From Planctomycetota bacterium (lineage in GTDB: Bacteria > Planctomycetota > Phycisphaerae > UBA1845): a stretch of 64,000 nt of DNA. The position numbers and the translations under genes were made by a program. Position 1 is the stretch's first letter; every line of letters begins with the position of its first letter. Positions 1-64,000 of this stretch are shown here, piece by piece. Location: the NCBI GenBank assembly GCA_024276605.1, contig JAJRWX010000087.1, positions 1 through 64,000 of the forward strand. The letters are read 5' to 3'. The notes under the pieces are model-generated. The model did not search any database. It was not told the origin of the DNA and worked only from the letters and a program-made list of their open reading frames with translations.

Positions 1-196
1 ACCCTTGCGGTTCGGCTAGGAGTTCCTGCCATCAAGGCCTCCACCGGGACTTTCACCCGGCAAGTCGCATCCCGGGTCGCTTTCGCTAACCGGTTAGCAG
101 CGCCAGGTCATGACGCTGCGCGTCATGCCTGACGCGCGCATAAAAAAACTCCCCTGGCTGGTGTCCCAGTCAACCAGAGGAGATCCCGCCTCGCAC
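1..196 (-). ncRNA. Group II intron, 5' part of domain I (truncated by window edge)
   Basis: On the minus strand the segment opens with GTGCG at 196-192, the conserved 5' end of bacterial group II introns. It continues with a GC-rich structured stretch that includes the intron-typical GCCGGGTGAAAGTCCCGG at about 45-62 and GCGAAAGCGACCC at about 76-88. A hexamer GCAAGG (3-8, minus) is exactly complementary to CCTTGC (199-204, minus) just outside the 5' boundary, a plausible EBS1-IBS1 pair, although it sits two bases from the exact junction. The reverse transcriptase/maturase and domains V-VI would lie to the left of the window. The identification rests on motif recognition; an unrelated structured RNA is possible. 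Confidence 0.6.
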
Positions 197-651
197 GTGC
201 AAGGAAGGTTCATGCAGTATAGCAAACGTCATGGCAAAGCCCTAGAAAAAACTACTAAATTACGAAAAAAAATTCGGTTCTTGCAAAAGAATAATGAGTT
301 ACCAACAAGGGGATGAAAGGTTGGACAGATGGCACTATTTCAATAGTATTATAGGACGTAACAATTCAACAAGCTATGAATCCATGGATTTTACCCGTTT
401 CACATTGAGATGGAATTCTTATTTATACAACGATCGGGCCACACCGCTGTTCTGTTGAAGGCGAGGCGACTGCCACATCGCCATTCCCACGTACTCTGTC
501 ATTCTCTCGAAAGTAGGAAACTAGCTGTGGTCCCATGTACATGCAACATGAAACTGGGTTCCCAATGACACGACAACGACAGTTATACCAATCCTAAACC
601 ACATTCCCTATCCACACGGTACGTTCGATACTCAAGCTCTCCGGTGGGGTA
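197..651. other. Intergenic region, no gene seen
   Basis: This stretch is AT-richer than its surroundings. It would be the 5' exon side of the group II intron on the minus strand. The open frame at 110-316 (plus) runs through the intron sequence, has no recognisable domain and ends in a Lys-rich low-complexity tail, so it is not accepted as a gene. No terminator, tRNA or promoter could be supported. Confidence 0.5.
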
Positions 652-1548
652 TTATTTAGGTTGCTGTAAACTTTTGTAGATGGCTTCCAACCAAGCATTG
701 GTTTTGATAAAGCCGCCCCCCCACTTATCCCACTCCGCTGGTAGGCCTGCATTCTTTATGTCTTCCAATGACTTGCCCCCTTGGATTTCCTTCCGCACGA
801 TATCAATGGTACCCAACAACATGGCGTGATAAGCCTTGAGATCATCCAGCGTCGAGATGGGGCCGTGTCCGGGGATAATCCGGACATCCTCTGGCAACTT
901 TTCGATAACGGTTGCCACGTTACGCGCTACCCCCACGACATGACCACCATGATCCAAATCTACGAAGGGGAACATCCCTGCGAACATCAGGTCTCCCATG
1001 TGTACGACATTCGACTTGGTAAAAAGTATCACGATGTCACCATCCGTATGCCCATGCGGTAAGTGCAACGCCTTAATTTCTTCGCCGTTGAAATGAATGG
1101 ATAAGGAATCATCAAAAGTTATGACCGGTAATGCTTGCTTCGGCAATGGACCAACCTCACGACCAAACAACAATTGCTTAGTAGCGAGTCGTGCTCGGAC
1201 GTTTGTGTGGGCAATAATCGAGGCATATTGACCAAACGCCTCGTTACTACCCGTATGATCCCCATGCCAGTGGGTATTGAGTAGATACTTGAGTTTCCCT
1301 TTATTTAACTTATCGAGCGCGGTTTGAATCTTTTCTGATAACGGTGCGAATTGATCATCGATCATTAACAGACCATCTAAGCCTGCACTGACGCCGATGT
1401 TACCACCTCGTCCTTCAAGCATATATATGTTACCCGCCACGTGATGTGTCTTTATGGTGATGCTTGAAAAGTCTTGTTGTGCATGGGCTTGACTGACACT
1501 GATAAAGCTCATGGCAACCATGCCCATAATCACGATGCGTGTATACAT
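652..1548 (-). CDS. Exported metallo-beta-lactamase-fold hydrolase
   Basis: This 298-residue protein has a signal peptide of about 24 residues ending AHA-Q, so it is likely periplasmic. The zinc-site motif HWHGDH lies at residues 93-98, followed downstream by a HGHTDGD segment, an HMGDLMF segment and a late PGHG, the expected order for the metallo-beta-lactamase fold. Family members include hydrolases and cyclase-like enzymes; the substrate cannot be read from the sequence, and resistance to beta-lactams should not be assumed. A strong ribosome site AGGAGA lies eight bases before the ATG at 1548. It is a single gene with no operon partner. Confidence 0.9.
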   Translation of the reverse strand: MYTRIVIMGMVAMSFISVSQAHAQQDFSSITIKTHHVAGNIYMLEGRGGNIGVSAGLDGLLMIDDQFAPLSEKIQTALDKLNKGKLKYLLNTHWHGDHTGSNEAFGQYASIIAHTNVRARLATKQLLFGREVGPLPKQALPVITFDDSLSIHFNGEEIKALHLPHGHTDGDIVILFTKSNVVHMGDLMFAGMFPFVDLDHGGHVVGVARNVATVIEKLPEDVRIIPGHGPISTLDDLKAYHAMLLGTIDIVRKEIQGGKSLEDIKNAGLPAEWDKWGGGFIKTNAWLEAIYKSLQQPK

Positions 1549-1639
1549 ACTTTATTCTCCTGATGATGGATTTCGATACTGGCCCTACCTGATTGGTATA
1601 TTAATCAGTTCGCAACGTTTGGATAGTCGGGAAAGCAGT

Positions 1640-1680
1640 ACAGGGTAGAACGCGGGGGAGGGACCCGCATCCTACCCTGT
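1640..1680. repeat. Nested perfect hairpin
   Basis: A 9-bp outer stem (ACAGGGTAG with CTACCCTGT) encloses a 5-bp inner stem (GCGGG with CCCGC). It lies between the acetyltransferase gene and the metallo-hydrolase gene. No U-tract follows on either strand, so it is not called a classical terminator; it may be a palindromic repeat or an RNA-stabilising hairpin. Confidence 0.6.
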
Positions 1681-1842
1681 GTGGAGGTAAGGAACAGTGT
1701 CTTATTCCAGTCACTATATTATACGCCAGCCGAGACGTTTGGTTGTATCTTGTTTGTCACACATTGCGTAGATGGGTTATCCGCCTCAATCATGATGTCG
1801 TATAAGCCCATGCAGATTCGACTATTTGTGGGGTTTTACGCC

Positions 1843-2688
1843 TTAACCGATAGCACCGTTAGCCATAGCAAAGATTTGACCCGACGGCTGACGGACGTTT
1901 GCTGACAATATCATACGAAAACTTGCAGGGGTCCGCTGCATCTCAAGGGTCTCGTATAGCGCAATAGCGAGTGCATTTGAGGCGAGTACGCCCACGGTAA
2001 ACGCCGTCGTATCGTCATAGTATTGCGCAAGCGAAGCGATGATCGACTTTGCGATGGCTGCATCCGTAGCCACAATAGGCCCCAATCGCACACCGCCGTC
2101 ATATAACCAGGTCATACCGTAACCCAAGATGTTTCCTGCCTCTCGGATCAGACAGCTTTTGTTTGCATACTGTAACATGAGTGTCAGCATAGCCTTTCGA
2201 TCATCACCAACATGTTGGCGGTCAAAATCCGCAAGGTCCGCCAAGTCGGATGGTTCTACCGGGCGAGGTCGTTGGTCACCAACAATCGACCGTAGTCTGC
2301 CGGCATACCGTAGTGAATCGTTCACAGCAGTAAAACCAAGTCGCTGATACAGTTTGATCCCCGGTGGATCGGCATCTAGCCATATACATTCAATCCCCTT
2401 GTTTCTGATATGCTGGATCGCACGGTTCATCAAGGATTCGCCCAGGCCTCGATAGCGATAGTCAGGCGATACAATAAGGTGGCCAATCCACGCGGTCGCT
2501 GCATAACAGGTTGTCGTAACCAGACCGATGGGTTCACTACCCTGCTGCGCGATAAACGCGCCGTCGGGATCATGCGCAAGGCACAGCTCAAAAGCCTCGC
2601 GCGGTACGCCCCACCCTTCACGTGAAGTTTGACGTAACGCGAAGTCGATGTCGCTCACTAACATCGTTCTTAAGGATAGGTTGCTCAT
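1843..2688 (-). CDS. Tandem GNAT-family N-acetyltransferase
   Basis: A 281-residue protein. The N-terminal half (about residues 5-130) is a GNAT domain with the acetyl-CoA-binding region V-x-P-x-Y-R-Y-R-G-L-G-E near residues 75-85. The C-terminal half resembles the second, degenerate acetyltransferase domain found in YitH-like proteins (GNAT plus GNAT_C), including a conserved YGM/GPIVA segment. The acceptor substrate is unknown. It starts 20 bases after the UPF0173 hydrolase gene in the same direction, so the two probably form a transcription unit. Confidence 0.85.
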   Translation of the reverse strand: MSNLSLRTMLVSDIDFALRQTSREGWGVPREAFELCLAHDPDGAFIAQQGSEPIGLVTTTCYAATAWIGHLIVSPDYRYRGLGESLMNRAIQHIRNKGIECIWLDADPPGIKLYQRLGFTAVNDSLRYAGRLRSIVGDQRPRPVEPSDLADLADFDRQHVGDDRKAMLTLMLQYANKSCLIREAGNILGYGMTWLYDGGVRLGPIVATDAAIAKSIIASLAQYYDDTTAFTVGVLASNALAIALYETLEMQRTPASFRMILSANVRQPSGQIFAMANGAIG

Positions 2689-2708
2689 GATATGACCAGC
2701 TCAAAAGT

Positions 2709-3455
2709 TTACGATGAATGCCTGGCCGCGCGCGTCAGACCCTGTGCGGTCCAGCTTACCGGTTCGCCAATGGGTAACACAAACAATTTTTCTTGAAGAT
2801 TAGTCGATAGTGCCGACCGGAATTCATCCGCTGATTGCGCCAACATCGGGAACGTTTTGTAATGGCAAGGAATGATGGTAGTCGGGTTGAGCATTTCAGC
2901 GGCTAAGGCAGCCCCTTTGGCGCCCATGGTGAAGTGGTCACCGATGGGGAGTATACAAATATCAGGAGCAAAAAGTTGTGCGATGAATTTCATGTCGCCG
3001 AACACATCCGTATCGCCCGCATGGTAAATGGAGGCTAAGCCATCCATCGCCACAACCAATCCGTTGGGCATACCCGCGTACATGGGGCCTTGGGGCGTGT
3101 CGATACTAGAAGCATGACAGGCTTGGGTTAGCGAAACGCGCAATCCATCCACGGATTGTGTTCCGCCGGTACCCATTTGACCATATCGCCCTCGGCCTAA
3201 CGTCTTTTGCAGGGCATTGCATAGATCAAAGTTTCCAATGACTAGCGGATCAAACGATCCGATTAACGAATCCACTTCCCCTATATGATCGCCATGGCCA
3301 TGGGTCAGTAAGATCAGGTCGCAACGTTCGATTTTTTTTAATGATGGCGGGCAAGCAGGATTTTCCGCAAGCCATGGATCGATTAACACGACGCGCTGAT
3401 CGGGTAGCGTGAGTTGAAATGTTGAATGTCCAAGATACATGATGTTGGCTGACAT
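2709..3455 (-). CDS. UPF0173-family metal-dependent hydrolase
   Basis: A 248-residue cytoplasmic metallo-beta-lactamase-fold protein. It shows LGHSTF at the N-terminus, the zinc motif THGHGDHIGE near residues 51-60, YHAGDTDVF mid-protein and CHYKTFP near the end, all hallmarks of the UPF0173 (YtkL-type) family. The physiological substrate is not established for the family. AAAGGAG lies nine bases before the ATG. It is first in a two-gene unit with the acetyltransferase. Confidence 0.92.
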   Translation of the reverse strand: MSANIMYLGHSTFQLTLPDQRVVLIDPWLAENPACPPSLKKIERCDLILLTHGHGDHIGEVDSLIGSFDPLVIGNFDLCNALQKTLGRGRYGQMGTGGTQSVDGLRVSLTQACHASSIDTPQGPMYAGMPNGLVVAMDGLASIYHAGDTDVFGDMKFIAQLFAPDICILPIGDHFTMGAKGAALAAEMLNPTTIIPCHYKTFPMLAQSADEFRSALSTNLQEKLFVLPIGEPVSWTAQGLTRAARHSS

Positions 3456-3630
3456 GATGTGTGCTCCTTTACTTTACCTTGTCTGAGTAATGGCTCTTGT
3501 AGGGCAAACAGCCCCACGAATAACATGCTGGATCTTTACATCCGTGCAGGCTTAACAACGGATTGTATCAAACGAATAAACATCGTGTAAGACCTTGCAC
3601 CAATTGTGCAAGGGTGGGTTTGATTGAGTA

Positions 3631-4995
3631 CTAGTTCTTTGGGGAAACGGATAGGACGCGTTTGTCGATACCGATCACCGGGGGACTGCCTACGAAGATC
3701 GGGGAGCCGTCGCTTAGCCGCTCCGACTCGACGGGTGGCGGGAAGACCCAGACTGTGCGTACGGATTGCGGAGTCCCTATTGGGTCCAAGATATCAGTCA
3801 ACACAATCTCCTGATCGAGCGTGAGAAAGGCCTCGACTTCATCCGGACTGGCGCCGGTCTTTACGCGGCGATTGGTCACTTCATAAATCGCGCCGTTAAC
3901 CTCATCAATAAACATAGTCCCCCGCTGGAAGAAATCCGCTACGAACGAAGCCGTGGTGACGTTGGTCGTATTTACCTCAACCACCGTGGGCACGCCAACC
4001 CGATCATCTTCGGTGGGTGCCAACGGATTGGCTAGGTCGTTGGGGACATAAATCTGTACCCGCCAGGGAGTTGGCAACATGACATCCTCAGTTTCGGGCA
4101 GCGCAATCGGCGGGATAGGCGTCGGGTCATACGGAATCGGTGCAAAATCGGGGTCTTGCTGGGCATAACGCATACGCACACGAGATCGCTTGACGGTAGC
4201 ATAGTACATATCAAACTCCCGCGCGCGTGCTAAGAACGCGGGGCAACCGAGGTTAGACTGAGGAGGTTCTAAGCACTCGGATTCAGCATCGTCATTTGTG
4301 AATGGGTCTGGATTGGGTAGGGGTTTGAGCAGACGATGGAAGGCTACCCATGCAAAACGCCTGGATGCCAAAGTGTCATCCCATTTGGGATCGTCATCAA
4401 CAAACTCGCCAGTCGCGGGATCAACATTTTCACGTAGTGGTAGCGGTGGATAGACGCGCTGCTCAAAGCGAATCTGGGGATGACCAAAACCAGTGATAAA
4501 AAAATATTTCGCTGAACCTAATATGTTTGACGGATCCACGCCTTCCAATTTATAAGGAGGACTTAGTGCCGCACTAGCGTCATCCCGCGGAGGATAGAAA
4601 CTTCGTGGACTGACCAATAAGTTTTCCATGTGTAGCAAATGAACGCGCTGGTCGGGATAAGCGAGATAATTCCCCACAATCGACGGGTCTTCTACCAAGT
4701 CACCGGCAAAACTGCTGGCACTAAACAAGGATGTCACATCCGGCGAAGTCACATGAAGTAAAAGTTTCAACGTGGTATGGGCCGACTCCGTAGCTGCATT
4801 TTGCGATGTAAACTCAGATAAGTTTCGCGCACGCTGCCAGGCGATGGGGAACATGGTAGCCATCATCACCAGCCCAAAACCCAAAATCGCGATGGCGATC
4901 ATGATTTCAACCAGGGAAAAAGCAACGTGCATACTGCGCGCACGACCACGCATGATCGGTTTGCGATGAGCAAATTGGCCGGTCCGCAAAGTCAT
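3631..4995 (-). CDS. Large PilV-like pseudopilin, cluster I
   Basis: About 454 residues. After a short basic leader comes the prepilin signature AFSLVEIMIAIAILGFG, with the conserved Glu at +5 and Ala instead of Gly at -1. The rest is a large soluble domain with no recognised fold. The start at 4995 is preferred over 5043 because its ATG overlaps the stop of the preceding gene as ATGA, a translational-coupling arrangement. It is the last of five pseudopilins behind PilB/PilT/PilB/PilC. The leader and hydrophobic segment resemble PilV/GspI minor pilins, but the length is far above the usual 150-200 residues. It is probably a minor or tip subunit. Confidence 0.88.
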   Translation of the reverse strand: MTLRTGQFAHRKPIMRGRARSMHVAFSLVEIMIAIAILGFGLVMMATMFPIAWQRARNLSEFTSQNAATESAHTTLKLLLHVTSPDVTSLFSASSFAGDLVEDPSIVGNYLAYPDQRVHLLHMENLLVSPRSFYPPRDDASAALSPPYKLEGVDPSNILGSAKYFFITGFGHPQIRFEQRVYPPLPLRENVDPATGEFVDDDPKWDDTLASRRFAWVAFHRLLKPLPNPDPFTNDDAESECLEPPQSNLGCPAFLARAREFDMYYATVKRSRVRMRYAQQDPDFAPIPYDPTPIPPIALPETEDVMLPTPWRVQIYVPNDLANPLAPTEDDRVGVPTVVEVNTTNVTTASFVADFFQRGTMFIDEVNGAIYEVTNRRVKTGASPDEVEAFLTLDQEIVLTDILDPIGTPQSVRTVWVFPPPVESERLSDGSPIFVGSPPVIGIDKRVLSVSPKN

Positions 4996-5966
4996 GGCGC
5001 CAGGTTCTCCTCCAGCGGGCCACGCACGATTGCGCCGGTCCATCGGTTGACGTAAAAAGGTTGGCCTGTGCGCAGCAAAAAATTTCTCGCCTCAACGGCG
5101 AGTGACGGGTCGATCGTTAATTCACGAAAGGCCGCATCATTATAGACAATGAGGCCGTCAACGGATGGAAAATTGATCGCTATATCATCAAGGTCTGTAA
5201 GCAGATAGGGAATCTTTTCCGGTGGGTCTGTTGGGTCAATGTTGACGACCGTATCCTGCTGGGTGTGACGCTTTTCAATATCGGGTTTGTCATCGGCTTT
5301 ATCATACGAAATAAGTAAGCCGGTCACATCACCGAAACCATCTAGGGAACGATCTTCGTCCAGGATGAGCACATCACGACGGATCAGTAACTGTCCCTGT
5401 TTGGAGTAAATCATGGTAAAGAAATTGCGGTGTCGCTGCCCTTGATTGATACCGGAAGGTGTGGGTTGTTCAATGTCCACGTTGTTGGCTAATTCGCTAG
5501 CGCTGAATGTGTAAGTATCATCACCGAGGGCTGTACCGGGAGGATTCACGACATACCTGGGTACGGCGCGGATGGGCGCAGTAAACGAATACGTTCGATC
5601 GGCGTTTACACGAAAGACATCTTGCCAGGCGATGTTGCCGGCGTTTACAGCATCTTTTTCGATAGCCACGATGCGCTGCACGCCGTCGCTGGAAACGTAA
5701 AAGAAAAGTCCACTTTCCAACCCGCTACTGCGCTGCGCCTGTGATCGCGCCGTAGACAACAACCCGCGCAAGATATTCTCCGCATCAGCGAGCTTGCGGT
5801 TTTCCCACATCGCTGTCGCACTTGGTAAAATGAAAGTAACAATGGTGATGATGATGGCAATCACAATGGCTAATTCGATCAGCGTGAATGCGCGTACCGC
5901 TGACTTGGCCATGCGGCATGGGCATGACTTACAATTAACCTGCATGGCTACTTGGTTACGCATCAT
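4992..5966 (-). CDS. Large pseudopilin (GspH/PulG-like), cluster I
   Basis: 324 residues. The N-terminal leader contains several Met and Cys residues, then RAFTLIELAIVIAIIITIV, the prepilin N-terminal helix with Glu at +5 and Ala at -1. A Met just before AKSAVRA (about residue 19) is an alternative start that would give a typical short leader. The C-terminal ~270 residues form an unrecognised globular domain. The start codon overlaps the upstream stop by one base (TAATG) and the stop overlaps the next start (ATGA), so the gene is translationally embedded in the pseudopilin operon. Confidence 0.88.
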   Translation of the reverse strand: MMRNQVAMQVNCKSCPCRMAKSAVRAFTLIELAIVIAIIITIVTFILPSATAMWENRKLADAENILRGLLSTARSQAQRSSGLESGLFFYVSSDGVQRIVAIEKDAVNAGNIAWQDVFRVNADRTYSFTAPIRAVPRYVVNPPGTALGDDTYTFSASELANNVDIEQPTPSGINQGQRHRNFFTMIYSKQGQLLIRRDVLILDEDRSLDGFGDVTGLLISYDKADDKPDIEKRHTQQDTVVNIDPTDPPEKIPYLLTDLDDIAINFPSVDGLIVYNDAAFRELTIDPSLAVEARNFLLRTGQPFYVNRWTGAIVRGPLEENLAP

Positions 5967-7018
5967 TACGGTCCGTGTGGGCCTAATCCAGCGCGAAGTT
6001 TTTCACGCAACGCGTCCTCTGGATAAACATTGTCGTCGTTAAGTGGGTTGTCAATCTTAAAATCTTCCATCCAATCGACCACCATTGAAGCTGTAGGCGA
6101 ATCAGTGAACACTTCTTTGGTAAGCTGTTCGCGACCATTCGCCCCCCAGGAAAAGACCACTGGCTGACCACCGTTTAGCTGAACCATGTCGGTAGCGGCG
6201 TGATTCCAGTCTGGATGATTGGAAGAAGGTACGTTAGCTACACTGGTATTATGGTCATAGTCTCGTTCATTCATATAGCCAATCGGCACGTCCCAGTTAT
6301 CCACGATGTAGCGAATTTGCAGGTCCTGGTCCGGCGTCCACATACCGTCACCATCGCGATCAAGAAATTGAACCGGCGTGGGTATGGTCGATGAGGGGTC
6401 CAGCGCTCCCGCTGAGCGATTGCCTTCCGCGATTCCATCAAGCATCACTTTTGATTCGGTGCCATATAATTCAATGGCTAATACCATGGCCGCTAAGTCT
6501 CGATGTTCAAACTCCGGAGCGATCAGCGAGTCTGCATCGCGGTAACGATTCATAGCTACCCCATAAGTGCTGCCCGCAGAAACGCTTGGCACCACGGTGT
6601 ATCCTACCGGTGCCAGTGTTCTGGGTGACAGTGGTCCGCCTGCAGGTCCACTGCCCGGCAATCCTGCGCCAGTAAACACTTCCAATTCGTCGGGGGGGTA
6701 TAGATCATAACGATCTTTGTATAATCGGGGCGAAGCGGGATCACCCTGGCGAGAGATAATCATAATGCCGGGGTTTTCCTTTCGTTCGAGCTTGAATTGT
6801 TCAAGTATGTCGCGTACCACCACCAATACCGATTGGGTCTGCATGGTGCGCGATTGGTTAATCAGTTTAGGGCCGCCGACAAAGATGGCAGAGATAAGAA
6901 TAATAATGAGCGTCACGACAACGACTAACTCGATCAGCGTGAACGCCCGCCGCCCGCCATAAGCCTTCGCGGAGTTGACGAATCCAGGCCGGTGATGAGT
7001 GACGTTGTGCCGACACAT
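5966..7018 (-). CDS. Large pseudopilin, cluster I
   Basis: 350 residues with a 25-residue basic leader and the prepilin helix RAFTLIELVVVVTLIIILIS. A DRDGDGMWTPDQD segment lies mid-protein and looks like a calcium-loop/EF-hand-like acidic loop; similar acidic loops stabilise type II secretion pseudopilins. The gene follows its neighbour directly (its ATG begins at the base after that gene's TAG), with GAGGA about nine bases upstream. It is one of the five consecutive pseudopilins of cluster I; its exact subunit role is not assignable. Confidence 0.88.
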   Translation of the reverse strand: MCRHNVTHHRPGFVNSAKAYGGRRAFTLIELVVVVTLIIILISAIFVGGPKLINQSRTMQTQSVLVVVRDILEQFKLERKENPGIMIISRQGDPASPRLYKDRYDLYPPDELEVFTGAGLPGSGPAGGPLSPRTLAPVGYTVVPSVSAGSTYGVAMNRYRDADSLIAPEFEHRDLAAMVLAIELYGTESKVMLDGIAEGNRSAGALDPSSTIPTPVQFLDRDGDGMWTPDQDLQIRYIVDNWDVPIGYMNERDYDHNTSVANVPSSNHPDWNHAATDMVQLNGGQPVVFSWGANGREQLTKEVFTDSPTASMVVDWMEDFKIDNPLNDDNVYPEDALREKLRAGLGPHGP

Positions 7019-8047
7019 CTAGTAAGTTCCTCGTGTCCAGTTGATGACGTCATCTTCATTGCCGTATACACCGTCAGACCCGGCACTGATTAACAGGTAG
7101 GAGTCTTTCCGATAAGGTTCGTGGGTTGTCGTCACAGCTGTGTTTTGGATATAGCGGGCAAAGCTGTCGTCGAACTTGACATCCTCCTGCACATTCTCTG
7201 TCGGCAGCGGCACATCCGCCTTCGCAATCAGAGAATAGGCACCGGAAGTTCCTTGCGCACCACCGCCAAAGTCAACGCCTGCATAAGTCAGTACGCCATT
7301 ACGTGTGCCGGTGAAAATACTATTGTCTTCTTGGCGATAGATGCCGGGTTTTGTGTCCGCCGCGATCATCCGCCGGCTGGCCCGACTGGCTTTGTAATAG
7401 AGGATAGGTCGATCCCATGCATCGATGAATAACGGAATATCTTTTGTTCCGGTGTTTGCCGGCGCATCATTCCAGACCAATATCACGCCGTCATCAAGCA
7501 GTTGTTGCGGGGTGCGCACCTGTTTGGTTTTCATATCGTCATCGACAAAACCAACCGCTCCGGAGGGATACCGCGCCCGCAAGGCCTCGCCGGTGGACAC
7601 ATCCACTTCATACGCGCCCTTCACGCCCGCATGCATATCGTCCGACCATTTGCCGTCGCGGTTGAAATCGCGAAAACCGGTTGTACCTCGTAAATCTGCA
7701 CCAACCAACGCCATGGCTAATAGCTGTGCACCGGACACATCCGTGGTCGGTTCACCGGAAACCGTTTTGGATGTGGGGTCTGCGATTTTATGACGCTTAT
7801 CACCGGAACCCGCATCCGTAGACGACGGTGGTAGTGACCCGCCGACGGTAGCATCCACCTGGAATAAGTTGATGGCATTATCGAGTGCGGTGTACTGCGC
7901 CGTCGTGGCTGTCACCTTAACGGCATTTCGAATAGCGCTGACTCCGGGAATCAGCAAACTAATGAGAATCGCGATAATTGAAATCACCACGAGCAACTCT
8001 ATCATGGAAAATGCCGTAATCCGGTGCCGGCCCCGATGTTTGTTCAT
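7019..8047 (-). CDS. Large pseudopilin, cluster I
   Basis: About 342 residues, with prepilin signature TAFSMIELLVVISIIAILIS near the N-terminus. The globular part includes an FRDFNRDGKWSDD acidic loop and ends with ISAGSDGVYGNEDDVINW, a C-terminal motif shared with the next pseudopilin (MSPGADSIWGTGDDVTNF). The two genes are therefore probably duplicates. The ATG at 8047 is preferred over the in-frame TTG at 8065 because AAGGA lies seven bases upstream of it. Located in the cluster I pilin operon. Confidence 0.9.
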   Translation of the reverse strand: MNKHRGRHRITAFSMIELLVVISIIAILISLLIPGVSAIRNAVKVTATTAQYTALDNAINLFQVDATVGGSLPPSSTDAGSGDKRHKIADPTSKTVSGEPTTDVSGAQLLAMALVGADLRGTTGFRDFNRDGKWSDDMHAGVKGAYEVDVSTGEALRARYPSGAVGFVDDDMKTKQVRTPQQLLDDGVILVWNDAPANTGTKDIPLFIDAWDRPILYYKASRASRRMIAADTKPGIYRQEDNSIFTGTRNGVLTYAGVDFGGGAQGTSGAYSLIAKADVPLPTENVQEDVKFDDSFARYIQNTAVTTTHEPYRKDSYLLISAGSDGVYGNEDDVINWTRGTY

Positions 8048-8086
8048 ATCTTTATTCCTTGCCAAGATGCGTGTCTACCTATCCGT

Positions 8087-9223
8087 CTACTGACCTGTGG
8101 TCAGAGGAAAGTTCGTTACGTCATCGCCCGTACCCCAGATGCTATCCGCACCGGGGGACATCAACAGATAGCTATCCGGATTAGCCGGTCGCAAAGGCGT
8201 TGCTGGTTCAATGGTACGTGGAGGGCTTGATTGTTTCATGTCATCAAACTGTCGCAACTGTGAACGATCCATAATAAAACGAGCAAAAGTAAAGGTTGAA
8301 GCATCATTCTTGTCGGGTAGCTTAGCTATTTCTTGGGCGTCCAACGTATTGCCCGGATAAGAAATCGCATGACCATCCGCACTACGCTTGATTTGCCAAC
8401 CTCGTTCGTCGTCGTGCCCGGTGAAACCTTCATTGTCTTTATGGAAGTAATAAGGCGTACCCGCCTCTTGAATACCTCCCGTAAATATATTGTCCTTCGT
8501 GCGCTGCTCAGCTACGAGGTTCTTTCCACTCGCACCCGCATTAGCGGCGTAATAAAGAATAGGTTGACCGAACGCGTCCGTAATGACCGGTAACCTTTTC
8601 ATTTTGTCCCAATCGGGAAACAAATCCAGATTGGGTATGCCGCTGAGGTCTTCAGTTGCAGTAAGGTTCATATCGTCCGGATTTAAGTACAACGGCTTGC
8701 GAGGAAGCGGCTTACCATCCTTTAGCGGATCAGGCAGGTACCATTTGAATGGCTCCTTGTGAATGCCCGCTCGTTTGGTGATACCGCGCTTGCTGACATA
8801 GCCTTGCTGATCCACACCGACCAACATAGCCGGTAACCAGTGTGCACCGTAAACCCCACGTACGGCGGTAGGTTCGTTGGGTATGAATGGAAATCGCGAT
8901 TCGATCTTGTCGGGATCCAACCCCGTATATCCCGGTATCGGCGGGTGAACGGCTGAGGGGGGATAGCCGTTGGTCTGACGAAAATCCCTTTCGTTATCGT
9001 TTTTGAACAGATCCAGTCCCGCTTCTATCGAGCGAATCATCGCAGCGGTGGCCGTCTTCTTGGCTGAATCTCTTGCACCGCTCAGTGCGGGGATGAGGAT
9101 GGCCATGAGTACCGAGATGATAAACATCACCGTCAACAACTCGATAATCGTAAACGCCGGCGACGGTAGAGTAGACGGGTTGCGATGTTTAGTATATCGC
9201 CGATAGCGAGCATACGGTTTCAT
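8087..9223 (-). CDS. Large pseudopilin, first of the cluster I pilin operon
   Basis: About 378 residues, prepilin motif PAFTIIELLTVMFIISVLMA after a 24-residue basic leader. The C-terminal segment LLMSPGADSIWGTGDDVTNF is related to that of the next gene and is common in large planctomycete pseudopilins. The ATG at 9223 is chosen over the upstream candidate at 9280 because GGAGTG lies nine bases before it. A gap of about 185 bases separates it from the PilC gene, so it may have its own promoter; none could be read with confidence. Confidence 0.9.
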   Translation of the reverse strand: MKPYARYRRYTKHRNPSTLPSPAFTIIELLTVMFIISVLMAILIPALSGARDSAKKTATAAMIRSIEAGLDLFKNDNERDFRQTNGYPPSAVHPPIPGYTGLDPDKIESRFPFIPNEPTAVRGVYGAHWLPAMLVGVDQQGYVSKRGITKRAGIHKEPFKWYLPDPLKDGKPLPRKPLYLNPDDMNLTATEDLSGIPNLDLFPDWDKMKRLPVITDAFGQPILYYAANAGASGKNLVAEQRTKDNIFTGGIQEAGTPYYFHKDNEGFTGHDDERGWQIKRSADGHAISYPGNTLDAQEIAKLPDKNDASTFTFARFIMDRSQLRQFDDMKQSSPPRTIEPATPLRPANPDSYLLMSPGADSIWGTGDDVTNFPLTTGQ

Positions 9224-9408
9224 GATCAAACACTCCATAGGCCAATGCGTATCCCATTGCGCCTGCCTTGCGGGGCGCAAACCCCAACCCTACGCAGACC
9301 GGACATCTATATTATAGGCACGTAACCCCTGTTACAACTTTGCCCGATCAGCCATTTCCCCCCGAAAAGGCTGCTGCGCTCAACGTCGCCATACAACGGT
9401 AAAACGTC

Positions 9409-10653
9409 CTAACCACCGACCGATTGCATAAGCGATACGAGCGGCATAAACAAGGCGAGCACAATAAACCCAACAATACCACCCAGTACGATCACCATGA
9501 CCGGCTCTAACAGTGAGATAAGCCCCCCCACTGCGGTATCGACATCATCATCGTATCCGTCAGCGATTTTGAGTAGCATTTTATCGAGATCACCCGTCTC
9601 CTCACCAACGTCAATCATGTTGGTTACTAAGGCATCGCATACATGGGCCTGCCGTAAAGGTGCGGCAAAAGTTTCACCCTCGCGAATAGAGTCGTGAACT
9701 TTTCCCAGGGCACGCGCATAGACTTCGCTTCCGGAAGTATCTTTGGTGATATTGATGGCTTCCAGAATGGGTACACCGGCTGTAATGAGCGTTCCAAGCG
9801 TACGGGTAAAACGCGCGATGGAAGTTTTTTGAATCAGCGTGCCTACACCCGGTATTTTCAGCGCGATAAAATCGCTGGCGTACTTACCTCCCTTGGATGA
9901 GCGTATCGCCTTAAATGCAGTAAATATAAGTATCGGCCCCACAAAAAGCCATGCCCACCCAGGCAGCGGTTTGCCGTTTGCGAAAAAATCGGAACCATTG
10001 AGCAAAATCATAGTAATAGCCGGGAGTTCCGTATCGAAGTCGTTGAAGATCTGGCTAAACTTTGGGATAACGAAAACCATAATACCAGAGACAATACCCA
10101 CAGCGAACATCACAACCGCAGCTGGATAAATCATCGCACTGGTGACTTTACTCTTTAACTTTTGGGCTTTTTCTTTGAACTCCGCCAGCCGTTGTAAAAT
10201 AACATCCAACACACCACCAGTCTCGCCTGCAGCGACCATGTTGACATACAAACGGTCAAATGCCTTGGGATGGCGAGCGAAGGCCTCCGAAAGTGTAGAG
10301 CCACCTTCGATATCAGTAGCCACGGTACCTAGAATGTTTTTCAATGCACCGGGTTTTTGTTGTTCTTCCAGGATGCGCAAGCTTCGTAGAATCGGTAGGC
10401 CGGCGTCCTGGAGGGTGGATAGTTGCCGGGTAAGTTGCGTGAGCGCTTTTACACTTATTCTACCTGTTTTGATTTTTGCTTTTTTACCGCTGGCAGCGGC
10501 GATCTTGGCTTTAGCACCTTTCTCGCGGATGCGGGTGGGGAAATAGCCTAAGCTTCGAATTTTGGCCAGCGCGTCTTCGGTAGACAGCGCTTCGACCTCA
10601 TCCTTGACCTCTTGCCCGGCCTGGTTCATCGCTTCATAGGCAAATGTAGACAT
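9409..10653 (-). CDS. pilC: Type IV filament platform protein PilC/GspF, cluster I
   Basis: 414 residues. It has two GspF domains (about residues 75-195 and 275-400), each ending in hydrophobic helices, with the family motifs LPILRSLRILEE and GVPILEAINITKD. PilC/GspF is the inner-membrane platform on which the assembly ATPase acts to add pilin subunits. A 60-residue N-terminal region (STFAYEAMNQ...) is the usual PilC-type extension. It lies between the second PilB gene and five pseudopilin genes. Confidence 0.96.
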   Translation of the reverse strand: MSTFAYEAMNQAGQEVKDEVEALSTEDALAKIRSLGYFPTRIREKGAKAKIAAASGKKAKIKTGRISVKALTQLTRQLSTLQDAGLPILRSLRILEEQQKPGALKNILGTVATDIEGGSTLSEAFARHPKAFDRLYVNMVAAGETGGVLDVILQRLAEFKEKAQKLKSKVTSAMIYPAAVVMFAVGIVSGIMVFVIPKFSQIFNDFDTELPAITMILLNGSDFFANGKPLPGWAWLFVGPILIFTAFKAIRSSKGGKYASDFIALKIPGVGTLIQKTSIARFTRTLGTLITAGVPILEAINITKDTSGSEVYARALGKVHDSIREGETFAAPLRQAHVCDALVTNMIDVGEETGDLDKMLLKIADGYDDDVDTAVGGLISLLEPVMVIVLGGIVGFIVLALFMPLVSLMQSVGG

Positions 10654-10728
10654 ATCCTAAGTTCCGATTACAGATAGTTCGCCACCAATAGCAACATAAT
10701 GCTATGCCCTACCGCAAGTACCGACCAA

Positions 10729-12534
10729 CTACGATTCCGTGATAGTTTCCTTAACCACTTCATCCAACGATGTGTGGCCGTTATAAATCGCCATCAGTCC
10801 GGATTCACGCAATGTACGCATGCCTGCTTTCAGAGCTTCCCGTCTCAAAACATCCGTAGAAGCATGCTCCATAATATGACCGCGCAACGCATCATTCATC
10901 GGCATAACCTCATACAATGCAAGCCGGCCTCGATACCCTGTATTATTACAATAATCACAGCCCTTACCATAATAAAAAGGTCGCTCACCCACATCCTCAG
11001 GCGTGAGCGCCAGTTGAAAGAGCTGATCCTCGCTCGGCATATACTTTTCTTTACAGTTGGCACAAATCTTTCTTACCAGACGTTGAGCAACTATGGCTTC
11101 GAGCGTAGCCGTGATCAAAAACGGCTCAAGCCCCAGGTCGACCAACCGGGCGATCGTAGAGGGAGCATCGTTAGTATGAAGTGTCGTAAAGACCAAGTGT
11201 CCCGTCAACGCCGCCTGGACGCTGATTTGGGCGGTTTCCAGGTCACGAATCTCACCCACCAGTATCACATCGGGATCCTGACGTAAGAAGGAGCGTAGCG
11301 CTTTGGCGAAGGTAAAACCGAGATTCACACGAATTTGGCACTGCACCAACCCGTCAATATCATATTCCACCGGATCCTCAGCCGTTAGAATTTTCTCTTC
11401 CGGCTTATTGAGTTCTCGAAGGGCAGCATACAACGTCGTCGTTTTTCCTGAACCGGTAGGCCCGGTGTTAATGATGACGCCGTTGGGCTTGTGGATAAGC
11501 TGTCGGAATATTTTCAGGTCATCATCCAACATCCCGAGCTTGTGCAAATCGAGCGATACGGCGCCGCGATCAAGAATACGAAGCACCACACTTTCGCCAA
11601 ACATCGTAGGTAAAATACTCACGCGAAGATCAATCGGATTACCGGCAACTTGAAGTTCAATACGCCCGTCTTGTGGCAGTCGACGTTCAGCGATGTCCAG
11701 GCTAGCCATAACTTTAATACGTGAGGAAATGGCGAGGGCAATATATTTAGGCGGAGGAACCATCTCATACAACACGCCATCAATACGATAGCGCATCTTG
11801 AACTCATCCTCAAACGGTTCAAAGTGAATATCCGCAGCTTTATCTTTAATGGCCTGTAGCAGTACTAGATTAAGCAACTTCTTAACCGGATTTGACTCAG
11901 ATAATTCTTTGAGGTCTTGTAAGTCAATACTATCACCACGACCTTGAAACTTGGAGAGATCGTCGTCATCGCCAAGCTCGTCGATCAAATTGGTGATCGA
12001 GTCTTGTTCATCATCGGAATAATATCGATCCAAGGCTGCTTGCAGTTCGTCCGGTTTGCAAATGTAAGGAACAATGTCGAAGCCGAGCAGCGTTTTCAGG
12101 TCATCCGTGGCGATGAAGTTATCAGGATTATCCAAAGCCAACGACAGACGTTTTCGTTCTTCATCATATTCAAATCCGATCGCACGGTAGGTTTGCGCCA
12201 TCTGAGCTGTAACCAGCGCAATCACCTCAGGCCCAATATCAAGTTTGCCCAACGCGACACGTTCCATGCCGTTTTGGGCGGCTAAGGCAAGCGTTAAATC
12301 CTCTTCAGTGATATAGCCTAACTCAACAAGAATAGCGCCGATCGGGCCTCGCTGTTGTTTTTGTATATCCAGTGCTTCTTGAACCTGCGACCGTTTGAGT
12401 TTGCCCATCTTGATGAGCACGCGCCCTATCTGTCTACCGCGCAACTGCTCGACAGGAATAGGTCTTCCCGATCGCGATGCCCGCCCGCTGGATGAACCTG
12501 TTGATCTGGTGGATGATGTTTCACTCATGATCAC
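10729..12534 (-). CDS. pilB: PilB/GspE-type assembly ATPase, cluster I (second copy)
   Basis: 601 residues. There is a short Ser/Arg-rich N-terminus, then an MshEN-like region (about residues 28-100) with IGRVLIKMG...VQEAL and IGAILVELG...LALAAQ, similar to c-di-GMP-binding repeats. The ATPase core has Walker A GPTGSGKTTTLYAAL, an Asp box and a Walker B-like region around LVGEIRD. The zinc-binding CxxC pairs are CANC and CDYC. It powers subunit addition at the inner membrane. The GTG start at 12534 overlaps the PilT stop (GTGA); an ATG at 12528 is equally possible. Confidence 0.95.
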   Translation of the reverse strand: MIMSETSSTRSTGSSSGRASRSGRPIPVEQLRGRQIGRVLIKMGKLKRSQVQEALDIQKQQRGPIGAILVELGYITEEDLTLALAAQNGMERVALGKLDIGPEVIALVTAQMAQTYRAIGFEYDEERKRLSLALDNPDNFIATDDLKTLLGFDIVPYICKPDELQAALDRYYSDDEQDSITNLIDELGDDDDLSKFQGRGDSIDLQDLKELSESNPVKKLLNLVLLQAIKDKAADIHFEPFEDEFKMRYRIDGVLYEMVPPPKYIALAISSRIKVMASLDIAERRLPQDGRIELQVAGNPIDLRVSILPTMFGESVVLRILDRGAVSLDLHKLGMLDDDLKIFRQLIHKPNGVIINTGPTGSGKTTTLYAALRELNKPEEKILTAEDPVEYDIDGLVQCQIRVNLGFTFAKALRSFLRQDPDVILVGEIRDLETAQISVQAALTGHLVFTTLHTNDAPSTIARLVDLGLEPFLITATLEAIVAQRLVRKICANCKEKYMPSEDQLFQLALTPEDVGERPFYYGKGCDYCNNTGYRGRLALYEVMPMNDALRGHIMEHASTDVLRREALKAGMRTLRESGLMAIYNGHTSLDEVVKETITES

Positions 12535-13661
12535 TTCGCTGAATCGTTGTCCTCTTTGTCTTCATCTTGGCCTGATTGGGCGACATTCATACCACGCATA
12601 TGTGCATCGATTTTATCCTGCATAACCCCGGTATGCCTGGAACGATCTACGGCATCTTCAGCGGAAATAGTGCCTTTGCTATAGAGATTCCACAAATGCT
12701 CATCCAATAATTGCATACCGTATTTCTTACCTGTTTGAATGGCTGAGTCGATTCGAAAGGTTTTGTTTTCACGAACCAGATTAGCGATCGCAGGTGTCAT
12801 CACCATAAACTCATAGGCTGCGACCATGCCCTTAGGTTGTCGCGGCATCAGTGCTTGCGACAATACCGCAATCAGGTTTGTGGATAGTTGCACACGAATT
12901 TGTTCCTGAGCATTGGTAGGAAACGCATCTACAATACGCGTAATCGTACCCTGGCAACCGGTGGTATGCAGCGTGGAGAACACCAAGTGACCCGTCTCAG
13001 CGGCGCGAACCGCAGATTCGATGGTCTCCAAGTCACGCAACTCGCCAACCAGAATCACATCAGGATCCTGTCGTAGCACACGACGTAAAGCCTCCGAAAA
13101 ACTGGGTGTATCCGTACCAATCTCACGCTGGTTAATCAGTGATTTTTTGTGCGTATGATAGTACTCGATCGGGTCTTCCATGGTGACAATGTGGCGATCG
13201 AGGTTGGTGTTGATAAAATTGATCATCGCAGCCAGGGTCGTGGTTTTGCCCGATCCCGTAGGCCCGGTGACCAAGAATAAGCCACGAGGTCGCCTGCATA
13301 AACCGCCAATAAGTTCAGGTAAACCAATATCCTGAAAAGATAGTAGCTTCGATGGAATCAACCGAAGTACAAGCGTTGTGTTGCCTTTTTGCTTAAATAT
13401 ATTGACACGGAATCGACCCTGATCACCAAACCCAAAACCAAAGTCCGTCGAACCCTCCTCTTGCAGCTCCTGTTGGTTGCGCTCAGGGCAAATGGCCTTC
13501 ATGAGGGCTACCGTATCCTCCGGTTCGAGCACTTTTGTTTCCAACGAACGTAGATGACCATGCAACCGAATGACGGGGGGGCGCCCAACCGACAGGTGTA
13601 AGTCGGAAGAACCCTGCTTGATAACCGTTTCAAGCAGTCGGTCAATATGAATCGTCGCCAT
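12531..13661 (-). CDS. pilT: Pilus retraction ATPase PilT
   Basis: 376 residues, the usual PilT length. Visible are the N-terminal LLETVIKQGSSDLHLSVGRPP, Walker A GPTGSGKTTTLAAM, a Walker B-type segment around LVGELRD and the C-terminal AIANLVRENKTF element, the PilT signature. It lacks the tetracysteine of PilB. It depolymerises pili for twitching or uptake. It is placed between two PilB genes and overlaps the second. Its presence argues that cluster I builds a retractable pilus rather than a pure secretion pseudopilus. Confidence 0.95.
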   Translation of the reverse strand: MATIHIDRLLETVIKQGSSDLHLSVGRPPVIRLHGHLRSLETKVLEPEDTVALMKAICPERNQQELQEEGSTDFGFGFGDQGRFRVNIFKQKGNTTLVLRLIPSKLLSFQDIGLPELIGGLCRRPRGLFLVTGPTGSGKTTTLAAMINFINTNLDRHIVTMEDPIEYYHTHKKSLINQREIGTDTPSFSEALRRVLRQDPDVILVGELRDLETIESAVRAAETGHLVFSTLHTTGCQGTITRIVDAFPTNAQEQIRVQLSTNLIAVLSQALMPRQPKGMVAAYEFMVMTPAIANLVRENKTFRIDSAIQTGKKYGMQLLDEHLWNLYSKGTISAEDAVDRSRHTGVMQDKIDAHMRGMNVAQSGQDEDKEDNDSAK

Positions 13662-13751
13662 GTCACTCTATCCTTCGCGCATTTGGGCAAAACGCCCATG
13701 TTTTATCATCACTCAACAAGCGACACACCATGCCCAGCCACGCGCTTACAT

Positions 13752-15473
13752 TTAGTCAATTGCTAAACCCTCGGCCTGCGTAATACGCAGCAGATCCTCC
13801 GGCGTGGTTATGCCCCGAAGAATCTTATCCTTCCCATCCTCAAGTAAAGATTTCATGCCCGCACGCTTCGCTGCAGCTCTTACTTCGCTGGTGGGTGCTT
13901 TCTTGAAAGCTAGTTCGCGCATTTCCGTACTCAATACCACCATCTCAAAGATACCAAGTCGGCCCCGGTACCCACTATTGCCACATCGCTGACAACCCGC
14001 ACCTTTGTAAATCATTTTGCCGGCAAGTTCATCCTCAGTGAATCCCAGTTGCTTGAGGGTTTGTGAATCAGGATTCGTATCTTCCGTTTTACATTCAGAG
14101 CAAATCACCCGCACCAATCGCTGGGCCATGATGGCCTGGATCGCACTAGCGACCAAGAACGGCTTGATGCCCATATCAATAAGTCGTGTAATCGCAGAGG
14201 GTGCGTCGTTGGTATGTAGCGTACTAAACACCAAGTGACCGGTTAGCGCCGCCTGTATGGCTACGTCACCCACTTCACGGTCTCGAATTTCACCCACTAA
14301 AATGATATTAGGCGCCTGGCGCAGCATAGACCGCAAAATAGTGGAAAAACTCAGCCCAATATCCTCTTTAACCTGACACTGGTTCATACCTGTAAAGTTG
14401 TACTCAACCGGATCCTCAGCGGTGATAATCTTCATATCTGGACGATTGAGTTCCTGCAGCGCAGCATATAGCGTGGTCGTCTTCCCAGACCCCGTAGGAC
14501 CGGTGACGAGAAAGATGCCATTAGGCTGTTTAATAATTTCCGTAAATATTTTGTAATCCGCATCACCAAAACCCAGCGCCGTAATACCAACCTTTACGGA
14601 ATCAGGTCGAAGGATACGCAGTACTATGCTCTCACCGTGATAAGAAGGCAGACAACTAACACGAAAGTCGATCGGTGAACCGGCGACTTTTAATTTGATA
14701 CGCCCGTCCGTGGGGAGGCGCCTTTCGCCAATGTCGATCCCAGCCATAATCTTAAATCGTGTAATCACTGAGCCTTGCATGCTCTTGGGAATATCGTCAC
14801 GAACGTGACATACTCCGTCGATACGGTATCGTACGCGCACACGATCCGCCATCGATTCAATATGAATATCACTCGCCCGACTGTGACAAGCCTCAGTGAT
14901 AATCAGGTTCACTAAACGAATGATGGGAGCATCGGCATCCTCTTCATCCACCGTGTCGCCGACTCCCTCTTCATCGGGCGCTTCCTGGTCGATACTGGCC
15001 ATAGTCTGCGACAAGACATCGCCTTCAGGATTGACAAATTTATCGATGAATCGTTTCACTTTCCCCACCGGCGCCAGTGTGGGAACAATTCGTTTGTTCA
15101 ATCGAAAATGTAACAAGTCAAGCGTTTCGAGATCCAACGGGTCTGTCATGACGATCTTTAGCTTATCTCCATCCATACCCAGAGGCAGAACCAGATAGTC
15201 TTCGATCATTTTCGTAGGAATCAAATTTAGCGCATCACGGTCGACGGCATGGCCATCCAGATTGATATACTCCCATCCAAACTGATCAGCCAAAGCCTCT
15301 GCTACGATGTCTTCATCACAAAGCTCAAGCTCGATAAGCGATTCACCGATTCGTTTGCCATGCTCCATCCCATACTCAAGGGCCTGTGTGACACCTTGGT
15401 CCGATACCGCACCGCGATCCACGAGCATTTCACCAAGTTTTTTGCGCCGCTTAGCCATTTCTTCCGAAGTCAT
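13752..15473 (-). CDS. pilB: PilB/GspE-type assembly ATPase, cluster I (first copy)
   Basis: 573 residues. The MshEN-like N-terminus (about residues 10-150) contains LGEMLVDRGAVSDQGV and RIGESLIELELCDEDI...ALADQ. It is followed by the ATPase domain with SDIHIES, Walker A GPTGSGKTTTLYAAL, an Asp box and LVGEIRDREV. The zinc site is CSEC plus CQRC. It is clearly paralogous to the gene at 10729-12534, but the N-terminal repeats match the c-di-GMP consensus less well. It is first in the cluster, about 90 bases upstream of pilT. Confidence 0.95.
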   Translation of the reverse strand: MTSEEMAKRRKKLGEMLVDRGAVSDQGVTQALEYGMEHGKRIGESLIELELCDEDIVAEALADQFGWEYINLDGHAVDRDALNLIPTKMIEDYLVLPLGMDGDKLKIVMTDPLDLETLDLLHFRLNKRIVPTLAPVGKVKRFIDKFVNPEGDVLSQTMASIDQEAPDEEGVGDTVDEEDADAPIIRLVNLIITEACHSRASDIHIESMADRVRVRYRIDGVCHVRDDIPKSMQGSVITRFKIMAGIDIGERRLPTDGRIKLKVAGSPIDFRVSCLPSYHGESIVLRILRPDSVKVGITALGFGDADYKIFTEIIKQPNGIFLVTGPTGSGKTTTLYAALQELNRPDMKIITAEDPVEYNFTGMNQCQVKEDIGLSFSTILRSMLRQAPNIILVGEIRDREVGDVAIQAALTGHLVFSTLHTNDAPSAITRLIDMGIKPFLVASAIQAIMAQRLVRVICSECKTEDTNPDSQTLKQLGFTEDELAGKMIYKGAGCQRCGNSGYRGRLGIFEMVVLSTEMRELAFKKAPTSEVRAAAKRAGMKSLLEDGKDKILRGITTPEDLLRITQAEGLAID

Positions 15474-15912
15474 CCCCGTTTTAAGGTACGATTCCCCATC
15501 GCCAAAACAGCAACTCTGTTCGCAAGGCTTAGGCTAACCCCTTGAAACGAATTGCCACCCAACGATATTAAGGGTTTTTTGACTTCGATTCAACCTACCA
15601 GACCCGGTCATTCACTATGTTCGATGCAAGCGATTAACATCACGATGCACCATACCCCTGAATGACCACACAAGCACCTCGAACGCTTAACATACCTAAA
15701 CCCTCGCCGTCACCAACGTCCGAAGTACCCCCAGGCCCTATAATCACCGGCTGTAAACCTAGGCTGGCCTCACTCTGATACGATCGTCCAAGCATAGTAT
15801 TGACTTCACGTCAGTTGGCGCCAACAAAAGATAGCTGTACAACACTAGTTCAGCCACACACGAGTTTCATGTGCGACTGGCAACTGTTCAGTCATAGGGG
15901 GAACAGAAGCTG
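15474..15912. other. Intergenic region between divergent genes
   Basis: This is the divergent space between cluster I pilB (minus) and the metzincin-like lipoprotein gene (plus), so promoters of both are expected here. No convincing -10/-35 pair, hairpin or repeat could be named. Confidence 0.4.
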
Positions 15913-16722
15913 ATGACCCTAGGAGGACATCACTATTTTCGCTTGGCTAAGCGTTTAGGCGTAGCTTTGATTAGCCTGGTTTCGACGACCGGTTGCGGGA
16001 CTATCTCTACAGACCCCGCCGCCGTAAGACCATTGGCTGGCAAGTGTAGCCGACTGGCCTCGGCAAATCCGGAGAACACCATGCTCATTGCGCTTGAATG
16101 GGGTGGTGGAACATCCGGGATTTATCCTGCTGAAATCCTCGACGGGATCGACCTATCAGCCTTCAATCTCCAAGAAGGCGGTACGCTGGCAGACCGCAGC
16201 GAACTATTCGAACAACGCCTCACTGATCAAATCAACCAGATTTATTGCGATTGGCAACAGATCAATGTTTTGGTGCTCAACGGTAACGACGTCAATTTCT
16301 ATAACGCCGATACCAAGGTACTGCTTACACAGGCCGTTCGACCCGACGGGCGCATGGACATCGGCGAGGCTGAGTATGATCCTTGTGACGTGCAGCGCGA
16401 TAATGATGCCGTCATTTTTGGTGAACGTATACGCCAACTCGCGGGCACATACACCTTCGACGAATGGGTCAATGTTTTTGCCAACGTCACCGCCCACGAA
16501 ATCGCCCACACGTTAGGCTATGCACATATCAGCCGCGAAAATCGTCCGGATGGACCCGGCGCACCGTACGTTGAGCTTATGTTGGACCGCCATACGATGA
16601 AGGAGATGCGCCGCGAGCATCGCTTTGTCGCACCCCAAACAAATTGCCCCAACGAAACATCCGCATTTCTTAGTGCGGGCACGACACGCGATACGGACGT
16701 CAGCTTTTCTTTCGGTAGATAA
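15913..16722 (+). CDS. Metzincin-like zinc metalloprotease, probable lipoprotein
   Basis: 269 residues. The N-terminal hydrophobic segment ends STTGC with Cys at residue 28, a possible though imperfect lipobox. The signature HEIAHTLGYAH (residues 195-205) matches the metzincin zinc site HExxHxxGxxH, with Glu196 as catalytic base. A Met about 20 residues later (LMLDRH) is a candidate Met-turn. The remainder has no recognised domain. It would act on the cell surface or in the periplasm. It converges on the RNase E/G gene with 21 bases between the stops. Substrate unknown. Confidence 0.8.
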   Translation: MTLGGHHYFRLAKRLGVALISLVSTTGCGTISTDPAAVRPLAGKCSRLASANPENTMLIALEWGGGTSGIYPAEILDGIDLSAFNLQEGGTLADRSELFEQRLTDQINQIYCDWQQINVLVLNGNDVNFYNADTKVLLTQAVRPDGRMDIGEAEYDPCDVQRDNDAVIFGERIRQLAGTYTFDEWVNVFANVTAHEIAHTLGYAHISRENRPDGPGAPYVELMLDRHTMKEMRREHRFVAPQTNCPNETSAFLSAGTTRDTDVSFSFGR

Positions 16723-16743
16723 ACAAACCGACGATCCAAGAGG

Positions 16744-18966
16744 TCATAACGATCTATCCGATAACGCAACACGGGCCGGATTGGCATGTTCATCAAGAAA
16801 CATGTATTCCACCTGATCGCTCGTAAACGACACTTCTCCACGAATATGGATAGGTTTACGAGATTCTTCTTCAAGTTGATGTAGTGCCGATCTCTTGTCA
16901 TTTAGTAGCAGAAAGGCTACAGCGTTTGATACTGAAACATGAATGGTTTTAACAGCGGGCTTATGAGCCACTAGTTGAATACTACGCATGACATCAAGCA
17001 CAACGGAATTAGGGGTCTTCACCACGCCGCCGCCTCGACACTGCGGACAATCAGTGTATATGTTTCGCTTCATGGAAGGACCGTTACGCTGCCGGGTGAT
17101 TTCAATCAATCCGAACGCACTCATCCGCAAAATACGGGCACGCTCTTTGTGTTCCTTCAAGGCATTGCGCAGGGCACGCTCTACGCCGCGTTTGTTTCGA
17201 TCTAACCGCATATCCACAAAGTCGCAGACAATTAGCCCGCCCAGATCGCGCAATCGAAGTTGCCTGGCGATTTCTTCCGCCGCTTCTACATTCAAACGAT
17301 AAGCGCTTTCTTCGGCATCTTTGATAGCACGAGATCGCCCGCTGTTGACGTCGATAGCCACCAAGGCCTCCGTCGAATCGATCACCAGTGATCCACCGGA
17401 AGGCAATGGCACATGCCGTTGATTGATTCGTTCAATCTCATCTTCTATGCCCAAACAATGAAACAGCGGTTCATGGCCTTCGTAAAGTTCAAGGCGAACT
17501 TTGGTGCGTGGCATGGCGATCTGCAAAAATTCGCGAACCTTGGTTGCGGTATCCGGTGTATCGATCATGATGCGACGGAAGTCGGTCGAATACACATCAC
17601 GTATGGTGCGCGGCACGAGATCAGACTCACGATACAACTCCGCCGGGGCCTGCATCCCCTTCACCCGATCAACTACTGTTTTCCACAAGCGCTGCAGGTA
17701 GTTCAAATCTCTTTGAAGATCACGCTTGTTTTGCCCAAGCCCCGCCGTTCGCGCGATAAACCCCATATCAGGTGGAAGTGTAAGTTCGTTTAGCATATTG
17801 CGCATATCGCGACGTGCTTCATCATCTTCAATTTTTCGTGACACGCCATGTCGGTCCATACCGGGCATCATCACTAGGTATCTACCGGGAATGGAAAGAT
17901 ACGTCGTCAGCGTCGGCCCCTTCGTGCCTACGCCCTCCTTAATAATTTGCACGATGACTTCCTGCCCTCGCCGAAAACAATTTTGTATCGGAGGCCTTTG
18001 ATGGCGGGGAATTTTCTGCCCGACTTTCTCATGCTCACCTTTGTGATTTGGAAAATACTGGGGTTGCACATCGGAGATATGTAGAAAACCGTTTTTACGC
18101 AATCCAAAATCAATGAAGGCTGCCTGAATACTCGGTTCCACATTCGTGACAATACCTTTGTAAATACTACCCACATGCGATGCCGAAGCAGCCCGCTCGA
18201 TGAACAATTCTTCAAGACGACCGGCGTGCAGTACGGCAATACGACACTCATCCCCATCCGTCGTATTGATCACCATGTCTCGACCCTTGCCCTTTGTCCG
18301 AATAGCTTGACGAACATCCGAAGGAGAACGCAACACGGCATCAATACGATGATCGACTCGTGTAGCCCCCTCCGCTGCCTCAGTTATTTTTTCGGCTTTA
18401 TCAGCAGACGATTGCGTCGTCTCCCTGTCCTGACTCACCGAAGATCCGCGCCGACCACGGGATCGCCCCGAGCGACCGCGTGCCTTACGAGACGAACTCT
18501 TTTGCTCAGTCTTTTGTGGAGCCGTTGCCTCGTCACTCAAAGCAATGCGCTGGTCAGGCGGCGGTGTTTCTTTCGCTGCCATAGGCCGATCAGCGGTGTC
18601 TTTTACTTCTGTTTTACGTTCGCTCAACGTCGGTGCTTCGTCGTCTGTAACCTTGGCTACTTTTTTCTTTCTACCTGCCCTGCGCCGTGGCGTGCGTTGT
18701 GGTTTTTTCTTAGTTTCGTCACCGGACTTCGGCTCAACTACTTTTTTCTTGGTTGTCGAGCGCCGGGCTTTACGCTTTGGCTTAACGACTTCAACAACCT
18801 CAACATCAGTCTGATCCGTTTCAACTACCGGTAGAGAATGATCAGCCGATTCATCAACGGTTTTTTTGGGCAAAACCTTTTTCTTTTTGCCGGCTACGCG
18901 CTTACGTTTGACTGTCTTTGGAGCAACACTACGCTGCTTGTCTAATTGGTTTTCTGGTGATGGCAT
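16744..18966 (-). CDS. rng: Ribonuclease E/G family protein
   Basis: 740 residues. The first ~200 are a Lys/Arg/Ser/Glu-rich low-complexity tail, so here the disordered basic arm is N-terminal rather than C-terminal as in E. coli RNase E. Next come an S1 RNA-binding domain (GSIYKGIVTNVEPSIQAAFI) and the catalytic region with IDVNSGRSRA and GLIVCDFVDM, holding the metal-binding Asp residues. The zinc-link CPQCRGGGV follows. It is an endoribonuclease for mRNA decay and rRNA processing. A DUF2344 gene lies 40 bases upstream, an association common across bacteria. Confidence 0.95.
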   Translation of the reverse strand: MPSPENQLDKQRSVAPKTVKRKRVAGKKKKVLPKKTVDESADHSLPVVETDQTDVEVVEVVKPKRKARRSTTKKKVVEPKSGDETKKKPQRTPRRRAGRKKKVAKVTDDEAPTLSERKTEVKDTADRPMAAKETPPPDQRIALSDEATAPQKTEQKSSSRKARGRSGRSRGRRGSSVSQDRETTQSSADKAEKITEAAEGATRVDHRIDAVLRSPSDVRQAIRTKGKGRDMVINTTDGDECRIAVLHAGRLEELFIERAASASHVGSIYKGIVTNVEPSIQAAFIDFGLRKNGFLHISDVQPQYFPNHKGEHEKVGQKIPRHQRPPIQNCFRRGQEVIVQIIKEGVGTKGPTLTTYLSIPGRYLVMMPGMDRHGVSRKIEDDEARRDMRNMLNELTLPPDMGFIARTAGLGQNKRDLQRDLNYLQRLWKTVVDRVKGMQAPAELYRESDLVPRTIRDVYSTDFRRIMIDTPDTATKVREFLQIAMPRTKVRLELYEGHEPLFHCLGIEDEIERINQRHVPLPSGGSLVIDSTEALVAIDVNSGRSRAIKDAEESAYRLNVEAAEEIARQLRLRDLGGLIVCDFVDMRLDRNKRGVERALRNALKEHKERARILRMSAFGLIEITRQRNGPSMKRNIYTDCPQCRGGGVVKTPNSVVLDVMRSIQLVAHKPAVKTIHVSVSNAVAFLLLNDKRSALHQLEEESRKPIHIRGEVSFTSDQVEYMFLDEHANPARVALSDRSL

Positions 18967-19006
18967 GTATGTACAAACTTTCCTGCAAAGCTATGTTAGA
19001 ACATGC

Positions 19007-19804
19007 TCAATCCAAGTGCGGCGCTGAATCGTCAACATCTCCGGAAGAATAATTCTTTCGGTCGCTACACATGAATGGAGCTTGCTCTAGCCATGCAATA
19101 TTGATGCGCTGAATTCTGTGGTTTATGGTATTGGCATCATACCCCAGTAATCCAGCAATTTCCGATGGCTTGGCTGTGCCACGGTCTGTCACGTGTAATC
19201 GAATGGCCAAGCTATGATTTTCTATGTCTACATTTTCGATAAACGGCCTGATATTAACCGTCACTATTTTTGATGTTTTATGTTTTATGCGCGACACGAT
19301 CAATTCGTCCGCGGCCAAAATCTTGTCAATTGTTTCTTCAAGATCGGTAGGATCACCCTCAATCATCGGCAACACATACGTCACACCACATGGCATCAGT
19401 CGACGACCTTGCGGTAAAAACACACAACCCGTGACCGTCAATCCTATCGGCGCTTGCGCCTGAAATTGCGCAATGGTCCTATCAAGATCAATCTCCTGTG
19501 TCATCGTGACCACAAGCTGTTCACACACCGAAGCAACACCCACCGGCCTGGGCAAGGGAATCGACAAACGCGGCTGAGGATTAAACCCCTCACTATAAGC
19601 TACCGGAAGACCCGTACGCGACAGTGCCCGCTTAAACATCCTAAGCGTATCCTGATGCGAAATGAATTTAAGATCACCTTCGACCCGAAAGGCAAACGCA
19701 TAACGAAACCGCGTCGCCGGCTCAGCTGTAGGGTTAACTTGTTCATCAGTCATAGCCATGCGCTCACCGGCTATGTCAACAGTAGATACATACATAGCCA
19801 ACAC
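19007..19804 (-). CDS. DUF2344 / TIGR03936 radical-SAM-associated protein (stand-alone)
   Basis: 265 residues. The hallmark start of the domain is FRYAFAFRVEGDLKFISHQD, followed by MFKRALSRTGLPVAYSEGFNPQP, diagnostic for TIGR03936. In many bacteria this domain is fused to or follows a radical SAM protein (TIGR03960) and precedes RNase E/G. Here no radical SAM gene lies next to it: upstream is enzyme I of the PTS, four bases away. Function unknown. In-frame Met codons at 19759 and 19753 are alternative starts just before the conserved domain. Confidence 0.9.
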   Translation of the reverse strand: MLAMYVSTVDIAGERMAMTDEQVNPTAEPATRFRYAFAFRVEGDLKFISHQDTLRMFKRALSRTGLPVAYSEGFNPQPRLSIPLPRPVGVASVCEQLVVTMTQEIDLDRTIAQFQAQAPIGLTVTGCVFLPQGRRLMPCGVTYVLPMIEGDPTDLEETIDKILAADELIVSRIKHKTSKIVTVNIRPFIENVDIENHSLAIRLHVTDRGTAKPSEIAGLLGYDANTINHRIQRINIAWLEQAPFMCSDRKNYSSGDVDDSAPHLD

Positions 19805-19808
19805 CTAT

Positions 19809-21551
19809 CTATATCGGATCATCCGGCAACAGTTTCCGCATCTCATCACGCAAATAATTGGATACCTGCCGATCCGTATCAAATCCTAGCGTGCGACGAG
19901 CCACCCGCCTTGCATGTGAAACGGTAACTAACCGAATAAGTTTTTTAATCTCGGGGATATTAGCCGGTGCCATAGACAGCGTACGCAAGCCCACCCCCAA
20001 CAAAAACATGGTGTACAATGGCTGCCCAGCCATCTCCCCACAAATACTGCATTCGACTTCCGCTTGTTGGCAGGCACGAACCACGTCACGAATAATACGC
20101 AATACAGCGGGATGTGACGAAATATAATACTGCGACACACGCTCATTGCCTCGATCAACAGCCAGCGTGTATTGAATAAGATCATTGGTGCCTAAGCTGA
20201 CAAAATCAACTTCTCTGCAAAACTCCTTTATTTGAATCGCCGCAGCCGGCGTCTCCACCATGATGCCGATTTTGATACTGCGATTGACCGCAATCCCTTC
20301 TTCTTCGAGATCTTCCATCGCATCGTGAAGTGTCATTTTCGCCTGGCGAAACTCCATCAGACTATTAATGAGTGGAAACATCACCTGCACATCACCATGC
20401 ACCGATGCGCGAAGCACGGCCCGCAATTGTACCTTGAACATATCTAAGTTACGCAAACTATAACGAATGGAACGAAGCCCCAGCATGGGATTACGCTCCT
20501 GCTCATAACTGCGCTGCTGTGTATACTTATCCGCACCAAGATCAAACGTACGAATCGTAACCGGTTTACCTTCAACACCAAGCGTAGCATCACGATAAGC
20601 TACGTACTGCTGATCTTCGCTCGGCGCGCCTTCGGGGCGAAGAAACAAAAACTCCGTGCGGTACAATCCTACCCCACAGGCTCCCTTGGCGATCCCCGCA
20701 CGAGATTCATACGGAAATTCGATATTGCTATACAACGCGATTGGCACATCGTCGCGCGTCACAGCCGGTAAATCCTTGAAGTCATCTAACGCATGAGAAA
20801 ACCGACTGTACGCCTCCTCACGCTGACGATACTCATCCAACGTCGCTTCGGTAGGATTGGCTATCACCAACTGATTCGTGCTGTCAATGATGACCGTATC
20901 ACCACCACTCAGATGCGTGGATATATCTCCCAGACCAATGACCCCGGGACGCCCCCACGACTGTAACAGAATCGCCGTATGCGAAGTCGCAGCTCCGGCA
21001 TCTAGTGCCACTCCTATGACACGTGTATCACTAAGCTGGGCTGTTTGCGTAGGCGTAAGATCATGGGCAACGAGAATCACCGGCTTACTCAGATGCGCTA
21101 AATCTTCTCGCGACTCGCCGAGGATATGACGCAGCAGGCGACGCTCTATATCCTGCACATCGCGGATGCGCTCAACCAGTAACGGATCACTCATCTGCAT
21201 GAAACGACGCTGATAACTGCGCATGACCGTACTTACCGCATAAGCGGCAGCCGCATGTTTTTCTTTAATCAAACCGGCAATATGATCGTTTAAGCTCTCA
21301 TCCTTGAGCACGCCCACATGCCAATCAAAAACATTGGCGGCATCCCGACCTAGATGTGCACGTAAATGCGCAGATTGTTCTTCGATTTCAAGGATAGACG
21401 CTTTATGCGCATCCAAATACCGTTCCAGTTCTTGCGGCACATCACAAGCCGGAACCACGCGGTAAGGTATGCGGTACTCTTCCGCTTCGAGAACCACCGC
21501 TTCGCCTATCGCGACACCCGGGGAAACCGAAATACCTCTAAATATTTCCAT
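19809..21551 (-). CDS. ptsI: PTS enzyme I (phosphoenolpyruvate-protein phosphotransferase)
   Basis: 580 residues, normal length. The phospho-histidine lies in GAATSHTAILLQSWGRPGV (His191). The PEP-binding TIM barrel carries SLRNLDMF, GTNDLIQYTLAVDR and the catalytic CSICGEMAG. It transfers phosphate from PEP to HPr in the cytoplasm. It follows the HPr gene by about 100 bases. With no EIIB/EIIC gene in the window, the pathway is probably regulatory. The C-terminal tail extends slightly beyond the barrel. Confidence 0.97.
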   Translation of the reverse strand: MEIFRGISVSPGVAIGEAVVLEAEEYRIPYRVVPACDVPQELERYLDAHKASILEIEEQSAHLRAHLGRDAANVFDWHVGVLKDESLNDHIAGLIKEKHAAAAYAVSTVMRSYQRRFMQMSDPLLVERIRDVQDIERRLLRHILGESREDLAHLSKPVILVAHDLTPTQTAQLSDTRVIGVALDAGAATSHTAILLQSWGRPGVIGLGDISTHLSGGDTVIIDSTNQLVIANPTEATLDEYRQREEAYSRFSHALDDFKDLPAVTRDDVPIALYSNIEFPYESRAGIAKGACGVGLYRTEFLFLRPEGAPSEDQQYVAYRDATLGVEGKPVTIRTFDLGADKYTQQRSYEQERNPMLGLRSIRYSLRNLDMFKVQLRAVLRASVHGDVQVMFPLINSLMEFRQAKMTLHDAMEDLEEEGIAVNRSIKIGIMVETPAAAIQIKEFCREVDFVSLGTNDLIQYTLAVDRGNERVSQYYISSHPAVLRIIRDVVRACQQAEVECSICGEMAGQPLYTMFLLGVGLRTLSMAPANIPEIKKLIRLVTVSHARRVARRTLGFDTDRQVSNYLRDEMRKLLPDDPI

Positions 21552-21652
21552 AATAATCGTAGCTTTGCGATGGCCTCACGCCGTAATCACGATGAAGGCT
21601 CAAGGCCACATCAGCGCACATACGCAGGCGTTGTTCGCTTTAGGCGGATGAT

Positions 21653-21961
21653 TTATGACGGCTCCTCGAAACCCGAAGCCACTAACGCTACCAAGGCGTC
21701 ACATGCCTCCTGGGCGTCATCACCACGCGTCGTGATGCGCAACTTGCATCCATGCGTTGCCTCGAGCAACATCAAATGCATAGCACTCTTTCCATCAACA
21801 CTATCACCGTCACGCGAGGTATTAACCACTTGAACGCTCGAGCGAAAGAGGGATGCGGTGTCTACAAAGCGCATAACCGGGCGCGCATGAAAACCCTGCT
21901 GATTGACAACTGTCACGTCGCCGCTCGCTTCCTTTCGAGCCTGTGCCAAATCTTTACACAC
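21653..21961 (-). CDS. ptsH: HPr phosphocarrier protein
   Basis: 102 residues from a GTG start. The active-site histidine is in GFHARP (His25 in this numbering), and a regulatory-serine-type motif DGKSAMHLMLL follows (Ser59). HPr is usually 85-90 residues, so the first ~15 residues may be untranslated. A GTG at 21916 preceded by AAGGAAG gives 87 residues but clips the first strand. The serine motif is retained although no HPr kinase gene lies in the window. It passes phosphate from enzyme I to the IIA protein encoded just upstream. Confidence 0.93.
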   Translation of the reverse strand: MCKDLAQARKEASGDVTVVNQQGFHARPVMRFVDTASLFRSSVQVVNTSRDGDSVDGKSAMHLMLLEATHGCKLRITTRGDDAQEACDALVALVASGFEEPS

Positions 21962-22017
21962 CTCTCATGCTCATGATACATAGCTTGTGCCGCAGATGAT
22001 TCCACAGACACGAAGTG

Positions 22018-22491
22018 CTACTCGTCCCGCAGTTCGTCCGCTTCCTGCAACAACTCCACAATCGTTTCTACACTCTCCGCCTGGCGCAGAAAACGACGAA
22101 AAGTCTCTCGTTGCAAGTGTCGAAATATTTTTTCCATCGCCGCCAAGTGCTGTTCAGGTTCATTGGCCGGGCTAAGTAACAAGACTATGGTGTAAACCGG
22201 CGCTCGATCCAGCGAAGTAAAATCAACACCAACGCTCGATCGACCAATCGTAGCCGTCATCTTGGTGACGCGCGCATGCTTTACATGCGGAACAGCCACA
22301 CCTTTCCCAAATCCAGTACTCCCTTGCCTTTCACGTGAAATCACCGCCTTGGCTACCACATCCACATCATCCTGGCCAATCGCCCCATGGTTCGCCAGTG
22401 ACTGCACCAGTTCTCGAATCACTTCCATACGGCTGGACCCGTTCAACTCGGGTATGATAGCATCCGCATGAATAAGCTCTGAAAGTTTCAT
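22018..22491 (-). CDS. ptsN: PTS EIIA protein, fructose/nitrogen (PtsN) type
   Basis: 157 residues, a single EIIA type-2 domain. The phospho-accepting His69 is in GFGKGVAVPHVKH. The C-terminal region (LLLSPANEPEQHLAAM) is typical of the EIIA-Fru/Ntr family. No EIIB or EIIC is attached or adjacent. Neighbours hpf, HPr and enzyme I match the nitrogen-PTS arrangement, suggesting a regulatory phosphate acceptor rather than sugar import. The ptsN assignment is by context. Confidence 0.9.
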   Translation of the reverse strand: MKLSELIHADAIIPELNGSSRMEVIRELVQSLANHGAIGQDDVDVVAKAVISRERQGSTGFGKGVAVPHVKHARVTKMTATIGRSSVGVDFTSLDRAPVYTIVLLLSPANEPEQHLAAMEKIFRHLQRETFRRFLRQAESVETIVELLQEADELRDE

Positions 22492-22671
22492 AGACGCTCC
22501 GGTGTCTTACCACTTCTTAACTCGTTGGCGTACGCACGCTCGAATGCCAACCTCTACTGCCTTTTCGATTTTGTGTATCGCGCCATAATCACGAAAATAA
22601 TCACCCTAATCCTAGTCAAAGGTTGCTAAAATGATTTATCGCCAACCTGGCAACTCATCCGCTCACCTCGA

Positions 22672-23016
22672 CTAGGATTCATCCGAATCCTCCGTCACAT
22701 CCGGAATCACCGGCTTGCCATCGCTCTTGTAATTTCTTTGTTTTTCTTTGTGTTTAATAAGTTGTCGACTAACTTTTTCCGTAATGGCATCGATCAGTGC
22801 ATAGGTGTCAGGTCCGCTTTCACTGGCCAAGTATGTATGTTTCCGCTCTACCCGTACAATCATCTCAGCAGTAAACTGTTCCGATTCATGACCTAGAATC
22901 ACCTCGACCTCGTGTATGCGATCATAAAAACGCAATAGCTTGTCGACACGCTCGCCCACATAAGCGCGCACTTCGTCTGGAATCTCCACATGCCGCGCTG
23001 TGATGTTTAGCTGCAC
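22672..23016 (-). CDS. hpf: Ribosome hibernation promoting factor (short form)
   Basis: 114 residues, the short HPF/YfiA form without the long C-terminal dimerisation domain. It starts with QLNITARHVEIPDEVRAYV and contains EVEVILGHE and the basic helix KVSRQLIKHKEKQR. It binds the 30S decoding centre to inactivate ribosomes in stationary phase. The start is a GTG with a strong AGGAGG seven to eight bases upstream, and it begins only four bases after the DUF502 gene, so the two are co-transcribed. A 180-base gap separates it from the downstream IIA gene. Confidence 0.95.
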   Translation of the reverse strand: MQLNITARHVEIPDEVRAYVGERVDKLLRFYDRIHEVEVILGHESEQFTAEMIVRVERKHTYLASESGPDTYALIDAITEKVSRQLIKHKEKQRNYKSDGKPVIPDVTEDSDES

Positions 23017-23020
23017 TAAA

Positions 23021-23905
23021 CTACCTCCTTATTTGTTCATTAGGCGAACCCTCGCTGTCTTCATCATCAGAAGACAACAACCCCGGTATCTTGTCACCCG
23101 GCTTAATCACGCCACCGCTTACCGTAAACCGCAGCCCCTCATCGATGCTCATGTCTAGCTCAAATACATCCTTGCGAGGCACCTGAATCACATACCCCGT
23201 AATCGGCGTCGGGGAACTTGGTATAAAAAGCGTAACCAGTTCATCTTCCGTCGCATCTTGCAACGCCTTCATCGGGCCACCTGTGCTCAAGCCCACTGAC
23301 CATATACCCTTCCGAGGATATTGGACAGCCACCACGCCGGAAAATCCAGACGCACGCTCCGATAACAAGAAATCCGTCACTTGCTTAATATTCGGGTAAA
23401 TTGCCCGAATTAACGGTAATTTCTTTAGCAGACCCTCAGCCGCCCGCCAGGACGTCCGACCGATGAAACTCGCCAGAAAAAACCCCATGAAGTATACGAG
23501 AATGATGGCAATCAAGAAACCAAGCAAATGTAGACGGTATTTTTTCGCAGCGATTTGCCAAAGGGCATGATTTCTCGCCTTTAGCGCTTTGCCTGCAATA
23601 TCACTGTTTTTTGACGCTAAAGCGGGATGGTGTATGACTTTATGTTCAATCGTGAGACGACGACCGGTCACTAAATCCCATTGATCGATTGGTGTACCGA
23701 ACTTCAGCGGATCCTCCGATTCATCCACCAATCCCGGCGCAGGTTCTTCGCTAATCCACAGGCACAACGACACCAGACCATTAGTAATCGTAGCCCCAAC
23801 ATTCTCATTAACCAGCTTGTACGCCCACACCAAAACGGCGATCGTCAGCAATGAGGGAACTAACGCAGCAAGACCACGAACAAAAAATCGGCGAAAATCA
23901 TCCAT
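23021..23905 (-). CDS. DUF502 family inner-membrane protein
   Basis: 294 residues. One hydrophobic segment near residues 10-30 (GLAALVPSLLTIAVLVWAY) and another around 125-150 (LLGFLIAIILVYFMGFFLA) bracket a periplasm- or cytoplasm-facing loop. The DUF502 core follows with PLIRAIYPNIKQVTDF, VQYPRKGIWSVGLSTG and FIPSSPTPITGYVIQVP. The function of the family is not established. It forms a unit with hpf, pointing to a housekeeping or stress context. Confidence 0.93.
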   Translation of the reverse strand: MDDFRRFFVRGLAALVPSLLTIAVLVWAYKLVNENVGATITNGLVSLCLWISEEPAPGLVDESEDPLKFGTPIDQWDLVTGRRLTIEHKVIHHPALASKNSDIAGKALKARNHALWQIAAKKYRLHLLGFLIAIILVYFMGFFLASFIGRTSWRAAEGLLKKLPLIRAIYPNIKQVTDFLLSERASGFSGVVAVQYPRKGIWSVGLSTGGPMKALQDATEDELVTLFIPSSPTPITGYVIQVPRKDVFELDMSIDEGLRFTVSGGVIKPGDKIPGLLSSDDEDSEGSPNEQIRR

Positions 23906-24006
23906 ACAATCGCTCTGTACCTACTCTTAGACACCCAGTACTGAGAAAATTTGGTTCACCTAGCATATTACGCACAAACGCCTACCAAAGATCGTCATCC
24001 CAAATA

Positions 24007-24050
24007 AAACAGCAAGACTAAATCGATACCATAGAGCATTCTTGCTGTTT
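24007..24050. repeat. Perfect 11-bp inverted repeat
   Basis: AAACAGCAAGA (24007-24017) and TCTTGCTGTTT (24040-24050) can form an 11-bp stem with a 22-base loop. It lies in the divergent space between the DUF502 gene and the 24199 gene, so it could be an operator or a hairpin in either leader. There is no U-tract typical of a terminator. Confidence 0.5.
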
Positions 24051-24198
24051 GGATAGCGTCGTGATGATTAAAAGCATGGGAGCCTTCCACATCCTAAGCT
24101 GTGACACAATCATACAATTCTCTTTTGACCGCGCTGTTGAACATATCCGTAGCACGGCCATTGCCGTCAATACCCAAGGGCGCTAGCATATCCAGCCC

Positions 24199-24777
24199 AT
24201 GGTGATAGCCGTACACAACACTAGCAAACCCGCTATTGGACATCGCGCCTTCTGGGTAACGCTGCTACTATTGTTTTTTACCGTCATTCTCGCCTACAAG
24301 ATGACGGCCAGCCGTAGCGTAATCAGGCTTGGAAACCGCATCACGCCGCCTGGATGGGGCATATCCTTCGCCCCACCGCAAAGATTCGCCCGTCACACCC
24401 CAGCCCGGCCCAGCCTTTACATTCCCTTCATCGGCTTCACCAAATCAGGTTTTCAGGCGACATTTATCGTATGGCAGCTAAGCGGTATCGGCGAGTCGGA
24501 CCCCGCTAAAATCCCACCGCTGATTTTTCAAAAACTCGAATCACCCCAGCGACAAGCTAACTCGTTCGATCAGCATATCACTTCTACCACCAGGATGTTC
24601 GGTCCTGTCGAAGGTGTCGAACAAATCAGCCCCACCCGCACCACTTTGGTCCGATCAGCTGTCTTTAGCCGCCAAGAAGTCTACGCAATCTCCCTTAATG
24701 TCGATGGAAATGCCCCCATCGACGAGGCGCTTTACGACATATTCGATCAGATGTGCCTATCCGTGCAACCTCGATAA
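24199..24777 (+). CDS. Membrane-anchored protein of unknown function
   Basis: 192 residues. One N-terminal transmembrane segment (about residues 19-37, FWVTLLLLFFTVILAYKMT) precedes a soluble domain rich in Pro and aromatics with no family I recognise. Composition and length are consistent with a real gene; ATG start, no obvious Shine-Dalgarno. It is divergent from the DUF502 gene and followed by a palindromic repeat. Topology suggests the bulk is periplasmic. Confidence 0.65.
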   Translation: MVIAVHNTSKPAIGHRAFWVTLLLLFFTVILAYKMTASRSVIRLGNRITPPGWGISFAPPQRFARHTPARPSLYIPFIGFTKSGFQATFIVWQLSGIGESDPAKIPPLIFQKLESPQRQANSFDQHITSTTRMFGPVEGVEQISPTRTTLVRSAVFSRQEVYAISLNVDGNAPIDEALYDIFDQMCLSVQPR

Positions 24778-24826
24778 CCAAACACTAAGCCATATGCAAT
24801 TACTACACCTCGTGCAGCACTACACC

Positions 24827-24960
24827 GTCATTCCCGCCTGCGTGAGAACGACGGACTGGGGTTAGAGCCGCACGGCGCCAGCCTGCTGACCAGATAAGTC
24901 AACATAGCGGCATACGCCTACACGCCGGTATGTCACCAGGCTTGCGCCAGGTGCTCTGAC
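24827..24960. repeat. Palindromic intergenic repeat element
   Basis: The element begins with GTCATTCCCGCCTG (24827-24840), a motif of the widespread GTCATTCCCGC family. It continues with a large imperfect inverted repeat: 24861-24890 pairs with 24932-24960 (both contain GCG-CAGCCTG-like cores and AGAGC ends). The 22-base core 24864-24885 recurs exactly, inverted, at 39191-39212. It fills most of the 327-base gap before the 25105 gene. Confidence 0.65.
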
Positions 24961-25104
24961 ATGGCTCGCCGCTGATACTGTCACGAAACCGCCCAACTTG
25001 CTATAGATTTGATCGCCTTGGCATAATCCACTTTTCGCTCTACGATCTCCACCGTCGGTTTGGATCCTCGGCTAACCTCAGTTCTGTCAGTTCTTCCGGA
25101 TTGA

Positions 25105-25950
25105 ATGGTCTTGAATCGTTGCCAACACATATTGGACGATCGTTTTCAGCTTAACTGTCGCAAGCAACGACTGCCGGATCAGCTTCCATTCATGCACTAT
25201 GGATTATCATTGATCGAAGTGCTTGTGGTCATAGCTGTAACACTGCTACTGTTATCCATGTTGTTCCCGTCCATGCGCAGAGCGCAGGCCCAGGCGCATC
25301 GCGTCGTTTGTACCAACAACCTTAAACAATGGGGCCATGCCCTGCACTACTACCGCGAGGAACACAACGATTACCTGCCGACGGAAGGCACATTTTGGAA
25401 TGTCAAAAAACCATACACCTGGTTCAATGTATTGCCGCCATACCTGGGTGCGCCGCCGTACAAGGATGTCGAGAGACAGGGGAAACTCATCAAAGAATTC
25501 CCCTCCCTGCACATCTGGATCTGTCCGTCGAAGTATAAAAGCGTCTACAAAAAAAGTGGTTCGGGAAAAAATCAGTTTCACTATGGCATGAATCAAGTAC
25601 TCGACGGCGTGAGTAATTGGGAGGGCATGAAAGATTGGGGTGACCATCCCATGTCCGCTCGACAATTCGACGATCAGCCCAAGACTGTTTTCATGTTCGA
25701 CATTCTCTGGAATAGCCCGGCTGGTATGCAAGAAAGCGTAGGCACCAATTACCACGGCGACTTCGCCAACGTCCTTTTTCTCGATGGCCAGGTGAATAAT
25801 TTTGGTGGGCGCGATTTTATCACCTACGACGACAACAAACAAAAGCAACGCGTCTGGCATCACCCGGATCTATTCTGGGGCTTCATCCCAAAAGAAAAAC
25901 ATCGCATTTTTTCTTTCCCCGATCGGAATGCAGGAAAACTGCGCGGATGA
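25105..25950 (+). CDS. H-X9-DG pseudopilin (DUF1559-like), solitary
   Basis: 281 residues. The prepilin motif GLSLIEVLVVIAVTLLLLS follows a 32-residue leader; a Met at residue 30 would give a three-residue leader. After the helix comes VVCTNNLKQWGHALHYYREEH, typical of planctomycete DUF1559 proteins. Near the C-terminus H-GDFANVLFL-DG is an exact H-X9-DG motif. These proteins are abundant in planctomycetes and of unsettled function. It stands alone, away from both filament clusters, and has Gly at -1 unlike most pilins here. Confidence 0.9.
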   Translation: MVLNRCQHILDDRFQLNCRKQRLPDQLPFMHYGLSLIEVLVVIAVTLLLLSMLFPSMRRAQAQAHRVVCTNNLKQWGHALHYYREEHNDYLPTEGTFWNVKKPYTWFNVLPPYLGAPPYKDVERQGKLIKEFPSLHIWICPSKYKSVYKKSGSGKNQFHYGMNQVLDGVSNWEGMKDWGDHPMSARQFDDQPKTVFMFDILWNSPAGMQESVGTNYHGDFANVLFLDGQVNNFGGRDFITYDDNKQKQRVWHHPDLFWGFIPKEKHRIFSFPDRNAGKLRG

Positions 25951-26076
25951 AGGATTTGTCTGGCAAGTAGCGGACTTTCAGTAGACGGGGAATGGAAATT
26001 GAGATATCGCCGCGTGTTGCTGCTACAATACGAACTTCCCAACAGTCAATGAGTGCAAGGCTATCGTCACCAATGG

Positions 26077-28635
26077 CTACTGCGGGCCAATTAGATTGGC
26101 ATGGAACAATGCATAGTCATACAGGTCACCGTTGAATTGGGTTTGAAAGAAAGAGAAATCATACAGGTTTACTTCGCCGTCACAATTAAAATCATCAAGT
26201 GCGGGGTCGGTTGCCTTGGCAAGATCGAATACATACGCCGACCCGCAGTCGCGCGCAAACCTACAGTCATAGTAAATCGCCCCCGCAACGATTGTGTCTC
26301 CACTCATGGCAACAGAAATCCCTAGCTGGTCCGCCGGCCCAGCGTCGGAGGCGATCAGTTTCTTCTTTTCGACCCAGGATGTTCCTTCGAGACGGAAAAC
26401 ATACACCGATCCACAATCGTAGACAACAGAACTGCAGTCATGTAACTCCGCGCCGATTGCAATCGTGTCCATGCTGATAGAAACCGAACTCCCGAACCTG
26501 TCATTATTAGATGTGTCGGAGCCGGTTAGTTTCTGCTCCTGCCCCCAAGAGGTTCCGTCGAACTGATAGACGTAAGTAGCTCCACAGCGGCCGCCAGCCG
26601 GGCAGCTGCTTAACGTCGCTCCAACGACGGCGGTGTCACCGCTCAACGAGACAGAATGCCCAAAATTGTACAAATGATCCGCGTCGGATGCAGTCAGTTT
26701 CTGCTCTTCTACCCAGGATGTTCCGTTAAATCGGAACATATATGCTGATCCGCATTTACTGCATGCCGCGCAATCATCTTGGTATGCACCCACTATGACC
26801 GCGTCCCCACTCAGTGAAACTGACGCCCCGAACCAGTCATCTGCCGCCGCGTCGGAAGCAGTGAGCTTTTGCTGTTCTACCCAAGAGATACCATTATACT
26901 GAAACACGTATGCAGCTCCGCAGTTTTTTATAAGAGGAGTGCAGTCATCAAAGATTGCCCCCACCAAGGCCGTGTTTCCGCTCACGTAAACGGATGACCC
27001 GAAAGATTGAGCTTGTACCGCATCGGAGGCGGTTAGTATCTGCTCCTGGACCCAGGATGTTCCGTTAAATCGGAATACATATGCTGATCCGCAGTTAAAG
27101 CCTGCGGCGCAATCATCTTTGTATGCACCCACTATGGCCGCGTCTCCACTCAGGGAAACAGATACGCCGAACCAGTCACGTCCAGCCGCATCGGAAGCTG
27201 TGAGAATTTGCTGCTCTACCCATGTAGTACCGATGAACCTGTACACATATGCAGCTCCGCAAAAGGCGCCAGCCATACAATCAACACGACTTGCACCCAC
27301 TATGAGTGTGTCGCCACTCACAGAGACTGAAGACCCGAAAGTATCACTATTTTCAGCGTCGGAGGCGGTTAGGTTTTGTTCGACGTTGCACGTGTCATAA
27401 ACAGATGTAACAATGGCACAATCCGTCGCGGAGCCACCGTCATCATCATCGATGTTTACGCATACTGTGTGATGACCTGGGTCTTCAAAAATAGTCGATG
27501 CCTGGATTGTACCGGTCGTTGGAACACCAACACGTCCCGGCGTAACAGAGACTACGGTCGGTTGAACACCTCTACCGTCGCCCCAATCCACTTCAGCGAT
27601 GAAATCTTCTGTACTGGGTATTTCCGGCATGTCAAATCCCAAATCCGCAAACCTTGCCATGTTGGTCTTGGCAACAACGGTGTACGGTGTAGGCACGCCC
27701 TCGTTGTCAACCAATACATCAAAACTCTGTGATTGGAGTTGTACAATATCATCGACTGTTACTATCCGATCGGCTCCTACGCTAATGAACGGATCCTTGT
27801 TGTTTACGGTAATGTCAAAACTATCCGAGTTGGCATTGTTGCAGTCGTTCACGGTTACTGTAACCGTGTAAATGCTATTATCTCCATACGTATGAGTGCC
27901 AGTAACAGTATCTGCCCCTTGATCTACGATTCCGGGTGTTATAGTGCCGTCACCCCAGTCAATAGTTGCGATGTTTGCGAATTCCTCATCATCAAGAAAT
28001 GACGCTACTTCGACGCTTAAAATGTCACCCTCTGTCACATTCAGATCGGCATGCGCTGTCACCACCGGGGCCATGTTGCTTGAAAAGTCAAACATGTATG
28101 CTGCCCCGCAATTGAAGCATTGTGGTAGTAGGATATCCCCTCTTGCTCCTACAATTACAGTACTCCCGCTCACGGAGACAGATGCCCCGAAGCGGTCGCC
28201 ATCCGACAAGTCAGAGGAAGTTAGATTGTATTCCTCGATCCAGTCGCTCCCGTTGAAATTAAAAACATATGCTGATCCACATTTGTTGCCCGACACGCAG
28301 CTTTGGTTTTCAGATCCTACAACAATAGTATCTGCACTCAAAGCGACGGAATTACCGAAACTGCTGATAACATTTGAAGCTGAAGAAATTAACTTCTGCT
28401 CCTCGACCCAAGACGATCCGTTGTAGCGAAACACATAGGCTGAATTAGATGATCCTATTACGACTGTATCCCCGCTTATTGAGACCGCATCCCCGAACAC
28501 AAAGTTCGTAGAGTCGGAGGGAGTTAGCATCTGCTTCTGAACCCAAGATACTCCGTTGTAGTGGAACACATGTGCCGATGCTTTTCTCCCGACTATGATT
28601 TTATCTCCGTCCACAGACACGGACTCTCCAAACAA
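26077..28635 (-). CDS. FG-GAP / PKD / dockerin-like surface protein, C-terminal part of a frameshifted gene
   Basis: 852 residues, continuing in another frame the reading started at 29248. It holds ten or eleven FG-GAP-like beta-propeller repeats of about 57 residues (FGxSVSxSGDTxxVGA, then a DDC...CGSAYVFRFNG block). They are interrupted by a ~230-residue region with PKD-like segments (IDWGDG, VTVTVNDC). The C-terminus DFNCDGEVNLYDFSFF is dockerin/EF-hand-like. The apparent first codon is a TTG inside a repeat, so this is not a natural start. The encoded protein would be secreted and adhesive or glycan-binding by analogy with integrin-like propellers. Confidence 0.85.
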   Translation of the reverse strand: MFGESVSVDGDKIIVGRKASAHVFHYNGVSWVQKQMLTPSDSTNFVFGDAVSISGDTVVIGSSNSAYVFRYNGSSWVEEQKLISSASNVISSFGNSVALSADTIVVGSENQSCVSGNKCGSAYVFNFNGSDWIEEYNLTSSDLSDGDRFGASVSVSGSTVIVGARGDILLPQCFNCGAAYMFDFSSNMAPVVTAHADLNVTEGDILSVEVASFLDDEEFANIATIDWGDGTITPGIVDQGADTVTGTHTYGDNSIYTVTVTVNDCNNANSDSFDITVNNKDPFISVGADRIVTVDDIVQLQSQSFDVLVDNEGVPTPYTVVAKTNMARFADLGFDMPEIPSTEDFIAEVDWGDGRGVQPTVVSVTPGRVGVPTTGTIQASTIFEDPGHHTVCVNIDDDDGGSATDCAIVTSVYDTCNVEQNLTASDAENSDTFGSSVSVSGDTLIVGASRVDCMAGAFCGAAYVYRFIGTTWVEQQILTASDAAGRDWFGVSVSLSGDAAIVGAYKDDCAAGFNCGSAYVFRFNGTSWVQEQILTASDAVQAQSFGSSVYVSGNTALVGAIFDDCTPLIKNCGAAYVFQYNGISWVEQQKLTASDAAADDWFGASVSLSGDAVIVGAYQDDCAACSKCGSAYMFRFNGTSWVEEQKLTASDADHLYNFGHSVSLSGDTAVVGATLSSCPAGGRCGATYVYQFDGTSWGQEQKLTGSDTSNNDRFGSSVSISMDTIAIGAELHDCSSVVYDCGSVYVFRLEGTSWVEKKKLIASDAGPADQLGISVAMSGDTIVAGAIYYDCRFARDCGSAYVFDLAKATDPALDDFNCDGEVNLYDFSFFQTQFNGDLYDYALFHANLIGPQ

Positions 28636-29248
28636 TTCGTTTAAACTCTATGTCTGAAACAGTTAATCTCTGCTCCTGAAGCCAACTAACACCGTTGTAA
28701 CGGTACACATAAACCGACCCACACAAAAAGCCCCCTGCGCATTTATCCCAGGGTGCACCCACTACGATTGTGTTACCGCTTACGGAAACAGAAGCCCCAA
28801 AATGGTCGCCCGATTCTCCGTCAGAGGCCGTCAGTTTCTGTTCCTGTTCCCAAGAGATCCCGTTAAAGCGAAACACAGTAGCGGACCCGCAGTTTCCCGT
28901 GTTACAGGTATCAATATATGCCCCAACAATGGCGATGTCCCCACTTAAAGAAACCGGCACCACGGAACTATCACTGAAGATCGCTGCGTAGCTGACGGTA
29001 AGCTGTTGCTTTTCGTTCCATGTGGCTCCGTTGAGCTGATATACATACACCACCGCGCAAGCATCAGCGCAATTTACTACTTTCGCTGTCATCATGGCGG
29101 TATCACCGCTTACTGAGACGGAATTGCCAAATTGCCCCTCTGCCCCCGTAAATGTCTGCCGCTCCGGGCACTGGGCCAGCGCCTGCGTACAGCAGATGCT
29201 GGTGTATATTACTGCCGCTACTGCAATAAACTTTACAACCTTGTTCAT
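28601..29248 (-). CDS. FG-GAP surface protein, N-terminal part of a frameshifted gene
   Basis: The ATG at 29248 has AGGAAAG eight bases upstream and encodes a Sec signal peptide (VVKFIAVAAVIYTSICC...ALAQ). About three FG-GAP-like repeats follow, with the Cys pairs seen downstream. Just after SDIEF the frame is lost and ends in a short unrelated tail. The next repeat (FGESVSVDGD) continues in the +1 frame. Removing one base from the TTTAAA run near 28640-28650 restores one continuous open frame from 29248 to 26077. Either a mutation, a sequencing/assembly indel or phase variation would explain it. Confidence 0.85.
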   Translation of the reverse strand: MNKVVKFIAVAAVIYTSICCTQALAQCPERQTFTGAEGQFGNSVSVSGDTAMMTAKVVNCADACAVVYVYQLNGATWNEKQQLTVSYAAIFSDSSVVPVSLSGDIAIVGAYIDTCNTGNCGSATVFRFNGISWEQEQKLTASDGESGDHFGASVSVSGNTIVVGAPWDKCAGGFLCGSVYVYRYNGVSWLQEQRLTVSDIEFKRIVWRVRVCGRR

Positions 29249-29484
29249 CGAAGCTTTCCTACCTGCGAATCTCGAATTGGAGCATCTTTCCATCACCTAA
29301 CTTACGAACGCCACTCTACGCGAAGTGCACCCGGATTTGCAAGCACTAAATTCCAGTTCGCTTATTTAGCGGACGTTGATGGGGGCTGGAGTCTATGTCA
29401 GGTCGGTTATGCGGGCGATCGGCTATGTATTTAGCAAAGTAATGGCTGCATCGACTGACGCGTATGGTTGACGATCGTGAAGAG

Positions 29485-29524
29485 GGTCGAAGGGGCGGCG
29501 AGTTGTTTGTAGCGCCCCTCGACC
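29485..29524. repeat. Long hairpin in the divergent intergenic region
   Basis: GGTCGA-AGGGGCG pairs with CGCCCCT-CGACC with one bulged base. It lies in the ~365-base space between the FG-GAP gene (minus) and the phosphoesterase gene (plus). No poly-T follows. Nothing else was recognised in this gap. Confidence 0.5.
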
Positions 29525-29614
29525 GTATCCATCTCAAGGGTATCCCACCGTAAATTGTAGAACCCGTACCCCCGCATCCTGTCCCCCGCGCCATTTCGTG
29601 TTAGCATAGCCCCC

Positions 29615-30103
29615 ATGCTCGTCGGCATTCTTTCAGACAGCCATGGCTATCATCTTCCGGTACGCAAGGCGCTGGCTTGCTTTGATGCGTTGGGTGTTGA
29701 GCACCTTATTCATTGCGGTGATGTTGGGGGGCAGGAAGTTTTCGACGAATTCGTCGGTCGCTCGCTGACCTTTGTCTGGGGCAATACGGATGAGTTCGAT
29801 GGCTCGACGCTTGCCTATCTCGCAGCCGTAGGTCTACAAGCGCCCTCTCAATCACCAACTACTATTACGCTGGACGGTAAGCGGTTCGCCGTTTTCCACG
29901 GGCACGAACGTGGTTTTGATGCGGCTCCACGCAAACTTGACGTCGAATATATTTGTCATGGCCATTCACACGTGCAACGTGACGATCGTATCGGCGCGAT
30001 CCGCATCATCAACCCGGGGGCGCTACATCGGGCAGCCGTAAAAACCGTAGCTACGCTCGATACGGCTACCGATCAACTGACTTTCCATACGATTGAAGAC
30101 TGA
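29615..30103 (+). CDS. YfcE/MJ0936-family metallophosphoesterase
   Basis: 162 residues, typical family length. The calcineurin-like motifs are all present in order: GILSDSHGYH, HCGDVGG, VWGNTDEFD, VFHGHERGF and CHGHSHVQ. These ligate two divalent metals. Family members cleave phosphodiester or phosphomonoester bonds; the natural substrate is uncertain. It is a free-standing gene flanked by repeats. Confidence 0.93.
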   Translation: MLVGILSDSHGYHLPVRKALACFDALGVEHLIHCGDVGGQEVFDEFVGRSLTFVWGNTDEFDGSTLAYLAAVGLQAPSQSPTTITLDGKRFAVFHGHERGFDAAPRKLDVEYICHGHSHVQRDDRIGAIRIINPGALHRAAVKTVATLDTATDQLTFHTIED

Positions 30104-30220
30104 TCGCTCAGCGATTGTTTCAGTCCATTAAATCGAGCCGCATGCTTTAGCTTGCGCGGCGCTACGATATTTGTGCGGCGCTGAATGAAAAATAACGCTA
30201 CATCTGATTATTCAACACGC

Positions 30221-30346
30221 TAGTGCTTTGTCACACCTTAAGTTTAGGGTTCGCGAAGTCCACTCCCTCACGGTCGCGGCTCTGATAGGACAAACGCAAC
30301 CCCAAGATTTAGCTGTGGCGCTGCACTAGTGCTGTGTCACAGCTTA
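30221..30346. repeat. Pair of direct repeats around a small GC-rich insert
   Basis: TAGTGCTTTGTCACACCTTA (30221-30240) and TAGTGCTGTGTCACAGCTTA (30327-30346) agree at 18 of 20 positions and are 106 bases apart. The second contains the perfect palindrome GCTGTG-T-CACAGC. Between them lies CTCCCTCACGGTCGCGGCTC, a motif I recall from planctomycete intergenic repeats. It may be a short non-autonomous mobile element or a repeat cassette. Confidence 0.5.
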
Positions 30347-30379
30347 TTATTCAGGTTCATCGAGGGTGTCATGGAGCTT

Positions 30380-32182
30380 CTAGCTGGGAGAGTCTGCGGT
30401 GTAGCGATACATCTTTGCTCCACATCCGTCGATGGTGATTGGCTTTGGTCCCAACGCGAAGGTCGCCACAATGTCACTTTCTTTAGGTATCCAGTAATCA
30501 CGCCATTGATTGTTGGGATCGAGCACAAAGAGGACGTGGGGATTATCAATACTGCGTGCAGCTACAATTTTTTTCACCCAACGATCCAGTGACTCACGGC
30601 TATCGGGAATGGGTAACGTCGGTAGTGAAGTTTCCATAGCCAGGTATTCGTGGAAATTGCTTATTAAAATCAGCTCATCATCCGCTACACGGCGAAGGTG
30701 ATTAAACAAAAAGTCGCTTTTAGGCTCAAAAGATCGAGACCAAGCGCCGTAAGGCGACGCCACGCGATCGGCCTGTACCCAACGGACATACGTTCGCTGC
30801 CAGTCCTGCTGAATGGTCCATAAGCAACAGACGAACAGAATGACGCACGCACCCCATCGCAACGATCGCAGTCGCACCAACATCAGCGGTGCTACGAACA
30901 AAAGGAAATAGATCGGACGCACCGGAATATAGTACCTCTCCAGGCCTGCGAAATGAAATTTATCACCAAACATCGCCGTGGCTAACACAATCATGACCAT
31001 AAACGCAACCCATACGGATAACGTCAACATGACAACCGTTCGGGATAAGTAAGTGCTAACACGTTGTCGCCACGTGGGATAAAGCAATACCGCAACCACC
31101 AACACGATAGGCCAAAGCGCTAACACCCAATGACTTATCGCATGGTGATCGTAATAGCCCAGACCTGTAAATTGCCACCACACCTGCCAGATTAGCGATA
31201 GCGACAGATCAAAACCAACGCGGCGACCTAGATTTAATTGAGACTGCACGTCTTCTGAACTACCCATCGTATGATTGACTAACAACATGGCTGCGATAGG
31301 CAGTATCGCACAAATGCCGAACACAGCTACATGCCGAAAGTGTACCTTCACCCTCTCTTTTTCAACATGCGGCAAGGCTTCTTGGTTCGCTACTCGTGTT
31401 CGCAACCACATCCATAGCAAAAATCCACCCACCCCCGCCGGGATAAAGATGCTGGCATAACGAATCCAAAATAAAGAACCGCATAAGAGTCCAGCCAGTG
31501 TCAACCATACGACGCTCATGGATTTATGGCGTTTTAGTGTAGTGTTGTTAATTGACAAGGCCCGGTGCGTCAGAAGCAGGATATATGGCATCGCCGCCGC
31601 CAATAGAAGGTCCGTTGAGGGATTGATAAGGTAACTCACCGTCACGCCCGCACCCGTAGCCGCCAGCGATAGTAACACTCCTCCCCATCCTTTAGGTACC
31701 ATGCGCCGCGCCCACACAAACCATCCTACCAAAGCTAAAGCGCAGGCTACGATGCCGATAGCTTGACACGCTTGTATCGTTGAACAATCAAACCAACCTC
31801 GCACCATGGCTATCAACAACGAATATCCTACCGGCCACTTGGTGAGATAGCCCCACTCGTACTGAAAATCCCAAGGCTGACCCGGGGCAATGGGCTGCAA
31901 CGAGGTCAAGCCGTTTCCCGCTACGAATCTATCCACCGCTAGAAGTTGGTAGGCGTAGTCTGATTCGATCATGGGGGCGATGCGCGTTCGATCCGGCAGG
32001 AAGGTGAGCACTGAGGCGACCAAGACAATCGAAAAGACCATCCGAACACTGACAGGTAAGGGACGCACTTGCCTTGCAGTGCTCCCTTGTTCGACAAATC
32101 CTTTGCGCACGTTCCCCGTCCGGATGACACCTATCGAAGCATTAGATGTTTCTTTCGCACCAATCACAATTGACGTTCTCAC
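30380..32182 (-). CDS. Polytopic membrane glycosyltransferase (GT39/ArnT-like)
   Basis: 600 residues with roughly ten or more hydrophobic segments. The first loop after the first transmembrane segment contains ESDYAYQLLAVDRFVAGNGL and YLTKWPVGYSLL, the Asp-containing luminal/periplasmic loop arrangement of lipid-linked-sugar glycosyltransferases of the GT-C fold. A C-terminal periplasmic domain follows. It probably transfers a sugar from a polyprenyl-phosphate donor. It is divergent from a DPM-like GT2 gene that could make that donor. Confidence 0.75.
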   Translation of the reverse strand: MRTSIVIGAKETSNASIGVIRTGNVRKGFVEQGSTARQVRPLPVSVRMVFSIVLVASVLTFLPDRTRIAPMIESDYAYQLLAVDRFVAGNGLTSLQPIAPGQPWDFQYEWGYLTKWPVGYSLLIAMVRGWFDCSTIQACQAIGIVACALALVGWFVWARRMVPKGWGGVLLSLAATGAGVTVSYLINPSTDLLLAAAMPYILLLTHRALSINNTTLKRHKSMSVVWLTLAGLLCGSLFWIRYASIFIPAGVGGFLLWMWLRTRVANQEALPHVEKERVKVHFRHVAVFGICAILPIAAMLLVNHTMGSSEDVQSQLNLGRRVGFDLSLSLIWQVWWQFTGLGYYDHHAISHWVLALWPIVLVVAVLLYPTWRQRVSTYLSRTVVMLTLSVWVAFMVMIVLATAMFGDKFHFAGLERYYIPVRPIYFLLFVAPLMLVRLRSLRWGACVILFVCCLWTIQQDWQRTYVRWVQADRVASPYGAWSRSFEPKSDFLFNHLRRVADDELILISNFHEYLAMETSLPTLPIPDSRESLDRWVKKIVAARSIDNPHVLFVLDPNNQWRDYWIPKESDIVATFALGPKPITIDGCGAKMYRYTADSPS

Positions 32183-32287
32183 CTCATGGTGTGTTATCGG
32201 TCCTATCGGCTTGCAAGAAGTCCTGATTGAGTATGGTTATGGTACGTCACCCAATTTCAGCACTACGCGTGAACAACCGACAATGTT

Positions 32288-33583
32288 ATGGGAACTACGT
32301 CTATGAAACTGACTATCGTCATCCCGGCGCTGAATGAAGAGCAGGCTATCGGTTCGACTATCGAACGAACCCTCGCCGCCCGTGAGACCATCATAGCTCA
32401 ATCGCCGGTTGAAGCCGTTGAAGTCATCGTCGTCAGTGACGGTTCAACGGACCGCACAGCTGAGATTGCTGCTCAATACGATGAGATTGCACTGATCGTC
32501 TTCGAGCGCAACCGTGGCTACGGTGCAGCTATCAAGAGAGGTTTCGAGGTCGGCACGGGGGATGTCGTCGGTTTTTTAGATGCTGACGGCACGTGCGAAC
32601 CAGCGTTCTTCGCAACGCTTTGTCGTGAATTGGCTGAAAAGAAGGCTTCGGTGGCTATTGGTTCTCGACTGGGACCAGACAGCAAAATGCCACGCGTGCG
32701 ACGCTTGGGTAATCGTATTTATGCACTCATTCTGTCCGCATTGAGCAATAAGGTGGTCACAGACACGGCCAGCGGCATGCGTGTGATTCGCCGTGATGTA
32801 TTACATCAACTGTACCCGCTACCCGATGGTTTGCATTTTACACCGGCCATGAGCGCTCGCGTACTGATGGACGATCAGTTAAGCATCACTGAAAAACCCA
32901 TGCCTTACAAAGACAGAGTTGGTGAATCCAAACTCAACGTCTTCCATGATGGGCTGAGATTTTTCCGCACTATCCTTGAAATGTCGTTGATGTGGCAGCC
33001 GGCGAAACTCTTTTTTGCCACGGCCATCTTATGTCTATGCGTGATGATTTTGTTAGCTGCCCATCCGATAGAGTCTTGGCTACGTGTCGGACGTTTTCAC
33101 GAAGATATGATCTATCGGCTGTTGTTTTGTTCACTACTCGGCACACTTGGCGTGAGTTTGATTTCGATGGGCGTGCTCGCGGTTAATCTACATCGCATGG
33201 TCAACCCGTCGCCATCTGCGCCGTCGTTTCTTACGACGATGCTCGATCATATATACTCGTCAAAGGGCTTGGCCGTTACCACACTACTAGCCGGGCCTTG
33301 GTTGTTTTGGCTCGTAGGTGAAGGCGTGTGGACACGCGTGACACAGGGTATCGTTGTCATTCACTGGTCACGGGTCGTTCTAGCCGGCGTGATGGTATTT
33401 GCCATCGCCCAACTATCATTGAGTATTTTGCTGGCCAATATCATGCGATTCCACGCCAAACGTAGCCGCACCTCCTCCACGTTAGGCGCTCTCCAGGCTC
33501 GATCAGCCCCCAAACCGTTTGTCCACGCGAGTCCTTCTCACAAACCCTCCCCCCAAGCCAGTAATACCGTTCACGCCATCTGA
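32288..33583 (+). CDS. Family 2 glycosyltransferase, polyprenyl-phosphate sugar synthase-like
   Basis: 431 residues. The GT-A domain spans about residues 6-230 with LTIVIPALNEEQAI, VVSDGSTDRT, NRGYGAAIKRGFE and the DxD-type FLDADGTCEP; DTASGMRVIRRD follows. Three or four C-terminal membrane segments follow (about residues 240-380). This layout fits dolichyl/undecaprenyl-phosphate mannose or glucose synthases. An ATG 15 bases downstream (32303) begins exactly at the conserved domain. The divergent GT-C gene 105 bases away is a likely partner that uses its product. Confidence 0.9.
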   Translation: MGTTSMKLTIVIPALNEEQAIGSTIERTLAARETIIAQSPVEAVEVIVVSDGSTDRTAEIAAQYDEIALIVFERNRGYGAAIKRGFEVGTGDVVGFLDADGTCEPAFFATLCRELAEKKASVAIGSRLGPDSKMPRVRRLGNRIYALILSALSNKVVTDTASGMRVIRRDVLHQLYPLPDGLHFTPAMSARVLMDDQLSITEKPMPYKDRVGESKLNVFHDGLRFFRTILEMSLMWQPAKLFFATAILCLCVMILLAAHPIESWLRVGRFHEDMIYRLLFCSLLGTLGVSLISMGVLAVNLHRMVNPSPSAPSFLTTMLDHIYSSKGLAVTTLLAGPWLFWLVGEGVWTRVTQGIVVIHWSRVVLAGVMVFAIAQLSLSILLANIMRFHAKRSRTSSTLGALQARSAPKPFVHASPSHKPSPQASNTVHAI

Positions 33584-33912
33584 GGTATGGAACCAATTCA
33601 CATCCTTGGTTGCTCGAACGCCATCAGCCATACGAAATTAGTTAGTATAAAAATCACAAATTTGAACTGATACTGTAATCCAGAGTGTTTCACGAATGTT
33701 ATACCGCCGAGTTTACTGTTTTCATGATGTTGGATAGAATAAAGATGGCTTTACGTCCGTCATAGAGACGGATTCTAAGGTGCTATATGCTTTGCATTAT
33801 TGGGGTGGAAACATAGCTGCCGAAAAATCAGGAAAGAGGTTCCAGCATGTTTCCGTTAGAGTGAATGGGGTTTTGATGGCTCTTTAGGATTTGAGCAAAG
33901 GAGATTTTGGTC
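33584..33912. other. Intergenic region upstream of the STN-like gene
   Basis: The stretch is AT-rich and probably holds the promoter of the 33913 gene. A small hairpin TCCGTC-ATAG-AGACGGA lies near 33756-33772. No riboswitch or terminator could be identified. Confidence 0.4.
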
Positions 33913-34749
33913 ATGGCCAGCAAACGGATTCTCATCTTGTCAGCTTGTATGATGGTAGGTTGTTCTACAATTGGGTTTGCTCAAACATCGACATTGCGGG
34001 CTAGTCATCATAACGGTCGGGCAGTACGGACTGTTAAAAATGAATACCCAGCGCGTGATCTACTTCGCAAGCAAATAGATATTGTCGACTGGCAAGAGAC
34101 ACCGTTTGAAGAGATTATCGAATGGCTTCGCGGTGAAAGCGAAGATCAGGTCAACATCATTCCGCGCTGGACGGCTCTGGAAGATGAAGGTGTCGATGCT
34201 GAGTCACCGATCACATTGAAGCTGCGGGGTGCACCAGTAGCAGAGATTCTTATCGAAGTAATGGATCAACTCTCAGATGAAGGATTAGTCCGCTATCGTG
34301 CACAGGGTAGAAACCTGCGCATTTCCACCGTTAGCGATTTTTCCAAGAAACTTGAACGACGCATTTATCAGATCACCGACTTAACCTTTGATGTCCCGGA
34401 CTTTGGTCGTAATGCACCTCAAGTAGACTTGGAAGCCGCGTCTCGTAGTAGCGGCGGTGGTGGTGGTGGTGGCCAAAGTGTTTTCAGCGGCTCCAGTAGT
34501 AGTAGTACGGAAGACCTTGAAGTCGAAGACGAAGATGTCGAAGAACAGATTGACGATCTGATTACGCTCATCGTGAGCACAATTGAGCCTCAGTCTTGGG
34601 GACCGATCCCGAGTTTACGCGGCTCCACACCACCCGGAATTGGTGGTGGTCGAGGTTACATTCAATCCTATAACAATCGTGTTTTGGTTGTTTATAATAC
34701 AATCGAGGTACACGAACAACTTGCTGGATATTTTGCTCACGGTGAGTAG
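33913..34749 (+). CDS. Exported STN/secretin N-domain-like protein
   Basis: About 278 residues. The signal peptide ends GFAQ (a preceding MVGC could alternatively be a lipobox). Residues about 45-140 resemble the STN/secretin short domain: LLRKQIDIVDWQETPFEEII, ITLKLRGAPVAEILIEV and LRISTVSDF. Then comes a Gly-rich and Ser-rich linker from triplet repeats (GGT at 34454-34472, AGT at 34495-34507), an acidic segment, and a C-terminal IQSYNNRVLVVYNT-type domain seen in secretin-related proteins. No beta-barrel region is present. The ATG at 33913 with AAAGGAG nine bases upstream is preferred to the TTG at 33907. Confidence 0.8.
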   Translation: MASKRILILSACMMVGCSTIGFAQTSTLRASHHNGRAVRTVKNEYPARDLLRKQIDIVDWQETPFEEIIEWLRGESEDQVNIIPRWTALEDEGVDAESPITLKLRGAPVAEILIEVMDQLSDEGLVRYRAQGRNLRISTVSDFSKKLERRIYQITDLTFDVPDFGRNAPQVDLEAASRSSGGGGGGGQSVFSGSSSSSTEDLEVEDEDVEEQIDDLITLIVSTIEPQSWGPIPSLRGSTPPGIGGGRGYIQSYNNRVLVVYNTIEVHEQLAGYFAHGE

Positions 34750-34794
34750 TAACCCATCTGGCATTGGAATGGTGTTTAACGATCCTCTACAGGA

Positions 34795-35085
34795 TCAATC
34801 GGATTGAAATGCGGCGTGAACCGTAGCTGCATCAACCCGGTTGATCCTGATTAATTTGATGGGCGATGACATACCGACCACAACGTTCACGTCCTGCTTG
34901 CGAATACCCAACATTTTCGCCAGCAGTTTTTCCACGGCTTGGTTCGCTTTTCCTTTTTCGGGTGGTGCGGCTACGGCAATTTTCGCTCGGCCATCCAACT
35001 CACCGATATACTGCGTCCGCGACGCACCGGGGACTACTTTAACCGGCAGGTAAACCGCGTTCTCCTCAGTCCTCAGGTCTAACAT
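34795..35085 (-). CDS. DUF167/YggU family protein
   Basis: 96 residues, normal length. The family core LPVKVVPGASRT is followed by KIAVAAPPEKGKANQAVEKLLA and VVVGMSSPIKLIRI. The molecular function is unknown. It is divergent from proC, a neighbour it often has in bacteria (yggS-proC-yggT-yggU group), which supports the call. Confidence 0.95.
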   Translation of the reverse strand: MLDLRTEENAVYLPVKVVPGASRTQYIGELDGRAKIAVAAPPEKGKANQAVEKLLAKMLGIRKQDVNVVVGMSSPIKLIRINRVDAATVHAAFQSD

Positions 35086-35207
35086 GTCGATAGTCTATCA
35101 TCTTTCAGTGTTGGGGCCTTGGTATAGCATTGTTTTCACAATGAATGTGAATAAATTCCGAGGTGCAAACGCTACACATATGTTAAGCCCACTCTAAGGA
35201 CGTGACT

Positions 35208-36026
35208 ATGAATACCCAATATGAGATCGGCGTCATCGGGGCCGGCAATGCAGCCGAGGGCATCGTGCAAAGCATTCTGCGAAACACAGTCATTTTCGAC
35301 GATCGCATCATCGCCTCAGACCCCACACCCCAACGACGCGACCTATTCGCCTCGCGTTTTCAGATCGTTGTCACGGAAGACAATCGAGAAGTCGTAGCCA
35401 ATAGTGTCATTGTGATTCTGGCTGTCAAACCTCAGCAGTTCGCCGAGGTTTGTACCGGCTTCGCTGATCTTATGCGTGAGGACCAGCTCATTATATCCAT
35501 CATGGCTGGGGTTTCGACCGCGTCGATCGAAGCACAATTCCCCAAAATCAAAGCCAGGGTAGTGAGGGCAATGCCCAATCTCCCTATCCATGTTGGCGCA
35601 GGCGTGGCGGGTATATGTCGCGGCCAACATGCCCGCGAAGTGGATCAACTTCATGCCCAAAGAATTTTCGATGCGGGCGGACGATCCATTGTGATTGAAG
35701 ATGAATCGCAGATGGACGCCGTTACAGCCGTATCCGGTAGTGGTCCGGCCTATTTTTATTACTTCGTCGAAGCTTTGATCCGTGCGGGCGTTGAGGCTGG
35801 TTTATCCGAGCAGCAGGCCTCGATCTTGGCTAAGCACGCCTGTTTTGGGGCAGCGAGGATGATGCTCGAATCTTCCGATTCGCCCGACGTGTTACGTCAG
35901 AAAGTCACCTCTCCCGGCGGAACCACCCAAGCCGCTCTAGATTCCATGGCAGCCAATCAAGTCTTCGAGGGTGTCCAGCAGGCCGTCCTAGCCGCCTGGC
36001 GGCGTAGTCAGGCGTTGGGCCAATGA
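35208..36026 (+). CDS. proC: Pyrroline-5-carboxylate reductase
   Basis: About 272 residues. There is an N-terminal Rossmann fold with IGVIGAGNAAEGIV, then ILAVKPQQF and RAMPNLPIHVGAGV. The C-terminal dimer domain contains DAVTAVSGSGPAYFYYFVEALI and KVTSPGGTTQAAL, the ProC signature. It catalyses the last step of proline biosynthesis. The ATG at 35208 with AAGGA seven bases upstream is chosen over the GTG at 35202. It is a single gene. Confidence 0.96.
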   Translation: MNTQYEIGVIGAGNAAEGIVQSILRNTVIFDDRIIASDPTPQRRDLFASRFQIVVTEDNREVVANSVIVILAVKPQQFAEVCTGFADLMREDQLIISIMAGVSTASIEAQFPKIKARVVRAMPNLPIHVGAGVAGICRGQHAREVDQLHAQRIFDAGGRSIVIEDESQMDAVTAVSGSGPAYFYYFVEALIRAGVEAGLSEQQASILAKHACFGAARMMLESSDSPDVLRQKVTSPGGTTQAALDSMAANQVFEGVQQAVLAAWRRSQALGQ

Positions 36027-36144
36027 GAATTTACCATATTCAACAACTGCGTGTTACCTTATTTTCAAGAGTTATCGGGCTTGAAGATATGTGATAAGCT
36101 TGACTAATATGGGTTGGGCGGTCTACGTTGTTGATGGGGGGAGC

Positions 36145-38178
36145 ATGCGCGTTTTGCCTATACAAGTGAGATACATCCTAACGGTCGCGTTAATCGCATC
36201 TGTTGGAATAGTTGCGCCTTCACTGGCGCGTGGCTTACCTGCGCCAACCCCACGGGCCGTTAAGTTTGATGTGCCCGGCGGTGTGGCCTCTAACCGGGTT
36301 ATTATCAAATTAACCGGCGAGGCACAAGCGACTTTGCATCCCCATGGGGGGTGCGTTGATCGAAAGCGTTGTGTCAAAAAACAACTCAGCAACATGTCCC
36401 CATCCATGTCGCGACAATGGCATCAATGGGGAACGCTATCCGTGAAGCCCGCCTATCCGTTTGAGTTTGCGCATCCTGAGACAGCCGCTAGTGTTGGCCT
36501 TGATCGCTATTACATCGTCCAAGTTCCTGCGGGTACGGATACCGCAGCGATGGCTAAAGAACTATGTACATGCGGCGGAGAGATAGAATCCGCCCACACG
36601 GATGTGATCGGAAGCACGTCGCAATTTTTCCCGAATGATGTGTTTTTTCAAAATGATCAGTGGAACATGCATAATACCGGCCAACTGATCCAAACTTTCT
36701 ACGGAAATGACGACGCAGACATTGATGCACCTGAAGCCTGGGCCATTCATACCGGCAACATGAAAACGGTAACCATTGCTATCATCGATTCCGGTGTGTA
36801 CGCTCATTCAGAATTCACCGGTCGATTGCTTCCCGGCTTTAATAGTAATCAACCTTTTGTATGTAGCGGCGGCCCAAATCAAGATCGAGTCTGCGTGGAT
36901 GATACGGAATGTCCTGGTGGTGCGGCTGATCCTAACTTTCCATGTAATAAGATCAATCGGGATACCAGCGATAACAGTGGTCATGGCACACATGTAGCTG
37001 GTATTGCAGCGGCTTTGGGTAATAACTTGGCGGGCGTAGCCGGGGTTAGTTGGGGTGCCAACATTTTGCCGATTCGGGTGTTGAGTTCCATTGGATTTGG
37101 ATCAGCGTTACACGCAGCTAATGGATTGATCTGGGCGGTGGATAACGGTGCGGACGTCTGCAACATGAGCCTGCAATATTACCCCACAGAAGCGACAGGT
37201 CCGGACCTGACGGCGTTGATCGCTGCGGCTGAATATGCCAAGCTCAGCGATGTGTTGGTCGTAGCTGCCGCCGGTAATCGCCATTGCAGCGTGATCAGTT
37301 TCCCATGTATGACTACTGGCGATTGCGGCGTTAGTGGTGGTACATGCATTTTTGACGTAGCCTATCCCGGCGTCATCGCAGATGTGCTCACCGTATCAGC
37401 CACGCATAATGCTGATGAACTTGCTGAAGTGTCAAACTTCGGTCCGCAAGTAGACGTGGCTGCACCTGGAGAAAGTGTTAAGTCTACGCACAATGATGGC
37501 AGTTATATATTCCGAACGGGTACTTCCATGGCATCTCCGCATGTAGCCGGTTTGGCTGCGCTGTTGAAGTCTTACGCCCCGCAACTATCGGCGTTTCAAA
37601 TCCGATCCATCATCGAATCGACAACGGACGATCTGGGTGTCACAGGCCCTGATACTTTGTACGGCAACGGTCGCATCAATGCATGGAATGCACTATTGGC
37701 TGCGCCGCTTCCATTTGAAATTCAGACAAGCTCTATACCTGAAGGCGCGGTGGATGCGCGTATCGCCGTAAGCGAAGACGGTATGACACCACTAGGCTGG
37801 GATGCCATAGATTTGACATTTAACGGAGTAGCCACCTACTTTCAGCCGGGTGACTTCACGGTTTCGGTGAACCCAAGTGGACCAACCGTAACTATTGCCT
37901 CCGTGGTCGGTGTTGATGTGGTCTCGACGATTACCTTGGATAGCCCCATTCCGGTGGATGCAGCTACGAGTTTTTTGCACAATACCAGTGGCACGAGCCG
38001 CACGATTAGCCATCGACCCGGCGACGTTGATGCGAATGGCATCGCAGACGCTACGGACATCTCCGCTCTCAAGGATGATCTGGATATGCCTACCCTGGCT
38101 AGTTGGTCATCCGATATTGATCGAAACAACCATTCCAGTTCACTAGACCTTATTCGCTTGATCGACCTAATGCCATAA
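36145..38178 (+). CDS. Secreted subtilisin-like (S8) serine protease with dockerin-like C-terminus
   Basis: About 677 residues. A signal peptide (RYILTVALIASVGIVAPSLA) and a propeptide-like region precede the catalytic domain. The triad is visible as AIIDSGVYAHSEF (Asp), NSGHGTHVAGIAAA (His) and GTSMASPHVAGLAA (Ser). A Cys-rich insertion (CSGGPNQDRVCVDDTEC) lies between Asp and His. After the domain comes a beta-rich segment, then DVDANGIADATDISAL and DIDRNNHSSSLDLIRL, a pair of dockerin-type loops. In-frame ATG 36109 or GTG 36091 could also be the start. Confidence 0.92.
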   Translation: MRVLPIQVRYILTVALIASVGIVAPSLARGLPAPTPRAVKFDVPGGVASNRVIIKLTGEAQATLHPHGGCVDRKRCVKKQLSNMSPSMSRQWHQWGTLSVKPAYPFEFAHPETAASVGLDRYYIVQVPAGTDTAAMAKELCTCGGEIESAHTDVIGSTSQFFPNDVFFQNDQWNMHNTGQLIQTFYGNDDADIDAPEAWAIHTGNMKTVTIAIIDSGVYAHSEFTGRLLPGFNSNQPFVCSGGPNQDRVCVDDTECPGGAADPNFPCNKINRDTSDNSGHGTHVAGIAAALGNNLAGVAGVSWGANILPIRVLSSIGFGSALHAANGLIWAVDNGADVCNMSLQYYPTEATGPDLTALIAAAEYAKLSDVLVVAAAGNRHCSVISFPCMTTGDCGVSGGTCIFDVAYPGVIADVLTVSATHNADELAEVSNFGPQVDVAAPGESVKSTHNDGSYIFRTGTSMASPHVAGLAALLKSYAPQLSAFQIRSIIESTTDDLGVTGPDTLYGNGRINAWNALLAAPLPFEIQTSSIPEGAVDARIAVSEDGMTPLGWDAIDLTFNGVATYFQPGDFTVSVNPSGPTVTIASVVGVDVVSTITLDSPIPVDAATSFLHNTSGTSRTISHRPGDVDANGIADATDISALKDDLDMPTLASWSSDIDRNNHSSSLDLIRLIDLMP

Positions 38179-38208
38179 TACACACCGTCTAGTGAGTCAA
38201 CCCATTAC

Positions 38209-38276
38209 GAACCGCGCCCGTGACGAAGTGATCCGACCTGCATGGAACCTCAGCCGCTTCTTGACAGGCGCGGTTC
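38209..38276. repeat. Inverted repeat, intergenic element
   Basis: GAACCGCGCC (38209-38218) and GGCGCGGTTC (38267-38276) are perfect inverted repeats. The stretch resembles the GC-rich elements seen elsewhere in the window. It lies 30 bases downstream of the protease stop, so it may also act in termination although no T-run follows. Nothing else was recognised between 38179 and 38487. Confidence 0.55.
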
Positions 38277-38487
38277 TGTTAGAGTTTGCGGCGGGTGGAA
38301 CCTGCCCTACGCGCCACGTGCATATAACAATCCGTATCATTTTCCATGTTGGTAGATTTTTTGCCAGCATCGTTCATACTCTTACACAATGTTATTAGAC
38401 CGCAATCATCGATCCCACCACCTCAAACAAGGTGGGTCACCCCATCCATGCGTACCGAACCGCACCAGTAAGGGAGCATCATAAGTA

Positions 38488-39093
38488 ATGATCGTCGATA
38501 TTCATCAACTTCCGATCCCTGAGTGGCATTTGCGTTGCCCAAAATGCGGCTATCTTCTCAATGGCTTGCCTAGCCATCGGTGTGCGGAGTGTGGCGATTC
38601 GCTGGATATGGATGCTATCATTCCGACATGGGCGCGATTGCGTGAGCCTCGATTTACCGGAGAGGAATTGCCTCTGCCGGATTTTGGTTTGTATTGCAAC
38701 AACTGTGACGCACCGCTTGCCGGCGCAAGGCAGCGAGAGTGCCCGTCCTGCCATGAACCGTTTGAGCCGATGAGGTCACGTCCTACCAAGGCCTGGTTTG
38801 TGGCTGATACTATGATCGATGAGAAAATCGCTCCTCAGCTTATTGCGATGATGCTGGAACGTGAATTTGTACCTTATGTACTGGAAGAAACGCAAAATCC
38901 AGTTACCGGGTCATTGTCCTGGTCGCTACGTATTATGAGCGACTTTTATTTTGAATTTCTCTGGCTGCTTAGATGTCGGCTTCACGAGATGGAAGATGTT
39001 ACCACGCTAAGCGATTGGCAGTGCCAAAGCTGTGACAACGAAAACCCCGCCAGCTTCGAGACTTGCTGGCATTGCGGAACGTTGCGGAGTTAA
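38488..39093 (+). CDS. Multi-zinc-ribbon protein with DUF2007-like domain
   Basis: 201 residues. Six CxxC knuckles are visible: CPKC/CAEC at the N-terminus, CNNC/CPSC in the second ribbon, and CQSC/CWHC at the C-terminus. The third ribbon resembles a RanBP2-type or double zinc-ribbon finger. Between ribbons two and three, residues about 105-165 (ADTMIDEKIAPQLIAMMLERE) look like a DUF2007-type signal-transduction domain. It is probably a cytosolic adaptor or nucleic-acid/protein-binding factor; no catalytic function is evident. Confidence 0.75.
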   Translation: MIVDIHQLPIPEWHLRCPKCGYLLNGLPSHRCAECGDSLDMDAIIPTWARLREPRFTGEELPLPDFGLYCNNCDAPLAGARQRECPSCHEPFEPMRSRPTKAWFVADTMIDEKIAPQLIAMMLEREFVPYVLEETQNPVTGSLSWSLRIMSDFYFEFLWLLRCRLHEMEDVTTLSDWQCQSCDNENPASFETCWHCGTLRS

Positions 39094-39583
39094 GTAGTGT
39101 GATGGAGTGCGTCCGGGATGCACTTTTTGGCGGGGGTAGACATTCTGGCAAGATGACCCAGGTGGTCCGATTGGCATAACGGGAGGACCGCAGGCTGGCG
39201 CCGTGCGGCTCTGACTCGACTATCCCGGTGGTTGCGCTGGTGCCCCATCCTTTGCTTACTGGCAAAGGGTGGGGGAAGGATGATCTGATTCGATGATCCT
39301 GGAGGTTGCATATGCCGAATGGTTTCAGGCAGGTCAACCTTTCGCCAATTTGGGATTGGCAAAAGAACGACCTGCCCTACCGTTTGTGCGAGAATGACGG
39401 ATGTGTAAGCTACGTCCTATATATCCCTGCATCTGTTCTCGTTGAGCATGTCGGTAGCGAAACATCAACCGCTGGGGCCTATCTTCCGACATTGATTATA
39501 GGGATAGATCATTTCCAGACGGTGTCTTGGCGACCCTGAGACCAATGACAGGGTATCGCTATGGCTGACGATATGGATGACTC
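39094..39583. repeat. Repeat-rich intergenic region with several hairpins
   Basis: 39191-39212 is an exact inverted copy of 24864-24885. CCCCATCCTTTGC (39243-39255) pairs with 39262-39274. A 22-bp imperfect palindrome runs from 39328 to 39376, with eight perfect base pairs at its base (GGCAGGTC/GACCTGCC). Short frames in this region are not conserved-looking, so no gene is called. It likely consists of several adjoining palindromic repeat units. Confidence 0.6.
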
Positions 39584-41002
39584 ATGGCCAATAGTCGAAT
39601 CAAGCAAATCTCACTAATCATTCTATGCCAAACTGCATGTGTCGCCGTAGGCTTGTGGATGGAGCATCAATTCGCCACGTCCTCAGTCCAACGAATAGCT
39701 ATGGAGCAGGCCCGAACGGAAGTTGAAACAATAGCAGCGCGGAGCCGAGAAAACCTCGCAGGGCTGTCTTTCGACGCGATAGCAGCAGACGTGCAGCTCC
39801 AATCGCAGATTCGCAACCAATTGGAAAACGACGCACCAAACGACGGAGGTTCGCTCATTGTCGATCGCAACTGGCGTGTTGTTTTAGCGGCACAGGATTC
39901 ACCTAACGTACAAACTGTGCACCCGACCGTGGGAGAGCAACTCGACTGGGTGCCCTTCGATGACTCGTCTAAGCCAAATACAAAAGTGCTTCAAGGCAGT
40001 TTCAACCTCGCCAATGGTGAGCACCTCGCGGCTGCACGAATGCTCACTAGCGGAGCCGGGTTCATCGTAGTCTATCGCCCCGTTGCCAATGTCCTGCTCT
40101 CGTCCACCATGCTAATCCGCTCGCTTCCGTGGTTGAGCGGCGTCACCTTATTGTGGACCAGCGCTCTACTCGCCAGTGTGATCACTCTGTTGCTTACGCG
40201 TTTCTACGACGGCGTGGACCGCGAACGAAAACAGGCCGCATCAGAGATGCTACTGCGTACGCAGAATCTCGTCCGCACACGCGATGCGGTGATATTCGGA
40301 CTTGCTAAGCTTGCCGATTCACGCGATCCGGAGACCGGGGAACACCTCGAACGTATTTCGATTTATTCCACGACGTTTGCTGCGACGTTGCGGCGTCACC
40401 CCAATTACTCCAACGTTGTATCCTCCTCTTTTGTGCGACTGATCGGTATTAGCTCCGCACTACACGACATAGGCAAGGTCGGTATTAAAGATAGCATTCT
40501 TCGAAAACCCGCGGAGCTGACACCCGCAGAACACGAGAGTATGCAATCCCATACGACCATTGGTGCGGATTGTATCAAAGAAATCGAGCAGCGGTTGGGT
40601 AGCTCCAATTTCCTACACATGGCCCACGAAATCGCTATGGCCCATCACGAACGATGGGATGGGACGGGTTATCCGAAAGGACTGTCCGGTGAGTCGATCC
40701 CGCTAGCGGCACGCATTGTCGCTATCGCGGATGTGTACGACGCGTTGTCCAGCAAGCGCGTCTACAAACCCGAATTCCCCCATGATGAATGCGTCGCGCT
40801 GATTCGAGATGAAGCTGGTAAGCAATTTGACCCCGATCTGGTAGAGGTCTGGCTATCGATAGAACCTAAATTTCGTGATATCGCGCTCCAGTACGCCAGC
40901 GCGTCGCCGAATGAACGATTCAATGAAGTGCCGCCGGAAACGGGCAATAATCAACAACTGCGAAAAGAGGAGCTGACGGCTACCTCATTATCCGCTGAGT
41001 AG
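39584..41002 (+). CDS. HD-GYP domain c-di-GMP phosphodiesterase with membrane sensor
   Basis: 472 residues. Two transmembrane segments (about residues 8-25 and 180-205) flank a periplasmic sensor region. The cytoplasmic HD-GYP domain has LHDIGKVGIKD, AHHERWDGTGYPKGL (the GYP motif) and RIVAIADVYDALSS, so all catalytic residues are intact. It should hydrolyse c-di-GMP in response to an extracytoplasmic cue. It is followed 180 bases later by a degenerate HD-GYP protein. Confidence 0.94.
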   Translation: MANSRIKQISLIILCQTACVAVGLWMEHQFATSSVQRIAMEQARTEVETIAARSRENLAGLSFDAIAADVQLQSQIRNQLENDAPNDGGSLIVDRNWRVVLAAQDSPNVQTVHPTVGEQLDWVPFDDSSKPNTKVLQGSFNLANGEHLAAARMLTSGAGFIVVYRPVANVLLSSTMLIRSLPWLSGVTLLWTSALLASVITLLLTRFYDGVDRERKQAASEMLLRTQNLVRTRDAVIFGLAKLADSRDPETGEHLERISIYSTTFAATLRRHPNYSNVVSSSFVRLIGISSALHDIGKVGIKDSILRKPAELTPAEHESMQSHTTIGADCIKEIEQRLGSSNFLHMAHEIAMAHHERWDGTGYPKGLSGESIPLAARIVAIADVYDALSSKRVYKPEFPHDECVALIRDEAGKQFDPDLVEVWLSIEPKFRDIALQYASASPNERFNEVPPETGNNQQLRKEELTATSLSAE

Positions 41003-41181
41003 GCTATAGATGCTTATGTATGAACGTATATCAAGATTTGAGCCGTCGAGGCCCTAGTACCATTATTCTGATACAAACTTTGTTCATGTGTAATGGTAAA
41101 AACTCGAATTGTCCCGTCGTTTTCCGTGAATACGACGATGTAAACAAATGAGCGTGCTATGGTAATGTCAGGAGTATCATC

Positions 41182-42138
41182 GTGAGTATAGGTTTGGTTA
41201 AGGATAGACGCTTCTTCGAGTTCATGCTCATCTGCATCGTCTTGGGGATGTCGTGCGTAGCGGCGCAATTAGGTGCGCACAAACTACTGGTACTCAACCT
41301 CTTCTTCCTACCCATCATTCTCAGCGGTTATTACCTCGGTCGAACCAGCGCTTGCATTCTCGCCTTGCTGGCTGCCCTGGCAGTCACCATTGTCACCGCT
41401 CTCGATCCGAGCGCCCTCTCCACTACATTCACTCCGATGCTCGGTGTGATGGCATTGGCTGTGTGGGCAGCCGTGCTGGCGCTGACCGCCCTCCTGGTTG
41501 GTACGCTTTGTGACGAACGAGCAACTGCCGTTACGGAACTCCACGAAGCGTATGTGGGCGTTGTAGAAGTGCTCTCCAAGTACCTCCAGGGTGGTCATCC
41601 CAAATCCAAGGCTCGTTCTATTCGCGTGGCCGAGTTGAGCCAATTCGTGGCATATGAAATGAACCTCTCGCGTAAGCAGATTGACGATATCCGCGTAGGC
41701 GCCCTGCTGTACGATCTGGGTAACGTCGAGATTACGACCAAGCTTATCACCAAGGTCGTAGACACACTGGAATCATCCCCTAACAGTCCTCGTGTGCACA
41801 CCTTCGCCGGTCTGGACCTTGTACATTCTCTCGGGGCGGTGCTCCATGGAGCTGTCCCGCTCCTGATCAGTCAGGATGAGCAAGTCGACGAACACATTAC
41901 CGGTATCCAAGGTCTGCCGACCATGGAATTACCTCTGGGTGCGCGTATCATCCGTGCCGTCCGCGCTTACGATGTCCTTACGTCTAGTGGATCGGGCGTT
42001 AAGGGTGCGACTCAGCAAGCAGCGATTGACGAACTGCGTGACGATAAGGGAGGGGAGTATGACCCCGTTGTACTCAAGGCCATCGAACGCGTCGTGCGTC
42101 GTGCGTCGACCGCAGAATCCAGACCGGTGATGGTGTGA
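41182..42138 (+). CDS. Membrane protein with degenerate HD-GYP domain
   Basis: 318 residues. The N-terminal 110 residues have about four hydrophobic segments. The C-terminal region aligns to HD-GYP but the HD pair reads LLYDLGNVEI (His to Tyr, Lys to Asn). The GYP segment is replaced by ITGIQGLPTMELPLG, while RIIRAVRAYDVLTS is kept. It is therefore probably catalytically dead and regulatory. The GTG start has GGAG nine bases upstream. It may be co-transcribed with the active enzyme immediately before it. Confidence 0.85.
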   Translation: MSIGLVKDRRFFEFMLICIVLGMSCVAAQLGAHKLLVLNLFFLPIILSGYYLGRTSACILALLAALAVTIVTALDPSALSTTFTPMLGVMALAVWAAVLALTALLVGTLCDERATAVTELHEAYVGVVEVLSKYLQGGHPKSKARSIRVAELSQFVAYEMNLSRKQIDDIRVGALLYDLGNVEITTKLITKVVDTLESSPNSPRVHTFAGLDLVHSLGAVLHGAVPLLISQDEQVDEHITGIQGLPTMELPLGARIIRAVRAYDVLTSSGSGVKGATQQAAIDELRDDKGGEYDPVVLKAIERVVRRASTAESRPVMV

Positions 42139-42227
42139 TCACCAGCACTTTGTACTGTGCAGCCTGCCCACAAAGGGCGATGCCACAAAGAACCGCCACA
42201 TCCCCCGTCATTTCTGTGTAATCTGTC

Positions 42228-42304
42228 ATTCCCATGAAAGCGGGAATTCAGTTTCATGCTGTAGGTGTGTTGGGATTTTGCTAGATTCCCGCCCGCGCGG
42301 GAAT
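42228..42304. repeat. Two GTCATTCCC...GCGGGAAT palindromes
   Basis: ATTCCC-N-GCGGGAAT at 42228-42247 and the perfect 8-bp-stem palindrome ATTCCCGC-CCGC-GCGGGAAT at 42285-42304. Both belong to the ATTCCCGC-type short repeat family, related to the one at 24827. They lie in the 291-base gap before psd. Confidence 0.7.
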
Positions 42305-42429
42305 GACGGAGGGGTGATCAGGCGTGTAATAGAAGTAGCAATCACCCAAGATGCACGCAAAACCAAAAACGGGTACAATCGAGCCTGTGTTTGGTTTAAT
42401 GTTACGACATAAGTAATAGGTGACGTCCG

Positions 42430-43164
42430 ATGCCCATTGCCCGAGAAGGCTTGAGAGAGATCGTATTATCTACACTCGTGCTGGGCGCATTGAGCCTTGG
42501 ATGTTCGTACATCGCCTGGCCTTTGGTATTACCGTTTGTCGTACTATGGATTTGGGTGATCGCTTTCTTTCGTGATCCTAAACGGCTACGCAGCTATGCA
42601 CCCGGCGACCTGTGCGCACCAGCAGATGGAACCGTTACGGAAATCACGGCATTTGATGACGACGAGTATATCGGTGGACCGGCTGTGCGTATCGGCATTT
42701 TTCTGAGTTTGTTCAATGTCCATATCAATCGCTGCCCTTGTCACAGTCATATTCGCTCGATGGCCTACCAAAAGGGTGAGTTTTTGGACGCTAGACATCC
42801 AGAGTCCGGTCAACGCAATGAATCCAACATGCTTGTACTTGATCCGGAAGCACCGCTACCTGGTCCGGTGATTGTCAGGCAGGTAGCGGGTCTGGTGGCC
42901 AGGCGAATTATTTGTCATGCCCAAGTGAATGACCACATGGCCATCGGACAAAGATTCGGACTAATCAAATTTGGATCGAGAACCGAGTTGATCATCCCAC
43001 GGCGTGAAGGCACACAAATATTGGTATCCGTCGGGCAAACTGTGAAAGGTGGGCTTACAATCATGGCAACGCAACCAATAGCTAGGCCCGGTGATCTTGA
43101 TCTGGAAAACAAAAAGACGGGGGCAAAATCGACTCAGAGTGAGCGCGTGGCTACCAATCAATAA
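42430..43164 (+). CDS. psd: Phosphatidylserine decarboxylase (archaeal-type short form)
   Basis: 244 residues. An N-terminal membrane hairpin (residues about 15-45, FFRDPKR after it) precedes VRIGIFLSLFNVHINRCPC and the C-terminal LIKFGSRTELIIP. In FGS the Ser becomes the pyruvoyl group on self-cleavage. It decarboxylates phosphatidylserine to phosphatidylethanolamine at the membrane. It is followed about 110 bases later by the phosphatidylserine synthase gene, so the pair makes PE. AGGTGA lies seven bases before the ATG. Confidence 0.95.
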   Translation: MPIAREGLREIVLSTLVLGALSLGCSYIAWPLVLPFVVLWIWVIAFFRDPKRLRSYAPGDLCAPADGTVTEITAFDDDEYIGGPAVRIGIFLSLFNVHINRCPCHSHIRSMAYQKGEFLDARHPESGQRNESNMLVLDPEAPLPGPVIVRQVAGLVARRIICHAQVNDHMAIGQRFGLIKFGSRTELIIPRREGTQILVSVGQTVKGGLTIMATQPIARPGDLDLENKKTGAKSTQSERVATNQ

Positions 43165-43272
43165 ATTGTTCAGCGTGTGGATAAACAAATTGAATGCTAC
43201 CGAGTTCACGCTCGATGAAATGATGAATGAAAATACGGAGCATCATAAGTATCTAAGTGACTGTGGAATCGT

Positions 43273-44226
43273 ATGACTAGGATTATCAAGCATCCTGAAG
43301 CGAAGCGATCGGAACGTCGCCGGAAACGGTTACGTTCCTTAGCGTTCCTGCCGACACTGATAACGCTGGGGAATTTGTTGTGCGGATTTGCGGCGATCTA
43401 TTTCGGCATGCGCGCAATGCAGGACTTTGGTGCTCAGGTATCACCGAGCGCCAGCCAGACATTACATAGCGCGATGGTCGAACGATTACTACCCTCGTTC
43501 CTATCAGTAGGTGCCGGTCTGGTGGTCTTAGGCATGGTATTCGATATGTTCGACGGCCTGGTGGCGCGAGCCACACGGAGCACGACAAATTTCGGCGGTC
43601 AACTCGACTCACTTGCTGATGTTGTCACTTGCGGCGTTGCACCAGCCATCCTTATGGTCGCTTTCATGACACAAGAACTCGCCAGCAATGCCATACAACC
43701 GTCACCGATCAGCAACACTTTTCTTGGACGAGCGTGTTGGGTTTCAGCAGCCATCTATGTCGCCTTCGCGGCTATTCGTCTAGCCAGATTCAATGTTGAA
43801 AATGCCGAGTCCGATCATGACCATAAATCCTTTCGCGGACTGCCCTCGCCGGGGGCAGGTGGCATTTTGGTCTCGTTGATATTGTTTCAGGATCAATTGG
43901 GGGAAACCGGGCGACACTACGTAGCCTACGCATTACCCTTTGTCGCCGTATGTATTGCTTTTTTGATGATTAGTCGCGTGCCTTACAAACGCTTTCATCG
44001 CGCTTATTTATTGCAAAAGCAACCATTTGGCCAATTGGTTATCGGTGTAACGGTATTGGCTGTGTTTTTCTCCTATAAAGCCCCTACGCTGGTCGTGATG
44101 GTCCTCTGGTATGGTGCAAGCGGCCCCATCTTTTTACTCATCAAGACCATTCGTGAAAGACACAAACCTCTACCGGCCACAAATCAAGCGCCGTCTGACA
44201 TGCAACGATCGTCCCGTAATGCTTAG
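43273..44226 (+). CDS. pssA: CDP-diacylglycerol-serine O-phosphatidyltransferase
   Basis: 317 residues, polytopic membrane protein. The CDP-alcohol phosphatidyltransferase motif reads D-G-L-V-A-R ... G ... D ... D within DMFDGLVARATRSTTNF and GGQLDSLADVV, matching DGx2ARx8Gx3Dx3D. A basic N-terminus precedes LPTLITLGNLLCGFAAI. It makes phosphatidylserine from CDP-diacylglycerol and serine, feeding the decarboxylase encoded upstream. The family subtype (PssA type II) is by motif and context. Confidence 0.95.
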   Translation: MTRIIKHPEAKRSERRRKRLRSLAFLPTLITLGNLLCGFAAIYFGMRAMQDFGAQVSPSASQTLHSAMVERLLPSFLSVGAGLVVLGMVFDMFDGLVARATRSTTNFGGQLDSLADVVTCGVAPAILMVAFMTQELASNAIQPSPISNTFLGRACWVSAAIYVAFAAIRLARFNVENAESDHDHKSFRGLPSPGAGGILVSLILFQDQLGETGRHYVAYALPFVAVCIAFLMISRVPYKRFHRAYLLQKQPFGQLVIGVTVLAVFFSYKAPTLVVMVLWYGASGPIFLLIKTIRERHKPLPATNQAPSDMQRSSRNA

Positions 44227-44517
44227 TACAAGCCTTATTTTTTCTGAAGCGACCCAAAAATAGGGATTATTCCACGTTTTTATTGCATAAGGCACGATCG
44301 ATAAATCGATCATGCTTTACATATCGCTGTTGTAGCTTCATCTACTTGCCCATCCTTAACTTTGCATATGTCTGCCGAGTAGTGAATTGATAATTTTTCG
44401 GACCGCGCAAGATAAAATGACTATCGGACATGAATCGAGTTGCACTATATTTGATAATTGCAACGGAGATACACCCACCGTGCGTGCACCGGTGGGTCAG
44501 GATACCGCACTGTCTTC

Positions 44518-46563
44518 ATGGCGAGCGATGCGAATAGCATGACAGAACTAAACAATTCAACCGCAACAGGATCATTCACAAAGATCAACACAGCCGCACT
44601 ACGCGCGCTGGCTGAACAAGGCATGGATGACGTAGAAGTTTTTCTTTCTAACTCACAAAACGGCGATGCCGTTCTTTATCGCCGCGCCGGTGCAGGCCTT
44701 TCCACGCCCAATATGGATCGACTCACCAACAGCGGTGTGACTGATGTATATCTTCGCTTGGATGATTTTCATCGATGTGCCAGCGCATTGGAATCGCAAC
44801 TTTCTGATCTATTGATGAACCCAAACATTGCTCGTCAGGATAAAGCGCAAATCGCAAATACCGCCGGATTGGGTGTCGCCAAAGAATTGATCCATGCGCC
44901 TCCCGATGCCAATTCATTGAAGCGCGTAGATCATATGGTGGACAGTCTATCGAAAGGTGTTTTACACGACCCGGAGATTGGGGCGTATTTGTTGCAGATG
45001 GCCGGTCATGAACGATCTACCGCTAGCCACATGTTCATGGTATCGACGTTGGCCATGTTACTAGCGGCGGAAATATTCGGTCCCGATGACGAGGCGCGTA
45101 TCCGGGCGATAGGTACGGCAGGTATGCTCCACGACCTTGGTAAATTGGCGATTCCGGTTGAAATACTGAACAAGGCAACCCCCCTAACCCGAGAAGAACT
45201 TCAACTCATTCAGCAACATCCAATCGAATCGGTTCGTCTTTTGGGAGATAACTCAAAAATCACAGACGACATCCGCCAAATGATCCTGCAACACCACGAA
45301 CGCATCGATGGCCGAGGGTATCCCATTGGCGTACCGGAAAGCGAGTTACTGACCGAAAGCAAATTGATTTCTGTTGTCGATTCATTTCATGCGCTCATTG
45401 GTCGTCGTAACTATCGAAAATCCCTAGAACTCAATCAGGCGAATCGAGTACTCGGCACGCAAGCGGGTACACAATTTGATATTGACATTCTCAATACTTG
45501 GACGAATCTCTGTACACAATTCGTGTCAGATCATTTTGAGCAGGGCGCCATAGAAATCTGTGGCGAACCTGAAGAGCTTTCCACCCGCCACGAACATCGC
45601 ATGTTGTCGGCTGCACCGGCTACGACGGCACTGCGGCCCCCGCGCTTTATCTCTCAAGGCGCTTCGATGGTTACCTGTAGTTATGCAGGACAGTTAATGA
45701 GCAATGGCGGTTCTCCAGAGCGTTTTCGCGCACTCGTGCGTGATGTATCACGTGGTGGTGTGTGCATTGAAACAGCACACGCCATGTATCGCGGTGAAAT
45801 ACTTCATGTGCAAATGGACGCCAATCATCAAAAAATATGGGTACGCAGCGCCGTGGCGTGGTGCAAACAAATGGAAGCTAATGTATATCGCACAGGCATA
45901 CGATTTATCGCACGTGTAGATGAAAATAATGCATATCAAAAATTTGATGTCGAGGGGATGGGACTCGACAACATACCGGAAAAAAAATCGTCAGCCACTG
46001 CCAACACTAAGAAACCAACCACGAATGACAAATCAGAAAAGGATGTACCCACGCGCCGACGCGATAATGCCATTGCCGCCTTATCTGCACTGAAAACAGC
46101 AAAACGTCGTGATCTTGATGCGCAACGAACCGTGGTTACGTTGTCTATGTCCGGTGACATGACGGTACGATTCAAGGCTATGGATTTGTTGATAGAATTC
46201 AGCACGCGCATGACACGAGAAGCGCTGGTCCTGCTGCTTAGAGATGTCCATCCCGACATTCGCAATCGAGCGATGGCAGGCGTCACTCAGCTACGAATCA
46301 GTGAATCAGCTGAAACTCTTCGTATGATGCTCAGCGACCAGGATATTTCTATTGCTTTGCAAGCCGCTGGTGCGCTGGGACAGCTTGGACATCACGCGGG
46401 AATGAATTTGGTCGCTGAAACTCTTACAAAAGGCGGGCCGGAAGCGCGACTCGCCACGCGGGCGTTGAGTGACATTACCGGTCATCGATTCGCAGCCAAT
46501 GACGAAGGCGTTAAATCCGCCAAGCGCTATCTGGCCGGAAAAAAGCTGATACCAGCGGCGTAA
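44518..46563 (+). CDS. HD-GYP / PilZ-like / HEAT-like multidomain protein
   Basis: About 682 residues. In order: an unrecognised N-terminal domain (about residues 1-110); an HD-GYP domain with intact MLHDLGKLAI and LQHHERIDGRGYPIG; a PilZ-like segment with RDVSRGGVCIE; a basic linker; and C-terminal repeats resembling HEAT/armadillo helices (VRFKAMDLLIEF, IALQAAGALGQLG). The PilZ segment lacks a clean RxxxR upstream. Such a fusion could both degrade and sense c-di-GMP. No Shine-Dalgarno is clear; an ATG at 44539 is an alternative start. Confidence 0.85.
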   Translation: MASDANSMTELNNSTATGSFTKINTAALRALAEQGMDDVEVFLSNSQNGDAVLYRRAGAGLSTPNMDRLTNSGVTDVYLRLDDFHRCASALESQLSDLLMNPNIARQDKAQIANTAGLGVAKELIHAPPDANSLKRVDHMVDSLSKGVLHDPEIGAYLLQMAGHERSTASHMFMVSTLAMLLAAEIFGPDDEARIRAIGTAGMLHDLGKLAIPVEILNKATPLTREELQLIQQHPIESVRLLGDNSKITDDIRQMILQHHERIDGRGYPIGVPESELLTESKLISVVDSFHALIGRRNYRKSLELNQANRVLGTQAGTQFDIDILNTWTNLCTQFVSDHFEQGAIEICGEPEELSTRHEHRMLSAAPATTALRPPRFISQGASMVTCSYAGQLMSNGGSPERFRALVRDVSRGGVCIETAHAMYRGEILHVQMDANHQKIWVRSAVAWCKQMEANVYRTGIRFIARVDENNAYQKFDVEGMGLDNIPEKKSSATANTKKPTTNDKSEKDVPTRRRDNAIAALSALKTAKRRDLDAQRTVVTLSMSGDMTVRFKAMDLLIEFSTRMTREALVLLLRDVHPDIRNRAMAGVTQLRISESAETLRMMLSDQDISIALQAAGALGQLGHHAGMNLVAETLTKGGPEARLATRALSDITGHRFAANDEGVKSAKRYLAGKKLIPAA

Positions 46564-46617
46564 CGTAATACATCCTACCAACACCTCTTGCCGCTAACGC
46601 TGGATTATAATCCTTCT

Positions 46618-47391
46618 TTAGGAGACCAAAGCGCAGACCTCGTCAGCATCGCGTGGCAAACGATCTGAGAGTATTTCCGGCTCAGGCGATTCGCTGATGA
46701 CGATGGTTTCTTCGATTCTGATGCCGCCGAATCTATCGCTTAACAGTGCATCGACACAGGAACGGTTAACCACGTCTCGGAACGGTCCGGTTAGTTCATC
46801 ATTATCCCACAGGGCCGGTACAAAATAGATTCCCGGTTCGATAGTCAACGCATACCCGGGCTGAAGGTCTCTATCGAGTCGTAAAAATTTGTCGCCGAAC
46901 GGCGTACGTCTTGACCGCCCCGGCGCATATCCGGCGAGATCCCCGAATTCTTCCATATCATGCACGTCCAATCCAATGAGATGGCCAAGACCATGGGCAA
47001 AAAAAAGCGTATGGGCACGACGAGCCGCTAATTCACCGGGATCGCCTCGAAGACATTGCGCTTCGACTAAACCTTCGCATATCACGCGCGCCGCCATGTC
47101 GTGAATGTCACGATATCGTGCTCCCGGGACGCAGGCAGCAATGGCTTGCTTTTGTGCTCGTAGTACGGTGTCATATAAATGACGCTGGATGGACGAATAC
47201 GTGCCGCTGACTGGTAAGGTGCGGGTAAAGTCCGAGGTGTATCCCGTCGGTGCTTCCGCGCCGGAATCCACGAGCAACAGGTCTCCGGCTTTCAATGGGT
47301 TTGAATAAACATCGCTGTGCAAAACTTCGCCGCGCACGCTCACGATAGGGGTAAACGACGGATCGCATTCGTTGGCTGTCAACACGCTCAT
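46618..47391 (-). pseudogene. pepP: Xaa-Pro aminopeptidase, catalytic part of an interrupted gene
   Basis: This is the M24 metallopeptidase domain. The metal ligands all persist: Asp in VDSGAEAPTGYTSDFTRT (two Asp), His in FFAHGLGHLIGLDVHD, Glu in LTIEPGIYF and Glu in GGIRIEETIVI. It lies in the same frame as the N-terminal half at 47413-48006, separated only by a TAA at 47413-47415 and seven sense codons. Translation from the internal ATG at 47391 alone would lack the N-terminal domain. The enzyme would remove N-terminal residues before proline. Confidence 0.85.
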
Positions 47392-47412
47392 GATAGCAGC
47401 GGCTACGTCTGC

Positions 47413-48006
47413 TTATCGGCGACCAACCTTGCAAGCATGCATGGCTGCGATATGTGCTTCGACACCGACACGTGCTGCTTCACGCATGGCGACCAACTCA
47501 TGCTCATCTTTAATCAAGCGTTGTTGAATAATGGCTGTCTGAACATCCGGACCGGCGGGTTGAATGCCAGTGGATTGCATCCACTGATTGGTTATGGGGC
47601 AGGGAGGACATAACCCTACCGCCTCGCGCGATTTGACGGTATTGGCCAATAGGTCAACATCAACCAGTGCCTGAATATCGATACCGGATGCTTGTGAACT
47701 AGCTTCGTCACTGGCGCATGCACCGGTCCATACGATATCGTCGAAGGTGGGACGTGCACGATACAGCGTGCAACCCACCGAGCCGTCACTACCCGGTTCG
47801 ATCAGTAGCGCTGCCCCTTCGATGGGTGGTCCACCGAAATAAAGATAATTGCTGTAAGCTCGAAAGGGTTGTGTGTTGGTGGCATATTTCCTGGCCCGCG
47901 CACGTCCGGCAAATATAACCAGGGAGTGAGTAAGTGTTTCGGCTAACACTTTACGTCGTAGTCGATAGACCTCCGGCGGGGCTGCCATGTTAAACGATGT
48001 TGACAT
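47413..48006 (-). pseudogene. pepP: Xaa-Pro aminopeptidase, N-terminal part ending at an in-frame TAA
   Basis: The aminopeptidase P N-terminal domain is visible from VYRLRRKVLAETL to VEAHIAAMHACKVGRR, then TAA. The start at 48006 (STSFNMAAPP) has AAAGG nine bases upstream; upstream codons to 48144 are not needed. At the stop, related enzymes typically have a Glu (GRRE...), so a single GAA-to-TAA change explains it. The gene is probably a recent pseudogene, unless the base is an assembly error. Confidence 0.85.
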
Positions 48007-48211
48007 TCGCGTTGACCTTTCGTGATAATTATTCTTGCATGCCCTACTACCATACCCGGTTGCCCGGCGGCTGAAAAGTCTAACGTGGGTAAGGTGATGT
48101 TCTAGGATGCAAGATAAATTGGCGAGTGAGTGGCATGGATCCACCGCGCAGGCTGAAGCCCTCGGCTCGACATAGGAAAGATTATATTTCGAGTAAGAGA
48201 AGCGTGAGCAA

Positions 48212-49675
48212 TCAGGCGATCGGGGCGTGCGCAGGGGGCGTATGATGCGTATTCAACAGACTCGACGTATCTTCGTATCCCAGAGAACCCATCGATGACC
48301 TTATATAATCATTCATTCGATAAACTACGATATGTGCAATGATCGCAAGGATCGGTGTAGTGAAGTCTTGTGCGAATAGACTGGTTCCCTGCTCGAACAT
48401 ACCGGCTCGACATGCGACAAATACGATGAAACAACCGGATATGAGACCGGCATCCACGATTTTCATACGTCGCATCAGTGTTACCAATGGCCAACTCAGG
48501 CAGGCATAATAAACAAGCGTACTCACGAGTTGTCCCAATGCAACCCGCAGCGAACTTTGCCACAATGACATAAAGGGTAGCGGCACGTTGGCTATTTCAC
48601 CTGAGACCCCATGTTGAGTTTGTCCCTTATAATAAGCACTAATTAACAGCGCAACTACTTGTATGACCACGAGCGCTAGCAGTATGGATTTAGACATCAT
48701 GGGAACACGCTTGTCTGATCGATTCACCTCCGAAGTGGGATACGAAAATGACCTCGCCAAACACGCACCGACAATCGTAGCCACACACCTTAATATGACA
48801 TCCGCAAACTCGAAAACATGAGAAAGCGTTAGCAGTTGCAGACATTCTATCATGACCGCCAGAATAAAACCGTGTCGAATTGTAGAAATAAATGCCCGGT
48901 TGCGGGCGTTCGCATGTTCCATGCGTCCAGCGAAAAAGATATATGCTAAGAGCGCGAACCATCCAGCCCCTTCTAAATGTGCCAACACAACATGCGGGTC
49001 AGTCAGCCAGTAAGACGGCTGAATCATGGCGATGACTTGCCAGTCGGCGCGCAGAAATACAGTTTTCATCTGGTCAGTGGTATGAACGAAATCAAAAGGA
49101 AAGAGATGAAAAATACTCAATGCCAAGGTGATACCTAAGGCCAGCGTGGAATAGGGGTGAGATTGTAGGCGATGTCGAAAGTGGACATTGAACCGGCGAG
49201 AGTAAATACCCACGGTATATGCTGCGATGGCACCTAGACACGTGCCTAATATGTCGCTGGCAACATCCAACCAAGAGGCTACCCGAGCAACAGTAGCCGA
49301 CTGACAAGATTCAACAAACACGCTTAGCAAAGTACCCATTAGACAGGTATAAAAGAACGCCGATACGATGGGCTGTCGGTGACATCGCATCACAAAGAAA
49401 ACCACAAAACCAAATACCGCGTAGACCATCAGGTTGGTTATGAAATCTTCGATAGTGGATGGGTGCCATGTAATCAGCCACAATCCGAAACCGTTGTTGG
49501 CAGAGAGTACATTTGAGTGAAATCGAAAGGGGATCAACGATCCATAAACGACTAATCCGATAATCGCGACCAACCATCCAAAACCGATGATAGGTTGCAA
49601 AGACGACGTGGTACCGAGGCGTACCGCATGTAGCATTCGTGGCCCATCTGTTGCCGTTCGTCGCCAACCGGACAT
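48212..49675 (-). CDS. Double VanZ-like membrane protein
   Basis: About 487 residues with some ten to twelve hydrophobic segments. Two VanZ-like modules are recognisable. One centres on LLSVFVESCQSATVARVASWLDVASDILG; the other, in the C-terminal half, on AVMIECLQLLTLSHVFEFADVILRC. VanZ proteins are membrane proteins of unclear function, some linked to glycopeptide tolerance. The ATG at 49675 is preferred over the TTG at 49699 because GAGGGGG lies about five bases upstream. Confidence 0.75.
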   Translation of the reverse strand: MSGWRRTATDGPRMLHAVRLGTTSSLQPIIGFGWLVAIIGLVVYGSLIPFRFHSNVLSANNGFGLWLITWHPSTIEDFITNLMVYAVFGFVVFFVMRCHRQPIVSAFFYTCLMGTLLSVFVESCQSATVARVASWLDVASDILGTCLGAIAAYTVGIYSRRFNVHFRHRLQSHPYSTLALGITLALSIFHLFPFDFVHTTDQMKTVFLRADWQVIAMIQPSYWLTDPHVVLAHLEGAGWFALLAYIFFAGRMEHANARNRAFISTIRHGFILAVMIECLQLLTLSHVFEFADVILRCVATIVGACLARSFSYPTSEVNRSDKRVPMMSKSILLALVVIQVVALLISAYYKGQTQHGVSGEIANVPLPFMSLWQSSLRVALGQLVSTLVYYACLSWPLVTLMRRMKIVDAGLISGCFIVFVACRAGMFEQGTSLFAQDFTTPILAIIAHIVVYRMNDYIRSSMGSLGYEDTSSLLNTHHTPPAHAPIA

Positions 49676-50044
49676 CTTTTCCCCCTCGCTTGCCCCCAAA
49701 GCACGTCACAAGCACGCAAGTCGCTCGTATACCGTTCTTCAAGCATGCTGCGTGGCCTAGGTGAGTAGGCCAAACTCCATGCCATATCGCTGCGGCAACA
49801 ACCGATAATGAAGAGTCATTCGACGCCGGTAAGCACATGAGACTAAGCTGGATTGCGGCTTGGTGTAGATGTGACGAATGTAGCGATTGCAATTATTGCG
49901 GAGGTTTGTTGCATCCGTTACACGGCGTGTTGTCACAGGATGTAATACATATCCATTAGAGATTTCTAGAGCCGCGGGCTTTAACCTCTGCGGACATCCG
50001 CGTAGGATAAAGCTGCGGCTCAGACATGGAGAATCGATTTAGCC

Positions 50045-51070
50045 ATGAAGGCATCAGTCATACACGAATTTGGTACTGAGGATGTGATTCGGTACGAGGA
50101 AGTAGTCACACCCGAGGCGGGTATTGGGGAAGTACTCATCAAGGTGGCGGCGTGTGGTATCAATCGCTACGACTTATATCTACGCATGGGGGCTTTATTT
50201 ACCGACATCGCTTTCCCTCACGTACTCGGAGCAGACATAGCTGGTACGATTGCCGCAGTTGGCGAAAACGTAACAGGCTGGCATGTGAATGATCCAGTAA
50301 TAACAGCTCCGGGGTTTCCGATTGATCCAGCAGAATGGGACATCAAGCCGGAGAACCTGGCACCAAGCTTTGAAGTGACGGGCACACATCACTGGGGCGG
50401 AAATGCAGAGTTTGTACGCATGCCTGCTCGATTTGTTTACAAAGATGATACGGGATTGGCTGCTGAAGAGGTGGCAGCTATGCCCTTGGTGTTGATGACA
50501 GCCGTCCATGCGGTGGAAACATTAGGCGAGGTTCGCAGTGATATGAAAGTTTTCGTGCAAGCCGGCGCTTCGGGTAGTGGGAATGCCTGCGTTCAGGTAG
50601 CCCGTGCGCTTGGCGCAGACGTAGCTACCACCGTAGGTTCTGCGGAGAAAATAGAAACCGCGATCTCAGCCGGGGCGTCACGGGTGATCAATTACAACGA
50701 ATGCAACTTTGCAGATAACCTACTCGATTGGACGAACGGTCGGGGTGTGGATGTCGTGATCGATAATGTGGGCGCAAGTGTATTGGAAGAGAATTTACGG
50801 GCACTGCGTCCTGGAGGTATTTTTGTGAATTTTGGTCTGGTTGGCGGATTCAAGGCGACGTTAAACATACGTGATCTATTTTTCCGTCAGCATCAGCTTC
50901 GTGGTTCATTTATGGGGAGTATTGATGAATTACATCGCGGGCTTGCGTTGCTACGTGATGGTAAAGTCAAAGCCATAGTTGATCGCACATATCCGATGAG
51001 CGAAACGGCTCAGGCCCATCGATACATCGAATCTAGAGCAGTACGCGGGAAAGTTGTACTTGTTCCATAA
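50045..51070 (+). CDS. Zinc-independent MDR-family alcohol dehydrogenase/quinone oxidoreductase
   Basis: 341 residues. The fold is medium-chain dehydrogenase/reductase: MKASVIHEFGTEDVIRYEEV, then HVLGADIAGTIAAVG and a Rossmann domain with ASGSGNACVQVARALGADV. It lacks the catalytic-zinc Cys/His/Glu set and the structural-zinc Cys cluster, which fits the quinone oxidoreductase-like branch using NADPH. The substrate is unassigned. Single gene. Confidence 0.88.
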   Translation: MKASVIHEFGTEDVIRYEEVVTPEAGIGEVLIKVAACGINRYDLYLRMGALFTDIAFPHVLGADIAGTIAAVGENVTGWHVNDPVITAPGFPIDPAEWDIKPENLAPSFEVTGTHHWGGNAEFVRMPARFVYKDDTGLAAEEVAAMPLVLMTAVHAVETLGEVRSDMKVFVQAGASGSGNACVQVARALGADVATTVGSAEKIETAISAGASRVINYNECNFADNLLDWTNGRGVDVVIDNVGASVLEENLRALRPGGIFVNFGLVGGFKATLNIRDLFFRQHQLRGSFMGSIDELHRGLALLRDGKVKAIVDRTYPMSETAQAHRYIESRAVRGKVVLVP

Positions 51071-51443
51071 GAATTGGCCTTAGCGAAGTTCATTCTCCAA
51101 GCATGTTTTGTCTAGCCTTTTCGTGGTTAATAGCATATCAAATGGCAGGAAATGCGTAAATTCACAACTAGTCGAGATTTCAATATGTGCTAAGATCACA
51201 TACTATGGGCTTTTGCTTCAAAATAATTTTAAAAAACATGTTTTCATATGTGTATCGCTGACAACATAAGGTGCGCGAAGGGGGTGAATAGATTCTTAAG
51301 TTCTTATGGTTTTGATGACAAACTCGCAACAGAAAGATTCAGGAAATGAAGGCTTGGGGAAGCGAGTTGTTATTCATTTGGTGGAATCGCGGCACCTGTT
51401 CGCAGGCCATGCGTCGCTAACATTGACAAGAAGGAAATAAATC
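51071..51443. other. Intergenic region upstream of the HYR surface-protein gene
   Basis: AT-rich stretch of 373 bases that probably holds the promoter of the 51444 gene. No terminator, riboswitch or repeat was recognised. The segment was checked for the c-di-GMP riboswitch core (GGCAAACC...GCAAAGCC) and it is absent. Confidence 0.4.
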
Positions 51444-53414
51444 ATGTTGAAGCTCAATCGAATAACTTTGCTCATGTTGCTAGTCATATTGTGTGCGGCT
51501 CCGATGGCGCAAGGGGGCATTGCGTACGACAATACGTTAACGCGTATAGCCATCAATCATGGGCTTGGCTTGGACGAGGGCGGGGACCAGTTGACACTCA
51601 ATGGAGCGTGCCGGGTGGTGACAGGATTGCAACTAGGTTTTCCAGCAGGGGCAGGATCGGCTGACATCGTGGTGCGTATATATGCCAATGACGGGCCTAT
51701 AACTGCAGTCAATCTTATATGCGGTGGAGTCGGCGATCCCCGATCGGTGCCTACGCCGGGTACGCTGTTGTTCGACAGCGGTACGCAGACCATCCCCACG
51801 ATTGCCGGCTTCAACATCTTCACAGTAAGTGTTCCTAATATTACCGTTCCCGACTCCATTACCTGGACGATGCAACGAGTGGACGGGACAGCGCTCACAC
51901 TTTATCGTTACGATCCACCAACAGTCGGTAGTAGCGGTGATTATTTTTTGCAGCGTAGCGGGACAACATGGATCCCAAAAGATTGTGATTTTACGAGCGG
52001 TGGCATTACGGACAGTTTCTATGGCCAAGTCATTGTCAGCGATGGTGGAGCGCCAAGCATTACTTGCCCAACTGACGTTACGTTTGAATGCCCAGCACTT
52101 GACACCAATCCCGCCACGACAGGAACAGCTGTAGCGACAGGTTGCGGCAATATTGCTGTTACTTTCAGTGACGTTGAAACGCCGGCCTGTGGAGGTACAT
52201 CCACCATAACGCGAACTTGGACCGCCGACGATGGAAGTGGCGGACTTATAACCTGCGATCAGTTGATTTCCACCGTAGATACCCTGTCGCCCTCGATTAC
52301 CTGCCCGGAAGATATTGCGGAATCCGGTGGGTTCGGTGGCACGACAGTCAGTTTTATTGCGTCCGCTGCTGACAGCTGTGACCTCAATCCCACTGTATCC
52401 ACTATCCCGGCATCTGATTCGTTCTTTCCGACGGGCACCACATCGGTGAGCGCAACTGCGATCGACGGCTGTAGCCAGATGCAATCATGCCAATTCAACG
52501 TATTGGTTTCCTGCTTTGGTATTAATCGCGCTAAAATTGGTACGAAAGATACCTCATGTAGAGGTATCGAATCCATCGAATTCACCAGCATGATCGGGAC
52601 CGAGGAACTGATTTCGCTATTCAAAGCGGAGGAGGGTTCCGGCGGCGTCGAAGAAGATACGTTACCGTCTTCAATCATTGTGGACGATGGTGTGAACGGC
52701 GCAGTCACTGTAGACACCTCTTGTACGCAGGTCATAGCCATCGGCGACGTGTTCGGTCCTTATATCGTTTCCGATATCGATAAGGATTACGATGACGCCC
52801 CAGAGCCACGTGGTAATAAGGTTGAGCTTCGGGGATCGTTTGTTCCGGCAGTGCCCTATGATTTCATGACGGACGATGTCACTTTCTCGATCATCGATGC
52901 TTTTGGTCATTCAGCATTTTTTACGATTCCTGCTAATTCATTCGCATTGGATGGGAAACCGGAGAAGGGCAAGTACAAATTCGAGGGCATCATAGGCGGT
53001 GCCGAGGTCGAAGCAAAGTTCAAGGGCTGCAAGTTTAGTTTTAAGGCGAAAGGCGCTACGCAGACGGACTCACTAACGGGCACGATGATGACTGTTCAGT
53101 TAGCGATTAACGCCAACATCGGAAAAGAAACTATCGCTATGCTAAATAAAGGCAACCATCTAAAATTCAAACGTGAACCTAAAGTGGATTGCTGCCCGGA
53201 ATGCATCGGCATTGCTTCCTTGCAGGTAACAAGCAGTAAGGGCGTGCTCGTGTTTAATCCGGCGGTTGGCGAGTCTACATTACCTTCCAACATTGTTGTC
53301 AATGACGGCCTGAACGGATCCGTCACGATACATACGTCCTGCTCACAAGCGATTGATGTCGGTGACGTATTCGGTGCATACACGATATCGGAAGTGATCA
53401 AAGTTTTTGAATAA
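51444..53414 (+). CDS. Exported HYR-domain surface protein with duplicated C-terminal module
   Basis: 656 residues. Signal peptide (LLMLLVILCAAPMAQG). The first ~200 residues are an exported domain with no recognised family. From about 205 to 355 there are HYR-like segments (ITCPTDVTFECPAL, PSITCPEDIAESGG). The C-terminal part contains two related copies of a ~55-residue module (LPSSIIVDDGVNGAVTVDTS and LPSNIVVNDGLNGSVTIHTS) flanking a linker. AAGGA lies nine bases upstream of the ATG. Probably a cell-surface or extracellular structural/adhesive protein. Confidence 0.85.
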   Translation: MLKLNRITLLMLLVILCAAPMAQGGIAYDNTLTRIAINHGLGLDEGGDQLTLNGACRVVTGLQLGFPAGAGSADIVVRIYANDGPITAVNLICGGVGDPRSVPTPGTLLFDSGTQTIPTIAGFNIFTVSVPNITVPDSITWTMQRVDGTALTLYRYDPPTVGSSGDYFLQRSGTTWIPKDCDFTSGGITDSFYGQVIVSDGGAPSITCPTDVTFECPALDTNPATTGTAVATGCGNIAVTFSDVETPACGGTSTITRTWTADDGSGGLITCDQLISTVDTLSPSITCPEDIAESGGFGGTTVSFIASAADSCDLNPTVSTIPASDSFFPTGTTSVSATAIDGCSQMQSCQFNVLVSCFGINRAKIGTKDTSCRGIESIEFTSMIGTEELISLFKAEEGSGGVEEDTLPSSIIVDDGVNGAVTVDTSCTQVIAIGDVFGPYIVSDIDKDYDDAPEPRGNKVELRGSFVPAVPYDFMTDDVTFSIIDAFGHSAFFTIPANSFALDGKPEKGKYKFEGIIGGAEVEAKFKGCKFSFKAKGATQTDSLTGTMMTVQLAINANIGKETIAMLNKGNHLKFKREPKVDCCPECIGIASLQVTSSKGVLVFNPAVGESTLPSNIVVNDGLNGSVTIHTSCSQAIDVGDVFGAYTISEVIKVFE

Positions 53415-53514
53415 CCATTATGATCAAAACATACATTGTCAACGATACGGTATCATCACATGGGCGTCCCAGGTGATTTGTAGCTGACACCGTACTTGTT
53501 GATTGGAAAACACG

Positions 53515-53556
53515 CGTCGCCGGATCGGTTATGATGACTGATTCGGCGACGTTTTT
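53515..53556 (+). terminator. Rho-independent terminator of the HYR protein gene
   Basis: The stem CGTCGCCG (53515-53522) with CGGCGACG (53544-53551) is followed by TTTTT (53552-53556). It lies about 100 bases after the stop of the HYR gene on the same strand. Confidence 0.85.
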
Positions 53557-53666
53557 ATTCGGCGCGATCGATATTCATTTACAATTGTCATCTATGAAAC
53601 AAGAACCACCTTCAACGAGCCGTTGACATCTTGCCTCCAATCTTAACAGGTATAACTGGCTATCCG

Positions 53667-53840
53667 TTATTTGCTTATGGCAGTCATGACGACGAAATTA
53701 GAAGGAGCCATGTAAAGATCATCATCTTCAGGGTCTGTTATGACCATTGTAAACGTGCCGCTACTGACAGGTTGATCCGTCACCCAAACACCAGTAGCTG
53801 ATTGGTTGATGCGCCATTTCGCATCCAGATATAGCTCATC
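53667..53840 (-). pseudogene. Orphan coding-like fragment, C-terminal end only
   Basis: On the minus strand one frame is open for 57 codons before a TAA at 53669-53667. It reads, with stops just upstream, as DELYLDAKWRINQS...TDQPVSSGTFTM...EDDDLYMAPSNFVVM. No start codon fits, and the pilin gene just upstream ends normally. It may be the tail of a decayed gene. No family was recognised. Confidence 0.3.
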
Positions 53841-53877
53841 TCAAGCGCCGAGTGAGCATGAGTGCGGTCTTGGGGGG

Positions 53878-54462
53878 TCACTTTAACATGGCGTCTACTC
53901 TATCCTGTTTGACAACGCCTATATCATTTAGCGTAGTAGTCGTTGCCGACACATAGAACGCTCCGTTGGACAACACCGCCACCCACCCCACCGTACCCTT
54001 AGTAGGATCCGCTACAGCGGGGGTAGCTTTGACCGTAACTGTGCTTAGGTTATTGAACGGGTTCGCAGGGAACGGTGGTCGTAGATACGGACCGTATAGG
54101 TAGGTTGAACTTCCGAGAGGGTTTGTTGCCCCAGTCGCGCTGGAATAATCCAACAATTGTTCGATGAATTTCGTGTTGTTGGGCGTCGTTGTACCCGGCG
54201 TGTACCCGGGATATTGATTGTGTTCAGCATAGTATACGTCAATGGCTTTCCGCACGCTGTTTAACGTGGCCATGAGTGCCGCACTTTTTGCGCCTTTGGC
54301 TGCGTTAGATATCCTTGGAACGGCTACAGCGGATATGACACCAATGATGACAACGACAATGACTAATTCAACCAGACTAAATGCCGCTCTTCGTGACCTG
54401 CATTTATCTATCGGGCTTGTTTGACGTTTTAATAAAATTGATGTCTGTCTTGAAGCTCGCAT
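53878..54462 (-). CDS. Type IV pilin-like protein, cluster II
   Basis: About 194 residues. The leader ends in RRAAFSLVELVIVVVIIGVIS, with Ala at -1 and Glu at +5. The helix is followed by a globular domain in which ATGATNPLGSSTYLYGPYLR matches the region of its neighbour ending DYGPYLRSGFPP. The start at 54462 is preferred over 54528 because the transcription terminator of the upstream pilin gene (54481-54526) overlaps the longer version. It may therefore be transcribed separately. Probably a major or minor pilin paralogous to the next gene. Confidence 0.88.
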   Translation of the reverse strand: MRASRQTSILLKRQTSPIDKCRSRRAAFSLVELVIVVVIIGVISAVAVPRISNAAKGAKSAALMATLNSVRKAIDVYYAEHNQYPGYTPGTTTPNNTKFIEQLLDYSSATGATNPLGSSTYLYGPYLRPPFPANPFNNLSTVTVKATPAVADPTKGTVGWVAVLSNGAFYVSATTTTLNDIGVVKQDRVDAMLK

Positions 54463-54480
54463 GTTTGCCACGTCGTTGAC

Positions 54481-54526
54481 AAAAAAAAGGCCGCATGGTT
54501 GCCGTGTAAGGCAATACCTCGCGGCC
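54481..54526 (-). terminator. Rho-independent terminator after the cluster II pilin gene
   Basis: On the minus strand GGCCGC (54526-54521) pairs with GCGGCC (54494-54489), with inner base pairs around GGTATTGCC/GGCAACC, followed by eight T residues (54488-54481). It ends transcription of the pilin gene at 54640-55128. Confidence 0.85.
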
Positions 54527-54639
54527 ATTCGGACGTATCGCCCTATTTCGATGTACCTTACCGATCTATAAGAATCTACACCATCTCATTCGCATAAATT
54601 CACAAGTTGATTGATTAGAATGTTTACTAATCGTGTGTA

Positions 54640-55128
54640 CTAATAATCGCTGTAGTTGATTGAGTTATCATCGGCTAGTAATGAATTTGCGACGATGGAG
54701 CCTTTGTCGGTACTATAAATCCATCCCTCACCAGTACCCACTGAAGTTGCATCCGGTACGGGAACCCCTGTAGTAATAATGATCAGTGAGCTACCTTTGT
54801 TTTCACCAACCGAGAGCGGAGGAAACCCGGAACGCAAATACGGGCCGTAATCGACACCTGCATTACCCATAAAATCGGTTGTCTCTATCAATTTCGTTTC
54901 GATGATAGCTTGCGACGCACCATCGGGAAACACACCGCCATGCTCAGCAGCATACATATCAATGGCATTACGTAACCCCGCCAGGCTGGCGCGCAACGCC
55001 GCGTCACCGGCCCCTTTAGCACCGCGACTGATTCGTGGAACTGCTACAGCCGCAATGACGCCAATGATGACGACCACGATAACCAATTCAACCAAACTGA
55101 AACCGTTAACTCTTTTCGTTTTTTTCAT
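54640..55128 (-). CDS. Type IV pilin, cluster II
   Basis: 162 residues, ordinary pilin size. Leader MKKTKRVNG then FSLVELVIVVVIIGVIAAVA, with the canonical Gly at -1, the only cluster pilin here with it. The globular region has NAIDMYAAEHGGVFPDG and YGPYLRSGFPPLS. By size, position beside the assembly genes and a private terminator it is a candidate major pilin of cluster II, but expression was not assessed. Confidence 0.93.
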   Translation of the reverse strand: MKKTKRVNGFSLVELVIVVVIIGVIAAVAVPRISRGAKGAGDAALRASLAGLRNAIDMYAAEHGGVFPDGASQAIIETKLIETTDFMGNAGVDYGPYLRSGFPPLSVGENKGSSLIIITTGVPVPDATSVGTGEGWIYSTDKGSIVANSLLADDNSINYSDY

Positions 55129-55274
55129 TGTTATATTCTCTTCTGCGGAGAAACCATTTCGTTACGTAACCTGAAGGATGATCGTTTTTGTATCGAAGCC
55201 CCTCCCTATCAGCCTACGAAACAAGTCGGCGATAAGCCAACCTGCTCAAATATCGTCTGCCTTCGCGCTAAGGT

Positions 55275-55829
55275 TTAATCATGTAAAAGTGAAGACATGG
55301 TTATCACACGTAGTGTCGCGTTCCCGTCAGTACAATGAAATCGTGCGATATTATCCGTCAATTTATCTAACTTGCACCCATCTATCGTCTGCCCGAATTG
55401 CACCCAACGTCCGTTAACAATAGCCACACGAAATTCCGGACTTAATAGTACGGCATCAAGTGTGTATGTAGATTCAAACGTCAGATAATCAGCCTTGTGT
55501 ATTATTTCTCGTTTCCCATTCCTTGTTCCTAACGGTGCACTATTTTGTCCAACGGTTGTTCGTTGATTGCGCAATGACGGGGGCGTAAAATAATCGACAA
55601 ACTTCCCAGGCATGGATACCTGTACGATGCGCGGGAATGGAAGTTCAGGAATACCACCATTAACTTCGTTCTCATCATTCATCAAGACCGACTCGGCTAA
55701 ACGAGAAGACGTCGTCATGAAGGCTTCTGCAGTATCGGGTTCGTATCCCACCATAAAACGGTCAATGCACAATGCCAAAACACCACACAACATGATCATG
55801 ATGTACATACGCTTTCGTCTTGGATTCAT
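55275..55829 (-). CDS. PilP/MshK-like alignment-complex protein
   Basis: 184 residues. One N-terminal transmembrane segment (about residues 8-25) is followed by a linker. The C-terminal domain reads LDAVLLSPEFRVAIVNGRWV and QFGQTIDGCKLDKLTDN, reminiscent of the HR/PilP domain that contacts a secretin. No lipobox is evident. Its ATG overlaps the PilO-like stop (ATGA), placing it last in the PilM-N-O-P order. The assignment is by position plus weak pattern. Confidence 0.7.
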   Translation of the reverse strand: MNPRRKRMYIMIMLCGVLALCIDRFMVGYEPDTAEAFMTTSSRLAESVLMNDENEVNGGIPELPFPRIVQVSMPGKFVDYFTPPSLRNQRTTVGQNSAPLGTRNGKREIIHKADYLTFESTYTLDAVLLSPEFRVAIVNGRWVQFGQTIDGCKLDKLTDNIARFHCTDGNATLRVITMSSLLHD

Positions 55830-56422
55830 GACGTGCTATCCGTTGGTTGATCGTCGTCCGTCGTATTCGCTGAGAACATGCTGATTGTAAACTTCGCATG
55901 ACGCTCCAAAGTAGATGTACCGCGACTGCTACCTTGGGCCAATGAAAAATACCCTATATCCGCCCAATAGGAACTCTGCTCGATAGCTTCGAAAAATGTA
56001 AGAATAGACTGTAAAGATCCTGATACTTCAAACTGAGATCGTTGCTCGACCAAGCCGGGATATTCCGTAGCGACCATCGGCACCTGACTTTGAACTGTCA
56101 CGCCGGCTTTGATCGCCATGGATGTTAAATCTCGAAAGTATGAACCTATGGGGAATTGATCCGGCAACGTACCCTGCTGAGCCAAATCGGCAGTCTGCTT
56201 TTTGATCTTAGCCTGAACTGCAGACTCGGCCACTTGATACCTTGCCAGAGATTGTCGCGTACGCGCTAATTCCTTTCTTATCTCAGTCAATTCTTGTCCG
56301 GAACGATCAACATAAGTGATTATCAGCCATATCGCGACGCAGGCTAGTAAAGCTACCATGGCGCCACAAGCCAGGTCCACACCCCAAATCGACCATTGTG
56401 TATTACCACGCCTCGTCACCAT
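55826..56422 (-). CDS. pilO: PilO-like assembly protein
   Basis: About 198 residues: N-terminal transmembrane segment (VALLACVAIWLIITYV), a coiled-coil linker (about residues 45-85), then a PilO-type domain with TSMAIKAGVTVQSQ and FEVSGSLQSILTFFEAIEQ. It pairs with PilN in the inner-membrane alignment complex. The ATG at 56422 overlaps the PilN stop by seven bases (ATGGTGA). Confidence 0.85.
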   Translation of the reverse strand: MVTRRGNTQWSIWGVDLACGAMVALLACVAIWLIITYVDRSGQELTEIRKELARTRQSLARYQVAESAVQAKIKKQTADLAQQGTLPDQFPIGSYFRDLTSMAIKAGVTVQSQVPMVATEYPGLVEQRSQFEVSGSLQSILTFFEAIEQSSYWADIGYFSLAQGSSRGTSTLERHAKFTISMFSANTTDDDQPTDSTS

Positions 56423-57036
56423 GCGCACAACACCTCAAACTGAAAATAAGAACCATCAAACACATCTTGACGACGCGAATGGATTAATGAAACGGATTCA
56501 AATATACCACTTGTTTTCAATCGTCCAACCAACTCATGAGGCTCACCAGGCTGAGCTGTGTATCCCAAAATTCTGAGCTTTCTGGCTGCATCAATAGTGA
56601 CCACCTCGATTAACTTTTGGTTTTGATCCGCCTGTATCCTGGCTGATTGGGTCCGACGCACAATTGAAGGCGTAGTAGGATCCGTGCTAACGGATGTTAG
56701 CCATGCAGACTTGGGTAAGCTTTGCCCAATGAGCGCAAGCACACGTGACCACGCGCGCTTCCTACGTAATGCATCAGCCCGCCTCTTTTGTTCCTGAAGT
56801 TGTAAACTCTTTGTTCTGGCTTGATTTAATTGTTGTTGTGATAACGCCACTTGACTTACAAGCTGCTGAGTTTGTGCCTCCAGCTCACTTGCCTCGGCTT
56901 GCTGACTGAGTGTCATCCACAACATCACCGCTACGCCGATGGAGGCGGTTGCCAGGGGGGCAAGCCATCTTCGTAAATGATGGCGACGCAACTGTCGTGC
57001 AAGAATATGTGCGGGTATGAGATTGATTATAGCCAT
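56416..57036 (-). CDS. pilN: PilN-like assembly protein
   Basis: About 206 residues. The N-terminus IINLIPAH contains the INLIP peptide that binds PilM in characterised systems. A transmembrane segment (about residues 25-45) is followed by a coiled coil (QQAEASELEAQTQQLVSQ) and a ferredoxin-like C-terminal domain. The ATG at 57036 follows the PilM stop TAG by one base; earlier in-frame starts (57048, 57054) overlap pilM. Confidence 0.88.
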   Translation of the reverse strand: MAIINLIPAHILARQLRRHHLRRWLAPLATASIGVAVMLWMTLSQQAEASELEAQTQQLVSQVALSQQQLNQARTKSLQLQEQKRRADALRRKRAWSRVLALIGQSLPKSAWLTSVSTDPTTPSIVRRTQSARIQADQNQKLIEVVTIDAARKLRILGYTAQPGEPHELVGRLKTSGIFESVSLIHSRRQDVFDGSYFQFEVLCAW

Positions 57037-57037
57037 A

Positions 57038-58129
57038 CTATTGCTCATCCTCAATAGCTAAACCTACCGCCAATCCGATCATCTCTAACGGAAGATTATT
57101 AGCGCTACGAAATTGCAGTCGACAGCCCGGTGTATTCAGATAGGCGCTGGCCAATCGCGCCTCTATCCCTAGCCCTTGTGCAAGGAATTCGGAAACACCC
57201 CGTACGCACGCACCACACCCTACTAATACAAGGTCACCGGCTTCACGCTTTGGAAAACTGCTCAAAATATATTCGTAGGATCGCCCGACTTCAGAGGTTA
57301 AATCATGTAGATCACGACGCAAGTAGCTACCGATGATCGACGACAACTCGCTATCGTTTGACTCACCGGTAGACGAAGTACCACGATTAGACAGCGCTAC
57401 GCCATGATCAAACAGTTGTATACGCGCGGTATTTTCGCTGACACCCAACGCCGTAGCCACCGTGCTCACCCACGCCTTAACACCCGCACCTACGCTGCGC
57501 ACGAGAACAGGTACATGGTCTACATATACCACTAACCGTGATTGGCGCTGTCCAATATCTAAGACACCCCACACCGATGATGAAGGCCAGGCCTTGAGCA
57601 CATCCACAAAACGGCCCAACGCCGTCGGAGCGACATCCACTCTATGGCAAGTGTACCCAGCCTGTTCACACGCATGTAACACCTGCTCAATATACGTAGT
57701 CGGTGTTGCGACGCTCATGATGTTAGGCACGGGCACCAACGTATCCGGCAGCATCCAATAATTCAATTCCATCTGCTCATTCACGTTATTCGTCAGGCGA
57801 AGTGTTTCATCGGTGATGGCTTGTTGCATGGCGTCGCCATTTTGCGCTGCTATATCCAGCGCATGAAATTCCACCTCCGGACTACATAATCCAAAGACAA
57901 CCTTCTTCCCACGAAATCCAACGCTGGACAGCGCGTGCTTGAGCAACAGGGGGTCTACCATATTCTTCGAATCATGACCTTCACCACTTGGTAGATCAGT
58001 CCCAGCGACACCTATGATTTCAATGATGCCACGTCGGTATTGCACCTGGGCTACGCGAATAGCACTATCCCCAAGATCGAGACCGATCGCACTGGTCCGA
58101 ACGACTTTATTTGTGACCATTTTCAACAT
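57038..58129 (-). CDS. pilM: PilM actin-like assembly protein
   Basis: 363 residues, cytoplasmic actin-like fold. The first phosphate loop is SAIGLDLGDSAIRVAQV; the second appears as WGVLDIGQRQSRLVVYVD. The sequence TDETLRLTNNVNEQMELNYW matches the PilM family. It anchors PilN at the inner face of the membrane. It lies between pilC and pilN in the same direction. Confidence 0.92.
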   Translation of the reverse strand: MLKMVTNKVVRTSAIGLDLGDSAIRVAQVQYRRGIIEIIGVAGTDLPSGEGHDSKNMVDPLLLKHALSSVGFRGKKVVFGLCSPEVEFHALDIAAQNGDAMQQAITDETLRLTNNVNEQMELNYWMLPDTLVPVPNIMSVATPTTYIEQVLHACEQAGYTCHRVDVAPTALGRFVDVLKAWPSSSVWGVLDIGQRQSRLVVYVDHVPVLVRSVGAGVKAWVSTVATALGVSENTARIQLFDHGVALSNRGTSSTGESNDSELSSIIGSYLRRDLHDLTSEVGRSYEYILSSFPKREAGDLVLVGCGACVRGVSEFLAQGLGIEARLASAYLNTPGCRLQFRSANNLPLEMIGLAVGLAIEDEQ

Positions 58130-58153
58130 GCGCGTTACCCGATATCCTCGTCG

Positions 58154-59365
58154 TTAGATAGCTGAAGTAAGGTCAAACAATGGAACGAATAGAGACAAAG
58201 CGACGGCACCAACGACAACACCCATGCCAATGAGGATAATAGGTTCGATAAGTCGCGTGACGACATCGATCGTTTCGGTATTCGTCTCATCCAACATATC
58301 CGCAGAAAAAAGCATGGCTCCGTCAAGATTTCCACATTCTTCGCCCGTGCGTACCGACTGACACAAAAAGGGTTGTACTAGGCCGGAGGATTCCAAGGCA
58401 TAGCTAATCGACCCACCGGTTGTCACGGATTCTTCCAAATCTAAGAACAATTGTTGAAATGAGCGATTACGCGTGGAACCTTTGATCAATGCGATCGAGT
58501 CGAGCAAGCCTACTTTACTTTCCAGAAGCAATCCTAGGGTTCTAAACACGCCCCCCTGAATGATGCTTGATCGTAATTTTCCAACAATGGGTATGGACAA
58601 CTGAATATCGGCCAACCACTGTTTTCCTTTCTCAGATAAAATCAGCCAGGCGATCCCCGCCATGATGCCAAGCACACTTGCGAGCAAGATGGCCCACTCC
58701 GCACGAACCCATTGACCTATGGATAACATGGTTGCCGTGCTGGCCGGCACATCAACATCCAGTTGTATAAACATCTCAGCAAAACGAGGCATCACAAAGA
58801 GCATGAGGCCAAGTATGATATGAATACACATAAAAATGAGCAGCGTAGGATAGGCTAACGCCCCGATGATTTTTTTTCTCATCGCACGACGTTTTCCAAC
58901 AATGCCGGCTAAACGATCAAACATTTTCGGCAACGTGGCGCTAGCTTCCCCAGCAGCTACGATGGCACAAAAAAACGCATCAAAGGAGCTGGGGTGCTTC
59001 CTAAACGCTTCTGTCAGCGTTAATCCTTCTTCCAAATCCAAGGCAATGTTGCTGAGTAGATTCTTCTGCTGTTCATTACTCATTTGTTTGGCGATCGATC
59101 GTATCGCAGGTACCAAAGAGCTGCCGGAACGAAGGAGCATAGACATCTGGCGTGTGAAAATGGAAATCGTCTTAATGGGTAAACGCGTTTCTTTGGCGTC
59201 CTTCATTCGCAACGGAGTTGTCGTATCCTGGCCTAATCCACGACTTGCATCATTGAATGGGGCGCGCTGTGCAGTCATCTGAGCATTGCGAGTGACATTC
59301 GCGTCATCAGAACGTACCTGCGGTCCCTGCTCACTAGATCGAACGCCGGGTGTTACATCTATCAT
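58154..59365 (-). CDS. pilC: Type IV filament platform protein PilC/GspF, cluster II
   Basis: 403 residues. There is an N-terminal region of about 60 residues unlike cluster I's, then two GspF domains with transmembrane segments (LLIFMCIHIILGLMLFV; PIILIGMGVVVGAVALSLFV). The first GspF domain begins with IFTRQMSMLLRSGSSLVPAI. The ATG overlaps the PilB stop (ATGA). It is the platform for the cluster II filament. Confidence 0.95.
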   Translation of the reverse strand: MIDVTPGVRSSEQGPQVRSDDANVTRNAQMTAQRAPFNDASRGLGQDTTTPLRMKDAKETRLPIKTISIFTRQMSMLLRSGSSLVPAIRSIAKQMSNEQQKNLLSNIALDLEEGLTLTEAFRKHPSSFDAFFCAIVAAGEASATLPKMFDRLAGIVGKRRAMRKKIIGALAYPTLLIFMCIHIILGLMLFVMPRFAEMFIQLDVDVPASTATMLSIGQWVRAEWAILLASVLGIMAGIAWLILSEKGKQWLADIQLSIPIVGKLRSSIIQGGVFRTLGLLLESKVGLLDSIALIKGSTRNRSFQQLFLDLEESVTTGGSISYALESSGLVQPFLCQSVRTGEECGNLDGAMLFSADMLDETNTETIDVVTRLIEPIILIGMGVVVGAVALSLFVPLFDLTSAI

Positions 59366-61131
59366 GTAATATTCTCCACCCCAGCGCCGGTAGGATCACC
59401 CGCCTCCATGGCTTCCGAACGTGTGACGCGAACCACTTCTTCCAGTGTTGATTTTCCAGTTTCGACCAGGTCCAGCGCTTTCTCACGAAGCGTGCGCCAT
59501 CCTACCTGTTTGAGGTACATGCGGATTTCCTGTTCCGCCACTTCTGCTTGTACCATGCGCTTGAGTTCCGTATCCATCACCATAATTTCATAGATACCGA
59601 TACGCCCACGGAATCCACTGTTATTACATTCACGACAACCTTCTCCTTTTTGAAAAACTTCATTGGTGCGATGTTCCCACCCTACCTTTTCTAGAAGATT
59701 GCCTGCTGGGTAATACGAGGTACGACACGATGGACATATTTTTCTTGCCAGCCGTTGCGCCACGAAACCCAGCACGGACGAGCTTATCAAAAACGGCTCT
59801 ACGCCCATATCGAGCAAGCGCATGATCGCGCCAGGGCAATCATTGGTATGTAATGTGGATAGTACGAGGTGACCGGTAAGTGCCGCCTGTATGGCAATGC
59901 GCCCGGTTTCCCGGTCTCGTATCTCACCAACCATAACAACATCAGGGTCTTGTCGTAGAATCGATCGCAGCGCACGTACAAAAGATAGACCGATTGACTC
60001 ATTTACTTGAATCTGATTGATGAGCGGCAATTGATATTCAACAGGATCCTCGATCGTCGTAATGTTCGTGGCTTCATTGCGCAGTAAATCAAGTGAAGAA
60101 TATAGTGTCGTTGTTTTGCCACTTCCTGTAGGCCCGGTAACAAGCATCAAGCCGTAAGGGCTTCGAATCATGGCTTCAACCGCAATACGATCCTGACCAA
60201 GAAGACCAAGGTCTTCCAAATTAAAACTCAATTGAGATTTATCCAGGATACGCAATACGATTTTTTCCCCAAGCACAGTGGGCATGGAGGAAACACGCAA
60301 ATCAACCTCTCGACCATCTGCAATAATGTGGACACGTCCCTCTTGCGGTAATCGCTTTTCAGCAATGTCCATATGACCTATGACTTTAACACGTGAGACA
60401 ACCGCCGCATGCATACCCTTTGGCGGTCTAAGAATTTCTCGCAACTGCCCATCCACACGAATACGAATATGTGTGGCATCACGATCCGGCTCGATGTGTA
60501 TATCACTCGCTCCAGCTCTTAGCGCCGTCAGAATAGCCAGATTAACCAAGTTGACGACAGGACTTCCATCGACTATCTGGTCTAAGTCGGTAATCGGACC
60601 CTCATCAATCGCTTCGTGTTCCGAGATATGTATTTCACTTTCGTCCATAGAGGCGAGGAATGAATCAACATTAACCTCATCCGCCATGTATTTCTTTTGA
60701 TACTCCTGCAAATTTTCTTCGATCACGAGCACCGCACGAATCTGACATCCCGTTAAATTGCGTATGCGATCAAGCACAGGTAACGATTGTGGATCGACCA
60801 TAGCGACAGTCAATTCATCTTTGACTCGAAATAGCGGAAGTACACGCATGCGTTCTGCTTCCTCGCGCGGTAAACATTTCGCCACGGTAGGATCAATCAA
60901 ACCGTGCCTGAGTACGCACCCTTTGACATGTAGACGCTGCGATAATGCATCAACCAGCGCGCCAGCCGTAAGTGATCCTTCATCAACCAGCAACTCACCA
61001 ATGCGACCACCACTTTCTTCTTGGCGCGCAAGTGCCTCATTAAGTTGTTCCTGACTGATCAAACCGTCACGAATCAACTGCTCACCAAGTCGAATCACAG
61101 CAGATGTTTTAATCGTAGGCATAGGCACCAC
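59362..61131 (-). CDS. pilB: PilB/GspE-type assembly ATPase, cluster II
   Basis: 589 residues. The N-terminal MshEN-like region (about residues 13-75) contains RLGEQLIRDGLISQEQLNEA, a full match to the c-di-GMP-binding consensus, and RIGELLVDEGSLTAGALVDA, a near match. The ATPase domain has Walker A GPTGSGKTTTLYSSL and a Walker B-type segment around MVGEIRDRE, with zinc Cys pairs CPSC and CREC. It powers cluster II filament assembly. The start is GTG at 61131 or ATG at 61122. Confidence 0.95.
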   Translation of the reverse strand: MVPMPTIKTSAVIRLGEQLIRDGLISQEQLNEALARQEESGGRIGELLVDEGSLTAGALVDALSQRLHVKGCVLRHGLIDPTVAKCLPREEAERMRVLPLFRVKDELTVAMVDPQSLPVLDRIRNLTGCQIRAVLVIEENLQEYQKKYMADEVNVDSFLASMDESEIHISEHEAIDEGPITDLDQIVDGSPVVNLVNLAILTALRAGASDIHIEPDRDATHIRIRVDGQLREILRPPKGMHAAVVSRVKVIGHMDIAEKRLPQEGRVHIIADGREVDLRVSSMPTVLGEKIVLRILDKSQLSFNLEDLGLLGQDRIAVEAMIRSPYGLMLVTGPTGSGKTTTLYSSLDLLRNEATNITTIEDPVEYQLPLINQIQVNESIGLSFVRALRSILRQDPDVVMVGEIRDRETGRIAIQAALTGHLVLSTLHTNDCPGAIMRLLDMGVEPFLISSSVLGFVAQRLARKICPSCRTSYYPAGNLLEKVGWEHRTNEVFQKGEGCRECNNSGFRGRIGIYEIMVMDTELKRMVQAEVAEQEIRMYLKQVGWRTLREKALDLVETGKSTLEEVVRVTRSEAMEAGDPTGAGVENIT

Positions 61132-61161
61132 GCCGAAACGTTAAATCATGACGAACGGAAA

Positions 61162-61497
61162 TCACAAAAAGCTTTTTACGGCATCTTGCACTTCATTAAA
61201 CAAACGAAAATGGGACGTCGTCCCGGTTAGTTCAAATGCTTCGCGACAAATTTGTGGCACTTGTGCCAATTTCAACTCCTCAGCACGATCAGCTAATTCC
61301 TCGCTTACATCAACAAGTGTTTCCAATGCGATACTGTCCAGGTATGGCACTTGTTGTAGAGAAACGACGACACGAGGATTGGCCACCTCGAGTTTTTCGC
61401 GCAGGATGTGTCCAAAATGATGGGCATCGTCATCTACCAGAGGCCCAGTGGGCACGATAACATCTACGGTTCCCATTTTCAGTGAGTCGATCTTCAT
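61162..61497 (-). CDS. STAS-domain protein
   Basis: 111 residues. Pattern: KMGTVDVIVPTGPLVDDDAH then VVVSLQQVPYLDSIALETL, matching the STAS/anti-sigma-factor-antagonist fold, with the phosphorylatable-Ser position in YLDSIALE. It lies 30 bases upstream of the cluster II PilB gene and downstream of the signalling genes, so it may take part in a partner-switch controlling the filament or the kinase. Role inferred. Confidence 0.8.
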   Translation of the reverse strand: MKIDSLKMGTVDVIVPTGPLVDDDAHHFGHILREKLEVANPRVVVSLQQVPYLDSIALETLVDVSEELADRAEELKLAQVPQICREAFELTGTTSHFRLFNEVQDAVKSFL

Positions 61498-61686
61498 ATC
61501 GTATAATCCATCTACCTTTCGGCACCTACCATGCTCGATTCATCAAACTTACTTAGGGCAATCATCAAAACGATATAGCACTTCACACAAGATCAACCTA
61601 GGAAATGTCGCTTCCTACATGCCATAGATCATCTAAACCGGCGACCACATCGATCGTAAACCAAGAAAGAGTCAATCATGTAGGTA

Positions 61687-62988
61687 TTATCCCAATGGGC
61701 TACCTATGGAACCGGTTTCCCGTAAAAACTGTTCCGATTCATGTAATAACGCATACCAATCACGATCATCGTGGCTGAGGCGATCCCGCATGAGTGTAAT
61801 GAACGTCGCTGCCAACTTTGGATCGCACGTCTCACCCGCTTCGCTTTCGAGTATGGCCAACGCCTCTTGCCAGGAATATGCCGCTCGATATGAACGGTTA
61901 GATGTTAGCGCATCGAAAATATCCGCGATTTGAATAATTCGAGCTTGCAGTGGTATATCCTCACCCTTCAACCCAAAAGGATAACCCTTTCCGTTGTATT
62001 TTTCGTGATGATGCAATACACCCGGAAGCGCGCCGGCTAGTTTTGGTATTTCTTGAACGACTTGATAACTACGAACAGAGTGCTCTTTCATGTGGGTAAA
62101 TTCTTCATCCGTTAGTTTACCCTCCTTCTTAAGAACCTCATCACGAATACCAATTTTTCCTACATCGTGAAGCAAGGCACTCCACTGAAGCATTTGAAAT
62201 TCGTGATCCGTCAGATTCAAGCATCGCCCCAGCATCATCGAGAAAAATCCAACCCGAATGGAATGACCGGAAGTATATTCATCTTTTTGGTCAACAGCAT
62301 TGACCAATGCGCGTACCATCGATACCGATATTCCCCGCAATTCCAAAACAAGCCTTTGATTTCGTATGACATCTCCACAATAGTTACAAAGGGCCTCCAC
62401 CATCGTCATATCGCACGCCCGAAATGTGTTTTCCCCTCCACTTCGCGCTACGACAATCACGCAAACAAAATCGTTACCAGCCACGACCGGACCAACTAAT
62501 ACTTGAACTATATTGTTATCAGAATTACCGGTCGGCGCATCTGCTACGAGTACGCACATCTCCTTGGATGCGCGTTCAACAGTCTCGTCAATCCAACCCG
62601 GAATCGATTCAGCGCCCACATAGATCCGACCGAAATTATTCACTTGGTCCAAACCTACATATACGCCACAACCCACATAACTCCGACGAAGTCCATCCGC
62701 AAATACATCGAGCACCTGTGATTCGTCACAGGCAATGGATAATCGACGCGTAACCTCAAACACAACACCAAGCAGCTCATAAGACGCGAGCAATTCCTCA
62801 CCCATCCCAGCATGCTCATCAAGTACACTTTGCAAAGCATCCTGCACTACAGCGAAGGTCGTTTCGATACTGTCCGGGGATGTACCGTCCGTGATGGCGG
62901 TTTTCAACACCGCCAGCGCATCCCGAGCATCGCGCGGTTCTCGACAGGTAGTAACGGTACTATCTTGCTCACCGTTCAATCCGCACAC
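61687..62988 (-). CDS. GAF plus HD-GYP c-di-GMP phosphodiesterase
   Basis: 433 residues. The N-terminal ~215 residues are GAF-like (ELLGVVFEVTRRLSIACDES). The HD-GYP domain has LLHDVGKIGIRDEV, LHHHEKYNGKGYPFGL and RIIQIADIFDALTS; the catalytic set is complete. It overlaps the response regulator gene by 13 bases, so the two are co-translated. The first start is a GTG at 62988. Together they form a two-component-to-c-di-GMP module beside the filament genes. Confidence 0.93.
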   Translation of the reverse strand: MCGLNGEQDSTVTTCREPRDARDALAVLKTAITDGTSPDSIETTFAVVQDALQSVLDEHAGMGEELLASYELLGVVFEVTRRLSIACDESQVLDVFADGLRRSYVGCGVYVGLDQVNNFGRIYVGAESIPGWIDETVERASKEMCVLVADAPTGNSDNNIVQVLVGPVVAGNDFVCVIVVARSGGENTFRACDMTMVEALCNYCGDVIRNQRLVLELRGISVSMVRALVNAVDQKDEYTSGHSIRVGFFSMMLGRCLNLTDHEFQMLQWSALLHDVGKIGIRDEVLKKEGKLTDEEFTHMKEHSVRSYQVVQEIPKLAGALPGVLHHHEKYNGKGYPFGLKGEDIPLQARIIQIADIFDALTSNRSYRAAYSWQEALAILESEAGETCDPKLAATFITLMRDRLSHDDRDWYALLHESEQFLRETGSIGSPLG

Positions 62989-63371
62989 TCCGATTTTTCC
63001 GGTGCAGGTTGTTCATTTAAGAGTCGCATAATGTCATCTACAAGTCGTGATGGCGTAAATGGCTTGGCACGAAGATTCACATTCAAACCAGCCACTTGCT
63101 GCAGCAACTCCGATTGATCGCACCGCGCCGAGAGTAATATAATGGGCATCGTCATCTTGAATTCGTTACGCACGGCACGAACAAGTTGTAATCCATCTAT
63201 TTCCGGCATGTTCATATCCGTGATAAGAAGGTCAACAGGTTCTCCGCGCAGTTGAGCAATCGCTTGGGCACCATTTGTACAGTCAACGACATCGTAGCCA
63301 TGCCGCACAAGCCACATATGCATAATCCGAATGATGTGCGGTTCGTCTTCTGCTAGTAGTATTTTTGCCAT
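62976..63371 (-). CDS. Stand-alone response regulator receiver protein
   Basis: 131 residues, a single CheY-like receiver domain with no output domain. The acidic pair ED at 8-9, phospho-acceptor Asp52 in LLITDMNMPEIDG and the conserved Lys in RAKPF are present. It lies 11 bases after the histidine kinase gene and overlaps the HD-GYP gene, indicating a kinase-receiver-HD-GYP unit. Confidence 0.95.
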   Translation of the reverse strand: MAKILLAEDEPHIIRIMHMWLVRHGYDVVDCTNGAQAIAQLRGEPVDLLITDMNMPEIDGLQLVRAVRNEFKMTMPIILLSARCDQSELLQQVAGLNVNLRAKPFTPSRLVDDIMRLLNEQPAPEKSECAD

Positions 63372-63382
63372 TTTATAATTCC

Positions 63383-64000
63383 TTACGATACGGACATGGC
63401 TGTTGCACGACTCATTTGATGCGGCAGTTTCACCATAAATGTTGAGCCGCTGCCTTTTTCACTCAATAGCGTAATGTCTCCCCCATGGCGTCGCACAACT
63501 TCCCGAGCGGTATATAAGCCCACACCCGTACCGGTAATCGTTTGAACATCCGGATCGTCTGCTCGTTGAAACTTTTCAAAAATACGTGCGTGATCTTTAG
63601 GCGCAATTCCGATCCCGTTGTCTTTTACGGTGATCATGACACAATCATCCGCCTGTTGGCATGCGACGATGATCACCCCGTCAGGCGGCGTATACTTAAT
63701 TGCATTTCCCAGTAGGTTATTGAGTACTACGGATAGTTTGTCGCGATCGGCATTGATCGTCTCCATTTTGGCGGGAACCACAACTTGCAAATCAATGTTT
63801 TTCTCGTCGGCTAATCCGCGGATATCACGCACACTATCATTGACTAAAGATTTGATATCTACATCATTGATGTTAATAGCAATCGATCCGACTTCCATTT
63901 GCGACACGCTAAGAATATCTTCGATTAAACGTGATAATCGTCGCGTCTCTTTCGTAATCACGTTATAACATTCCGTAATGACCTTAGGGTCATCAAACAT
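63383..64000 (-). CDS. Sensor histidine kinase, C-terminal part (truncated by window edge)
   Basis: 205 residues visible. The end of the dimerisation helix (ETRRLSRLIEDILSVSQMEVG) is followed by the HATPase domain with NLLGNAIKYTPPDG (N box), VKDNGIGI (G1), FEKFQRADD (F box) and GTGVGLYTAREVV (G2). The phospho-His and sensor lie to the right of the window. The apparent Met at 64000 is probably internal. It is the partner of the downstream receiver protein. Confidence 0.9.
   Translation of the reverse strand: MFDDPKVITECYNVITKETRRLSRLIEDILSVSQMEVGSIAININDVDIKSLVNDSVRDIRGLADEKNIDLQVVVPAKMETINADRDKLSVVLNNLLGNAIKYTPPDGVIIVACQQADDCVMITVKDNGIGIAPKDHARIFEKFQRADDPDVQTITGTGVGLYTAREVVRRHGGDITLLSEKGSGSTFMVKLPHQMSRATAMSVS

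Follow-up and report, generated by a model that had tools for sequence, protein, structure and literature searches.

The question raised by this locus is whether a single chain combines an enzyme that degrades c-di-GMP with an apparent receptor for the same molecule and a protein-interaction repeat, as the original prediction proposed. The locus lies in a window of 64,000 nucleotides, the whole stretch of DNA that was analysed, from contig JAJRWX010000087.1 of a Planctomycetota bacterium. The predicted open reading frame was present, and Pfam profiles together with comparison of AlphaFold models with solved structures demonstrated HD-GYP, PilZ and HEAT parts in its one chain. Our analysis thus revealed a real, conserved and lineage-restricted new combination of known domains, arranged as follows.

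44518..46563, + strand: HD-GYP-PilZ-HEAT protein gene, an open reading frame of 681 aa from ATG 44518
44575..44907, + strand: N-terminal domain, putatively Bd1817-type / DUF3391-like alpha-beta, aa 20-130 (phmmer and structure match)
44908..45537, + strand: HD-GYP domain, aa 131-340 (PF13487 profile and structure matches)
45010..45012, + strand: E165, second-shell equivalent of PmGH D183 (subfamily comparison)
45130..45144, + strand: HDLGK, with the HD metal ligands H205/D206, plus K209 (motif)
45292..45324, + strand: HHERIDGRGYP, with metal ligands H259/H260 and the GYP motif (motif)
45388..45390, + strand: H291, equivalent of PmGH D308 (subfamily comparison)
45580..45597, + strand: linker motif S-T-R-H-E-H, aa 355-360, predicted disordered (conservation; pLDDT about 35)
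45631..45927, + strand: PilZ domain, aa 372-470 (PF07238 and structure matches)
45634..45645, + strand: RPPR, aa 373-376, an RxxR replacing RxxxR (both Arg in 20/20 of the family)
45742..45759, + strand: DVSRGG, aa 409-414, the (D/N)xSxxG motif
46048..46551, + strand: HEAT repeats, aa 511-678, about five helical pairs (HEAT_2, model helices, alphaRep match, alignment with stand-alone relatives)

The true start is probably ATG 44539 (674 aa) rather than ATG 44518, because comparison of the leaders showed that ATG 44518 is missing in two congeneric species, with a 1-nt indel just upstream of the conserved ATG 44539.

In Pfam, HD_5 (PF13487) matched aa 185-323 (E=3.9e-29), PilZ (PF07238) matched aa 386-470 (E=8.4e-9, 36.1 bits against a cut-off of 22.5) and HEAT_2 matched aa 569-650 (E=3.6e-5) with 24.4 bits, slightly below its cut-off of 27.7; orthologues exceed that cut-off at 32-57 bits. 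The first AlphaFold2 model was built from eight full-length sequences (mean pLDDT 72.5), and the second covered residues 1-471 with 29 sequences (pLDDT 75.9; 80-97 over most of HD-GYP and PilZ). The predicted folds agree with solved HD-GYP and PilZ structures that contain c-di-GMP. In model 2, the HD-GYP part matched PmGH of Persephonella marina (4mcw) with Z 22.2 over 187 residues (rmsd 2.5), 9rbz with Z 23.0 and 4r8z with Z 21.3, and the PilZ part matched PA0012 with c-di-GMP (8u0i; Z 10.8, 82/85 residues), the BcsA PilZ domain (Z 10.5) and Alg44 (Z 9.4). Tandem helix pairs are visible in the C-terminal part of the AlphaFold model and match alphaRep HEAT-like chains (Z about 10, about 80 residues aligned), a modest score for helical repeats. 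The C-terminal parts therefore fold in the models as a PilZ barrel and HEAT-like helices, as had been predicted, and not as something else. Mis-assignment of PilZ or HEAT is ruled out by the Pfam profiles, the model folds and the HEAT_2 scores of the orthologues.

The N-terminal domain, which the first reading left unnamed, is present and can be given a name. We assign it, from sequence and model, to the Bd1817 type, other structural relatives being possible, because two matches to Bd1817 of Bdellovibrio bacteriovorus span it: phmmer aligned aa 46-294 with 3tm8 (E=1.9e-12), and residues 10-333 of the AlphaFold model matched 3tmb over N-domain and HD-GYP (Z 22.5, 302 residues). The N-domain and HD-GYP of the two proteins align end to end at 17-20% identity. 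Bd1817 differs in that only these two parts are matched, its 309-318 resolved residues ending there, and in having no PilZ, linker motif or HEAT; this nearest solved homologue has been described as enzymatically inactive. Domains resembling the Bd1817-type N-domain have been called DUF3391-like, and many unannotated N-domains of HD-GYP proteins have been argued to be divergent members of DUF3391 (PMC12943098). Pfam gave no match to DUF3391 (PF11871) in the window protein or its orthologues.

An order-level search of 114 genomes, including 51 of the window's family, in which PilZ and HEAT had to align in one chain with HD-GYP, identified the full architecture in 16 genomes, all of one family-level group of Phycisphaerae-like planctomycetes. 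These full-length orthologues share about 37-77% identity, which rules out chance or a frame artefact. The N-domain, HD-GYP and PilZ occur without HEAT in four genomes of the window's family and in five of a sister family (f8). With the PilZ-HEAT half as query, no further copy of the full architecture was found in 397 class-level genomes; the GTDB contig collection gave seven near-full-chain matches, all in Planctomycetota, six with HEAT and one (L015) without. Between congeners, PilZ (82/81% identity) and HEAT (79/75%) are kept nearly as well as HD-GYP (82/82%), while identity drops to 38% in the second linker.

The HEAT module itself is found more widely. It ends in the signature GHRF..N..GV..A.RYL, and related modules with the same signature are carried by two other kinds of protein: PilZ-HEAT proteins that stand alone (about 350-470 aa) and HEAT-only proteins (about 200 aa). 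In one genome, G050, a PilZ-HEAT protein occurs alongside the triple fusion. We also considered the module as a rare, narrow family; this was ruled out, since its profile matches 144/392 genomes of the phylum. Four stand-alone proteins (L106, L109, L110, L117) share the order of PilZ followed by the related HEAT module and differ in having no HD-GYP; L109, L110 and L117 have RxxxR and DxSxxG, and L106 has RxxxR but ExSxxG. They are candidate c-di-GMP-switched HEAT scaffolds, for which our literature search found no report.

The predicted enzymatic activity is partly supported by the active-site residues. All seven ligands of the binuclear class are present (H171, H205, D206, H234, H259, H260, D288), and they are all kept in 24/25 members of the subfamily, the exception (L075) being damaged in its N-terminal half; K209, GYP, R297 and R300 are also kept in every intact member. 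PmGH, an active c-di-GMP phosphodiesterase, shares the HD-GYP fold and the metal ligands except E185, its trinuclear site being the difference. The position of E185 is S167 here, which suggests the binuclear class in the E185-based classification, although the usual residue of that class is Y/F (PMC4159591). The claim stands less well in the second shell, where D183, K225 and D308 are required for PmGH activity and the D183A and D308A substitutions abolish it (PMC4159591). Of this trio, the lysine is kept as K209, and D183 and D308 are replaced by E165 and H291. The first position is E in HEAT-bearing members, H in most of the HEAT-less sisters and D in HEAT-less L074; the second is H in 25/25 subfamily members, against an acidic residue (D or E) in all 34 other HD-GYP ORFs that were inspected. 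In PmGH, D308 contacts R192, and the equivalent position here is hydrophobic. Taking all these residues together, the domain is probably active, though this should not be taken for granted.

These replacements are the foundation of the strongest alternative, namely that the HD-GYP domain is no longer an effective phosphodiesterase and binds c-di-GMP or protein, the whole chain acting as a receptor or scaffold. The changes at D183 and D308 and the loss of R192 run through the subfamily, at positions where alanine kills PmGH in the first two cases, and the closest structural match that also covers the N-domain is the inactive Bd1817. However, the binuclear ligands and GYP are invariant in intact members over a large divergence, whereas decayed HD-GYPs such as the window protein at 41182 lose metal ligands, and E for D at 165 is conservative. 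We regard this alternative as rather doubtful, and favor an active enzyme.

The PilZ part was predicted to have DxSxxG and to lack a clean RxxxR. Both observations were correct: the former is DVSRGG at 409-414, and the latter is absent, with RxxR at 373-376 instead in 20/20 family members. Relative to RxxxR, the window family has lost the first Arg and has an invariant Arg one position later, the second Arg being invariant. Across the 20 divergent members, arginines 373 and 376 never vary, nor do S411 and G414, and residue 409 is always D or N. RxxxR is kept in 5/5 sister-family orthologues and in 5/5 distant HD-GYP-PilZ proteins of related planctomycetes (L084-L088). The latter share the order of N-domain, HD-GYP and PilZ, and differ in keeping the canonical RxxxR and the acidic residue at D308 and in having no HEAT. 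In a tree of 30 proteins (20 window-family, five sister-family and five distant ones), all 16 HEAT-bearing proteins are among those with RxxR; one change for each trait would fit this tree, its deciding branch being weakly supported (65/56). The PilZ domains of PA0012 (8u0i), Alg44 (4xrn, 4rt0) and BcsA with c-di-GMP share the predicted fold (Z 9-11, about 80 residues). They have the canonical RxxxR; in contrast, the window PilZ has RxxR.

The suggestion that this PilZ may be a non-binding variant therefore stands as to the loss of the canonical motif and is weakened by the invariant arginines in 20/20 members, which argue against decay. Because both RxxR arginines are invariant across the divergence, a retained, altered PilZ function appears favoured over simple decay. 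Alternatively, the HD-GYP domain could be active while the PilZ domain, without binding c-di-GMP, serves as a protein adaptor, like the partner-dependent degenerate PilZ domains of Xanthomonas, including XCC6012. Degenerate PilZ domains do act as adaptors (PMC10333796; PMC3131395), and RxxxR is absent throughout the window family and present in the sister and distant groups. Nevertheless, arginines 373 and 376 are not drifting and (D/N)xSxxG is kept, whereas XCC6012 is without complete versions of both motifs (PMC3131395). We therefore consider an adaptor without ligand unlikely.

We favor the reading that the protein works in the cytosol as a c-di-GMP phosphodiesterase, with a modified PilZ domain built in for control and HEAT repeats as a platform for docking, and put its probability at roughly 0.45. 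On this reading, one planctomycete family has a soluble signalling protein that stands alone. Its HD-GYP domain would most likely be a hydrolase of c-di-GMP with a binuclear metal site, and the Bd1817-type N-domain may pack on HD-GYP, either to sense a signal or to cap the domain structurally. PilZ, held on a flexible linker, may sense c-di-GMP through the altered RxxR and DxSxxG or contact a partner, and would feed back on the enzyme. Through its HEAT repeats the protein would attach to a specific partner, which would confine the lowering of c-di-GMP to that place. Docking of this kind is what we infer for HEAT repeats generically, and the gene neighbours, conserved only within the genus or between close relatives, indicate no partner.

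An enzyme acting on another cyclic dinucleotide, e.g. 3'3'-cGAMP, is most improbable: V-cGAP3 (5z7c) does rank with the best sequence matches and the second-shell residues are unusual, but the c-di-GMP enzyme PmGH is a better match, R314, which contacts guanine, is retained, K317 is conservatively replaced by Arg, and the presence of PilZ in the chain speaks for c-di-GMP.

The linker between HD-GYP and PilZ is predicted disordered in both models and is poorly conserved (23-35% identity beyond the genus) apart from one near-invariant motif, SxRHE(H/N). Within the family, H358 and E359 are kept in 20/20 members and S355 and R357 in 18/20; H358 is kept in 25/25 subfamily members. At this site the sister-family orthologues have (F/Y)H(S/A)DH, and nothing resembling SxRHE(H/N) was found in the linkers of the distant HD-GYP-PilZ proteins. 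Three roles are conceivable for the motif: gating of the active site, extension of the ligand site of PilZ, or contact with a partner. Docking of RHEH in the active site was seen in neither model, the linker being disordered there. A bolder proposal, which we hold to be quite unlikely, is that the catalytic second shell, the linker motif and the re-spaced RxxR co-evolved, the linker gating the metal site or completing the PilZ site on c-di-GMP. If true, the protein would be a self-sensing phosphodiesterase whose regulatory chemistry is new and which a HEAT scaffold delivers.

A literature search, covering few subscription papers, found no report of an HD-GYP-PilZ-HEAT triple fusion. In the literature searched we also found no joint occurrence of PilZ, HEAT repeat and c-di-GMP, no report of the three subfamily features (second-shell changes, RxxR and linker motif), and little on c-di-GMP in planctomycetes, two papers bringing HD-GYP, Planctomycetes and c-di-GMP together. 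A receptor for an enzyme's own substrate on the same chain allows direct tests of local c-di-GMP control. Since matched natural sets exist in one lineage (with and without HEAT, RxxxR versus RxxR, and stand-alone PilZ-HEAT relatives), comparing them offers a way to test what each part does.

The genome of the window species has at least 8 GGDEF, 12 HD-GYP and 5 PilZ loci, and c-di-GMP signalling is therefore in use. The gene order psd, pss, HD-GYP-PilZ-HEAT gene and M24 peptidase gene is kept in two congeners and was found in none of the other genera inspected, where the neighbours are common only to close relatives. An operon with the phosphatidylserine genes was considered as a functional clue and is a weak one, the order being restricted to two congeners. 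From its gene neighbourhoods, the gene appears to behave as an orphan signalling gene.

Several further observations concern the surrounding DNA. The leader at 44400-44540 (+) shows good conservation among three congeners and contains a repeated TCGGAC as well as the block CCGCACTGTCTTC...GATGCGAATAG; the window species has a hairpin at about 44472-44497, and Rfam gave no match in the leader. Downstream, an in-frame TAA at 47413-47415 (-) splits the M24 peptidase gene (46618-48144), which is one intact frame of 464-472 aa in the two congeners; the split gene is either a pseudogene or a sequence error. Upstream, 41182-42138 (+) encodes a membrane protein with a decayed HD-GYP (YD for HD, no HH, no GYP) and directly follows an intact membrane-bound HD-GYP gene at 39584-41002; upstream of psd, the two congeners showed neither gene. 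Type II secretion/type IV pilus ATPases are encoded at 10729-12534, 13752-15473 and 59362-61131 (-); a Pfam scan of the first two scored both for the c-di-GMP-binding MshEN domain. These ATPases and four HD-GYP genes, one of them at 61687-62988 (-), make the window rich in c-di-GMP parts. Elsewhere in the same genome (C31, about 42725-42988), an 840 aa frame (L166) is a further unusual PilZ fusion, with PilZ ahead of a histidine kinase core and of a domain that resembles a receiver.
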